Assembly (NCBI GenBank): GCA_024640225.1
Contig: JAHEFK010000021.1
Coordinates: forward strand, 1-39,210
Reading direction: 5' to 3'
From: Bacteroidota bacterium
Lineage (GTDB): Bacteria; Bacteroidota; Bacteroidia; Chitinophagales; Chitinophagaceae
DNA: 39,210 nucleotides
This document shows, one piece after another, positions 1 to 39,210 of this stretch. The position numbers and the translations under genes were made by a program. The notes under the pieces were generated by a model. The model saw only the letters and a program-made list of their open reading frames with translations. It had not been told where the DNA came from and ran no database searches. Each line of letters begins with the position of its first letter. Within the stretch, counting starts at the first letter, position 1.

Positions 1-1865
1 GCATCAGCTACATTATCATCTTGTTTTTCATTAGTAGCACCTTCGTTTGCTGCAGCTTCTTGTGGGTTGCCTGCATACATATGCTCGCTAGCTGCCGACC
101 AAGCGGTATTTAATGTTTCCATTGCGGTATCGATACCTGCTAAATCTTCAGCTTTATGTGCATCTTTCAGCGCTTGTAAAGCTTTTTCTATAGCTTCTTT
201 TTTGTCTGCAGGTATTTTGTCTGCATTGTCTTTCAATTGTTTTTCAGAATTGAAGATCAAACCATCTGCCATATTTAATTTTTCTACACGCTCACGTACC
301 GCTTTATCTGCTTCTTCGTTTGCTTTAGCTTCGTTCTTCATTTTTTCAATCTCTTCTTTACTCAATCCAGAACCTGCTTCGATACGAATATTTTGCTGTT
401 TGCCAGTGCCTTTATCTTTTGCCGTTACATGCAAGATACCATTTGCATCGATATCAAAGATAACTTCAATTTGAGGCACACCTCTTTGTGATGGTGGAAT
501 ACCGTCTAAGATAAAACGACCTAAAGATTTATTGTCCTTAGCCATAGGGCGCTCACCTTGCAATACATTGATTTCTACACTAGGCTGATTGTCTGCAGCT
601 GTAGAGAAGGTTTCGCTTTTCTTAGTTGGAATGGTAGTGTTCGATTCTATCAAGCGTGTCATTACACCGCCCATGGTTTCGATACCTAAGCTAAGTGGCG
701 TAACATCAAGTAACAATACATCTTTTACATCGCCACTTAATACACCACCTTGAATAGCAGCACCAATAGCAACTACTTCATCAGGGTTTACTCCTTTATT
801 TGGTTTTTTACCAAAGAACTTTTCTACTACTTCTTGAATTTTAGGAATACGAGTAGATCCACCCACTAATATAACCTCATCAATATCGCTGGTGCTCAAT
901 CCAGCATCTTTCAATGCTTTTCGGCATGGTTCTAAGGTGCGTTCAACTAAGCTATCAGCTAATTGTTCGAATTTTGCACGCGTTAATTTGCGCACTAAGT
1001 GTTTAGGCACACCATCAACCGCTGCGATATAAGGCAAATTGATTTCTGTTTCTTGAGAAGAAGATAATTCAATTTTTGCTTTTTCTGCCGCTTCTTTCAA
1101 TCGTTGCCAAGACATTGGGTCTTTGCGTAGATCGATAGCTTCATCATTTTTAAATTCAGCAGCCAACCAATCCATGATTACTTTATCAAAATCATCGCCC
1201 CCTAAGTGCGTATCGCCATTAGTAGATTTTACTTCAAATACGCCATCGCCTAATTCTAAGATCGAAACGTCGAAGGTACCACCACCTAAGTCGAATACTA
1301 CGATCTTGCTATCCGTATGTTGTTTGTCCATACCATAAGCTAATGCAGCAGCAGTAGGTTCATTGATGATACGACGCACATTCAAGCCTGCAATTTCACC
1401 TGCTTCTTTGGTCGCTTGGCGTTGTGCATCATTGAAATATGCAGGTACGGTAATTACCGCTTCGGTTACATCTTGACCCAAAAACTCTTCAGCCGTTTTC
1501 TTCATTTTTTGAAGAATCATAGCAGAAATTTCTTGTGGAGTATACATGCGGTCATCGATTTGAACGCGTGGTGTATTGTTGTCGCCTTTTTGAACTGCAT
1601 ACGAAGAGTCTGCAATGTCAGCACCTACTTCATCAAATCTACGACCCATAAAGCGTTTGATAGACATGATGGTGTTGGTAGGGTTGGTGATGGCCTGGCG
1701 TTTTGCAGGATCACCTACTTTACGCTCGCCATTTTTTAAGAAAGCAACTACCGAAGGGGTAGTGCGACGACCTTCGTCATTTGCAATTACAACGGCTTCA
1801 TTGCCTTCCATTACAGATACGCAAGAGTTGGTGGTTCCTAAGTCAATACCAATAATTTTTCCCAT
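1..1865 (-). CDS. dnaK: Chaperone protein DnaK (Hsp70), 3' end outside window
   Basis: ATP-dependent Hsp70 chaperone that binds unfolded polypeptides in the cytoplasm with DnaJ and GrpE. Reading leftward from the ATG at 1863-1865 gives 621 codons. The actin-like ATPase domain starts with GIDLGTTNS (residues 6-14), a phosphate-binding signature. [11 protein letters not shown] follows near 190-200, and the substrate-binding domain begins near residue 390. The frame is still open at base 3, so the last roughly 15-20 residues of a usual 635-640 residue protein lie outside. The tail seen (Asn/Ala/Glu/Asp-rich, near bases 1-60) fits the acidic, variable DnaK C-terminus. No dnaJ or grpE is visible. 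The upstream region holds a sigma-54-like element and two dyads and no CIRCE repeat, listed separately. Identification is certain from motifs. Confidence 0.98.
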
Positions 1866-1910
1866 AAAATATAAATTGTTTAATTGTTTACGTTTGTTTG
1901 ACTCTAGTAC

Positions 1911-1928
1911 TTCAAAAAATGTGCCAAA
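1911..1928 (-). promoter_or_regulatory. Sigma-54-like -24/-12 element upstream of dnaK
   Basis: On the minus strand the bases read TTTGGCACATTTTTTGAA. This matches the sigma-54 consensus TGGCACR-N4-TTGCW except that the -12 GC is GA. The GG-to-GA distance (10 bases between) is the canonical spacing. The predicted start would be near 1900, giving a leader of about 35 nt before the dnaK ATG. Seen: the motif and its spacing. Inference: it acts as the dnaK promoter. The missing C at -12 is a real weakness. Confidence 0.45.
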
Positions 1929-1930
1929 GC

Positions 1931-1963
1931 CATATTTGTGCAAATATGTCAGCAATACTGACA
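1931..1963. promoter_or_regulatory. Two abutting dyad symmetries upstream of dnaK
   Basis: CATATTTG-TG-CAAATATG (1931-1948) is a perfect 8+2+8 palindrome. TGTCAG-CAATA-CTGACA (1947-1963) is a perfect 6+5+6 palindrome sharing two bases with the first. They sit directly upstream (for leftward transcription) of the sigma-54-like element, where an activator or repressor would bind. No CIRCE sequence (TTAGCACTC-N9-GAGTGCTAA) is present. Function as heat-shock operators is inferred. Confidence 0.5.
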
Positions 1964-1972
1964 AAGCTTAAT

Positions 1973-2008
1973 AAAAATGCCTTAACAAGCTGTTGTTAAG
2001 GCATTTTT
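1973..2008 (-). terminator. Rho-independent terminator after the DUF4249 gene
   Basis: AAAAATGCCTTAACAA and its exact reverse complement are separated by the loop GCTG, a 16-bp stem with A and T flanks that works on either strand. It begins 23 bases beyond the DUF4249 stop. It would also insulate dnaK from readthrough. Confidence 0.85.
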
Positions 2009-2031
2009 AGTCAACATTTTATGTAAAGATG

Positions 2032-3129
2032 TCAATGGTCGGATAGGCCTTTGATATTTAAACTAATGGTTTCGGGATGCGTTTTGAGGGATTCGAAACT
2101 AAAGGGATCCATGCCAATATTAAATTTTCGTTTTACGGCACGACTGGTAAAGATACCTATCACATCTGTAGCGCTGCCACTGGATTGCAAATTGGACCAG
2201 GTTGGTTTGATCTGGTCAGCAGTAAGTCCACCGGTATTATTATTGATTAAATTATAGGTATATAAATCACTACTACCTGCCCATATAAAAATATCGCTAC
2301 TGTCGATATAGCGTTCTATATTAGCTGGTGCTGGACCAATAGCATTTCTGATAGCCGTATAAAAAGATGTTTTATAAGTGCCCATCACAATATTCTCTCT
2401 TGCGTTGAGGGTCGTAATCACGCAGTTGTCGTTAAACATCCAATCTTGATAATGATCGGTGCTGGTGCCATTACTAATATTCTTATCAACCCAATGGAAA
2501 CGAATAATGCCATTGTAGAATTTAGCATAATTGGGAGATCCAATACCTAATTCGTAACGGGCAAATTGGTTGACATCCTTAAAGCGAATGAGATAACTAG
2601 GGTCATAGTCGATTTCATTCACCGTAAATTTGGTGCTGTCTTTAGCGATAATAGGGGTGACGCCAGTAATGATTTTACCATTTGCATTGATACGCAGCAT
2701 GTAATCGAAAGCGTCGCTCAAAGGAGTTTTAAATTTATAGGCAATATTGGGTAATTGGCTAAAGGTGCCTGGTTCTTTAGGATAGCCTTCGATGCTCAAA
2801 TCCACTCTTTGTAATGTGAATGTTTGATTGATGGAATCGTTTGGTCGGATGCCCGTATTGGGATTTGGTTTTTTTAATTCATAAACCGTTACGCTCAAAT
2901 TTTTATAGTAGATAGAATCGGTTGTTGTAGCCATAACCAGTGCATTTTTAGATTCGTCTAAAAAGGCTTTGTGAATGCGGATGTAATGGGCAGTATCACT
3001 TATGTTGAGTAAGCCATACACAATGGTGATATCTTTGTAAGGGGCATCAATTTTAAAATCCTTTGAACAAGAACTTACTAATTGCACAACGCAAAGGAGG
3101 ATCAGAAAACGAGTAATAGTAAAACGCAT
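2032..3129 (-). CDS. DUF4249 family lipoprotein
   Basis: A Bacteroidota-specific, presumably periplasm- or outer-membrane-associated lipoprotein of unknown function. The ATG at 3127-3129 gives 365 residues starting with a classical lipoprotein signal: MRFTITRF, hydrophobic core, lipobox LVSSC (Cys21). A TTG seven codons upstream is possible but less likely. The N-terminal motif APYKDITIVYGLLNISDTAH is the family's recognisable opening. DUF4249 genes usually sit beside a TonB-dependent receptor gene, but none is next to this one. It stands alone between a terminator and the divergent argS. Family assignment is by recognition; role in import or surface structure is unknown. Confidence 0.85.
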   Translation of the reverse strand: MRFTITRFLILLCVVQLVSSCSKDFKIDAPYKDITIVYGLLNISDTAHYIRIHKAFLDESKNALVMATTTDSIYYKNLSVTVYELKKPNPNTGIRPNDSINQTFTLQRVDLSIEGYPKEPGTFSQLPNIAYKFKTPLSDAFDYMLRINANGKIITGVTPIIAKDSTKFTVNEIDYDPSYLIRFKDVNQFARYELGIGSPNYAKFYNGIIRFHWVDKNISNGTSTDHYQDWMFNDNCVITTLNARENIVMGTYKTSFYTAIRNAIGPAPANIERYIDSSDIFIWAGSSDLYTYNLINNNTGGLTADQIKPTWSNLQSSGSATDVIGIFTSRAVKRKFNIGMDPFSFESLKTHPETISLNIKGLSDH

Positions 3130-3261
3130 GATTGAAAATTTTCGCTTCAAAGATAGGTAATTATGTAGCTTCTACTTCAAATTGAAGCAGGTATTTATTG
3201 GATTTAACAAGCTACTCAGATAATACATTTATAAATTGTATTTTTGCATAAATTCATTGCC
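3130..3261. other. Divergent intergenic region between the DUF4249 gene and argS
   Basis: 132 bases with no gene. It contains a perfect 13-base dyad CTTCAA-A-TTGAAG at 3175-3187 and a promoter -7 box TATTTTTG at 3239-3246 for argS. No convincing -33 box was seen for either direction. Confidence 0.5.
3239..3246 (+). promoter_or_regulatory. Bacteroidota -7 promoter box (TAnnTTTG) for argS
   Basis: TATTTTTG followed by C, matching TAnnTTTG, 15 bases before the argS ATG. A start a few bases downstream would leave a leader of about 10-13 nt. No TTG at the expected -33 distance, so only the -7 part is supported. Confidence 0.5.
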
Positions 3262-5061
3262 ATGAGCCTATTAGTTGTTAAATTAAAGAACTGTGTATTA
3301 GACGTGTTGACAGCATCTTACCCTGAGTATTCCTTTTCGATTGATCAGATTACGGTGAACGAGACAAAAGCTGAATTTGAAGGCGAATATACGGTAGTGC
3401 TTTTCCCTTTTGTAAAATTATTGAAATGCAAACCAGATGAAATAGGCAACCTGTTGGGCACGCATTTGCAAACGCAATTTCCTGATTTTATCGCGCGCTA
3501 TCAGTTAGTGAGTGGATTTCTGAATATCAGCATACAAGATCGTTTTCTTATCAATTATTTACAAAGTAGTTTTCTGCAAACGCCAACCTTGCCAAGCAGT
3601 ACCAAGCGAGTAATGATTGAATATTCATCTCCCAATACCAATAAACCCTTGCATTTTGGTCATTTAAGAAATAATTTCTTGGGTGCTGCCATGGCAAATA
3701 TTTTGAAAACGCAAGGTCATGAAGTTGTAAAAGCAAACTTGATTAATGATCGAGGTATTCATATTTGTAAATCTATGATTGCTTGGATGCGCTATGCCAA
3801 CAACGCCACGCCTGCAAGTACAGGCATTAAAGGTGATCATTTGGTGGGCGATTATTATGTGAAGTTCAACGATGTATACAAAGAAGAAGTAGCGCAATTA
3901 ACCGCTTCAGGAATGGATGCTGCACAAGCAGAAAAACAAGCCCCAATTTTATTAGCAGCACAAGCATTGCTTTTAAAATGGGAGCAAGGCGATGCCGATA
4001 CACGTGCTTTATGGCAAGAAATGAACAGCTGGGTATATGAAGGGTTTAAAGATACGTATGAGCGTTTAGGTATTAGCTTTGATCAATATTATTATGAAAG
4101 TAATACCTATTTATTAGGTAAAGCCATTATAGAAGAGGGTTTGCAAAAAGGTGTATTATTCAAAAAAGAAGATAACTCGGTTTGGATAGATCTCACGAAT
4201 GATGGCTTAGATCAAAAATTACTATTAAGAGGAGATGGCACAGCTGTTTATATTACGCAAGATATAGGAACAGCTAAATTAAAATACGATGAGCATCAAT
4301 TAAATCAATCAATCTATGTTATTGCAGATGAGCAAAATTATCATATGCAAGTATTGAAATTGATTTTGTCGAAATTGGGAGAGCCTTGTGCCGATGGTAT
4401 TTTTCACTTATCCTATGGCATGGTTGAATTGCCAAGTGGCCGTATGAAAAGTAGAGAAGGAACTGTGGTAGATGCAGATGATATGATTGAGGAAATGATA
4501 GCACTAGCTCAAAAGCAAACGGAGGAAGCAGGCAAAACAAGCGGCTTTACAGATACTGAATTAAGCACCTTGTATAAACAAATTGGACTAGGTGCATTGA
4601 AATTTTACTTATTGCGTGTAGATCCTAAAAAGAAAATGATTTTTGATCCTAAAGAATCAATCGACTTACATGGCTATACTGCTACCTTTATTCAATATGC
4701 GCATGCACGTATTTGCTCTATCCTTCGCAAAGAGGGTATTGCTTATGATGCACCTCAACTCAATAAGGACGCTGTTCTGTCATTAGATCAATTAGCTAAA
4801 GCAGAAAAACAAGTGGTATTATTATTAGAGCAATTTGATGGGCTTATTACTGCAGCGGCAAACGAATATAATCCTTCATTGGTAGCTAATTATTGTTTCC
4901 AATTAGCACAAGCATTTAATACTTTTTACGATGCGCACAGCATTGCGCATGCCGATACAGAAGCGCAAAAACAATTTAGATTATACTTGATCATTCAAAC
5001 TGCATACACCCTCAAAAGAGGTATGTTGCTTTTAGGCATTGAAGTACCTACAAGAATGTAA
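3262..5061 (+). CDS. argS: Arginine--tRNA ligase
   Basis: Charges tRNA-Arg with arginine in the cytoplasm (class Ia synthetase). 599 residues from the ATG at 3262; an in-frame TTG at 3244 lies inside the -7 box and is rejected as the start. Visible are the N-terminal Add-1-type domain (about 1-100), SSPNTNKPLHFGHLRN (HIGH motif as HFGH, 131-134), and GRMKSREGTVV near 393-403 in place of KMSKS. The anticodon-binding helical domain ends in GIEVPTRM, a typical ArgRS C-terminus. Length is near the family norm. It converges on the permease gene at 5063 with one base between stops and no terminator. Confidence 0.97.
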   Translation: MSLLVVKLKNCVLDVLTASYPEYSFSIDQITVNETKAEFEGEYTVVLFPFVKLLKCKPDEIGNLLGTHLQTQFPDFIARYQLVSGFLNISIQDRFLINYLQSSFLQTPTLPSSTKRVMIEYSSPNTNKPLHFGHLRNNFLGAAMANILKTQGHEVVKANLINDRGIHICKSMIAWMRYANNATPASTGIKGDHLVGDYYVKFNDVYKEEVAQLTASGMDAAQAEKQAPILLAAQALLLKWEQGDADTRALWQEMNSWVYEGFKDTYERLGISFDQYYYESNTYLLGKAIIEEGLQKGVLFKKEDNSVWIDLTNDGLDQKLLLRGDGTAVYITQDIGTAKLKYDEHQLNQSIYVIADEQNYHMQVLKLILSKLGEPCADGIFHLSYGMVELPSGRMKSREGTVVDADDMIEEMIALAQKQTEEAGKTSGFTDTELSTLYKQIGLGALKFYLLRVDPKKKMIFDPKESIDLHGYTATFIQYAHARICSILRKEGIAYDAPQLNKDAVLSLDQLAKAEKQVVLLLEQFDGLITAAANEYNPSLVANYCFQLAQAFNTFYDAHSIAHADTEAQKQFRLYLIIQTAYTLKRGMLLLGIEVPTRM

Positions 5062-5062
5062 C

Positions 5063-6313
5063 TTATGATTTTAAATTGTTGGGAGCGGTTAACTTACTAC
5101 TTTTAAAAGCAGGTATTAAGGAAGCTATGGCTCCTACCGATAATACGGTCATGAAGATGAGGATGACATCGCCAACAACAAATTTTACAGGATAGGATTG
5201 GATAATAAAAGAACCTTCTAATTTAACCCATCCAAATTGTTGTTGCCCCCAAGCAATCAATCCGCCCATTAGCAAACCTAAACTACAGCCCACAAAAGAC
5301 CAGAGCAGGCCTTCTAACAAAATAATAGTTTGTATTTCTAGGCCTTTCAGTCCCATGCTTCGAAGCATGGAAAGGTCTTTTTGTTTTTCTAATACTAGCA
5401 TTGATAAGGCACCAGTGAGATTGAAAGAAGCAATCACTAAAATTAACGTAAGCAGCGCAAAGACAATCCATTTTTCACTTTGCATGATGCCGTACAAGGT
5501 TTTGTTTTGTTCGTAGCGCGTAGCAATAGTAAAGGAAGCGCCCAATTTTTTTTGTAGTATTTTTTTTATAAAAGCCGCATCTGATTCGCTACTGATTTTT
5601 ATTTCTATACTACTAATTTGTGCTTCTTGGTTCATTAAGCTTTGTGCTGTAGCAAGGGGAACCAACACATACGCATTGTCAAATTCGTCTTGAATGCTAA
5701 ATGCGCCATCGGGTTTTACATATTGTCGTTGAAAGGCATTAGCATCTTGCACTTGTAGCAAATCAGTTTTTGCATTGGGATAAATCAGCTCTAAGCTTGA
5801 GAAATTATTGAGCACATCAATACCTAGCTTATTTGCAATGCCATTGCCAATGATGGCGGACGGATTAAGTGTGTTATTAGTGACCGTTAATTCATTATTA
5901 CCAGCTATGATATAGTCTTTATTAAAGTTATTGACATTGAAAAATTGTTTGTCAATGCCTTTTACGGTGGCTATAATTTGCGTTTCGCCATTACTTATCA
6001 ATGCATTGTCTTCAATACAGGTACTCAGGTATTGAATGCCTTTGGTTGTTTGTATTTGTTGCAGGAGTTGTGGGGTATAAGAAAAGAATTTTCCTTGGGT
6101 TACTGTTATTTTAATATCGGGATAGAAAGTAGCGTATAGGTTTTTAACGAGTGATTCAAAGCCGTTGAAAACAGAAAAGAGTAAAATCATGGCAGCTGTG
6201 CTCACCACTAATGCGCCCATGCTTATCTTAGATAAGATACTCACTGCTGTTTGCTTACGCAAACTAAACAAATAACGTTTTGCTATGAGTCCGTATAAGC
6301 TCCATTTACGCAT
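5063..6313 (-). CDS. FtsX-like ABC transporter permease, LolC/LolE type
   Basis: Inner-membrane subunit of a LolCDE/MacB-class ABC transporter, the class that extracts lipoproteins from the inner membrane or drives periplasmic work. 416 residues: one N-terminal membrane helix (about 30-50), a large periplasmic core (about 50-275), then three C-terminal helices starting WIVFALLTLILVIASFNL. N-terminal YLFSLRKQTAVSILSKIS is typical of LolC/E proteins. Its start codon directly abuts the rbfA stop (6313/6314), so translation is probably coupled. No ATPase (LolD) is adjacent, so which ATPase it pairs with is unknown. I leave the symbol blank because LolC and LolE cannot be told apart here. Confidence 0.85.
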   Translation of the reverse strand: MRKWSLYGLIAKRYLFSLRKQTAVSILSKISMGALVVSTAAMILLFSVFNGFESLVKNLYATFYPDIKITVTQGKFFSYTPQLLQQIQTTKGIQYLSTCIEDNALISNGETQIIATVKGIDKQFFNVNNFNKDYIIAGNNELTVTNNTLNPSAIIGNGIANKLGIDVLNNFSSLELIYPNAKTDLLQVQDANAFQRQYVKPDGAFSIQDEFDNAYVLVPLATAQSLMNQEAQISSIEIKISSESDAAFIKKILQKKLGASFTIATRYEQNKTLYGIMQSEKWIVFALLTLILVIASFNLTGALSMLVLEKQKDLSMLRSMGLKGLEIQTIILLEGLLWSFVGCSLGLLMGGLIAWGQQQFGWVKLEGSFIIQSYPVKFVVGDVILIFMTVLSVGAIASLIPAFKSSKLTAPNNLKS

Positions 6314-6703
6314 TTATCCTTCCTTTTTTTTTGCCGCTTCTCGCGCTATTTTCTCCTCTTCAATTTGCTTGAAAATAGCCTCCATTTTAAATACGTAATC
6401 TAAGGTGTCGTCTAGGAAAAATTGAAGATCTGGTACCCTGCGCAATTGGTTTTTAACTTTTAAACCAAGAGCATGTCGTAGGGCGCTTTTTTGTTCTTTA
6501 ATTACGTGTAAAAATTTTGCTGTATCGGGCACTTGAAATAAACTCAAGTAAAAGCGTGCTTCTAATAAATCGGGTGTAACTATTACTTTAGCAATAGACA
6601 CCATGCCCCCTTCAAACATAGTAAGACCTTCTTTTTGAAAAATCTCATTCATTTCATCATGCACTAAACGGGCAACCTGTTTCTGGCGTTTACTTTCTTC
6701 CAT
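6314..6703 (-). CDS. rbfA: Ribosome-binding factor A
   Basis: Small KH-fold protein that binds the 30S subunit and helps mature the 5' end of 16S rRNA. 129 residues, the usual size. Opening ESKRQKQVARLVHDEMNEIF and the segment SIAKVIVTPDLLEARFYLSL match the family, as does RRVPDLQFFLDDTLDY near the end. The C-terminus is a charged tail of Glu, Lys and Ala. It forms a tight two-gene unit with the downstream permease (no gap), an arrangement I have seen in Bacteroidota (memory, not checked). No clear promoter motif was found in the 128 bases up to the divergent Omp28-like gene. Confidence 0.95.
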   Translation of the reverse strand: MEESKRQKQVARLVHDEMNEIFQKEGLTMFEGGMVSIAKVIVTPDLLEARFYLSLFQVPDTAKFLHVIKEQKSALRHALGLKVKNQLRRVPDLQFFLDDTLDYVFKMEAIFKQIEEEKIAREAAKKKEG

Positions 6704-6831
6704 GCTATTTTTAGGTATTTAAAGAGTAAAGTTAAACCTTTTTCAATTTATAGGCTTCATTCATTGGTTTTTGAGTGGAATTTGTTTTAAAGCTATTAGA
6801 ATTTATTAACTTCGTACAAATATTTGTATAG

Positions 6832-7692
6832 ATGAAATTTGCTTTATTTATTCCTATAAGCGCTATTGTATTATTGAGTGCCTGCACTAAAGAAATTGGT
6901 CCGGCTATTGATTTTAGCAAAGTGCAAGCGAAGGATACTTTTTATATGGCACCCTTAGAAAACGCGCAATTAAAAAATGTTTTAATAGAAGAATTTACGG
7001 GTGTAAAATGCCCCAACTGTCCAGATGGTCATGATATTGTTGCTACCATTCAAAATGCCAATCCAAACAGAGTTATTGCTATTGGATATTATCCTTTTAA
7101 TCAAGCTCAAACCCAACCATTAGCAGGTTTGACTAAACAAGATTTTAGAATCACGGATGCGACTGATTTATCTACGTTTTTAGGAGGTGTACAATTTTTA
7201 CCCATCGCAGCGGTAGATCGAAAAATGTTTGGAGGTGCTATTCTTAATGCACGCACACTATGGTCTAATAATGTGCAAACGCAATTGGCCGTGGCAACAC
7301 CTATCAATATGCAACTATCGGTAGTGTATGATGATGTTACGCGCGAAGCCGTTATTAAAACCAGTTTAAAATATACCAGTGCTTTGTCTAATAAACATAA
7401 TATTAGCATAGCGATTTATGAAAATAATATCGTGGATGCGCAAGAGTATCCATCTTATATCGATTCCAATTATAACTTTAAACATGTATTAAGAGACATG
7501 ATTACGCCTATTGGCGGCGCTTCGGTTTTAGATACGCTTACTACAAAAGCAGCTGGTTTGGTGTTCGAAAAAACAATCTTATATACCTTGCCTACTAATT
7601 GGAATCCAGCAAATTGTAAAATAGTTGCTTTTGTGCACGATGCCGCTGCAACGAAAGAAGTATATCAAGTTATTGAAAAGAGTGTTAAATAA
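6832..7692 (+). CDS. Omp28-related lipoprotein with thioredoxin-like CxxC
   Basis: 286 residues with a lipoprotein signal (LLSAC, Cys18). The Omp28 family is known as outer-membrane-associated proteins first described in Porphyromonas. The motif EEFTGVKCPNCPDGHDI (Cys60, Cys63) resembles a thioredoxin-fold active site, so a thiol role outside the cytoplasm is possible but unproven. The rest is beta-rich with no further motif I recognise. AATATTTG at 6819-6826 is one mismatch from a -7 box just before the ATG. It is followed after 6 bases by a second lipoprotein gene, so the two are probably co-transcribed. Confidence 0.85.
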   Translation: MKFALFIPISAIVLLSACTKEIGPAIDFSKVQAKDTFYMAPLENAQLKNVLIEEFTGVKCPNCPDGHDIVATIQNANPNRVIAIGYYPFNQAQTQPLAGLTKQDFRITDATDLSTFLGGVQFLPIAAVDRKMFGGAILNARTLWSNNVQTQLAVATPINMQLSVVYDDVTREAVIKTSLKYTSALSNKHNISIAIYENNIVDAQEYPSYIDSNYNFKHVLRDMITPIGGASVLDTLTTKAAGLVFEKTILYTLPTNWNPANCKIVAFVHDAAATKEVYQVIEKSVK

Positions 7693-7698
7693 ACAGTT

Positions 7699-8682
7699 AT
7701 GCATATACGTATTCACCAGTTGTACTTTATTTTTATTTTTTTTGTTATTTTATCTTGCAATTCAGATGTATCAGAGAAGAATACTGATGCTCAAGCATCA
7801 AATACTTCTGTTGCTACTGTAGCTCCATTCGACGAGCAGTTGGCCTATTCTTTTGTAGCACAACAAGTGGAATTCGGACCGCGTTATCCGGGTAGTGAAG
7901 GTCAAAAAAAATGCGCGGACTATCTACAAAAAACATTATCGACTTTTGTTGACACGATGTATGTACAAAATGTACATGTAACTGCAGGAGACGGAACCTC
8001 ATTGCCTTGTGTCAATATTATAGGTGCAATAAATCCAGCAGCCAAAAATAGAATCCTATTATTAGCCCACTGGGATGCTCGTAAATGGGCCGATGAAGAT
8101 GCGGTGAATAAAGATGCGCCGATACTTGCCGCAGATGATGGAGCTAGTGGTGTTGGTGTATTGATGGCTTTGGCAAAATCATTAAAAGAACATCCGCTTG
8201 CAAATAATTATGGTGTAGATATCTTATTGGTTGATGCTGAAGATTATGGCAAAACAGAATGGGGTGAAGCTTCTTACGGATTGGGCACGCAATATTGGGC
8301 AAAGCATCCACATGTCGCTAATTACAAAGCAGTGGCGGGTATTTTGTTAGATATGGTGGGCGCAACAAATGCACGCTTTCCTCAGGAAGCTTATTCTATG
8401 CAATATGCACCCATTGTCGTAACGCAAGTGTGGCAAGCTGCTGCAGATGCTGGTTACGGTTCTTATTTTGTTTATGAAGATGCAGGGAATATAACAGATG
8501 ATCATTATTTTGTAAACACCATTGCGGGCATTCCAACTATTGATATTATTAATTTGCAAAAGACAGGATTTGCTCCGCATTGGCATACCCAACAAGACAA
8601 CATGAACCGCATCAGTAAAAGTACCTTGAAAGCGGTTGGCCAAACACTTTTGCAATACCTTCATCAATTACCTAAATCTTAG
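7699..8682 (+). CDS. M28 family lipoprotein, probable glutaminyl-peptide cyclotransferase
   Basis: Converts N-terminal glutamine of exported proteins into pyroglutamate; the fold is that of zinc aminopeptidases. 327 residues with lipobox ILSC (Cys20). Visible: GPRYPGSEG (60-68), LLAHWDAR (His124, Asp126), AADDGASGVG (Asp146/147), VDAEDYG (Glu181, Asp182), LDMVG (Asp218) and PHWHTQQDNM (His294/His296). The combination of a single DDGASG, an ED pair and the late His fits bacterial glutaminyl cyclotransferases better than generic M28 peptidases. In Porphyromonas this enzyme acts on many type IX secretion substrates. It lies just before lspA (5-base gap) and downstream of another lipoprotein gene. 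A plain aminopeptidase cannot be excluded. Confidence 0.85.
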   Translation: MHIRIHQLYFIFIFFVILSCNSDVSEKNTDAQASNTSVATVAPFDEQLAYSFVAQQVEFGPRYPGSEGQKKCADYLQKTLSTFVDTMYVQNVHVTAGDGTSLPCVNIIGAINPAAKNRILLLAHWDARKWADEDAVNKDAPILAADDGASGVGVLMALAKSLKEHPLANNYGVDILLVDAEDYGKTEWGEASYGLGTQYWAKHPHVANYKAVAGILLDMVGATNARFPQEAYSMQYAPIVVTQVWQAAADAGYGSYFVYEDAGNITDDHYFVNTIAGIPTIDIINLQKTGFAPHWHTQQDNMNRISKSTLKAVGQTLLQYLHQLPKS

Positions 8683-8687
8683 TACCT

Positions 8688-9311
8688 GTGAAATATAGAA
8701 ATCTACTTTTCTTAATCGTTTTAATTTTATTGTTTGACCAGTGTTTGAAAATCTATATCAAAACACATTTCTATTACGGACAAGAAGTTGCGGTTTTAGG
8801 CTCTTGGTTTAGATTACATTTTATAGAAAATGAAGGTATGGCGTTTGGTATGAAATTTGGCGATGCTTCTATTGCCAAATTGATACTAACACTTTTTAGA
8901 TTAGTAGCGGTTGGTTTTGGTTTTTACTATTTAAAAGTAATGATTCAAAAAGGATTTAGTAAGGCTACCTTGATATGTGCAGCACTTATATTAGCCGGTG
9001 CGTTTGGAAATTTAATTGACTCTATTTTTTATGGTAAACTATTTTCAGAGAGTAGTTTTTGCATGGGGCAGTGGGTGCCTTGGGGAACTGGCTATGCTAA
9101 TTTATTTCATGGGAAGGTAGTAGATATGCTTTATTTCCCTTTAGTAGAATGGACCTTACCCGCTTCAACACCCTTTATTGGCGCCTATACGATACGGTTT
9201 TTTGAACCGGTTTTTAATATTGCAGATGCATCGATATCAATAGGTGTTTTAACCTTGTTATTTTTTCAAAAACGATTACTCACACTTCCTAAAGAAGTAA
9301 AAACAGATTAA
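8688..9311 (+). CDS. lspA: Lipoprotein signal peptidase (signal peptidase II)
   Basis: Inner-membrane aspartic protease that cleaves prolipoprotein signals before the lipidated Cys. 207 residues from a GTG at 8688. Four membrane helices; conserved FDQCLKIYIK (16-25), IENEGMAFG (46-54), AFGNLIDS with catalytic-type Asp111, and FNIADASISIG with Asp180. There is a long segment of about 60 residues between the two Asp motifs, including NLFHGKVVDMLYFP. This makes the protein longer than the enterobacterial enzyme (about 160) and is common in Bacteroidota. It follows the M28 gene by 5 bases and precedes zapA by 2, so the three form one operon. Confidence 0.95.
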   Translation: MKYRNLLFLIVLILLFDQCLKIYIKTHFYYGQEVAVLGSWFRLHFIENEGMAFGMKFGDASIAKLILTLFRLVAVGFGFYYLKVMIQKGFSKATLICAALILAGAFGNLIDSIFYGKLFSESSFCMGQWVPWGTGYANLFHGKVVDMLYFPLVEWTLPASTPFIGAYTIRFFEPVFNIADASISIGVLTLLFFQKRLLTLPKEVKTD

Positions 9312-9313
9312 TT

Positions 9314-9610
9314 ATGGAAGAAATGATTACCATTAACGTATGGATATCGGGTAGAAGTTACCGCATCAAAATTAAACCTAGTGAGGAGGAGTTAGTGCGC
9401 AAAGCAGTGAAGGTAGCCGATGAAAAAATAATGGAAATGCGTAATGCCTACGCGGGTAAAGATGATCAAGACTTTATTGCCATGGTATTACTGATGTATG
9501 CAGCAGATACAGCAATAGAGCCTAATCATAATCCTATTGCGCTTAATCAAATTGAAGAGATTAGTCGTAAAATTGATGCTGTATTAGCAAGCGGAGATAG
9601 CCTCGAATAA
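9314..9610 (+). CDS. zapA: Cell division protein ZapA
   Basis: Small cytoplasmic protein that bundles FtsZ filaments at the division ring. 98 residues. The opening TINVWISGRSYRIKIKPSEEE, with a following amphipathic helix (VRKAVKVADEKIMEMRNAY) and a second C-terminal coiled-coil helix, is typical of ZapA. In many Bacteroidota zapA is followed by the ribonuclease Y gene (rny), which is absent here. Its last 27 bases overlap the 3' end of murF on the other strand. Two bases separate it from lspA. Confidence 0.88.
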   Translation: MEEMITINVWISGRSYRIKIKPSEEELVRKAVKVADEKIMEMRNAYAGKDDQDFIAMVLLMYAADTAIEPNHNPIALNQIEEISRKIDAVLASGDSLE

Positions 9611-10876
9611 CAATTCCATTTTACTTGCTCTAGATCCTTTTATAAGTATTGTTTTATGTTCAAAAACTTGCTTATTTATATACTCTACTGCTAATGCTGT
9701 ATTTTCAAACCATAGGTAGGAGTGCGTAGTAGATTCAAATTCTTTCCCAACTAAAATAACTTGTTCCCAAGGATGCTTATTTAATAATGCTATCAGTTGT
9801 TGGTGCTCCTTTTGAGCATCCGATCCCATTTCTTTCATAGCTCCAAGCCAAACCAATTTATGTTCGTTGGGCATAGCGGCAAAATTTTCAAGCGCTACTT
9901 TCATACTACTAGGATTAGCATTGTATGCGTCCAATATAATCGTATTGGAGCCTTTCTTAGTTAGTTGAGATCTACTATTGTCGGGATGATAGTTTTCAAT
10001 GGCCTCTTTTATAGTGTCTATTTTAATTCCGAAGTGCAATCCTATGCAAACTGCTGCAAGGATATTAGGAAAATTATAAGCCCCTACCAGATTAGAATGG
10101 ATTGCGGTTTCTGCATCTCTATTCAATATAGCAGCACCAATGAAGGCATCTTGCATGATTGGTTTTGCAACATAATGAGCATCATGTGTGCCGTAGGTAA
10201 TCTTTTTATTAGATGCCGCACTCATTTCCACAAGGTAGGGTAGGTCTGTGTTTAAGAATATAGTGCCATTATTGGTAATTAAAAAATCGTACAATTCTCC
10301 TTTCCCTTTGCGAACACCTTCTTCGCCTCCAAAACCTTCTATATGCGCTTTGCCACAATTATTGATGAGACCAAAATTAGGAAGAGCAATTTTGCAATAA
10401 GAAGCAATTTCTTTTTGGTGGTTTGCACCCATTTCTATGATGGCCATTTCTGCATCTGTGGGTATGCTTAAAATAGTAAGTGGTACACCAATGTGGTTAT
10501 TTAAATTTCCAATTGTTGCTACCGTTTTGAAGCTCGTTTTAAGTACACTAGTAATAAGTTCTTTTGTAGTGGTTTTGCCATTAGATCCTGTAATGGCTAT
10601 AAATGGAATCGTAAATTGTTTTCGGTGATAGGTTGCCAATTGTTGTAAGCACGTAAGTACATCTTCTACAAGGATGCATTGTTCACTTATTTTAAATTGC
10701 GCTTCATCAATAATTATCCACTGCGCTCCTTTTTCTAAGGCCTCTTTAGCAAAGGCATTGCCATTGAAATTAGGTCCTTTTAATGCAAAAAACAGACATC
10801 CTGCTGTTATTTTTCGAGTATCAATGCATATAGTAGGATGTTGTAAATAATATTGATATAAAGCATGAATTTGCAT
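9584..10876 (-). CDS. murF: UDP-N-acetylmuramoyl-tripeptide--D-alanyl-D-alanine ligase
   Basis: Adds D-Ala-D-Ala to the UDP-MurNAc-tripeptide, the last cytoplasmic step of peptidoglycan precursor synthesis. 430 residues, within the family range. The ATP loop AITGSNGKTTTKEL lies at about 94-106; MGANHQKEI and the Mur C-terminal motif DAYNANPSSM are clear. It starts at an ATG (10876), 73 bases beyond the gldJ stop, with a strong terminator between. It therefore probably needs its own promoter or readthrough. The murF-gldJ neighbourhood recurs in other Bacteroidota, from memory. Confidence 0.96.
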   Translation of the reverse strand: MQIHALYQYYLQHPTICIDTRKITAGCLFFALKGPNFNGNAFAKEALEKGAQWIIIDEAQFKISEQCILVEDVLTCLQQLATYHRKQFTIPFIAITGSNGKTTTKELITSVLKTSFKTVATIGNLNNHIGVPLTILSIPTDAEMAIIEMGANHQKEIASYCKIALPNFGLINNCGKAHIEGFGGEEGVRKGKGELYDFLITNNGTIFLNTDLPYLVEMSAASNKKITYGTHDAHYVAKPIMQDAFIGAAILNRDAETAIHSNLVGAYNFPNILAAVCIGLHFGIKIDTIKEAIENYHPDNSRSQLTKKGSNTIILDAYNANPSSMKVALENFAAMPNEHKLVWLGAMKEMGSDAQKEHQQLIALLNKHPWEQVILVGKEFESTTHSYLWFENTALAVEYINKQVFEHKTILIKGSRASKMELLFEAISAC

Positions 10877-10900
10877 ACAGATTTTGTTTTGTGTAAAAAT

Positions 10901-10931
10901 AAAAAAACCTCTTCAATGAAGAGGTTTTTTT
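10901..10931 (-). terminator. Terminator after gldJ
   Basis: AAAAAAACCTCTTC-AAT-GAAGAGGTTTTTTT, a stem of about 14 bp with a 3-base loop and T/A tracts on both strands. It lies 19 bases after the gldJ stop and upstream of murF, so it ends gldJ transcription or lowers expression of murF. Confidence 0.88.
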
Positions 10932-10949
10932 ATTTAAGATATTCTTAGC

Positions 10950-12464
10950 TTATTTATTTTTTTTACCGAAGTAATTGCCTCTTGAAGCATTAGATACAGG
11001 AGGACCCAATTTGTCTTGTACGCAACGGAAACCAATTTTAGGACTTGCATGATTTGCTTGTGCATAACGACGAGTACCTGGTGATAACCAATATGCTCTA
11101 TCAGCCCAAGATGCGCCTTTATAAACTCTTGCATCGTCATTAACTAAAGTTGTTTTGCCATAATCATATGTGTATTGAGAAATGGTATCGCCATCTTTGA
11201 AGTTACGTAAATCAGTATTTCTATAAGAATTTCTTTCTGCAATACTTAATTCACTGATGTCTAATGGACGTGTAGTAAGATGACCTAAGCTATCTTTATC
11301 TTCTAAGCTATTATCTTCAGCAATACGCTTGTACGTATCATAAGTGTTACCACGGAATGGACGGAAGTCATTCACATCTTGAGGAGATGTTGGACGGTAA
11401 GTATCTAATACCCACTCAGAAACGTTACCAGCCATATTGTAAAGGCCATACGCATTTGGTTTGTATGAGTAGATATCTGCAGGAATGTCAGCGTTGTCAT
11501 TTAAACCACCAGCAACACCCATTTGGTCGCCTTTACCACGTTTAAAGTTGCCTAAGAATTGACCTTGGTATTGATTTCTGAAACCTGAACGTGTTGTGTA
11601 AGCATCACCCCAAGGGAATACTTTACGGTTCGTAATTACCTCTTCACCACGACGACGTTTTGTACGTGGTTCAGGGTTGTTTTCGATTAATCCTAAAGCT
11701 GCATATTCCCATTCTGCTTCTGTTGGTAATCTATATTCAGCAATGAAAACACCATCTGAATAATTATATGTTCTTGTTCCAGATCCACTTGGGTTTAAAT
11801 CTTTTCTTGGGTTTTTACCAACAGTACCTTGGTATTGGCCATTGATATACGTATCTGTAGTGAAAACATCTTCATTTGTTTGATTAGGATTTTTCTTTAA
11901 TGCGCCTAACTCAATTAAAATTTTCTCATTTACACGATCTGTTCTCCATTTGCAATATTCTCTTGCCTGGTTCCAATTAACACCTACTACTGGATAGTAA
12001 CTGTAAGAGTTGTGACGGAAATAGTAGTTTACTAATGGTTCATTATAGGACATTGCTTCTCTCCATGATGCAGTATCAGGCAATGCTTGAGCCACTAATA
12101 AAGGATAATCATTCACATAGGCACGAGTCATCCAATGAATGTACTCACGATAGTGAATATTTGCTACCTCGGTTTGGTCCATATAAAAAGAGGATACAGA
12201 TACAGTTCTTGGAATATTGTTTCTGTCCATGGTTAAATCTTCTTCAGTTTGTCCCATTGTAAAACGGCCACCTTCAATGAAAACAGTACCAGGTCCATTA
12301 GAAATATAATTGGTTGGATTTTCAAATCCGCCAAGTTTAGAGTCTCCATATGACCAGCCTGTTTTTGAAGATCCGCCACCTGCTTTTCTATTTGAAGAGC
12401 AAGAGCTTAATAACGTTGCAGCTCCTAACACGAGCATGCTCATTCCAAAAAGTGTTTTTTTCAT
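10950..12464 (-). CDS. gldJ: Gliding motility / type IX secretion lipoprotein GldJ
   Basis: Outer-membrane lipoprotein with a formylglycine-generating-enzyme (sulfatase-modifying factor) fold, needed for gliding and for GldK stability in Flavobacterium. 504 residues; signal with lipobox LLSSC (Cys22). FGE-type motifs run through the protein: VFIEGGRFTMG (about 59-69), SFYMDQTEVANIHYREYI, YRLPTEAEWEYAAL, NVSEWVLD and IGFRCVQD at the end. GldK and GldJ share this fold. I favour GldJ because of the neighbouring murF, porU and porV and because gldL/M/N are absent. The FGE fold is used structurally in this family; no enzymatic role is claimed. It is divergent from porU across 216 bases. Confidence 0.88.
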   Translation of the reverse strand: MKKTLFGMSMLVLGAATLLSSCSSNRKAGGGSSKTGWSYGDSKLGGFENPTNYISNGPGTVFIEGGRFTMGQTEEDLTMDRNNIPRTVSVSSFYMDQTEVANIHYREYIHWMTRAYVNDYPLLVAQALPDTASWREAMSYNEPLVNYYFRHNSYSYYPVVGVNWNQAREYCKWRTDRVNEKILIELGALKKNPNQTNEDVFTTDTYINGQYQGTVGKNPRKDLNPSGSGTRTYNYSDGVFIAEYRLPTEAEWEYAALGLIENNPEPRTKRRRGEEVITNRKVFPWGDAYTTRSGFRNQYQGQFLGNFKRGKGDQMGVAGGLNDNADIPADIYSYKPNAYGLYNMAGNVSEWVLDTYRPTSPQDVNDFRPFRGNTYDTYKRIAEDNSLEDKDSLGHLTTRPLDISELSIAERNSYRNTDLRNFKDGDTISQYTYDYGKTTLVNDDARVYKGASWADRAYWLSPGTRRYAQANHASPKIGFRCVQDKLGPPVSNASRGNYFGKKNK

Positions 12465-12680
12465 AATAAAAATTATTGCTACGAATTGGGTATAAACCTA
12501 AAAACTACTACAATGATAAACCATTCTTGTTAAAATGTCAAGAAATTATCTAAAATTGTTTTTTAAAAGGTAAAAAACTGTTTAAAAATACTAATTTTCC
12601 TGTGCTTTCGTTAATAAATTTGTAGTTTAAGCATGCTAAAAGTGGATGCTTCTGATTCAATTAGTAACTTTACTTTAATT
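12465..12680. other. Divergent control region between gldJ and porU
   Basis: 216 bases, very A+T-rich, no gene. For porU a -7 box TAAATTTG is at 12615-12622. I found no matching -33 box and no clear -7 box toward gldJ (nearest is TAGTTTTT on the minus strand). Otherwise nothing recognisable. Confidence 0.5.
12615..12622 (+). promoter_or_regulatory. -7 promoter box (TAnnTTTG) for porU
   Basis: TAAATTTG matches TAnnTTTG. It would start transcription near 12626-12630 and leave a leader of about 50 nt before the ATG at 12681. No TTG at -33. Confidence 0.4.
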
Positions 12681-15600
12681 ATGAAACAATTATTGCTTGT
12701 AATAATAGCTATTTGCAGCGTTTTTGCCGGTGCATCGGCTCAAGGAAGTGCTCCACAAACTTTTGTTGTAGATACGAATCAATTGTATAATGGATACTTC
12801 ACTGTTAAAATACAGCTAGAGCAATATGCTATTCCGTCTATTCAATTAGAACATCCCATTTATCAACCATCTTCATCCATGGTGCCAGACTCGCTTTTTC
12901 ACAATTTGAGTGCCTATAAAATGGTTTTGGGTAAGGAGCGAAAAAAGGCATTTATGTTTCTACAAATACCTGTATATCAATTTATTAATGCCCGTAAAGA
13001 AAGGCTCAGCCAGATTTCCATCAGTATACAAGAAAAAATCGTTACCAATTCCAATATAAAATTATTAAAAACTGCGGCAAGCCATTCTTCATTAAGTTTC
13101 GGGGATAATTACAAAATTAGTATCTCTAAAAAAGGATTGTATAAAGTAGATTATGCTTTTTTGAAAAATGTGCTTAATGCAATTTCGGGTCCTGTTGCTA
13201 GTAATACAATTCATCTTTTAGGTAATGGAGGCACCATGCTTTCGGAGGATAATAGTGTTCCAACTCCGGATGACCTTGTTGAAAATGCCATTCAAATGGT
13301 GGATGGCGGCGATGGACAATTTAATCCTGGCGATTATTTTATATTTTATGCCAATGGGCCTATGGCTTGGGTAAAGGATAGTGTAAATGCACAATTTCAT
13401 CATGTAAATCATCTATACGAAGATAAAAGCTACTATTTTATTAGTATACAGTCGGCAACCCCCGTAGTAAGAATAGATACACAAGTTACAATAGCAATGC
13501 CCAATCAGTTTGTAGATAGTTATAACGATTATTGGGTAGAAGATATCGATGCGGTTAATGTGGGGAGTTTTGGTAAGCAATGGTGGGGAGATGAAATGGG
13601 TAATGATGGTGTGCGGCCTACACAACGGGTTTTTACTGTAGATGCCGATGCTGCTCAAAGTCCGCTTTTTACAAGATTGTTGGTAGGCGCGAGAAGTACT
13701 GCTGGTCCTAGTCAGTTAAAGTTGAGTATTAATAATGCAGTTTATAAAAACTACTATTTTAATGCAGTTGGAACAGATGAATTGTCGGATCCTATTGATG
13801 ATAAATTTGATCAGTTTTCAATGGCCAATACTGGGCAGGTAAAGTTGCAATTTGATTTTAGTGCTCCGTACTTAGGCGCTAAATCGTATATAGATTTTAT
13901 AGAAATTAATTTCAGAAGAAAATTAGAATTTAAAAATAATTGTATTGCTTTCAGAGATTGGAATAGTGTAGGGGTAAATAATATAGCTTCCTATACCATG
14001 CAAGCAGCTTCAACTGGTACAAAAGTATGGGATATTACGGATGCGCTGCATCCTATTCAAATGAATGTACAATGGAATGGAACTGCATTGAATTTTACAC
14101 AACAAGCAGATCAATTGCATGAATTTATTGCCTTTAATAGTAATGCCTTTTTAATACCGCAATCAGAGGGGAAAATAGTTAATCAAGATTTACATGGACT
14201 TGCTCCCGTTGATTTAATTATTGTTACCCATCCAACTTTTGTATCTGCAGCCAATCGATTAGCGACCTTGCATCAACAAAAAAATAATCTACGTGTAGTT
14301 GTTGCAACAACGAATCAAATTTATAATGAATTTGCATCAGGTTCGCAGGATATTGGTGCTATTAGAAATTTCGTAAAATTGTTTTATCAGCGTGCAGGTG
14401 CAGACACTAATCAAATGCCCCGATATGTACTGTTGTTCGGAGATGCATCATACGACTATAAAAATAGAATTGTAAAAAATACGAATTATGTTCCTACCTA
14501 TGTAACTGCACAATCTGTCAACGTAATTAATGGTTATTGTTCGGATGATTATTTTTCATTTTTAGATGATACTGAAAATATTGAAAATGAAAACATTCCC
14601 AATACTATGGATGTAGGCGTTGGAAGATTGCCGGTAAAATCTTTATATGAAGCCAATGTGGTGGTAGATAAAATTGAATCGTATATGAGTGCTGCTGCAT
14701 TTGGGCCTTGGAGATTAAATACTACCATTGTTGCTGATAATGAAGATGGCGCAGGTCCACATTTGCAAGATGGAGAAATTATGGCATCGTCTATCAGCAA
14801 TAAAAGCAATATCTATTACGAAAATAAAGTGTATTTAGATAATTTGCCTTTTGTGTCTTCGCCCGGAGGTATTCGTTGTCCGGATGCTAATAAAACCATT
14901 AACGATCAGGTTTTTAAAGGAACCTTATTGATAAATTATAATGGGCATGGTAATATTGAACGATTGGCCCATGAAAATATATTAAGTAGCGCCGATTATC
15001 TCACTTGGGATAATGAATATAAAATGCCCTTTATGATTACGGCCACTTGCGAATTCTCGCGTTTCGATAATCCATCGTATGTTTCAGCAGGAGAGCAATT
15101 GGTATTGCGCGAAAAAGCAGGTGCTATTGCTTTGGTAACTACAACACAAGTAGTATATCAATCAAGTAATAGAATTATGAATTCCCAGTATTTAATGGCT
15201 CAGTTCAATCATACAAGTACCAATTGGACAACATTTGGAGATGCTTTTAGAAGGGGCAAAAATCAAACGTATATCAATCCTGGTTCTTTTGATTTAGCTA
15301 ATTTTAGAAAATTTGCATTGTTGGGCGATCCTGCATTGTTGCCTGCATTTCCAAAAGAAATTGTTCGAACAGATGCTATAGTTGATATGCATTCGCAACA
15401 AGTGGTTGATTCCTTAAAAGCATTAGGGTATTATAAAATAGAGGGATCGGTAAGAAATGGCACTAATCAAGTACTTAGTAATTTTAATGGAACAGCAACG
15501 GTATTAATTTTGGATAAACCTAGAAAAGTACAGCTAATTACAAAAGAAACAAATGCAAGCAGAACCTATTATTCTCAAAATACTATCATTTATAAAGGTC

Positions 15601-16433
15601 AAGCAACAGTACTTAATGGTCATTTCTCCATTGAATTTATATTGCCTAAAGATCTGGATATAACTCCGGGTAAAACACGTATCCTATATTATGCGCAATC
15701 TTCAACGGAAGATGCTGCAGGCTGCGATACCAATTTTGTATTGGGTGATTTTTCTAGTGTGCCAATTGTAGATGATGATAAACCAATAGTGCGACCGTTT
15801 ATGAATGATAGTTTATTTAGAAATGGAGCCATTACGAATCCTAATTCTATATTGTATGTAAAATTGTCGGATGCTTCTGGAATTAATGTTTCAGGTAATG
15901 GAGTAGGGCACGATTGTATTGCAATTTTAGATGAAGATGAACAACATCCTTTTATTTTAAATGACTATTACGAAACCGAAACGGGTACCTACAAGAAAGG
16001 GATCATTAAATTTCCGATGAAAAATTTAGCCCTTGGCATGCATCGTATAAAAGTAAAAGCGTGGGATATCAATAATAACTCAGGAGAAGGCCAAGTAGCT
16101 TTCAACGTTGTTGATGGTAGTGCAACAGAACTGGGTAATGTATTCAACTACCCTAATCCATTTAATGATGCAACTACTTTTTCATTCGAGCACAATCACC
16201 CGAATGAAAATTTAGAGGTGCAAATAGATATTTATAGTGCAACAGGTCAATTGGTTCATACTATAAAAGAAAAAGTAGATGCTACAGGAAGCAGAACTGC
16301 TTCGATTGGATGGGATATAAAAAGTAGTTTTGGAGTTAGTGTAGAAAGTGGCTTATATGTATATCGTGTTCAAATAACAACGGAAAATGGACAATCGGCG
16401 ATGGCATACCAAAAACTCATAATTGTTCGTTAA
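12681..16433 (+). CDS. porU: Type IX secretion sortase PorU (C25 gingipain-family)
   Basis: Surface cysteine protease/transpeptidase of type IX secretion that removes the C-terminal signal of cargo and attaches it to lipopolysaccharide. 1250 residues from the ATG at 12681, which directly begins a signal peptide (MKQLLLVIIAI...ASAQ). An upstream in-frame ATG at 12633 would bury that signal. The C25 domain (about 500-900) has the His in NYNGHGN (His756) and the Cys in ITATCEFSR (Cys790), placed as in gingipains. The last 100 or so residues carry a type A secretion domain starting NVFNYPNPFND and ending YQKLIIVR. PorU is known to keep such a domain uncleaved. It is followed 85 bases later by porV, its partner. 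Confidence 0.95.
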   Translation: MKQLLLVIIAICSVFAGASAQGSAPQTFVVDTNQLYNGYFTVKIQLEQYAIPSIQLEHPIYQPSSSMVPDSLFHNLSAYKMVLGKERKKAFMFLQIPVYQFINARKERLSQISISIQEKIVTNSNIKLLKTAASHSSLSFGDNYKISISKKGLYKVDYAFLKNVLNAISGPVASNTIHLLGNGGTMLSEDNSVPTPDDLVENAIQMVDGGDGQFNPGDYFIFYANGPMAWVKDSVNAQFHHVNHLYEDKSYYFISIQSATPVVRIDTQVTIAMPNQFVDSYNDYWVEDIDAVNVGSFGKQWWGDEMGNDGVRPTQRVFTVDADAAQSPLFTRLLVGARSTAGPSQLKLSINNAVYKNYYFNAVGTDELSDPIDDKFDQFSMANTGQVKLQFDFSAPYLGAKSYIDFIEINFRRKLEFKNNCIAFRDWNSVGVNNIASYTMQAASTGTKVWDITDALHPIQMNVQWNGTALNFTQQADQLHEFIAFNSNAFLIPQSEGKIVNQDLHGLAPVDLIIVTHPTFVSAANRLATLHQQKNNLRVVVATTNQIYNEFASGSQDIGAIRNFVKLFYQRAGADTNQMPRYVLLFGDASYDYKNRIVKNTNYVPTYVTAQSVNVINGYCSDDYFSFLDDTENIENENIPNTMDVGVGRLPVKSLYEANVVVDKIESYMSAAAFGPWRLNTTIVADNEDGAGPHLQDGEIMASSISNKSNIYYENKVYLDNLPFVSSPGGIRCPDANKTINDQVFKGTLLINYNGHGNIERLAHENILSSADYLTWDNEYKMPFMITATCEFSRFDNPSYVSAGEQLVLREKAGAIALVTTTQVVYQSSNRIMNSQYLMAQFNHTSTNWTTFGDAFRRGKNQTYINPGSFDLANFRKFALLGDPALLPAFPKEIVRTDAIVDMHSQQVVDSLKALGYYKIEGSVRNGTNQVLSNFNGTATVLILDKPRKVQLITKETNASRTYYSQNTIIYKGQATVLNGHFSIEFILPKDLDITPGKTRILYYAQSSTEDAAGCDTNFVLGDFSSVPIVDDDKPIVRPFMNDSLFRNGAITNPNSILYVKLSDASGINVSGNGVGHDCIAILDEDEQHPFILNDYYETETGTYKKGIIKFPMKNLALGMHRIKVKAWDINNNSGEGQVAFNVVDGSATELGNVFNYPNPFNDATTFSFEHNHPNENLEVQIDIYSATGQLVHTIKEKVDATGSRTASIGWDIKSSFGVSVESGLYVYRVQITTENGQSAMAYQKLIIVR

Positions 16434-16518
16434 TATCTTTGTAATCATGCTTAAAACATAAAATGTGTTTTGAATGCTTGCAAATACTTTATAATTTTAG
16501 CTTTTAAAAATAATAATA

Positions 16519-17712
16519 GTGAAATCAGGTTTAATAAAATTCATAGTATCGATTACGGTATTCGTACCATTTGCAACGTTTGCTCAAGTGAGTTTAAACG
16601 GTCAAGTAAGTACTATCACCACAGGGGTTCCCTTTTTGCGTATATCACCCGATGCACGTGCTGGAGCTATGGGCGATGCTGGCATTGCTGTTTCTCCAGA
16701 TGCAAATGCACATTATTGGAATATTGCAAAAGTTCCTTTTAATGAAAAAAATAATGGTATAGCTATTACGTATACACCTTGGATGCGCAGCTTAATTCCG
16801 GATATTTCTTTGATTTACCTGACGGGTTTTCATAAATTTGGAGCGGATAATAATCAAGCTATCAGTGGGTCGTTGCGTTATTTCAATTTAGGGGATATTA
16901 ATTTCACAGATATCAATGCATCTCCTATAGGCACTGGTAAGCCAAGAGAAATGGCATTAGACTTAGGATATAGTAGAAAATTGTCGGATAAGTTATCTGC
17001 AGGCGTAGCCTTACGTTACGTATATTCTAATATCAGTTCGGGTTATGCAGGCAATACCGATTTCAATCCGGGTAAAGCATTTTCAACTGATTTAGGAGTT
17101 TATTATACCTCTTCTAAGGACAATGCAGCAGCACAAAAACAAACCTTTAGTTGGGGTGTTGTGATTAGCAATTTAGGTTCTAAAATTTCCTACTCTTCTA
17201 TTAGAAAAGACTTTATTCCTATGAATTTAGGTATTGGTGTGGCCTATAGTAAAGAGATCGATGAATATAATAAAGTAACCTTTGCATTAGATTTCAATAA
17301 ACTATTAGTGCCTTCCTTACAAATTGCTAAAGATACTGCCGGCAAAGCTTATTATTACTATCCTGAGAAAGGCGTAATTGCAGGCATGATGGGTTCTTTC
17401 TCCGACGCACCTGGTGGCTTTAAGGAAGAATTGTCGGAGTTTACTACTTCATTAGGAATGGAATATTGGTATCAAAATCAATTTGCATTACGTGCAGGTT
17501 ATTTTTATGAAGATCCAAATAAAGGAGCTCGTAAATATTATACTATAGGTGCTGGCATTAAATACAATGTTATGGATTTGAATTTTTCTTATTTAATTTC
17601 TGCAGGCAATACGCTTATTCAAAATCCTTTGGCAAATACCTTACGCGTATCGTTACTTTTCAATTTTGATAGTTTTGATAAAGTATTTGGTAACGGTGCT
17701 TCAGCTGAATAA
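16519..17712 (+). CDS. porV: Type IX secretion outer-membrane protein PorV (LptO)
   Basis: Outer-membrane beta-barrel of the FadL-like class that shuttles cargo from the translocon to PorU and carries the attachment complex. 397 residues from a GTG at 16519 with a signal peptide ending FATFAQ. The motif GVPFLRISPDARAGAMGDAG (about 35-54), then DANAHYWNIAK, is diagnostic of PorV. The remainder is alternating beta strands ending in LRVSLLFNFDS. An in-frame shift of TATCTTTG at 16434-16441, right after the porU stop, matches a -7 box, so porV may have its own promoter besides readthrough from porU. A terminator follows. Confidence 0.95.
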   Translation: MKSGLIKFIVSITVFVPFATFAQVSLNGQVSTITTGVPFLRISPDARAGAMGDAGIAVSPDANAHYWNIAKVPFNEKNNGIAITYTPWMRSLIPDISLIYLTGFHKFGADNNQAISGSLRYFNLGDINFTDINASPIGTGKPREMALDLGYSRKLSDKLSAGVALRYVYSNISSGYAGNTDFNPGKAFSTDLGVYYTSSKDNAAAQKQTFSWGVVISNLGSKISYSSIRKDFIPMNLGIGVAYSKEIDEYNKVTFALDFNKLLVPSLQIAKDTAGKAYYYYPEKGVIAGMMGSFSDAPGGFKEELSEFTTSLGMEYWYQNQFALRAGYFYEDPNKGARKYYTIGAGIKYNVMDLNFSYLISAGNTLIQNPLANTLRVSLLFNFDSFDKVFGNGASAE

Positions 17713-17732
17713 ATGAATTTATAACGTAAAAT

Positions 17733-17757
17733 AAAAAGGGGCTTTTAGCCCCTTTTT
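17733..17757. terminator. Bidirectional terminator between porV and the radical-SAM gene
   Basis: AAAAAGGGGC-TTTTA-GCCCCTTTTT, a perfect 10-bp stem with A/T flanks that serves both convergent genes. On the minus strand one arm encodes the last residues (KRG) and the stop of the radical-SAM protein, so the terminator overlaps coding sequence. Confidence 0.9.
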
Positions 17758-19406
17758 ATTTGTAGAACACTTGCTGGAACACCCGTTCCTTGGTAATGGA
17801 TACCCAAGTAGTGGCTTGTTTGTATAAGCTCTTTTGTTGCACAATAGCGCTGCCAATCGAAATGTATGGTTGCAATAAAATAGCGGCCTTGATGAATATT
17901 GTATTGATGTTCTTCTAGCAATTTATTTTTTTCTTTCTTGTCTAATTCCTCTAAAATAAAAGCTTTTGGTTTTACACTATGTTGTAAATAATAATCGATA
18001 GCGATAAATTCTTGAAGTACTATATCTTCCGGATAGGTTTTCAAGCAATAGGCTCGTAAGGCTTCGTATTGTTGCGTTAGCGTAAAATGAATGGGTCCGT
18101 ATGTTTCAATGAAATAGGAGCCTAAGCCACACAAAAAATCGAAAATGCTATATTGCTGGTGCACATACGTAAGCGTATGTATGGCTCTTTTTTTGTTCCA
18201 GTATAGTTCTAAAACATGCTCTAAATGGGTTATGGATGTTAAGGCTTCAGCGCTTAAAAAATTACTTTTTATTAATTGATAGGGCGGCGCGGGATCAAAT
18301 TCGTATCCATATTGCTCATAGCGTTCTCTAATGGGTGTGCCTTTAAGAAATTTTAAAAAGCCTAATTGAAGCTCGGGCGGATACAAATTGAAAACTTCCT
18401 CAAAACTGTATTTGATGTCCTGAATATAATCGAGTGGTAAGCCTACTATTAAATCCAAGTGCATTTCAATTTTATCTTGTAATTGTCTAATAACGCCAGC
18501 GGTTTTATCAAAATTCTGTTTTCTTTTCACTTCTAAGTTGGCCTGTTGATTTACGGTTTGAATACCAATCTCGAAACGAAATAAACCTTTTGGTACTTGT
18601 TCGTTGATGAAGGCAATAATATCGGGGTGTACGATATCGGCAGTAATTTCAAATTGAAATACGTTTTGGGGTTGATAGTGTTCTAGAATGAATTTAAAAA
18701 TTTCAATGGTGAAATCTTTTTTTACATTGAAGGTTCTATCCAAGAACTTAATTACCCGTCCTCGTTGCATTAAATACAATAATTGCTGCTTAATGGTTTC
18801 TGTAGGAAGGTAGCGCACCTTGTTGTCGAGGCTTGCTAAACAAAATTCACATTTATAGGGGCAGCCTCTTGATGTTTCTATATAAGCAACTTTATTATAC
18901 AAGTCACTGTCTTGATCATAAATATACGGGTTGCGATGTTCGTATTCTAGTAACGAAAAATCAACTTTTTGTGGATTATAAAAAATGGCATGATTTGCAT
19001 CTTTCCATACCAAATTGGGTACTTCATTAACGCTTGGATAGTTTTTAATAAATGTCGAAAATGGAACTTCTCCTTCCCCAGTAATGATATAATCAATATA
19101 GGGCAAAGCAATGATATCTTGAAACTCGTAACTTACTTCTGGGCCGCCCAGTAAAATTTTACAAGTAGGATTAAGCTGTTTTATTTTTTCGGCAACCACT
19201 AAGGTCTGTGTTATATTCCATATATAACAACTAAGTGCAACAAGCTCGTAGCGCGCCATGTATTCTGCAATATCGTCTGCTTGCTCTTTTATTGTAAACT
19301 CCTTCCAGTCAATATCTGCATGCTCTTTATTTAAGTCATACAATAGACGAATGGCTAAGTTTAAGTGGATGTATTTTGCGTTCAGCGTTGTAAGTAAAAT
19401 TTTCAT
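17745..19406 (-). CDS. B12-binding radical-SAM protein with DUF4080-like C-terminus
   Basis: 553 residues from the ATG at 19404-19406, chosen because it starts MKILLTTLNAKYIHLNLAI, a typical B12-binding-domain opening; a start eight codons earlier would overlap the upstream gene. N-terminal cobalamin-binding Rossmann domain (about 1-130, with LLGGPEVS) is followed by a radical-SAM barrel with RGCPYKCEFC (Cys182, Cys186, Cys189) for the 4Fe-4S cluster, then a C-terminal domain of the DUF4080 kind. Such enzymes use S-adenosylmethionine radicals, often for methylation or ring rearrangement. The substrate here is unknown and the neighbours give no clue. It lies 10 bases after the ABC-F gene, so the two are probably co-transcribed. 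Confidence 0.85.
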   Translation of the reverse strand: MKILLTTLNAKYIHLNLAIRLLYDLNKEHADIDWKEFTIKEQADDIAEYMARYELVALSCYIWNITQTLVVAEKIKQLNPTCKILLGGPEVSYEFQDIIALPYIDYIITGEGEVPFSTFIKNYPSVNEVPNLVWKDANHAIFYNPQKVDFSLLEYEHRNPYIYDQDSDLYNKVAYIETSRGCPYKCEFCLASLDNKVRYLPTETIKQQLLYLMQRGRVIKFLDRTFNVKKDFTIEIFKFILEHYQPQNVFQFEITADIVHPDIIAFINEQVPKGLFRFEIGIQTVNQQANLEVKRKQNFDKTAGVIRQLQDKIEMHLDLIVGLPLDYIQDIKYSFEEVFNLYPPELQLGFLKFLKGTPIRERYEQYGYEFDPAPPYQLIKSNFLSAEALTSITHLEHVLELYWNKKRAIHTLTYVHQQYSIFDFLCGLGSYFIETYGPIHFTLTQQYEALRAYCLKTYPEDIVLQEFIAIDYYLQHSVKPKAFILEELDKKEKNKLLEEHQYNIHQGRYFIATIHFDWQRYCATKELIQTSHYLGIHYQGTGVPASVLQIKRG

Positions 19407-19416
19407 ACAGGGCTGC

Positions 19417-21327
19417 TTAAATTCGTTCACTTAATTCTAACCACTTCATTTCTTTTTCCTCCAAAACTTTTCCAATTTCTAAAATTCGATTACTTGCTTT
19501 TTGTAATGCTTCGTAATCCATTAATGTGCTTAATTGATTGGTAAGTGCTATTTTTTCATCCTCTAATTGGGCTATGTCTTTTTCTAAATTTTCGTAAAGT
19601 CGTTGTTCGTTATAGCTTAGTTTTTTCTTTTCTTTTTTTAAGGGCTCTTCAATAGTACTTGGTATAGGATCGATGACTTTTGACGAATCATTAGTCATGA
19701 GTGTTGTATTAATACTTGTTTTTTGTTGTGTTTGTTTTTCTTTCAAGTGAATGCGATAGCTAGTATAATTTCCAGGGAAATCATTAACAACCCCTTCGCC
19801 TTCAAAAACAAATAAATGATCTACTAGTTTATCCATAAAATAGCGATCGTGACTAACCAATAATAAACATCCTTGATAGTCCATTAAGAAATTTTCAAGC
19901 ACATTTAAAGTTGCCAAATCTAAATCATTCGTCGGTTCGTCTAAGATTAGAAAATTAGGATTTTTAAATAGTACCGCTAATAATTGAAGGCGTTTTTTTT
20001 CGCCTCCACTTAGTTTTGAAATATAGGTATATTGTTGATCTGGACTAAATAAGAAGAGTTGCAAAAATTGAGCAGCGCTTAAGGAGCCCCCTTTAGCTAA
20101 AGGAAAGTTCTCAGCTATATTTTTCACATATTCTATCACACGCATGTCTTCTTTTATTTCCAAACCTTGTTGCGAGAAGTTTCCAAATACAATGGTTTCT
20201 CCAATATTTATTTTGCCACTATCTGCAGATTCTAAATTTTGAAGCATTTGTAGAAAGGTCGATTTGCCGGTCCCGTTTTGTCCAACAATGCCCACTCGTT
20301 CGCCTCTTTTGAACGTATAATCAAAGCCGGTCAGAATTTTCTTTTCGCCAAAACTTTTATATACCTTTTTAAATTCAGCCACTTTGCCTCCAAGTCTGCT
20401 CATTTTCATTTCTAGCTGCACTTTTTCGTCTATAATTTTTTGTTTAGCCTTTGCTTCAACTTCATAAAAATTATCTTCTCTGCTTTTAGATTTTGTGGTG
20501 CGTGCTTTGGGTTGTTTACGCATCCATTCCAGCTCTTTCCGATACGTATTTTTGGCTTTGTCGATGCTTGCAGCTTGATTTTCGATACGCGCAGCTTTCT
20601 TTTCTATATAGTTTTCGTAATCTCCTTTATAAACGAATAACTCCGATTCGTCTAATTCCCATATCTCCTCACAAACGGCATCTAAAAAATAACGATCATG
20701 AGATACCAGTAAAAGAGTAACTTTTTCTTGGTTTAAATAATGTTCTAACCATTCAATCATTTCAACGTCTAAATGATTCGTAGGTTCGTCCATGATGAGC
20801 AATACATGTTTATGTTCAAAGCCGATATTAATAAGTGTTTGTGCAAGCGCTACGCGTTTGCGTTGGCCACCCGATAAAGTGCTTACCAATTGATCGTAAT
20901 TATGAATCCTTAATTTGCCAAGTATTTGTTTCACTTTGGTGTCAAAGTCCCAAGCATTTAATTCATCCATTTTTTCAATGGCGTTACTAATCGCATCTGC
21001 ATCTTCTGCCTCGCAAGCCAGTTCATATGCTTTAATAATTTCAATGCTAGGGTGATTGAAATTAAATATATTATCAATGACGGATTTTGATTCGTCAAAT
21101 ACAGGTTCTTGTTCAAATAGCGCAATGCTAACATCTTTATGTATCCAAACCGTGCCGCTATCCGCATGTTCTTTAGCAGCTAGTATTTTTAAAAGGGTAG
21201 ATTTACCACTTCCATTTTTGGCAATAAAAGCTATTTTATCCCCTTCGCTAATATGAAATGAAATTTGCTTAAATAATGGCTTTGTACCATAAGATTTACT
21301 TAAGTTTTCGACTGAAACGTAATGCAT
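19417..21327 (-). CDS. ABC-F family ATPase (Uup/EttA type)
   Basis: Cytoplasmic twin-ATPase without membrane helices. The family acts on ribosomes (translation factors, some antibiotic protection) or, for Uup, in DNA and ribosome maintenance. 636 residues from the ATG at 21325-21327 (an in-frame TTG lies nine bases before). Two nucleotide-binding domains: Walker A AKNGSGKST near 36-44 with signature LSGGQRKRVALAQ, and Walker A GQNGTGKST with signature LSGGEKKRLQLLA. A charged linker sits between the domains. The C-terminal ~80 residues form a coiled coil (NEQRLYENLEKDIAQLEDEK...), a Uup feature. The first P-loop begins with Ala instead of Gly. No resistance gene context, so a housekeeping role is more likely. 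Confidence 0.9.
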   Translation of the reverse strand: MHYVSVENLSKSYGTKPLFKQISFHISEGDKIAFIAKNGSGKSTLLKILAAKEHADSGTVWIHKDVSIALFEQEPVFDESKSVIDNIFNFNHPSIEIIKAYELACEAEDADAISNAIEKMDELNAWDFDTKVKQILGKLRIHNYDQLVSTLSGGQRKRVALAQTLINIGFEHKHVLLIMDEPTNHLDVEMIEWLEHYLNQEKVTLLLVSHDRYFLDAVCEEIWELDESELFVYKGDYENYIEKKAARIENQAASIDKAKNTYRKELEWMRKQPKARTTKSKSREDNFYEVEAKAKQKIIDEKVQLEMKMSRLGGKVAEFKKVYKSFGEKKILTGFDYTFKRGERVGIVGQNGTGKSTFLQMLQNLESADSGKINIGETIVFGNFSQQGLEIKEDMRVIEYVKNIAENFPLAKGGSLSAAQFLQLFLFSPDQQYTYISKLSGGEKKRLQLLAVLFKNPNFLILDEPTNDLDLATLNVLENFLMDYQGCLLLVSHDRYFMDKLVDHLFVFEGEGVVNDFPGNYTSYRIHLKEKQTQQKTSINTTLMTNDSSKVIDPIPSTIEEPLKKEKKKLSYNEQRLYENLEKDIAQLEDEKIALTNQLSTLMDYEALQKASNRILEIGKVLEEKEMKWLELSERI

Positions 21328-21416
21328 AGGGTGCAAATCTACTATTATAAGTGTAAAGTATTGGTATGATTGGAAACAGATCGCAGATAATTATTTTAAA
21401 AAAAAGCACTAATTAT

Positions 21417-21447
21417 TTTGCAATTTTCATTTTCTTAACTACTTTTG
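21417..21447 (+). promoter_or_regulatory. Full Bacteroidota promoter for the tRNA cluster and tuf
   Basis: TTTG (21417-21420), 19 bases, then TACTTTTG (21440-21447). This fits the primary-sigma consensus of the phylum (TTTG-N19-21-TAnnTTTG) exactly, making it the best promoter in the window. The start would be near 21452, about 40 bases before tRNA-Thr. Confidence 0.85.
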
Positions 21448-21489
21448 CAGTCCAAAATTGAATTAAGAGTTCTTTTAAATAGGTGATTA

Positions 21490-21562
21490 GCCACTTTAGC
21501 TCAGATGGTAGAGCAACTGATTTGTAATCAGTAGGTCGCTGGTTCGATTCCGGCAAGTGGCT
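21490..21562 (+). tRNA. tRNA-Thr(UGU)
   Basis: Acceptor GCCACTT pairs with AAGTGGC; anticodon loop TTTGTAA on stem ACTGA/TCAGT gives anticodon TGT; T-loop TTCGATT. Complete cloverleaf, 73 nt, no CCA encoded. Confidence 0.97.
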
Positions 21563-21577
21563 CGTTTTAAGTTTCTT

Positions 21578-21605
21578 AAATTCACACTTTTGGGTGTGAA
21601 TTTTT
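21578..21605 (+). terminator. Hairpin plus T-run between tRNA-Thr and tRNA-Tyr
   Basis: AAATTCACAC-TTTTGG-GTGTGAATTT, perfect 10-bp stem, followed by more T. Looks like a terminator or attenuator, though tRNA genes continue downstream. Confidence 0.6.
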
Positions 21606-21621
21606 GACTTTTTACAAGGCT

Positions 21622-21705
21622 GGGCACATTCCACAAGCGGCCAACGTGAGCAGACTGTAAATCTGCCGTCTTTCGACTTCGGAGGTTCGAATCCTCCTGT
21701 GCCCA
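21622..21705 (+). tRNA. tRNA-Tyr(GUA)
   Basis: Acceptor GGGCACA pairs with TGTGCCC; anticodon loop CTGTAAA on stem CAGA/TCTG gives GTA; a long variable arm (class II) is present as expected for bacterial tRNA-Tyr; 84 nt; discriminator A. Confidence 0.97.
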
Positions 21706-21706
21706 C

Positions 21707-21765
21707 AAAATTGCTGAATTGGGAAGCAGCAATTTTCCAACATTTAAATTTTAAATGTTGTTTTT
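21707..21765 (+). terminator. Two tandem hairpins between tRNA-Tyr and tRNA-Gly
   Basis: AAAATTGCTG...CAGCAATTTT (21707-21736, 10-bp arms) and CAACATTTAA-ATT-TTAAATGTTG (21738-21760) followed by TTTTT. The second has terminator form. They may instead be processing signals. Confidence 0.55.
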
Positions 21766-21770
21766 AAATT

Positions 21771-21843
21771 GCGGGAGTAGCTCAGTTGGTAGAGCGACAG
21801 CCTTCCAAGCTGTAGGTCGCGGGTTCGAGCCTCGTCTCCCGCT
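21771..21843 (+). tRNA. tRNA-Gly(UCC)
   Basis: Acceptor GCGGGAG pairs with CTCCCGC; anticodon loop CTTCCAA on stem ACAGC/GCTGT gives TCC; 73 nt; T-loop TTCGAGC. Confidence 0.97.
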
Positions 21844-21855
21844 CACGATTTGATT

Positions 21856-21887
21856 TTTCGGCTCACTCTTAGGGTGCTATGCCGAAA
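21856..21887 (+). other. Hairpin between tRNA-Gly and tRNA-Thr
   Basis: TTTCGGC pairs with GCCGAAA; within it CACTC pairs with GGGTG around TTA (one G-T pair). A bulged stem of unknown role, probably for transcript processing or attenuation. Confidence 0.45.
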
Positions 21888-21919
21888 TTTTGAGCGTACT
21901 AGAAGTTCTTCACATAGCA

Positions 21920-21991
<72 letters not shown>

Positions 21992-22100
21992 CACTAAGCA
22001 CACAATTGGCAACTGTGTACTATTAAAATTGGAATCAGTGCCGCAAGGCAGATTTATAAATTGTAAACATTTTTAAAATAATCTCTTAAAAACAAATAAC

Positions 22101-23288
22101 ATGGCAAAAGAGACCTTCAAGAGGGAGAAACCTCACGTAAACATCGGTACCATCGGACACGTAGACCATGGTAAAACAACTTTAACTGCAGCAATCACCA
22201 CTATTTTGTCAAACAAAGGTTTGGCAGAAAAAAGAGGTTATGATGAGATTGATGCCGCTCCAGAAGAAAAAGAGCGTGGTATTACTATCAATACTGCACA
22301 CGTAGAGTATGAAACTGCTGGCCGTCACTACGCACACGTAGATTGCCCAGGTCACGCTGACTATGTAAAAAACATGATTACTGGTGCTGCTCAAATGGAC
22401 GGTGCTATTCTTGTAGTTGCTTCTACAGATGGTCCTATGCCACAAACAAGAGAGCACATCTTACTTGCTAAACAAGTAGGTGTACCTAAAATCGTTGTAT
22501 TCATGAACAAAGTTGATCTTGTTGATGATATGGAGATTTTAGAATTAGTTGAAATGGAAATTCGTGAGTTGTTAACTAAAAATGGTTTTGACGGTGATAA
22601 CACCCCAATCATTAAAGGTTCTGCAACTGGCGCTTTAGCTGGCGACGCACAATGGGTTGCTGCTATCGATGAGTTAATGGATGCAGTTGATGCTTACATT
22701 CCATTACCTCCACGTCCAGTAGATCAACCATTCTTGATGTCTGTTGAGGACGTATTTACGATCACTGGTCGTGGTACTGTTGCTACAGGTCGTATCGAGC
22801 GCGGTGTGATTAAAGTAGGTGATAACGTAGAAATCATTGGTTTCAACGAAGAGCCTTTAACTTCTACTTGTACAGGTGTTGAGATGTTCAAAAAATTATT
22901 GGACAGAGGTGAAGCTGGTGATAACGCTGGTATCTTATTACGTGGTATTGAGAAAACTCAAATCCGTCGTGGTATGGTTATCTGCGCTCCAAAATCAATC
23001 ACTCCACACACTGAATTTAAAGGTGAAGTTTACGTATTAAGTAAAGATGAAGGTGGACGTCACACTCCATTCTTTAATAAATACCGCCCTCAGTTCTACT
23101 TCCGTACTACGGACGTAACTGGAGAGTGTATGTTACCTGCAGGTGTAGAAATGGTTATGCCTGGTGATAATGTGAACTTATCTGTAAAATTAATCGCTCC
23201 AATTGCGATGGATAAAGGTCTTAAATTCGCGATTCGTGAAGGTGGCCGTACAGTAGGTGCTGGTCAAGTAACAGAGATCATCAAATAA
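22101..23288 (+). CDS. tuf: Translation elongation factor Tu
   Basis: GTPase that brings aminoacyl-tRNA to the ribosomal A site. 395 residues, full length. G1 GHVDHGKT (19-26), G3 [13 protein letters not shown]4 NKVD and the barrel domains with [13 protein letters not shown] and a C-terminal [15 protein letters not shown] are all present. It follows four tRNA genes, an arrangement typical of bacterial tuf loci, and is probably read from the promoter at 21417. Base use differs from neighbours: it has more C-ending and GGT/CGT codons, as expected for a very highly expressed gene. A strong terminator follows at once. Confidence 0.99.
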
Positions 23289-23295
23289 ATTCCTG

Positions 23296-23327
23296 AATGC
23301 ATGAGTTATTCGTAACTCATGCATTTT
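23296..23327 (+). terminator. Terminator after tuf
   Basis: AATGCATGAGTTA-TTCG-TAACTCATGCATT then TT: a perfect 13-bp stem with a TTCG loop, 7 bases after the tuf stop. Separates tRNA/tuf from the tRNA-Trp-secE-nusG unit. Confidence 0.88.
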
Positions 23328-23366
23328 CAATAAAATAGAAATTCATTAGTGGTTTGATTTTCAAAT

Positions 23367-23374
23367 TACTTTTG
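23367..23374 (+). promoter_or_regulatory. -7 promoter box for tRNA-Trp-secE-nusG
   Basis: TACTTTTG matches TAnnTTTG, 16 bases before tRNA-Trp and just after the tuf terminator. A TTTG at 23353 is only 10 bases upstream, too close for a -33 box. Confidence 0.5.
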
Positions 23375-23390
23375 AATTTTTATTTTTCTT

Positions 23391-23461
23391 ACGGGAATAG
23401 TTCAACGGTAGAATAGAGGTCTCCAAAACCTTTGATCGTGGTTCGAATCCGCGTTCCCGTG
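23391..23461 (+). tRNA. tRNA-Trp(CCA)
   Basis: Acceptor ACGGGAA pairs with TTCCCGT; anticodon loop CTCCAAA gives CCA; T-loop TTCGAAT; discriminator G; 71 nt. Its place between tuf and secE is conserved in many bacteria. Confidence 0.97.
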
Positions 23462-23528
23462 CATTTACAATTTGTATTTCTTTTTTTTGTACATTTACAA
23501 GCAATTGAAATAATTAAAAAACAGTATC

Positions 23529-23726
23529 ATGAGTAAATTTGGAAACTATATACAAGCTGCCTACGATGAGTTGGTTCATAAAGTAAACTGGCCTACTTGG
23601 TCTGAATTACAACAAACTACGTTGATTGTATTAGCTGCTTTAGCTTTGATTACCGTATTGATTCTAGGAATGGATGTAAGCTCTGATGTAGTTTTACGAT
23701 TCATTTATAACTTATTAGGTAAATAA
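23529..23726 (+). CDS. secE: Preprotein translocase subunit SecE
   Basis: Small essential subunit clamping SecY in the inner-membrane Sec channel. 65 residues, the short single-helix form. An amphipathic N-terminal helix with HKVNWPTWSELQQTT (the SecE signature KVxWPTW) is followed by one membrane helix (about 35-55). Lies between tRNA-Trp and nusG, 11 bases before nusG, the classical order. Confidence 0.96.
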   Translation: MSKFGNYIQAAYDELVHKVNWPTWSELQQTTLIVLAALALITVLILGMDVSSDVVLRFIYNLLGK

Positions 23727-23737
23727 AATTTAACACA

Positions 23738-24301
23738 ATGAGTGAAATGGTAGAAAACCAAGATACCAAGTGGTACGTGCTACGTGTGGTGAGTGGTAAA
23801 GAAAAGAAAGTAAAAGAATACTTAGATAAAGAAATTCGTTTAAGTGGATGGAGTGCTATTATTCTTCAAGTATTTTGCCCAGTAGAAAAAATATTTAAAG
23901 TAGTAGGTGGTAAAAAAGCACTTCGCGAAAAAATTCAATATCCTGGATACTTAATGTTGGAAGCATCTGGCGGAAAGCTTAAAGACGATATCATCCAAAC
24001 AATCAAAAATATTACAGGCGTTATTCACTTCTTAGGTAAAGAAAATCCAATTGCTTTACGCAAACAAGAAGTAAGTAAAATGTTTGGTAAATTAGATGAA
24101 GTAAGTGAAAATGGTATAGGATTCTCTGAACCGTTTATTGTAGGAGAAACAGTTAAAATTATTGATGGACCATTTAATGAATTTAATGGTACTATTGAAG
24201 AGGTTCAGGAAGAAAAGAAAAAATTAAAAGTAGTTGTGAAAATTTTTGGAAGAGCTACTCCAGTAGAATTAAATTATATGCAAGTAGAGAAAATTGCTTA
24301 A
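23738..24301 (+). CDS. nusG: Transcription termination/antitermination factor NusG
   Basis: Binds RNA polymerase and couples transcription to translation and Rho. 187 residues. NGN domain (about 10-120) with KWYVLRVVSGKEKKVKEYL and a YPGYLML segment, then a KOW domain (about 130-187) with GETVKIIDGPFNEFNGTIEEV. Length is normal. The usual next gene in bacteria, rplK, is not here; a strong terminator follows 15 bases after the stop. Confidence 0.97.
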   Translation: MSEMVENQDTKWYVLRVVSGKEKKVKEYLDKEIRLSGWSAIILQVFCPVEKIFKVVGGKKALREKIQYPGYLMLEASGGKLKDDIIQTIKNITGVIHFLGKENPIALRKQEVSKMFGKLDEVSENGIGFSEPFIVGETVKIIDGPFNEFNGTIEEVQEEKKKLKVVVKIFGRATPVELNYMQVEKIA

Positions 24302-24315
24302 TAATAATAACAAAT

Positions 24316-24348
24316 AAAAAGGGCTTCAACATCGTTGAAGCCCTTTTT
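24316..24348. terminator. Terminator after nusG
   Basis: AAAAAGGGCTTCAAC-ATC-GTTGAAGCCCTTTTT, a perfect 15-bp stem with a 3-base loop and A/T tracts on both sides. It also serves the convergent porT gene ending at 24366. Confidence 0.92.
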
Positions 24349-24365
24349 GTATGATGTAATTTATA

Positions 24366-25070
24366 TTATCCTTGTAAGTGTATGCTAATTACAATGCTGC
24401 GCGTGTTTAGCTGGTCTATGGCATTGGTGAGTGGTATGTTTTTATCTTTGTATATCTGATTCATTAAGCCTTGACTTAATTTGATTTCAGGAGCAAATAT
24501 AAAATTAGGGTTATAAAATTCAAAACCCATGCCAAACTCATAGCCCAAATCATTTGGTTTTACTTTAATGTATTCGTCATTTCTTTTTGATCGCGCATTA
24601 GCAGCCATATCATAATCATATTTGGCGCCTAATAATACATAGAATCTAAAATTGCGAATACGCTCACTTTTAAATTTTAATTGTAAGGGGATGTGAACGT
24701 AAATAGATTCAATTGATTTTGTTACAATCGTATCATAACCAATTTTATTAAAATCTAATCGCTTTTCAGAAAAACTCAAAGAAGGTACTAATCGTAAATC
24801 AATAAATTTAGAAAGCTTTAGATTACCCATAAGTCCTAAATTAAACCCTGGAGACCATGAAGGTAAGATACGCATAAATGTATCTGTATTTACAAAGCTG
24901 GACGTATAGGATGCCTGATACGTAGCAAAATTCAAACCAAAGGTGAGCCCAAAATAATATTTCTTTTGATCATGATCGGGCAAGTTTAAAATAAATCGTT
25001 GCGCGCGAAGTTCTTGTTGACTTGCAACAAGTAGACAGCAAAGAATAATTATTTTTTTAACTAGAGCCAT
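24366..25070 (-). CDS. porT: Type IX secretion / gliding protein PorT (SprT)
   Basis: Outer-membrane eight-stranded beta-barrel of the OmpX-like class, required for type IX secretion and gliding. 234 residues with a signal peptide ending ELRAQ. The mature start RFILNLPDHDQKKYYFGLTF, where a Pro/Asp/Lys-rich turn precedes the first strand, resembles PorT. The rest is alternating strands (RNFRFYVLLGAKYDYDM, GYEFGMGFEFY) ending in VISIHLQG. A generic outer-membrane beta-barrel is the alternative, but the adjoining menG/ubiE supports PorT because the two are neighbours in several Bacteroidota. It lies 56 bases after menG on the same strand. Confidence 0.82.
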   Translation of the reverse strand: MALVKKIIILCCLLVASQQELRAQRFILNLPDHDQKKYYFGLTFGLNFATYQASYTSSFVNTDTFMRILPSWSPGFNLGLMGNLKLSKFIDLRLVPSLSFSEKRLDFNKIGYDTIVTKSIESIYVHIPLQLKFKSERIRNFRFYVLLGAKYDYDMAANARSKRNDEYIKVKPNDLGYEFGMGFEFYNPNFIFAPEIKLSQGLMNQIYKDKNIPLTNAIDQLNTRSIVISIHLQG

Positions 25071-25126
25071 TAGAGCGTTGAATCTTGATGGTGAATTTAC
25101 AACTAATTAACGTGATTTTAAAGCGA

Positions 25127-25876
25127 TTATTTTGTAGCGGTATACAAGGTCGTAATTCCGAAGCTTAATGGTTTTGCCTGCACTTCTTTAAAACCAGCCT
25201 CCTCTAGTATGGCACAGAAAGTTGCCCCCTCCGGAAATGCTTGCACGCTAGCCGGTAAATATGTATACGCCTTATTATCCTTAGATCCAAGTTTACCAAT
25301 GCCAGGCAAGATATACTTAAAATAAAATTGGTACAATTGTTTTATAGGCGTTTTTTGAGGATGCGAAAATTCTAGGATAGCTAAGCGACCACCTGATCTG
25401 AGAACGCGGTTCATTTCTTTTAGGCCAGCTTCTAAGTGCTCGAAATTTCGTACGCCATAGGCACACGTTACCGCATCGAAATAATTTTCTTGAAATTGAA
25501 TAGCCTCGCTATCTCCTAATAATAATTGTATTTGTTCCGTTTTTTTTACGGTCTCAATTTTTTTTCTACCAACAGCCAACATTTGTTCTGCAATGTCAAT
25601 TCCAATAATATGCTGTGGGTTTAGGGTAGCGGCTTGTAAGGCTAAGTCGGCAGTGCCGGTGGCTACATCTAAAATTCTTTGAGGATGACAAGACTGTATT
25701 GAAGCAATCGCTTTTTTACGCCAAATTTTATCGATGCCTACCGATAAAATACGGTTTAATAAATCATATTTTTTAGCAATGTTGTTAAACATGTCTGCTA
25801 CTTGATTTTTCTTGCTTAAATTTGAGCTCGCATCTGGAACTACAACTTTTCTATTTTGATTTGAATTAGGTTGCAT
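25127..25876 (-). CDS. ubiE: Demethylmenaquinone methyltransferase (MenG/UbiE)
   Basis: SAM-dependent C-methyltransferase that makes menaquinone from demethylmenaquinone; Bacteroidota lack ubiquinone, so the menaquinone role is expected. 249 residues from the ATG at 25874-25876. An extended start further upstream would read through engB on the other strand and is rejected. The motif VADMFNNIAKKYDLLNRILS (about 32-51), SAM-binding ILDVATGTADLAL, and CAYGVRNFEHLEAGLKEMNRVLRSGG identify the family. Its ATG lies 28 bases from the divergent engB start, with a -7 box only 6 bases upstream. Confidence 0.95.
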   Translation of the reverse strand: MQPNSNQNRKVVVPDASSNLSKKNQVADMFNNIAKKYDLLNRILSVGIDKIWRKKAIASIQSCHPQRILDVATGTADLALQAATLNPQHIIGIDIAEQMLAVGRKKIETVKKTEQIQLLLGDSEAIQFQENYFDAVTCAYGVRNFEHLEAGLKEMNRVLRSGGRLAILEFSHPQKTPIKQLYQFYFKYILPGIGKLGSKDNKAYTYLPASVQAFPEGATFCAILEEAGFKEVQAKPLSFGITTLYTATK

Positions 25877-25882
25877 GGTGTG

Positions 25883-25890
25883 CAAAAATA
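25883..25890 (-). promoter_or_regulatory. -7 promoter box for menG/ubiE
   Basis: On the minus strand TATTTTTG, followed by C, ending 6 bases before the ATG. A start a few bases on would give a leader of only 0-3 nt. No -33 box at the usual spacing. Confidence 0.45.
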
Positions 25891-25904
25891 AGCTACATTT
25901 ATCA

Positions 25905-26525
25905 ATGGACATAAAATCTGCCACATATTTAATTAGTAATGTTCGAGTCGACGCTTGTCCGACGCCCGATATGCCTGAATTTGCCTTTATTGGTCGAAGT
26001 AATGTAGGTAAGTCTTCTTTGATCAACATGCTGACGAGCTCTACTAAGCTTGCTAAAGTATCTTCGAATCCCGGCAAAACGCAAACCATCAATCATTTTA
26101 TAATCAATAAAAATTGGTATCTCGTAGATTTGCCAGGTTATGGTTATGCAAAAGTTTCGCAAACGCAAAGAGCGGCTTGGCAAAAAATGATTGCTAACTA
26201 TTTACAAAAAAGAGAAAACCTAGTTACGGTATTTGTATTGATTGATGTGCGCTTAAAACCTCAAAAAAACGATTTAGATTTTTTAGCACAATTGGGGGAG
26301 TGGAAAGTTCCTTTCAATATCGTATTTACTAAAGCTGATAAAATCACACAAAGAGAAGCATCTAAAAATGCAAAACAGTTTATAGAAACTATGCGTCAAG
26401 AATGGCAATTTATTCCTAGAAGTTTTATAACGAGTACGGTAAAACATTTAGGTAAAAAAGAATTGTTGGGTTATTTAGACGAAATGATTTTTGATTGGCA
26501 TAACCCTGAAGCAGAAGAGCATTAG
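25905..26525 (+). CDS. engB: Ribosome biogenesis GTPase EngB (YihA/YsxC)
   Basis: Essential GTPase in large-subunit assembly. 206 residues from the ATG at 25905, chosen because the protein then begins MDIKSATYLISNV and the start does not overlap ubiE. G1 GRSNVGKSS (about 27-35), G3 DLPGYGYAKV, G4 TKAD and the C-terminal ITSTVKHLGKKELLGY are clear. Its coding end overlaps the GH3-family stop by four bases. The promoter must lie in or near the ubiE coding start, as only 28 bases separate the starts. Confidence 0.96.
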   Translation: MDIKSATYLISNVRVDACPTPDMPEFAFIGRSNVGKSSLINMLTSSTKLAKVSSNPGKTQTINHFIINKNWYLVDLPGYGYAKVSQTQRAAWQKMIANYLQKRENLVTVFVLIDVRLKPQKNDLDFLAQLGEWKVPFNIVFTKADKITQREASKNAKQFIETMRQEWQFIPRSFITSTVKHLGKKELLGYLDEMIFDWHNPEAEEH

Positions 26526-28036
26526 AGCTTCATAAATTGTTTCATTTCTTCTATCCAATTTCGATCATTGCTTAGCCTTGGTATTTTATGTTGGCCACCG
26601 AGCTTTCCTTTAGATTTTAGCCATTCGTGGAACGATCCTTTTGGAATAGCATGAACTACTGGCATTCGTAAGGCTATATTTTTATAGCGTTTAGCTTCGT
26701 AATCCGAATTTATTTTTTGTAACGTTTGATCAAGTGTTTCAATAAATACATTTAAATCTGAAGGGGCCTTGTCAAATTCAATTAGCCATTCATGAGCTCC
26801 GTTAGTGTTGGTGTCCATAAAGATTGGTGCAGCGGTATAGTCGCTTACTAAAGCTCCCGTTTTTTCGCAAGCACTTGCAATGGCTTGATCGGCATTATCT
26901 ACAATCACTTCTTCGCCAAAGGCATTGATGAAAAATTTAACCCTTCCACTCACTTTAATTCTAAATGGATCTAAGGAAGTAAATTGAATAGTATCGCCAA
27001 CATTGTAGCGCCATAATCCTCCATTAGTTGATATAATTAAGGCGTAATTTTTTCCGAGTGCTACTTCATGCAATAAGCAGGTGCTTGGATGAGCCTCGCC
27101 AATTTGCTCAATGGGTAAAAATTCATAAAAAATACCATGGTTTAAAAACAAGGCCATGCCTTCTTCCTTTAAATCATCCTGAGCTGCAAAAAATCCTTCC
27201 GATGCATTGTAGGTTTCTAAATAATGCATTTGTTCTCCTCTAATCATCGATTGAAATTGTGCTCTATAGGGCGTGAAACTAACGCCGCCATGAATGTATA
27301 ATTCCAAATTTGGCCATACATCAAGTAAATTATCTTTGCCGGTGATTTCAAATATTCGTTTTATAAGTACTACTGTCCATGTAGGCACTCCGGCTATGAA
27401 GGTTACATTTTCATGAATGGTTTCTTGCGCAATGCGTTCAATCTTCTCTTCCCATTCGCTCATTAAAGCCGTTGCCATTTCGGGTGTTCTTAATAATTGC
27501 CAAGTGCTTGGCATATTTTGAATCATAACAGCAGAAAGATCTCCGTAAAAAGAATCTTCTGTCATTTGATTTATTTGATGACTACCGCCAATTACTAAAC
27601 ATTTGCCATCGGTTATATTGGAGTCCGGAAATTGTTGGATATATAAGGATAGAATATCTTTCCCAGATTTGAAATGATTTTCTTTTAAAGACTCGGGAGA
27701 TACGGGTATGAATTTACTTTTATCACTTGTAGTGCCACTACTCTTAGCAAACCAATTAATTTCTGAAGGCCATAGAATATTCTGTTGCCCTTCAATAGTT
27801 GATTCTATATACTTCTTTAAAGATTCGTAATCGTTGATGGGTACTTGTTGTTGGAAGTCCTGTATCGAGTTTATTTTTTCAAAATTATGGTCCTTGCCAT
27901 ATTCGGTAAACTGGGCACTGCTTATTAATTTATTAAAAACTTGCTTCTGTGTATCGATAGGATTAAGCAAAAAATTGTCCATTACGCTCTTGCGTAATTT
28001 AATTAAACTTTTTAAAGCTGGACTTATAAAACTCAT
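26522..28036 (-). CDS. GH3 auxin-responsive promoter family protein
   Basis: ATP-dependent acyl-adenylating enzyme of the firefly-luciferase-like superfamily. In plants GH3 proteins conjugate amino acids to auxin and jasmonate; the bacterial substrate is unknown. 504 residues. Visible: SEINWFAKSSGTTSDKSKFIP (phosphate-binding AMP loop, about 105-125), YNASEGFFAAQDD, a second adenylate motif, and GLWRYNVGDTIQFT. The last ~100 residues form the mobile C-terminal domain. GH3 genes are common in Bacteroidota and their product is not established. Downstream of lptB by 68 bases, so possibly co-transcribed with it. Substrate must not be assumed to be auxin. Confidence 0.88.
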   Translation of the reverse strand: MSFISPALKSLIKLRKSVMDNFLLNPIDTQKQVFNKLISSAQFTEYGKDHNFEKINSIQDFQQQVPINDYESLKKYIESTIEGQQNILWPSEINWFAKSSGTTSDKSKFIPVSPESLKENHFKSGKDILSLYIQQFPDSNITDGKCLVIGGSHQINQMTEDSFYGDLSAVMIQNMPSTWQLLRTPEMATALMSEWEEKIERIAQETIHENVTFIAGVPTWTVVLIKRIFEITGKDNLLDVWPNLELYIHGGVSFTPYRAQFQSMIRGEQMHYLETYNASEGFFAAQDDLKEEGMALFLNHGIFYEFLPIEQIGEAHPSTCLLHEVALGKNYALIISTNGGLWRYNVGDTIQFTSLDPFRIKVSGRVKFFINAFGEEVIVDNADQAIASACEKTGALVSDYTAAPIFMDTNTNGAHEWLIEFDKAPSDLNVFIETLDQTLQKINSDYEAKRYKNIALRMPVVHAIPKGSFHEWLKSKGKLGGQHKIPRLSNDRNWIEEMKQFMKL

Positions 28037-28104
28037 AATTGCTTATTCAAGTAAATATAACTTAGTAATGCTTATGTTCAAAGTGAATGCTATAAAATAA
28101 TAAT

Positions 28105-28848
28105 TTATTCAACAGCGTATACCTTTCGTTTCAATTCAAAGTGCTTGCCTAAATACACTTTACGAACTTGCTCATCAGCTGCTAATTCTTCCGCTACGCC
28201 TGATTTAAGAATTTTTCCTTCAAACAATAAATAGGTGCTGTCGGTTATTGATAATGTTTCTTGAACATTATGATCGGTAATTAAAATGCCGATATTCTTA
28301 TATTTTAATTTAGCTACAATACTTTGAATATCTTCTACGGCAATAGGGTCTATGCCGGCAAAGGGTTCATCTAATAAAATAAATTTAGGATCTACCGCCA
28401 ATGCCCTAGCAATCTCCGTTCTTCTTCGTTCTCCACCACTCAGTACATCACCCATGTTTTTTCTCACGTGGTTCAATCTAAATTCATCTAATAATGCATC
28501 TCTTTTATGTAATTGCTCCGCCTTCGTTAATTTAGTCATTTCTAATACAGATAAGATATTATCTTCTACCGTCATTTTTCTGAAGATAGAGGCTTCCTGT
28601 GGCAAATAACCAATGCCCATTTGTGCACGTTTGTACATGGGTAATTTGGTAATATCTATATCGTCTAAAAAAACAGCGCCTTCATCTGGCTTAACAATAC
28701 CAACCACCATGTAAAATGAGGTCGTTTTGCCTGCACCATTGGGGCCTAAAAGACCCACAATCTCACCTTGATTTACTTCAAAGGAAACATTATTAACAAC
28801 GGTTCGTTGTCCATAACGCTTAATTAGATTTTTAGTATGTATTTTCAA
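28105..28848 (-). CDS. lptB: Lipopolysaccharide export ABC ATPase LptB
   Basis: Powers the LptB2FG transporter that pulls LPS from the inner membrane. 247 residues from a TTG at 28848; no ATG in the frame before the conserved N-terminus, so the TTG start is well supported. Walker [10 protein letters not shown] (about 34-43), signature [15 protein letters not shown], Walker [13 protein letters not shown] and the LptB-specific [11 protein letters not shown] and [11 protein letters not shown] are present. lptF/lptG/lptC are not seen nearby. A -7 box TAAATTTG lies 16 bases upstream. Confidence 0.95.
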
Positions 28849-28864
28849 AGTGAAAGTTTATCTG

Positions 28865-28872
28865 CAAATTTA
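28865..28872 (-). promoter_or_regulatory. -7 promoter box for lptB
   Basis: TAAATTTG (minus strand), then C, 16 bases before the TTG start. No -33 box at proper distance. Confidence 0.45.
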
Positions 28873-28928
28873 CAATAATGGCTTATAATCGCTTGTTAAA
28901 TTTACGAAATTTACTGATATAAGTGCTG

Positions 28929-28964
28929 TTTGTCTCGTTAATAAGATGATTTATTGTATTTTTG
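28929..28964 (+). promoter_or_regulatory. Probable promoter for metF
   Basis: TTTG (28929-28932), 24 bases, TATTTTTG (28957-28964), 23 bases before the metF ATG. The spacing is slightly longer than the usual 19-23. Confidence 0.5.
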
Positions 28965-28987
28965 CTAACTAGCGCCAATAAAGAAGT

Positions 28988-29941
28988 ATGAAAGTAACAG
29001 ATCATTTAAAACAAGCACAAAAGCCAATTATTTCGTTAGAAATATTGCCTCCAACAAAAGGGAAAAGTATTGATTCTATTTTTTCGCAATTAGATGCGTT
29101 TATGGAGTTCAAACCTTCCTTTATTAATGTTACTTATCATAGAGCAGAACAGGTTTTTAAAAAGCGAACAGATGGAACATTTGAGCGGGTAGATATCAGA
29201 AAGCGACCCGGCACTGTGGGCATTTGCGCAGCTATTATGAACCGTTATGGAGTAGATGCTGTTCCGCATTTAATTTGTGGAGGTTTTTCTAAAGAGGAAA
29301 CTGAAAACGCCCTCATTGATTTGCATTTTCTTGGGGTTAACAATGTGCTTGCTTTAAGAGGAGATGCCCCTTCTAATGAAAAATTCTTCACACCTCATCC
29401 TCATGGTCATCATTATGCCGATGATTTAGTGCAACAAATAGCTGATTTAAATAAAGGTAAATATCAAGAAGACGATATTTTAGATGGGGTAGAAACTAAT
29501 TTCTGCATTGGTGTTGCAGGTTATCCTGAAAAACATTTTGAAGCGCCTAATATGGATTCGGACTTATATTTCTTAAAAAAGAAAATTGATAAGGGTGCAG
29601 AATATATAACAACACAAATGTTTTTTGAAAACAAACACTTTTATAATTTTCAAGAGCAGTGTAAACAAAATGGAATTCTAGTGCCTATTATTCCTGGTTT
29701 AAAACCATTAACTACCAAAAAACAATTGACCATTATCCCAAGTATTTTTAAAGTGGAAGTACCTATTGAACTTTCAACGGAGATTATGAAAGCTAAAACA
29801 GAAGCTGCATGTGATCAGATTGGAGCAGAATGGTTATTAGCCCAATGCAAAGATTTATTAAAACAAAATACACCTATTTTACATTTCTATACTTTAGGCA
29901 AACCTCATATTGTTAAGAAAGTATTAGAACAATTGTTCTAA
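28988..29941 (+). CDS. metF: Methylenetetrahydrofolate reductase
   Basis: FAD enzyme reducing 5,10-methylene-THF to 5-methyl-THF for methionine synthesis. 317 residues, near the family length. Opening ISLEILPPTKGKSIDSIF (substrate/FAD barrel, first strand with catalytic-type Glu20), FINVTYHRAEQ, NVLALRGDAP (FAD-binding) and GVAGYPEKHFEAPNMDSD are typical; ITTQMFFENKHFYNF follows. Transcribed divergently from lptB across 139 bases; a shared terminator with the beta-lactamase gene follows. No SAM riboswitch is visible upstream (leader only about 20 nt). Confidence 0.97.
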   Translation: MKVTDHLKQAQKPIISLEILPPTKGKSIDSIFSQLDAFMEFKPSFINVTYHRAEQVFKKRTDGTFERVDIRKRPGTVGICAAIMNRYGVDAVPHLICGGFSKEETENALIDLHFLGVNNVLALRGDAPSNEKFFTPHPHGHHYADDLVQQIADLNKGKYQEDDILDGVETNFCIGVAGYPEKHFEAPNMDSDLYFLKKKIDKGAEYITTQMFFENKHFYNFQEQCKQNGILVPIIPGLKPLTTKKQLTIIPSIFKVEVPIELSTEIMKAKTEAACDQIGAEWLLAQCKDLLKQNTPILHFYTLGKPHIVKKVLEQLF

Positions 29942-29942
29942 A

Positions 29943-29967
29943 TAAAAAGGGGCATTTGCCCCTTTTT
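29943..29967. terminator. Bidirectional terminator between metF and the class D beta-lactamase gene
   Basis: AAAAAGGGGC-ATTT-GCCCCTTTTT with flanks, nearly identical to the one at 17733-17757. The stop of the beta-lactamase gene (minus, 29966-29968) falls in its edge. Confidence 0.9.
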
Positions 29968-30829
29968 ATTTATCCAATTTTTTGAAGTAGTTATCTATAA
30001 ACTCTTTAACCAATGCAATTCGTATGGATCTCCAATCTTTTGTTGTATCGCCTTTAGGGATATCAAAATTCATAGCAAAAAAGTAAGGATAGTTACGCTC
30101 ATTACTTTTGTTCATAGCATTGGGATGCTCTTTTACTTTCATGATGTACTCTGCATAGCCCACCACCCATAACACCTCTTTGTCTCCATGATAACCCCAG
30201 CCGGTTTTGAAGGATAGTTTGGAATGGCTGGTTTGTTCTCGTAGCATCATGCTTCTTACAATGCGCTGTGTGCGCTCAGAGAAGGGTAGTTGATTAAAAT
30301 AGAGTTTTTTAATAAAGCCTAGTTGCTCGTCGGCACTGATTGTTAATGTTCCATCAATCCAGAAGCTATCTACCGTATTGCCTGTTTTTTTATTGCCATA
30401 CTGACAAGAATCTATATACAATTGCAATTTTTCTTTCCCAATTTTTTTAGCAATTTGTTGGTAATAAATTAGATTACTTACTTCAAAAGCTTTTCGCATA
30501 TCCATGGTGGTATCCCAATCAGGTCTTCTCTTAACTCCATCCCATTGTATGGTATAAGATTCGTCGGGGATTGTATTGGTTTCTAAAGCAATTAGGGAGT
30601 TCATTATTTTGAACGTAGAGGCAGGCGTAAATCGTTTTCTGCAACGATTTAAATTGTAATAATCTACAATTTCATGCGTTTGGTCTTTAATAATTATGCA
30701 TGCATCTGTTATTTGATACGAATCAAAAAGTTGTTTCCATTCTTTTTTATCATGAACGCGTGCTTTGTCGCATGCATAAAAAAAGCTTGAAAAGAATAGT
30801 ACGAATAGTAAAGTGTATTTGTTTAGCAT
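29966..30829 (-). CDS. Class D (OXA-type) beta-lactamase, lipoprotein
   Basis: Serine beta-lactamase family; hydrolyses beta-lactams or, in sensor relatives, binds them. 287 residues with lipobox FYAC (Cys20). All class D motifs are intact: STFK (Ser71-Lys74), SxV as SNL (Ser118-Leu120), YGN (144-146), FWIDG with Trp157, and KTGWG (208-212). Leu at the third position of SxV is a conservative change. Lipid anchoring would hold it at a membrane facing the periplasm. It is 8 bases after the M23 gene on the same strand, so they form one unit; no regulator or mobile element is near, which argues for an intrinsic chromosomal gene. Activity against any drug cannot be read from sequence. Confidence 0.93.
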   Translation of the reverse strand: MLNKYTLLFVLFFSSFFYACDKARVHDKKEWKQLFDSYQITDACIIIKDQTHEIVDYYNLNRCRKRFTPASTFKIMNSLIALETNTIPDESYTIQWDGVKRRPDWDTTMDMRKAFEVSNLIYYQQIAKKIGKEKLQLYIDSCQYGNKKTGNTVDSFWIDGTLTISADEQLGFIKKLYFNQLPFSERTQRIVRSMMLREQTSHSKLSFKTGWGYHGDKEVLWVVGYAEYIMKVKEHPNAMNKSNERNYPYFFAMNFDIPKGDTTKDWRSIRIALVKEFIDNYFKKLDK

Positions 30830-30837
30830 AAATTAAA

Positions 30838-31821
30838 TTAGTCGAATGATTGATTGTTGGCCGCAGAAATTTTTATCATGCGCTCGTAATCAGTAGGAGA
30901 TAAGTCGTTAAAGAAATAATGAATAGGGTCGATTTTAGTATTGTTTTTGATTACTTCGTAATGACAATGTGGACCGGTGCTTTTACCCGTGCTGCCTACA
31001 TAGCCAATTACTTGACCTCTTTTTACTTGCTCGCCTCCATGTGCTTTTATTCTGATCATGTGTCCGTATAGTGTTTGATATCCATAACCATGATTAATGA
31101 TTACATGATTGCCATATCCTCCTGCATCAAAACTTGCATCTCTAACAATGCCGTCTGCGGTAGCGTATATTGGAGTGCCTATTGGCGCTGCAAAATCTAA
31201 GCCGGTATGCATTTTGGGTGTTTTGTACACCGGGTCTATTCGGTATCCAAAACCTGATGCTACTCTTGAGAGGTCTTTATTGGAAACCGGTTGAATGGCT
31301 GGTATACGTTTTAGCATTGCTTCTTTGGTCGTAGCATAAACTTGAAGTGAGTCGTACGATTTCTTTTGTATTTGTATTCTGTTTTTTATGGAAGCAATTT
31401 TGTCCTCCATTGATTCTAGAATTTCATCTACGCTTTTATATTTATACTTGCTAAAATCGATTTCTGAATAGTTTTTGCCAAAACGAATACTATCAGGCAA
31501 TGGAGTGGCTTCGAATATGGTTCTGTAAATTTTATTATCTCTGTCTTCTAATTCTTTGATAGATTTATTTAATGCATCGATCTCTGCTTGATATAATTGA
31601 TATTTTTCATTCATAATACCAATTTCAGTTCGTGCAATTTTTGCTTTTGGCGAATCTAAATATTTAAATGCAATAGCTGCCATGATTATTGATAATACTA
31701 CTGACCCAGAAATAAAACCAAAAATGCGTATGATTTTTTTTCTAAGAGGCACCACAAAACGCTCAAAGGTGTTGGTGGTAGTGTCAAAATAGTATTTCTT
31801 AATATTTCTCAATAGCGGCAA
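30838..31821 (-). CDS. M23 family peptidoglycan endopeptidase, membrane-anchored
   Basis: Cuts peptide cross-links in peptidoglycan. 327 residues: short cytoplasmic head, one membrane helix (about 31-53), a periplasmic coiled-coil stretch (59-98 and 129-160), and a LytM/M23 zinc domain from about 180. Zinc and catalytic residues are complete: HTGLDF (His205, Asp209), YGHM (His254) and HCHYE (His285, His287). The start is uncertain: the TTG at 31821 overlaps a TAATTTTG -7 box (31819-31826); a second TTG at 31812 is a good alternative. It heads a two-gene unit with the beta-lactamase gene and is divergent from gldF. Confidence 0.92.
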   Translation of the reverse strand: MPLLRNIKKYYFDTTTNTFERFVVPLRKKIIRIFGFISGSVVLSIIMAAIAFKYLDSPKAKIARTEIGIMNEKYQLYQAEIDALNKSIKELEDRDNKIYRTIFEATPLPDSIRFGKNYSEIDFSKYKYKSVDEILESMEDKIASIKNRIQIQKKSYDSLQVYATTKEAMLKRIPAIQPVSNKDLSRVASGFGYRIDPVYKTPKMHTGLDFAAPIGTPIYATADGIVRDASFDAGGYGNHVIINHGYGYQTLYGHMIRIKAHGGEQVKRGQVIGYVGSTGKSTGPHCHYEVIKNNTKIDPIHYFFNDLSPTDYERMIKISAANNQSFD

Positions 31822-31826
31822 AATTA
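31819..31826 (-). promoter_or_regulatory. -7 box overlapping the M23 start
   Basis: Minus strand TAATTTTG. It overlaps the first possible TTG start, so the real start is likelier to be 31812, with almost no leader. Confidence 0.4.
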
Positions 31827-31922
31827 GGTGTAAAAGTACTAGTAAAACTTATATCTTAAAAATGATTTCTTAAAATTAAGGAAGCATTTGCAATAAGATG
31901 TTATAATTGGCCTCATATTTAT

Positions 31923-31930
31923 TATTTTTG
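31923..31930 (+). promoter_or_regulatory. -7 promoter box for gldF-gldG
   Basis: TATTTTTG followed by C, 27 bases before the ATG at 31958. No -33 box at the usual spacing. Confidence 0.45.
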
Positions 31931-31957
31931 CTTTGCTTCAAAACAACCTTATTATTC

Positions 31958-32701
31958 ATGCTTAGTATTTTTAAAAAAGAAATACACTCTTTTTTTAGTT
32001 CCATAGTTGGCTATTTAGCCATGCTTATTTTCATTATTGCATGCGGTCTTTTCTTATGGGTTGTACCCAATACCAGCATTTTAGATTATGGATACGCATC
32101 CATGGATCGTTTTTTTGAATTAGCACCTTGGTTTTTATTACTGCTTATTCCAGCAGTTACCATGCGTGCATTTGCAGAAGAATTTAGAACGGGCACCATT
32201 GAATGGTTGTCTACAAAGCCCATTACAACTCAAAATATTGTGCTAGGTAAGTACTTTGCTTCTGTTGTTTTGGCTGCGGCAGCATTGCTTCCTACATTAC
32301 TCTATGTTTATTCTATTGCTAACTTGTCGGCAATAGAAGATTCAATTGATTACGGATCTATTGTAGGGTCTTATTTTGGATTGTTATTTTTAGTAGCCGG
32401 ATTTAATGCTGTTGGTATTTTCTGCTCTACTTTAGCTTCCAATCAAATTGTAGGGTTTTTAATAGCACTTTTTTCATGCTATATTCTTTTTTATGGATTT
32501 GAATCCTTAAGCACTATTACCGATTTGCCAGTAGGCTTTGATTATTACTTAAGCATGATAGGCATGTCTTATCATTATAATTCTATAAGCAGAGGTATCA
32601 TTGATAGCCGAGACGTGTTGTATTTCCTCTCCCTTATTATTTTCTTTTTATCGTTGAGTACTTATTCTTTAACTAAAAGAACTTGGGACAAAGCTCAATA
32701 A
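31958..32701 (+). CDS. gldF: Gliding motility ABC transporter permease GldF
   Basis: Inner-membrane permease of the GldAFG complex implicated in gliding. 247 residues from the ATG at 31958; an in-frame start upstream (31907) would precede the -7 box and is rejected. About six membrane helices of the ABC-2 class, with MRAFAEEFRTGTIEWLSTKPIT (about 70-91), the loop typical of GldF/NosY permeases, after the second helix. GldG follows 9 bases later. GldA, the ATPase, is not in the window. Identification rests on the fold plus the gldG partner. Confidence 0.92.
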   Translation: MLSIFKKEIHSFFSSIVGYLAMLIFIIACGLFLWVVPNTSILDYGYASMDRFFELAPWFLLLLIPAVTMRAFAEEFRTGTIEWLSTKPITTQNIVLGKYFASVVLAAAALLPTLLYVYSIANLSAIEDSIDYGSIVGSYFGLLFLVAGFNAVGIFCSTLASNQIVGFLIALFSCYILFYGFESLSTITDLPVGFDYYLSMIGMSYHYNSISRGIIDSRDVLYFLSLIIFFLSLSTYSLTKRTWDKAQ

Positions 32702-32710
32702 ATATTTCTT

Positions 32711-34447
32711 ATGTCTAATTCAGTTAATCAAAATAAACATAGTAAACATCGTCAAATGCATATGCGTTTGTGGATGTTGTTTGCCATTTTAATAGGCTGT
32801 AATATCTTAGCAAGCCAATTTCATATTGGTTTGGATTTGACTGCAGATAAAAAATTTACCTTATCTAATGCATCTGTTCAATTACTCAAAAATCTTAAAG
32901 ATGTTGTGGTTGTTGATGTGTATTTGAAAGGGGATTTTCCAGCAGGGTTTAAAAAATTGAGTGAAGCAACAAAAGAAAAATTGAATTCCTTTCAAGATGT
33001 AGCTGGCACTAAAATTGTGTATAGATTTATAAATCCATTTGAAGGGAAAGCAGAATCGGAGAAAGAAGCTGTATTCAAACAATTGGCCGATAAAGGCATT
33101 AATGGGGTTAATTTGCAAGTAAATGGTAAAGGTGCAGAAGGGTATTCTGAAAAAATCATTTTCCCCTATGCATTAGTTTCCTATAATGGAAAAAGTTTTC
33201 CTGTAAAACTTTTAGAATCTCATTTGGGTATGAGTCCATTAGAAGTACTTAATTATTCGGAGTCGCAATTAGAGTATAAATTTGTAAAAGCTATTCATAC
33301 TTTAGAATTGCCAGATGTGCCATCTGTTGCCTATATCATTGGACACGAAGAATCTTTGGGCTTGCAAACATTAGATTTGTTGCACTCATTAGAGGCAAAC
33401 TACAATTTAGATACACTTGATATTACCAGTACGTATTTTATTCCTAATTCATATGATGCCATTGTGATCAATAAACCTAAAACGGCATTTGAAGACAAGG
33501 ACAAGTTTAAGATCGATCAGTATGTTATGCATGGAGGTCATGTACTTTGGATGGTTGATATGTTGCAGACTCCTATGGATAGTCTGCAGAAAACACAGCA
33601 ATTTGTAACGATTGATTATCCATTAAATTTAGATGATTTATTTTTCAAGTTTGGGTTTAGAATCAATACTAACCTTATTGAAGATATGCAATGCAATCAA
33701 ATACCGGTAACTATTGGTATGAATGGCGATCAGCCACAAATTGAATTGCGTAATTGGATCTATTTCCCTGTGATGATTCCGGAAAGCAAGCACCCAATCG
33801 TCAATAATATGGATGCGATAATGGGCATGTTTGTAAATAGCATTGACACCATTGAAAATAGTGCCATTTCTAAAACTGTTTTATTAAGCTCCTCTAAATA
33901 TAGTAGAGTGGCCGCTTCTCCAATGCGTGTAAGTTTGACCATGCTTAAATATCCTCAGCGTACAGCCTTATTTAATCAGCCTAATCAACCCATTGCAGTA
34001 TTATTAGAAGGGAATTTTAATTCCTTATTTGCAAATCGATTAGCTGCGAGTTTCTTACATATTTATCAGGATTCTTTGCATCGTACCTTTAAAGGAGCTA
34101 CAGATAAGGCAACTAGTATGATTGTGGTTTCGGATGGAGATATTGCTGAAAATGACTTTTCGAAAGCGCGTGGTCCAATGGAGATGGGCTATTGGCGATA
34201 TAGTGATACGCGCTATGCCAATAAAACATTTGTGCTCAATTGTATTGAGTACTTAGTAGATCAAAGTAAACTGATGGAAGCAAGAACGAAAGAATCGCGC
34301 TTACGTTTATTAGATGCTGGAAGGGTAAATGACGAAAAAATGCAATGGCAATTGATTAATATAGTAATTCCTATTTTGCTGATTTTGATTTTCGCATCTG
34401 CTTATACCTTTGTTAGAAAAAGAAAATTTGAAGTAAAAAGTAAATAA
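32711..34447 (+). CDS. gldG: Gliding motility protein GldG (ABC-type substrate-binding)
   Basis: Partner of GldF, largely periplasmic. 578 residues: N-terminal membrane helix (about 19-39), a large periplasmic ABC-type-uncharacterised domain beginning FHIGLDLTADKKFTLS, SSVQLLKNLKDVVVVDVYLKGDF and a rhodopsin-like beta domain, then a C-terminal membrane helix (about 551-570). QFHIGLDLTADKKFTLSNAS is the family signature. 9 bases after gldF and 2 before the DUF4340 gene, so a three-gene operon. How GldAFG works is unsettled. Confidence 0.93.
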   Translation: MSNSVNQNKHSKHRQMHMRLWMLFAILIGCNILASQFHIGLDLTADKKFTLSNASVQLLKNLKDVVVVDVYLKGDFPAGFKKLSEATKEKLNSFQDVAGTKIVYRFINPFEGKAESEKEAVFKQLADKGINGVNLQVNGKGAEGYSEKIIFPYALVSYNGKSFPVKLLESHLGMSPLEVLNYSESQLEYKFVKAIHTLELPDVPSVAYIIGHEESLGLQTLDLLHSLEANYNLDTLDITSTYFIPNSYDAIVINKPKTAFEDKDKFKIDQYVMHGGHVLWMVDMLQTPMDSLQKTQQFVTIDYPLNLDDLFFKFGFRINTNLIEDMQCNQIPVTIGMNGDQPQIELRNWIYFPVMIPESKHPIVNNMDAIMGMFVNSIDTIENSAISKTVLLSSSKYSRVAASPMRVSLTMLKYPQRTALFNQPNQPIAVLLEGNFNSLFANRLAASFLHIYQDSLHRTFKGATDKATSMIVVSDGDIAENDFSKARGPMEMGYWRYSDTRYANKTFVLNCIEYLVDQSKLMEARTKESRLRLLDAGRVNDEKMQWQLINIVIPILLILIFASAYTFVRKRKFEVKSK

Positions 34448-34449
34448 CT

Positions 34450-35469
34450 ATGCGTAAGAATATTTGGTATGTAGTGGCTTTGTTGGCAATCCTTTTGGGC
34501 ATATATGCGGTTTATTTTAGAAACCCTACGGAAAGTGTTTTTGGGAATAAAGAAGATCAGTTTTCTTATGCCGATACGGCATCTATTTACAGTATATTCT
34601 TAGCAGATAGAAAAGGTAATAAAATACATTTGCAACGTTCGGGTGCTATTTGGAAAGTAAATGAAAAATATCAGGCAATGGCGCCCAATGTAAACGATAT
34701 TTTGAGGGTTATTGCTACGCAAAAAGCCATGTATCCCGTCCCTAAAATAAAGCACAATGATATTGTTAAAGGCTTGGCCGGATCGGGTATTAAAGTAGAG
34801 CTTTATAATGAACAGGGCGATCAGTTAAGGGTTTTTTACATGGGTGGCGTTGCCGATGACAATCAAGGATCATATATGTTATTAGAAGGAGCGCAGCATG
34901 TTTATGTAGTCAATATGTTAGGCTTTAATGGTTATCTAACGCCATATTATAGCACTATGATAGAAGATTGGCGCTCACGTATAGTTTTTGATGCCTTGCC
35001 GCATCAAATTAAGTCAGTGACCATTTTAGATGCTTCTGATTCCTTAGCTTCTTTTAAATTAGAACAAACTAAAGATTCTTTTTTATTAAAACCGTTGGCT
35101 AAAAAATTTGTTGCAACAACCCCATTGATTCAAGGGAAAGCAAAAAGCTATTTAGATTTTTTCAAATTTGTAAACTGCGAAGGTTATTTAAACGGATTGC
35201 CTAAGTTAGATTCTATCATTTCTTCAGCGCCTCTAAAGGGAGATATTTATTTAGAACTGAATGATAACACTCGTCAGCATGTTCGCTTATTTTGGATGTA
35301 TATGAATAAGAGAAGCAAAAATGTTTATAAAGAAAATGGTAAAGATCCATTGCCCTATGATGGTGATCGTTGCTATGCCGTTTTTAATAAGGATGCTGAT
35401 ACGGCTATTATTCAGCTTGGTATTTTTAATAAAATAACTAGAAAGGCGATTGAGTTTTATCACCGTTAA
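34450..35469 (+). CDS. DUF4340 domain protein
   Basis: 339 residues, one N-terminal membrane helix (about 5-22: WYVVALLAILLGIYAVYF) then a periplasmic domain. The pattern TASIYSIFLADRKGNKIHLQRSG followed by WKVNEKYQAMAPNVNDIL is the DUF4340 opening (repeating pattern of beta strands with a W-x-V-N). DUF4340 proteins often follow GldG-like genes, so it may be an accessory of the GldFG system; this is inference from position (2-base gap). It converges on the next gene with a 4-base gap. Confidence 0.8.
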   Translation: MRKNIWYVVALLAILLGIYAVYFRNPTESVFGNKEDQFSYADTASIYSIFLADRKGNKIHLQRSGAIWKVNEKYQAMAPNVNDILRVIATQKAMYPVPKIKHNDIVKGLAGSGIKVELYNEQGDQLRVFYMGGVADDNQGSYMLLEGAQHVYVVNMLGFNGYLTPYYSTMIEDWRSRIVFDALPHQIKSVTILDASDSLASFKLEQTKDSFLLKPLAKKFVATTPLIQGKAKSYLDFFKFVNCEGYLNGLPKLDSIISSAPLKGDIYLELNDNTRQHVRLFWMYMNKRSKNVYKENGKDPLPYDGDRCYAVFNKDADTAIIQLGIFNKITRKAIEFYHR

Positions 35470-35473
35470 GAAT

Positions 35474-37453
35474 TTATTGCGCCATCCAGTATTTTCTCAA
35501 GATCCACTCTGCACTTAGCAATCCAAGTGCTATCAAGAAAAGCCATTTGAAATCAATGATATCAGAACTGCTTTCTTGACTTTTGATTATAGTTTTGAAC
35601 TTCCTGTTTTTAATACTATCAGCTATACGTTTATAGGATCCAAGGGTAGTTGCAAATCCATCATTGTTATTCGCTAGTGCTTGTAGGTCCTTCCAGTTGG
35701 CGGTGTTTGTTACATCCTCCATACTTTTTTTGTTGACGATAAATGCTCCTTTATCTTCATACGCAATGCCGTTTATTTGGGCAATAGCGTTATAGGTATA
35801 TTGTCCATTTTCTAATTTTCCAATAGAAGCCTGCAGACTAGCACTATTGTATTGCATTAGTACCGTAGTGATAGGTTTGTTTTTAGATTGAACCGTTAGT
35901 TTAACGGCTGCTTGCTCTCCATTATGGAGCTCATCTTCAAGGCTACCAATAAAAGAAACAATTTCATTATTATTAAATACATCTTTTATTGGATGAACGG
36001 ATAACTTTTTATTGCGATCTTGTTGCGTAAGCAGCGTAATAGCATTTTGAATCAGCTCATCGAGTAGGGCATGACTGTGTGTGTTTTTATATTCAAACAT
36101 ACGCCATTTCCATATACCTTCTCCGAGGGTTATGACCTTAAAAGGTAAGCTTGGTTCCATTATCCAAATGGGGCTTGCGCCTTGATAGGCCAATGGTTCT
36201 GCATTGGCTAAGGAGGGTAAGGAGTTGAAATGTTGTTGAAGTGGCGGTAACTGAGCAGCTAAAATTTGTGTATTAGCTTTTATTTCAAATAATGAAAATT
36301 GCTTATTGAATAGTATACTACTCGTAGGATTTATCTTGTTTTTTTCTGAGCCAATAAATCCTGCCTCATTGCCTGATATAAATAACCAGGTAGGTATTTT
36401 TTGAGCGATAATTTTCCAATCTTCTTTTTTGGGATAAAAGTAGATAGCCGCATCAAGTTTGTTTAGGTCAGTCTCGCTGGGTGATTTTCCTATGAAAGAT
36501 ATAAATTGGATACTTTTATTCTTATCAAGTGCTGCAATGATGGCTTGCATATCAGGATGTGGAGCATCGCCAATAATAGCAATCTGTTTCTTTGCTGCCT
36601 TTACATGAATGGTTGCTAATTGCTGGTTATTTTGAATATTACTTTCCTGCTCTGCTTTTGATACTTCTATGCTATAATTATGTAGCCCTTCTTGCGTTGC
36701 TTTTTGTAGGAAAGCAATTGTTTTTACTTGTTCCTGTAAACTAGCGGATATGGTTTTAGTTTGAATCACCACATTGTTTTCCTTCAATGCTAATGTAAAT
36801 GTTTGATTACCGACCTGTTGAAACTGAATATCTGCTTTTATTTCAAATAAATTATTGAGTAGCGCAGTTTTATTGTAATATAATTTCGTGATAGCAACAT
36901 CCGCAATTTTATTGGTGTCACCAATAGCTATGCAATATATAGGTGCTGTATTTGGTAGGGTTGCAGCATTGGGTGAGCTTCCTAGATTATACTGTCCATC
37001 GCTAATAAGAAGGATAGCAGCTATGTTTTGATCTGTATTTTTAGTACTTACTTCTTGAAGGGCTTTACTAATATTTGTTGCTTCGCCTATATAGGGTTTT
37101 TGATTCGTAGTGAGTTCCTCGTCGAAGTAATAGTGTTGCAATATAAAATCTGTGCCTAGAATTTCTTTGAAATTATGTATTGCCTCCTTTACTAAGTTAG
37201 TATCCTTATGTAATATGTTTGCAATTGATGTAGATCGATCGTCTAACAAAATTACTTTCGGTTTAAGTTGCATTTTAGAATGAAAGGTAATCTTTGGTGC
37301 CGCCAATAACATAAGCAGCAATATAAAACTACACATTCTCAATCCTGCTGTTATTAATGGGTAGGGCACGCCGCGATGGGTATCTTTTTTATATACCATC
37401 CACGCCATCCAGCAGCAAGCTGAGAGTCCTAGGAGAAATATGATCCAATTCAT
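35474..37453 (-). CDS. Membrane protein with von Willebrand factor A-like domain
   Basis: 659 residues. Two N-terminal membrane helices (about 1-20 and 35-53), a VWA-like domain starting PKVILLDDRSTSIA with the MIDAS-type D-x-S-x-S (Asp72, Ser74, Ser76) and LLISDGQYN, then a periplasmic part containing a glutamine-amidotransferase-like region (KKQIAIIGDAPHPDM...), and one C-terminal helix (about 632-655). Such double-anchored VWA proteins occur in Bacteroidota next to Bat-type genes; here it stands alone, with 108 bases to the divergent next gene. Function unknown. Confidence 0.75.
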   Translation of the reverse strand: MNWIIFLLGLSACCWMAWMVYKKDTHRGVPYPLITAGLRMCSFILLLMLLAAPKITFHSKMQLKPKVILLDDRSTSIANILHKDTNLVKEAIHNFKEILGTDFILQHYYFDEELTTNQKPYIGEATNISKALQEVSTKNTDQNIAAILLISDGQYNLGSSPNAATLPNTAPIYCIAIGDTNKIADVAITKLYYNKTALLNNLFEIKADIQFQQVGNQTFTLALKENNVVIQTKTISASLQEQVKTIAFLQKATQEGLHNYSIEVSKAEQESNIQNNQQLATIHVKAAKKQIAIIGDAPHPDMQAIIAALDKNKSIQFISFIGKSPSETDLNKLDAAIYFYPKKEDWKIIAQKIPTWLFISGNEAGFIGSEKNKINPTSSILFNKQFSLFEIKANTQILAAQLPPLQQHFNSLPSLANAEPLAYQGASPIWIMEPSLPFKVITLGEGIWKWRMFEYKNTHSHALLDELIQNAITLLTQQDRNKKLSVHPIKDVFNNNEIVSFIGSLEDELHNGEQAAVKLTVQSKNKPITTVLMQYNSASLQASIGKLENGQYTYNAIAQINGIAYEDKGAFIVNKKSMEDVTNTANWKDLQALANNNDGFATTLGSYKRIADSIKNRKFKTIIKSQESSSDIIDFKWLFLIALGLLSAEWILRKYWMAQ

Positions 37454-37561
37454 TTGCAGTGCAAACTAATAAATTATTTTTATAGAGCAGCCACTAGTTT
37501 TGTGGTTCTTAAATACCAAATCTTGAATGCTTATTTGTATTTTTGATTAAAATCAGAAGTT

Positions 37562-38716
37562 ATGAGAATGCACGAAGTGCAAACCAGCAAGGATAAAAAA
37601 AACTTTTTAAAAATAGCGATTACTATCAATGCCCAAGACTCGCAATGGATTCGTCCATTAGATAAGGATATAGAAGAGGTTTTTGATGAACAAAAAAATA
37701 AGTTTTTTAAACGGGGTGTAGCAAAACGGTGGTTATTATTGAATGATGCTGAGGAGTGTATCGGTAGAGTTGCAGCATTTGTAAATCGCCAATACAAAGA
37801 AGCACAACCAACAGGTGGAATAGGTTTTTTTGAATGTATAAATGATCAAAAAGCAGCAGATTTTATTTTTGATCATTGTAAAAATTGGTTGCAGGAGCAA
37901 GGAATGGAGGCTATGGATGGACCTATTAATTTTGGTGAGCGAGATAAATGGTGGGGTTTATTGGTAGAGGGATTTCATGAGCCGCTATATGGCATGAATT
38001 ATAATCCGCCTTATTATCAACAACTGTTTGAAGCATATGGGTTTCAACCCTATTTTCATCAGCATTGTTATGCGTTATCGGTAGATAATAAGTTGCAAGA
38101 CAAGTTTTATCAACGCCATGCAGAGATTTCTTTAGATAAATCATATACAGCAATTCATATGAAAAAGCGTGCTTTAGAAAAGTATGCAAAAGACTTTACT
38201 ATTATTTATAATAAAGCCTGGGCTAGTCATGGTGGCGGAAAAGAATTAGAAGAAAAGCAAGTTGTCAAATTATTTAAAACAATGAAACCCGTTATGGACG
38301 AACGACTTAATTGGTTTGTTTACCATAATGATGAGCCTATTGCATTTTGGATTAATCTGCCCGACCTAAATCAATGGTTTAAAAAAATGAACGGTCATTT
38401 TTCTTTGCTTTATAAGTTGTATTTCCTTATCTTAAAAATGTTCTCAACCAACAATCGGTTTGTTGGCTTAGTGTTTGGCATTATTCCAGCATATCAAGGA
38501 AAAGGTATTGATGCGTTTATGATAGTAGAAGGAGCCGAATTTATTAAACAGCATGCAAAAAACTATACCGATTTTGAGATGCAGTGGATTGGCGATTTTA
38601 ATCCAAAAATGATTAATATTGCTGAGAGTTTGGGTACGCACTTAAGTCGAAAATTGAGTACTTACCGCTTTTTATTTGATAGGACTAAACCATTTGTAAG
38701 ACATAAAACTATTTAA
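37562..38716 (+). CDS. GNAT-like protein of the YghO type
   Basis: 384 residues, no signal. It contains a weak N-acetyltransferase fold: WLLLNDAEECIGRVAAFVNR (about 57-77, the central strand), GGIGFFECIND, and near the end FGIIPAYQGKGIDAFMIVEG (the acetyl-CoA-binding-like turn). The whole protein resembles the YghO family, often annotated only as hypothetical. Substrate unknown. Two bases separate it from an outer-membrane-type gene, probably co-transcribed. Assignment is moderate. Confidence 0.7.
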   Translation: MRMHEVQTSKDKKNFLKIAITINAQDSQWIRPLDKDIEEVFDEQKNKFFKRGVAKRWLLLNDAEECIGRVAAFVNRQYKEAQPTGGIGFFECINDQKAADFIFDHCKNWLQEQGMEAMDGPINFGERDKWWGLLVEGFHEPLYGMNYNPPYYQQLFEAYGFQPYFHQHCYALSVDNKLQDKFYQRHAEISLDKSYTAIHMKKRALEKYAKDFTIIYNKAWASHGGGKELEEKQVVKLFKTMKPVMDERLNWFVYHNDEPIAFWINLPDLNQWFKKMNGHFSLLYKLYFLILKMFSTNNRFVGLVFGIIPAYQGKGIDAFMIVEGAEFIKQHAKNYTDFEMQWIGDFNPKMINIAESLGTHLSRKLSTYRFLFDRTKPFVRHKTI

Positions 38717-38718
38717 CT

Positions 38719-39210
38719 ATGAAAAGATTACTTTTATTTGTTTTGTTATTAGCTGCTTCATTTAGTTGGGCCCAAGAAAAGAAACCCTTATGTATTTATG
38801 GATTTAATCCATTTCATGTGTCGGAAGAGAATTTGGGTATTGCCTTTTCCTATGAGCGATTTATAGACAACAAAGGAATTTTCAGTTTGTATATGCCAAT
38901 TTCAATTGCTTTTCCGGAAGTGGAACGAAATAATTATAATACTACCTATTTTACTTCTCAATCTACTACCAATAGAAATTTAACGTATTTCAATGCTTAT
39001 CCTGGAATTAAAATATATCCAGGAGGTTCTAATAAGCGCGTTTCGTATGCGGTGGGTGCTTCTCTAGTAATGGCTATCGGTAAGCAGAATCAAACAACAA
39101 TGTATTATAAAGCAGACACGTTAAATCCTTATAATTATGTGTTTGATTATAAGACTTCTTCAAATGTAAATGCTTTTAAATTTGGCATGCTTATTACCAA
39201 TTCATTGAAT
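38719..39210 (+). CDS. Outer-membrane beta-barrel-type protein, 3' end outside window
   Basis: Reads in one frame from the ATG at 38719 to the window edge (164 codons, no stop). A signal peptide MKRLLLFVLLLAASFSWAQ is followed by FNPFHVSEENLGIAFSYERF, which looks like a first beta-strand turn, and further alternating strands (KRVSYAVGASLVMAIG). No known family is recognised; an outer-membrane protein is inferred from the signal and beta pattern. The remainder lies downstream. Confidence 0.65.
   Translation, partial: MKRLLLFVLLLAASFSWAQEKKPLCIYGFNPFHVSEENLGIAFSYERFIDNKGIFSLYMPISIAFPEVERNNYNTTYFTSQSTTNRNLTYFNAYPGIKIYPGGSNKRVSYAVGASLVMAIGKQNQTTMYYKADTLNPYNYVFDYKTSSNVNAFKFGMLITNSLN

Follow-up and report, generated by a model that had tools for sequence, protein, structure and literature searches.

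How a bacterium without the HrcA repressor controls its main chaperone gene is the question raised by the dnaK locus analysed here. The window is a stretch of 39,210 nucleotides and forms the entire contig C1 of the genome under study (G000, 96.5% complete), a member of the Chitinophagaceae (order Chitinophagales, class Bacteroidia, phylum Bacteroidota). Chaperone induction without HrcA is only partly described in Bacteroidota, a phylum that includes major gut and environmental bacteria. An initial annotation had proposed, from the letters of this stretch, that dnaK is under heat-shock control by an enhancer-type or other regulator, unlike HrcA. That view is partly supported here: comparison with other genomes brings out a conserved sigma-54-type promoter geometry, elements phased with it and the absence of HrcA and CIRCE, and it yields one candidate activator protein and one candidate site.

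The dnaK regulatory region

The features of the region, in window coordinates, are as follows.

3..1865, minus strand: dnaK coding sequence, identified by translation, with its start at 1865 and its 3' end cut by the contig end.
1900, minus strand: predicted transcription start (+1), placed from the promoter geometry with GG taken as -25/-24.
1911..1927, minus strand: sigma-54-type promoter TTGGCACATTTTTTGAA, with GG at 1925-1924 (-24 box) and TTGA at 1915-1912 (-12 box).
1931..1948, no strand: dyad CATATTTG-TG-CAAATATG (CATATTTGTGCAAATATG), probably incidental; its half CATATTTGCAC is conserved, the other half is not.
1938..1952, minus strand: conserved promoter-proximal element CTGACA-TA-TTTGCAC (CTGACATATTTGCAC), with its CTG beginning 27 bp before GG of the -24 box.
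1947..1963, no strand: dyad TGTCAG-CAATA-CTGACA, a probable activator site, judged from its sequence and from TG[ACT]CA enrichment and phasing.
1959..1963, minus strand: second half-element TGTCA, 38 bp upstream of GG, which with 1947-1951 makes the perfect dyad 1947-1963.
About 1973..2008, no strand: terminator-like hairpin with inverted repeat CCTTAACAAGCTGTTGTTAAGG and flanking A- and T-runs, between dnaK and a minus-strand gene at 2032-3150.

The hairpin bounds the dnaK regulatory region on its upstream side. The promoter is the reverse complement of 1911-1927, and the distance from its GG to the GA at 1913-1912 gives the spacing of sigma-54 promoters, GG-N10-Gx. Both palindromes that had been described, at 1931-1948 and 1947-1963, are perfect, lie where they were placed and have 2 bases in common. 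In the window, TTGGCAC-N5-TTGNA has one exact match and, with up to two mismatches, 24 matches against 15.9 expected, a count reached in 2 of 100 shuffles. TGTCAG-N5-CTGACA matches once with up to two mismatches (0.77 expected), and of 2000 shuffles of the 106-bp dnaK upstream region, 70 contained a dyad with 8-bp arms and 652 one with 6-bp arms. The promoter match and the dyads, each by itself, are weak evidence; the strength of the case comes from conservation.

Conservation of the promoter

We compared the region with those of 80 relatives of the gene, the best 80 of 575 confirmed in the genome collection, with 75-99% identity. The count took in the window and 79 loci whose upstream sequence was 74 nt or longer, with the motif sought within 160 nt (L083, with 25 nt, was left out). 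All 80 regions had GGCA-N6-TTG ahead of dnaK, against a mean of 1.6 and a maximum of 4 in 20 shuffles, 1 far upstream and 2 on the reverse strand. The longer TGGCA-N6-TTG was present in 71 of 80 (shuffled mean 0.3; far upstream 0; reverse strand 2). Together with the spacing read directly in the window, these counts confirm the near-perfect -24 box and canonical spacing that had been noted. The GA at -12 had been taken for a deviation; it is the usual state, as the base following TTG is A in 70% of the 80 regions, T in 23% and C in 5%. Set against the sigma-54 form GG-N10-GC, all 80 regions have GG-N10-G and the final C is mostly replaced by A, so that GC is found only in part. The sequence TAnnTTTG, which the available text of PMC9723704 names as the housekeeping box of the phylum, occurred in 1 of the 80 upstream regions and never between the -12 box and the start codon.

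A wider survey took one genome from each of 48 other families, of which 46 gave a dnaK region with a recognisable start (L255, with no start found, and G149, with no dnaK match, were dropped). The strict GGCA-N6-TTG motif was present in 25 of these 46. Among the same-class families outside the order it was found in seven of nine, and the other two have GGTA-N6-TTG by eye. It was absent from 21 of the 46 regions; ten of these 21 follow an hsp20-like gene, recognised by eye from translated C-termini, so their promoter may lie farther up. We also observed an hsp20-like gene, again named by eye, often directly upstream of dnaK in other classes (L200, L206, L210, L212, L215, L218, L219, L223, L256 and L266), where the two probably form an operon. 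Judged by sequence comparison, the dnaK promoter in the window is a sigma-54 promoter of a known but under-explored kind.

Elements upstream of the promoter

Upstream of dnaK in the relatives, TG[AC]CA has its main peak 26-27 bp before GG and smaller ones at 37 and 15; the -12 box itself, as TTGACA, accounts for a further peak at +11. Homology among the sequences contributes to these peaks, and common ancestry inflates any of them. Phasing was assessed after L068 and L083 had been taken out and near-identical rows removed, which reduced 79 promoters to 70, or to 28 at about half identity. In the 70 non-redundant promoters, TG[ACT]CA occurred 117 times against 22.2 in shuffled sequence (about 5-fold), with R = 0.74 at a 10.5-bp period, a value that none of 500 shuffles reached. 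With the main peak left out, the remaining 71 sites gave R = 0.65 with the phase unchanged, 176 against 171 degrees (0 of 2000 same-size draws), and the 32 sites outside the main peak in the set of 28 promoters gave R = 0.72 (0 of 2000). For TGTCA alone the phasing was not significant, 240 of 500 shuffles being as high.

The common unit, as the aligned regions suggest, is a TG[ACT]CA element, typically CTGMCA-N2-TTTKCAC, in helical register with the -24 box. In the window it takes the form CTGACA-N2-TTTGCAC, which is common to relatives, and its placement at 1938..1952 follows from the -26/-27 peak and from a CTG at -27 that also stands at lon and groES of the same genome. The initial annotation had suggested that a dyad of the TGTCA...TGACA type might be shared among relatives. 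A TGTCA/TGACA-type site does recur, but what is kept is the TG[ACT]CA element and not the palindromes. Only the window and L025, a locus with a 99% identical DnaK, have the CATATTTG dyad in perfect form. We rejected the palindromes as the conserved unit; eight of the 80 regions, the window and L025 among them, match the CATATTTG dyad at 6 or more of 8 positions in that location.

A search for the dyad-promoter layout at groES of relatives had also been proposed as a check. Sigma-54-type sites are present there and TG[ACT]CA is enriched (84 against 19.1 expected, with at least one in 35 of 35 promoters; L192, with 53 nt, left out), but the positions of the elements are spread. Enhancer-binding proteins usually act from 80-150 bp upstream. 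The TG[ACT]CA elements lie nearer to the promoter than this, which counts against reading them as activator sites.

Similar promoters at lon and groES

In the genome under study, TTGGCATAATTATTGAA precedes lon and TTGGCACAATTTGTGCA precedes groES (genes named by eye from translations), and at each of dnaK, lon and groES a CTG begins exactly 27 bp before GG. The pattern CTG-N24-GGCAY-N6-TG has three matches in the 1.85 Mb genome, namely dnaK, lon and groES, and one in the reversed control. It was picked after the three promoters had been viewed, so it shows specificity and is not an independent discovery. There was no match to it at clpB, htpG or grpE of this genome, and no exact TG[ACT]CA within 75 bp of its groES promoter. 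The canonical TTGGCAY-N6-TGC matched 14 times (reversed control 5), 12 times inside open frames of at least 150 codons; one of the two matches outside such frames is that of groES. TTGGCAN6TTGNA matched 24 times (reversed control 2), 18 of them clearly inside genes. Hsp20 had no match in this genome.

Three further sites were observed. At L005 (G000:C3:8054-8070, minus strand), TTGGCACGATTATTGTA comes right after a terminator-like hairpin and precedes a short open frame, hydrophobic and about 63 residues long (MDMRMYFKFLVIGIVFSVAGLC...). At L012 (G000:C20:23090-23106, minus strand), TTGGCACGGTTATTGTA lies about 150 nt upstream of a dipeptide-epimerase-like gene, named by eye, at a contig end. 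At L014 (G000:C24:1155-1171), TTGGCATCAAAATTGAA lies about 190 nt upstream of a clpC-like gene and overlaps the start of a divergent small gene.

HrcA and CIRCE across the phylum

Among genomes from the other classes of the phylum, 32 of 39 had an HrcA match; among the 21 searched from this class, the genome under study included, none did. The CIRCE consensus used in the scan was TTAGCACTC-N9-GAGTGCTAA. Its best match in the genome under study has 9 of 18 mismatches at dnaK, in agreement with the initial annotation that no CIRCE is present there, and 8 at groES. With at most three mismatches, CIRCE lies upstream of groES in 30 of 37 regions from other classes; in the eight same-class groES regions with a start found (L352, L360 and L362, with none, were left out), the best match has 8-10 mismatches. 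Those eight regions all have TGGCA-N8-G within 125 nt, at doubtful positions in L350 and L353. Within the order, TGG[CT]A-N8-G[ACT] occurs in 26 of 27 groES upstream regions (0.9 in shuffles) and the stricter TGGCA-N8-G[AC] in 19 of 27 (0.3 in shuffles).

HrcA/CIRCE occurs at groES in other classes of the phylum; it was not found in the 21 genomes searched from this class, where groES has sigma-54-type sites instead. Within a single phylum, this class thus seems to rely on sigma-54 for a role that HrcA has in most of the genomes sampled from the other classes. Seven genomes of other classes have no HrcA match, and six of these also have no CIRCE at groES (L322, L328, L335, L337, L341 and L346). 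The groES of L328 has a TTGGCA-type sigma-54-like site and that of L322 a TTGGTA-type one.

Sigma-54 and the candidate activators

A search for rpoN and activators, which had been proposed as a check, returned one rpoN gene and two genuine enhancer-binding proteins in the genome under study. The rpoN gene (G000:C19) encodes all of AID, CBD and DBD. All 59 genomes of the relatives set carry rpoN, as do 294 of 296 in the phylum set, the genome under study being counted in both; G301 and G342 of the phylum set had no match. Co-occurrence of rpoN with the motif was discarded as evidence because a gene found in 294 of 296 phylum genomes makes it uninformative. A second match to the sigma-54 DNA-binding domain was seen in 9 of 36 same-family genomes (G004, G006, G010, G011, G013, G017, G027, G030 and G034), which probably carry a second rpoN gene.

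Six proteins of the genome match PF00158, and the two that are genuine enhancer-binding proteins by score are here called EBP1 and EBP2. EBP2 consists of PF00158 at residues 12-178, a long linker and a Fis-type helix-turn-helix (HTH_8) at 370-410; no Pfam match, and so no recognised sensor domain, precedes residue 12. It is the only HTH-bearing enhancer-binding protein found in this 96.5% complete genome. PspF, ZraR and FleQ are among the proteins of solved structure related to its AAA+ domain. PspF, the enterobacterial phage-shock activator, likewise has an AAA+ sigma-54 activator domain, no N-terminal sensor and a Fis-type HTH; EBP2 differs in its long variable linker before the HTH and in a miaB-lptE neighbourhood that is often followed by groES.

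An EBP2-like match was found in 48 of 48 families, with orthology made uncertain outside the class by paralogues. Of the nine same-class families from other orders, seven have EBP2 on the strand of groES and 1.8-3.5 kb upstream of that gene; the adjacency is missing in the other two. The gene order miaB-like, EBP2, lptE-like, at least one further gene, groES, groEL recurs in these seven families and in G039; the genes were named by eye or by regular expression, and the frames listed for G126 did not include groES. In its own order, EBP2 lies beside groES in only one (G039) of ten genomes with both placed, which weakens its link to groES; the two are apart in G000, G002-G007, G036 and G038. In the genome under study EBP2 sits between miaB and lptE, and the miaB-EBP2 operon seems to start from a housekeeping box, TAACTTTG.

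EBP1 (L141, G000:C16) adjoins gyrB and has REC and AAA+ domains with no HTH; the Pfam reading is that of its sister L143. L141 was viewed together with L135, L139, L140, L143, L145 and L152. In those of the same family that were read, the protein stops right after the AAA+ domain, while L135 and L145, relatives from the same order, end by eye in an HTH-like stretch. EBP1 has apparently lost its DNA-binding domain or belongs to a lineage that lacks it.

A model for dnaK control and its alternatives

We consider it likely that dnaK has a sigma-54 promoter with promoter-proximal activator sites and that EBP2 is the most probable activator, a candidacy that follows from its groES neighbourhood in other families and from the fact that no other enhancer-binding protein found here bears an HTH. 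RNA polymerase with RpoN, the sigma factor that we infer to act here, would bind GG-N10-GA and wait as a closed complex. An enhancer-binding AAA+ protein on the TG[ACT]CA elements, about 50-62 bp upstream of the start and on the same helix face, would then open the complex. This protein would most likely be EBP2, which is PspF-like in having no sensor domain and combines AAA+, a variable linker and a Fis-type HTH. EBP2 would be switched on by unfolded-protein stress, for example by a chaperone being titrated away from it, and dnaK would presumably be heat-induced. We give somewhat less than an even chance to a broader version, in which Bacteroidia swapped HrcA/CIRCE for an activator-driven response, with a class-wide EBP2 on phased TGNCA beside the sigma-54 promoters of dnaK, groES and lon and chaperone titration acting via the linker in place of a sensor domain.

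The alternative that survives best, although we regard it as unlikely, is that a repressor or architectural protein, either an HrcA substitute or an IHF-like factor, occupies the TG[ACT]CA elements, and that any enhancer-binding protein opens the promoter. The sites are near the promoter and in register with it, their A/T-rich core could be bent, and with HrcA missing a substitute repressor might be expected. However, a sigma-54 closed complex stays silent until an activator acts on it, which makes a repressor unnecessary. The elements shift in position by roughly whole helical turns, as expected for contact with an activator, a pattern that is also compatible with a repressor or architectural protein.

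Slightly less probable still is activation of the sigma-54 promoter by EBP1 from solution, with the TG[ACT]CA elements serving as sites of another factor. EBP1 is the sole other genuine enhancer-binding protein found in the genome, and there is precedent in FlgR and CtcC for such proteins acting without a DNA-binding domain, so that its lack of an HTH would be no obstacle. Phased and conserved elements nevertheless call for a DNA-bound partner, and the HTH-like ends of L135 and L145 indicate that the HTH-less form is not order-wide.

An ordinary housekeeping (sigma-A) promoter, with the sigma-54 match and dyads arising by coincidence, is very improbable. Several partial sigma-54 matches do occur by chance in the window and 6-bp-arm dyads are common, but the motif is conserved in all 80 regions, TAnnTTTG lies downstream of the -12 box in none of them, and mapped starts are reported for a relative, Flavobacterium psychrophilum, in the available text of PMC9723704. 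Control of dnaK by HrcA/CIRCE, the usual chaperone control in the other classes of the phylum as the CIRCE sites at groES attest, has next to no likelihood given 21 class genomes of 21 with no HrcA match (for the genome under study, barring the roughly 3.5% of it that may be missing) and CIRCE matches no better than those given above.

Relation to published work

That sigma-54 controls dnaK, groESL, lon, grpE and htpG in Bacteroidota has been published before (PMC9723704, PMC12316311). The predicted sigma-54 regulon of 33 classes includes chaperone control in Bacteroidota and Planctomycetota, and the Bacteroidota promoters are enriched for DnaK, GroES, GroEL, GrpE, DnaJ, IbpA, Hsp90 and ATP-dependent proteases (PMC12316311, accessible sections). 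The consensus given in those sections is TGGCAC-N5-7-TTGCT, whereas dnaK here has TTGA, and they give no activator or activator site. None of sigma-54, rpoN, heat shock and dnaK is mentioned in the available main text of PMC7366714. In the accessible open-licence literature we recognised no other report that deals with these upstream elements or gives EBP2 a role in heat-shock regulation; relative to that literature, the phased TG[ACT]CA elements, the CTG-N24 pattern of three promoters and EBP2 as candidate activator are new.

The closest known system is the SM4 group of F. psychrophilum promoters, which comes from the same phylum and has the same genes and a -24/-12 motif (PMC9723704, available text, as for all that follows). 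Mapped 5' ends with a sigma-54 motif are reported there at dnaK, groESL, lon, grpE-dnaJ, htpG and clpB; of the SM4 promoters, those of groESL, lon, dnaK, grpE-dnaJ and htpG fall in one co-expression cluster and that of clpB in another. Three PF00158 proteins were counted in that species, and the clusters may correspond to distinct activators. In contrast to the present analysis, that text assigns no activator and describes no upstream element, and it places a regulator-LptE unit under a different motif, SM5. In this unit a probable sigma-54 regulator is followed by LptE (THC0290_0733/0732), with locus tags near that of groES (THC0290_0729), an arrangement that fits EBP2.
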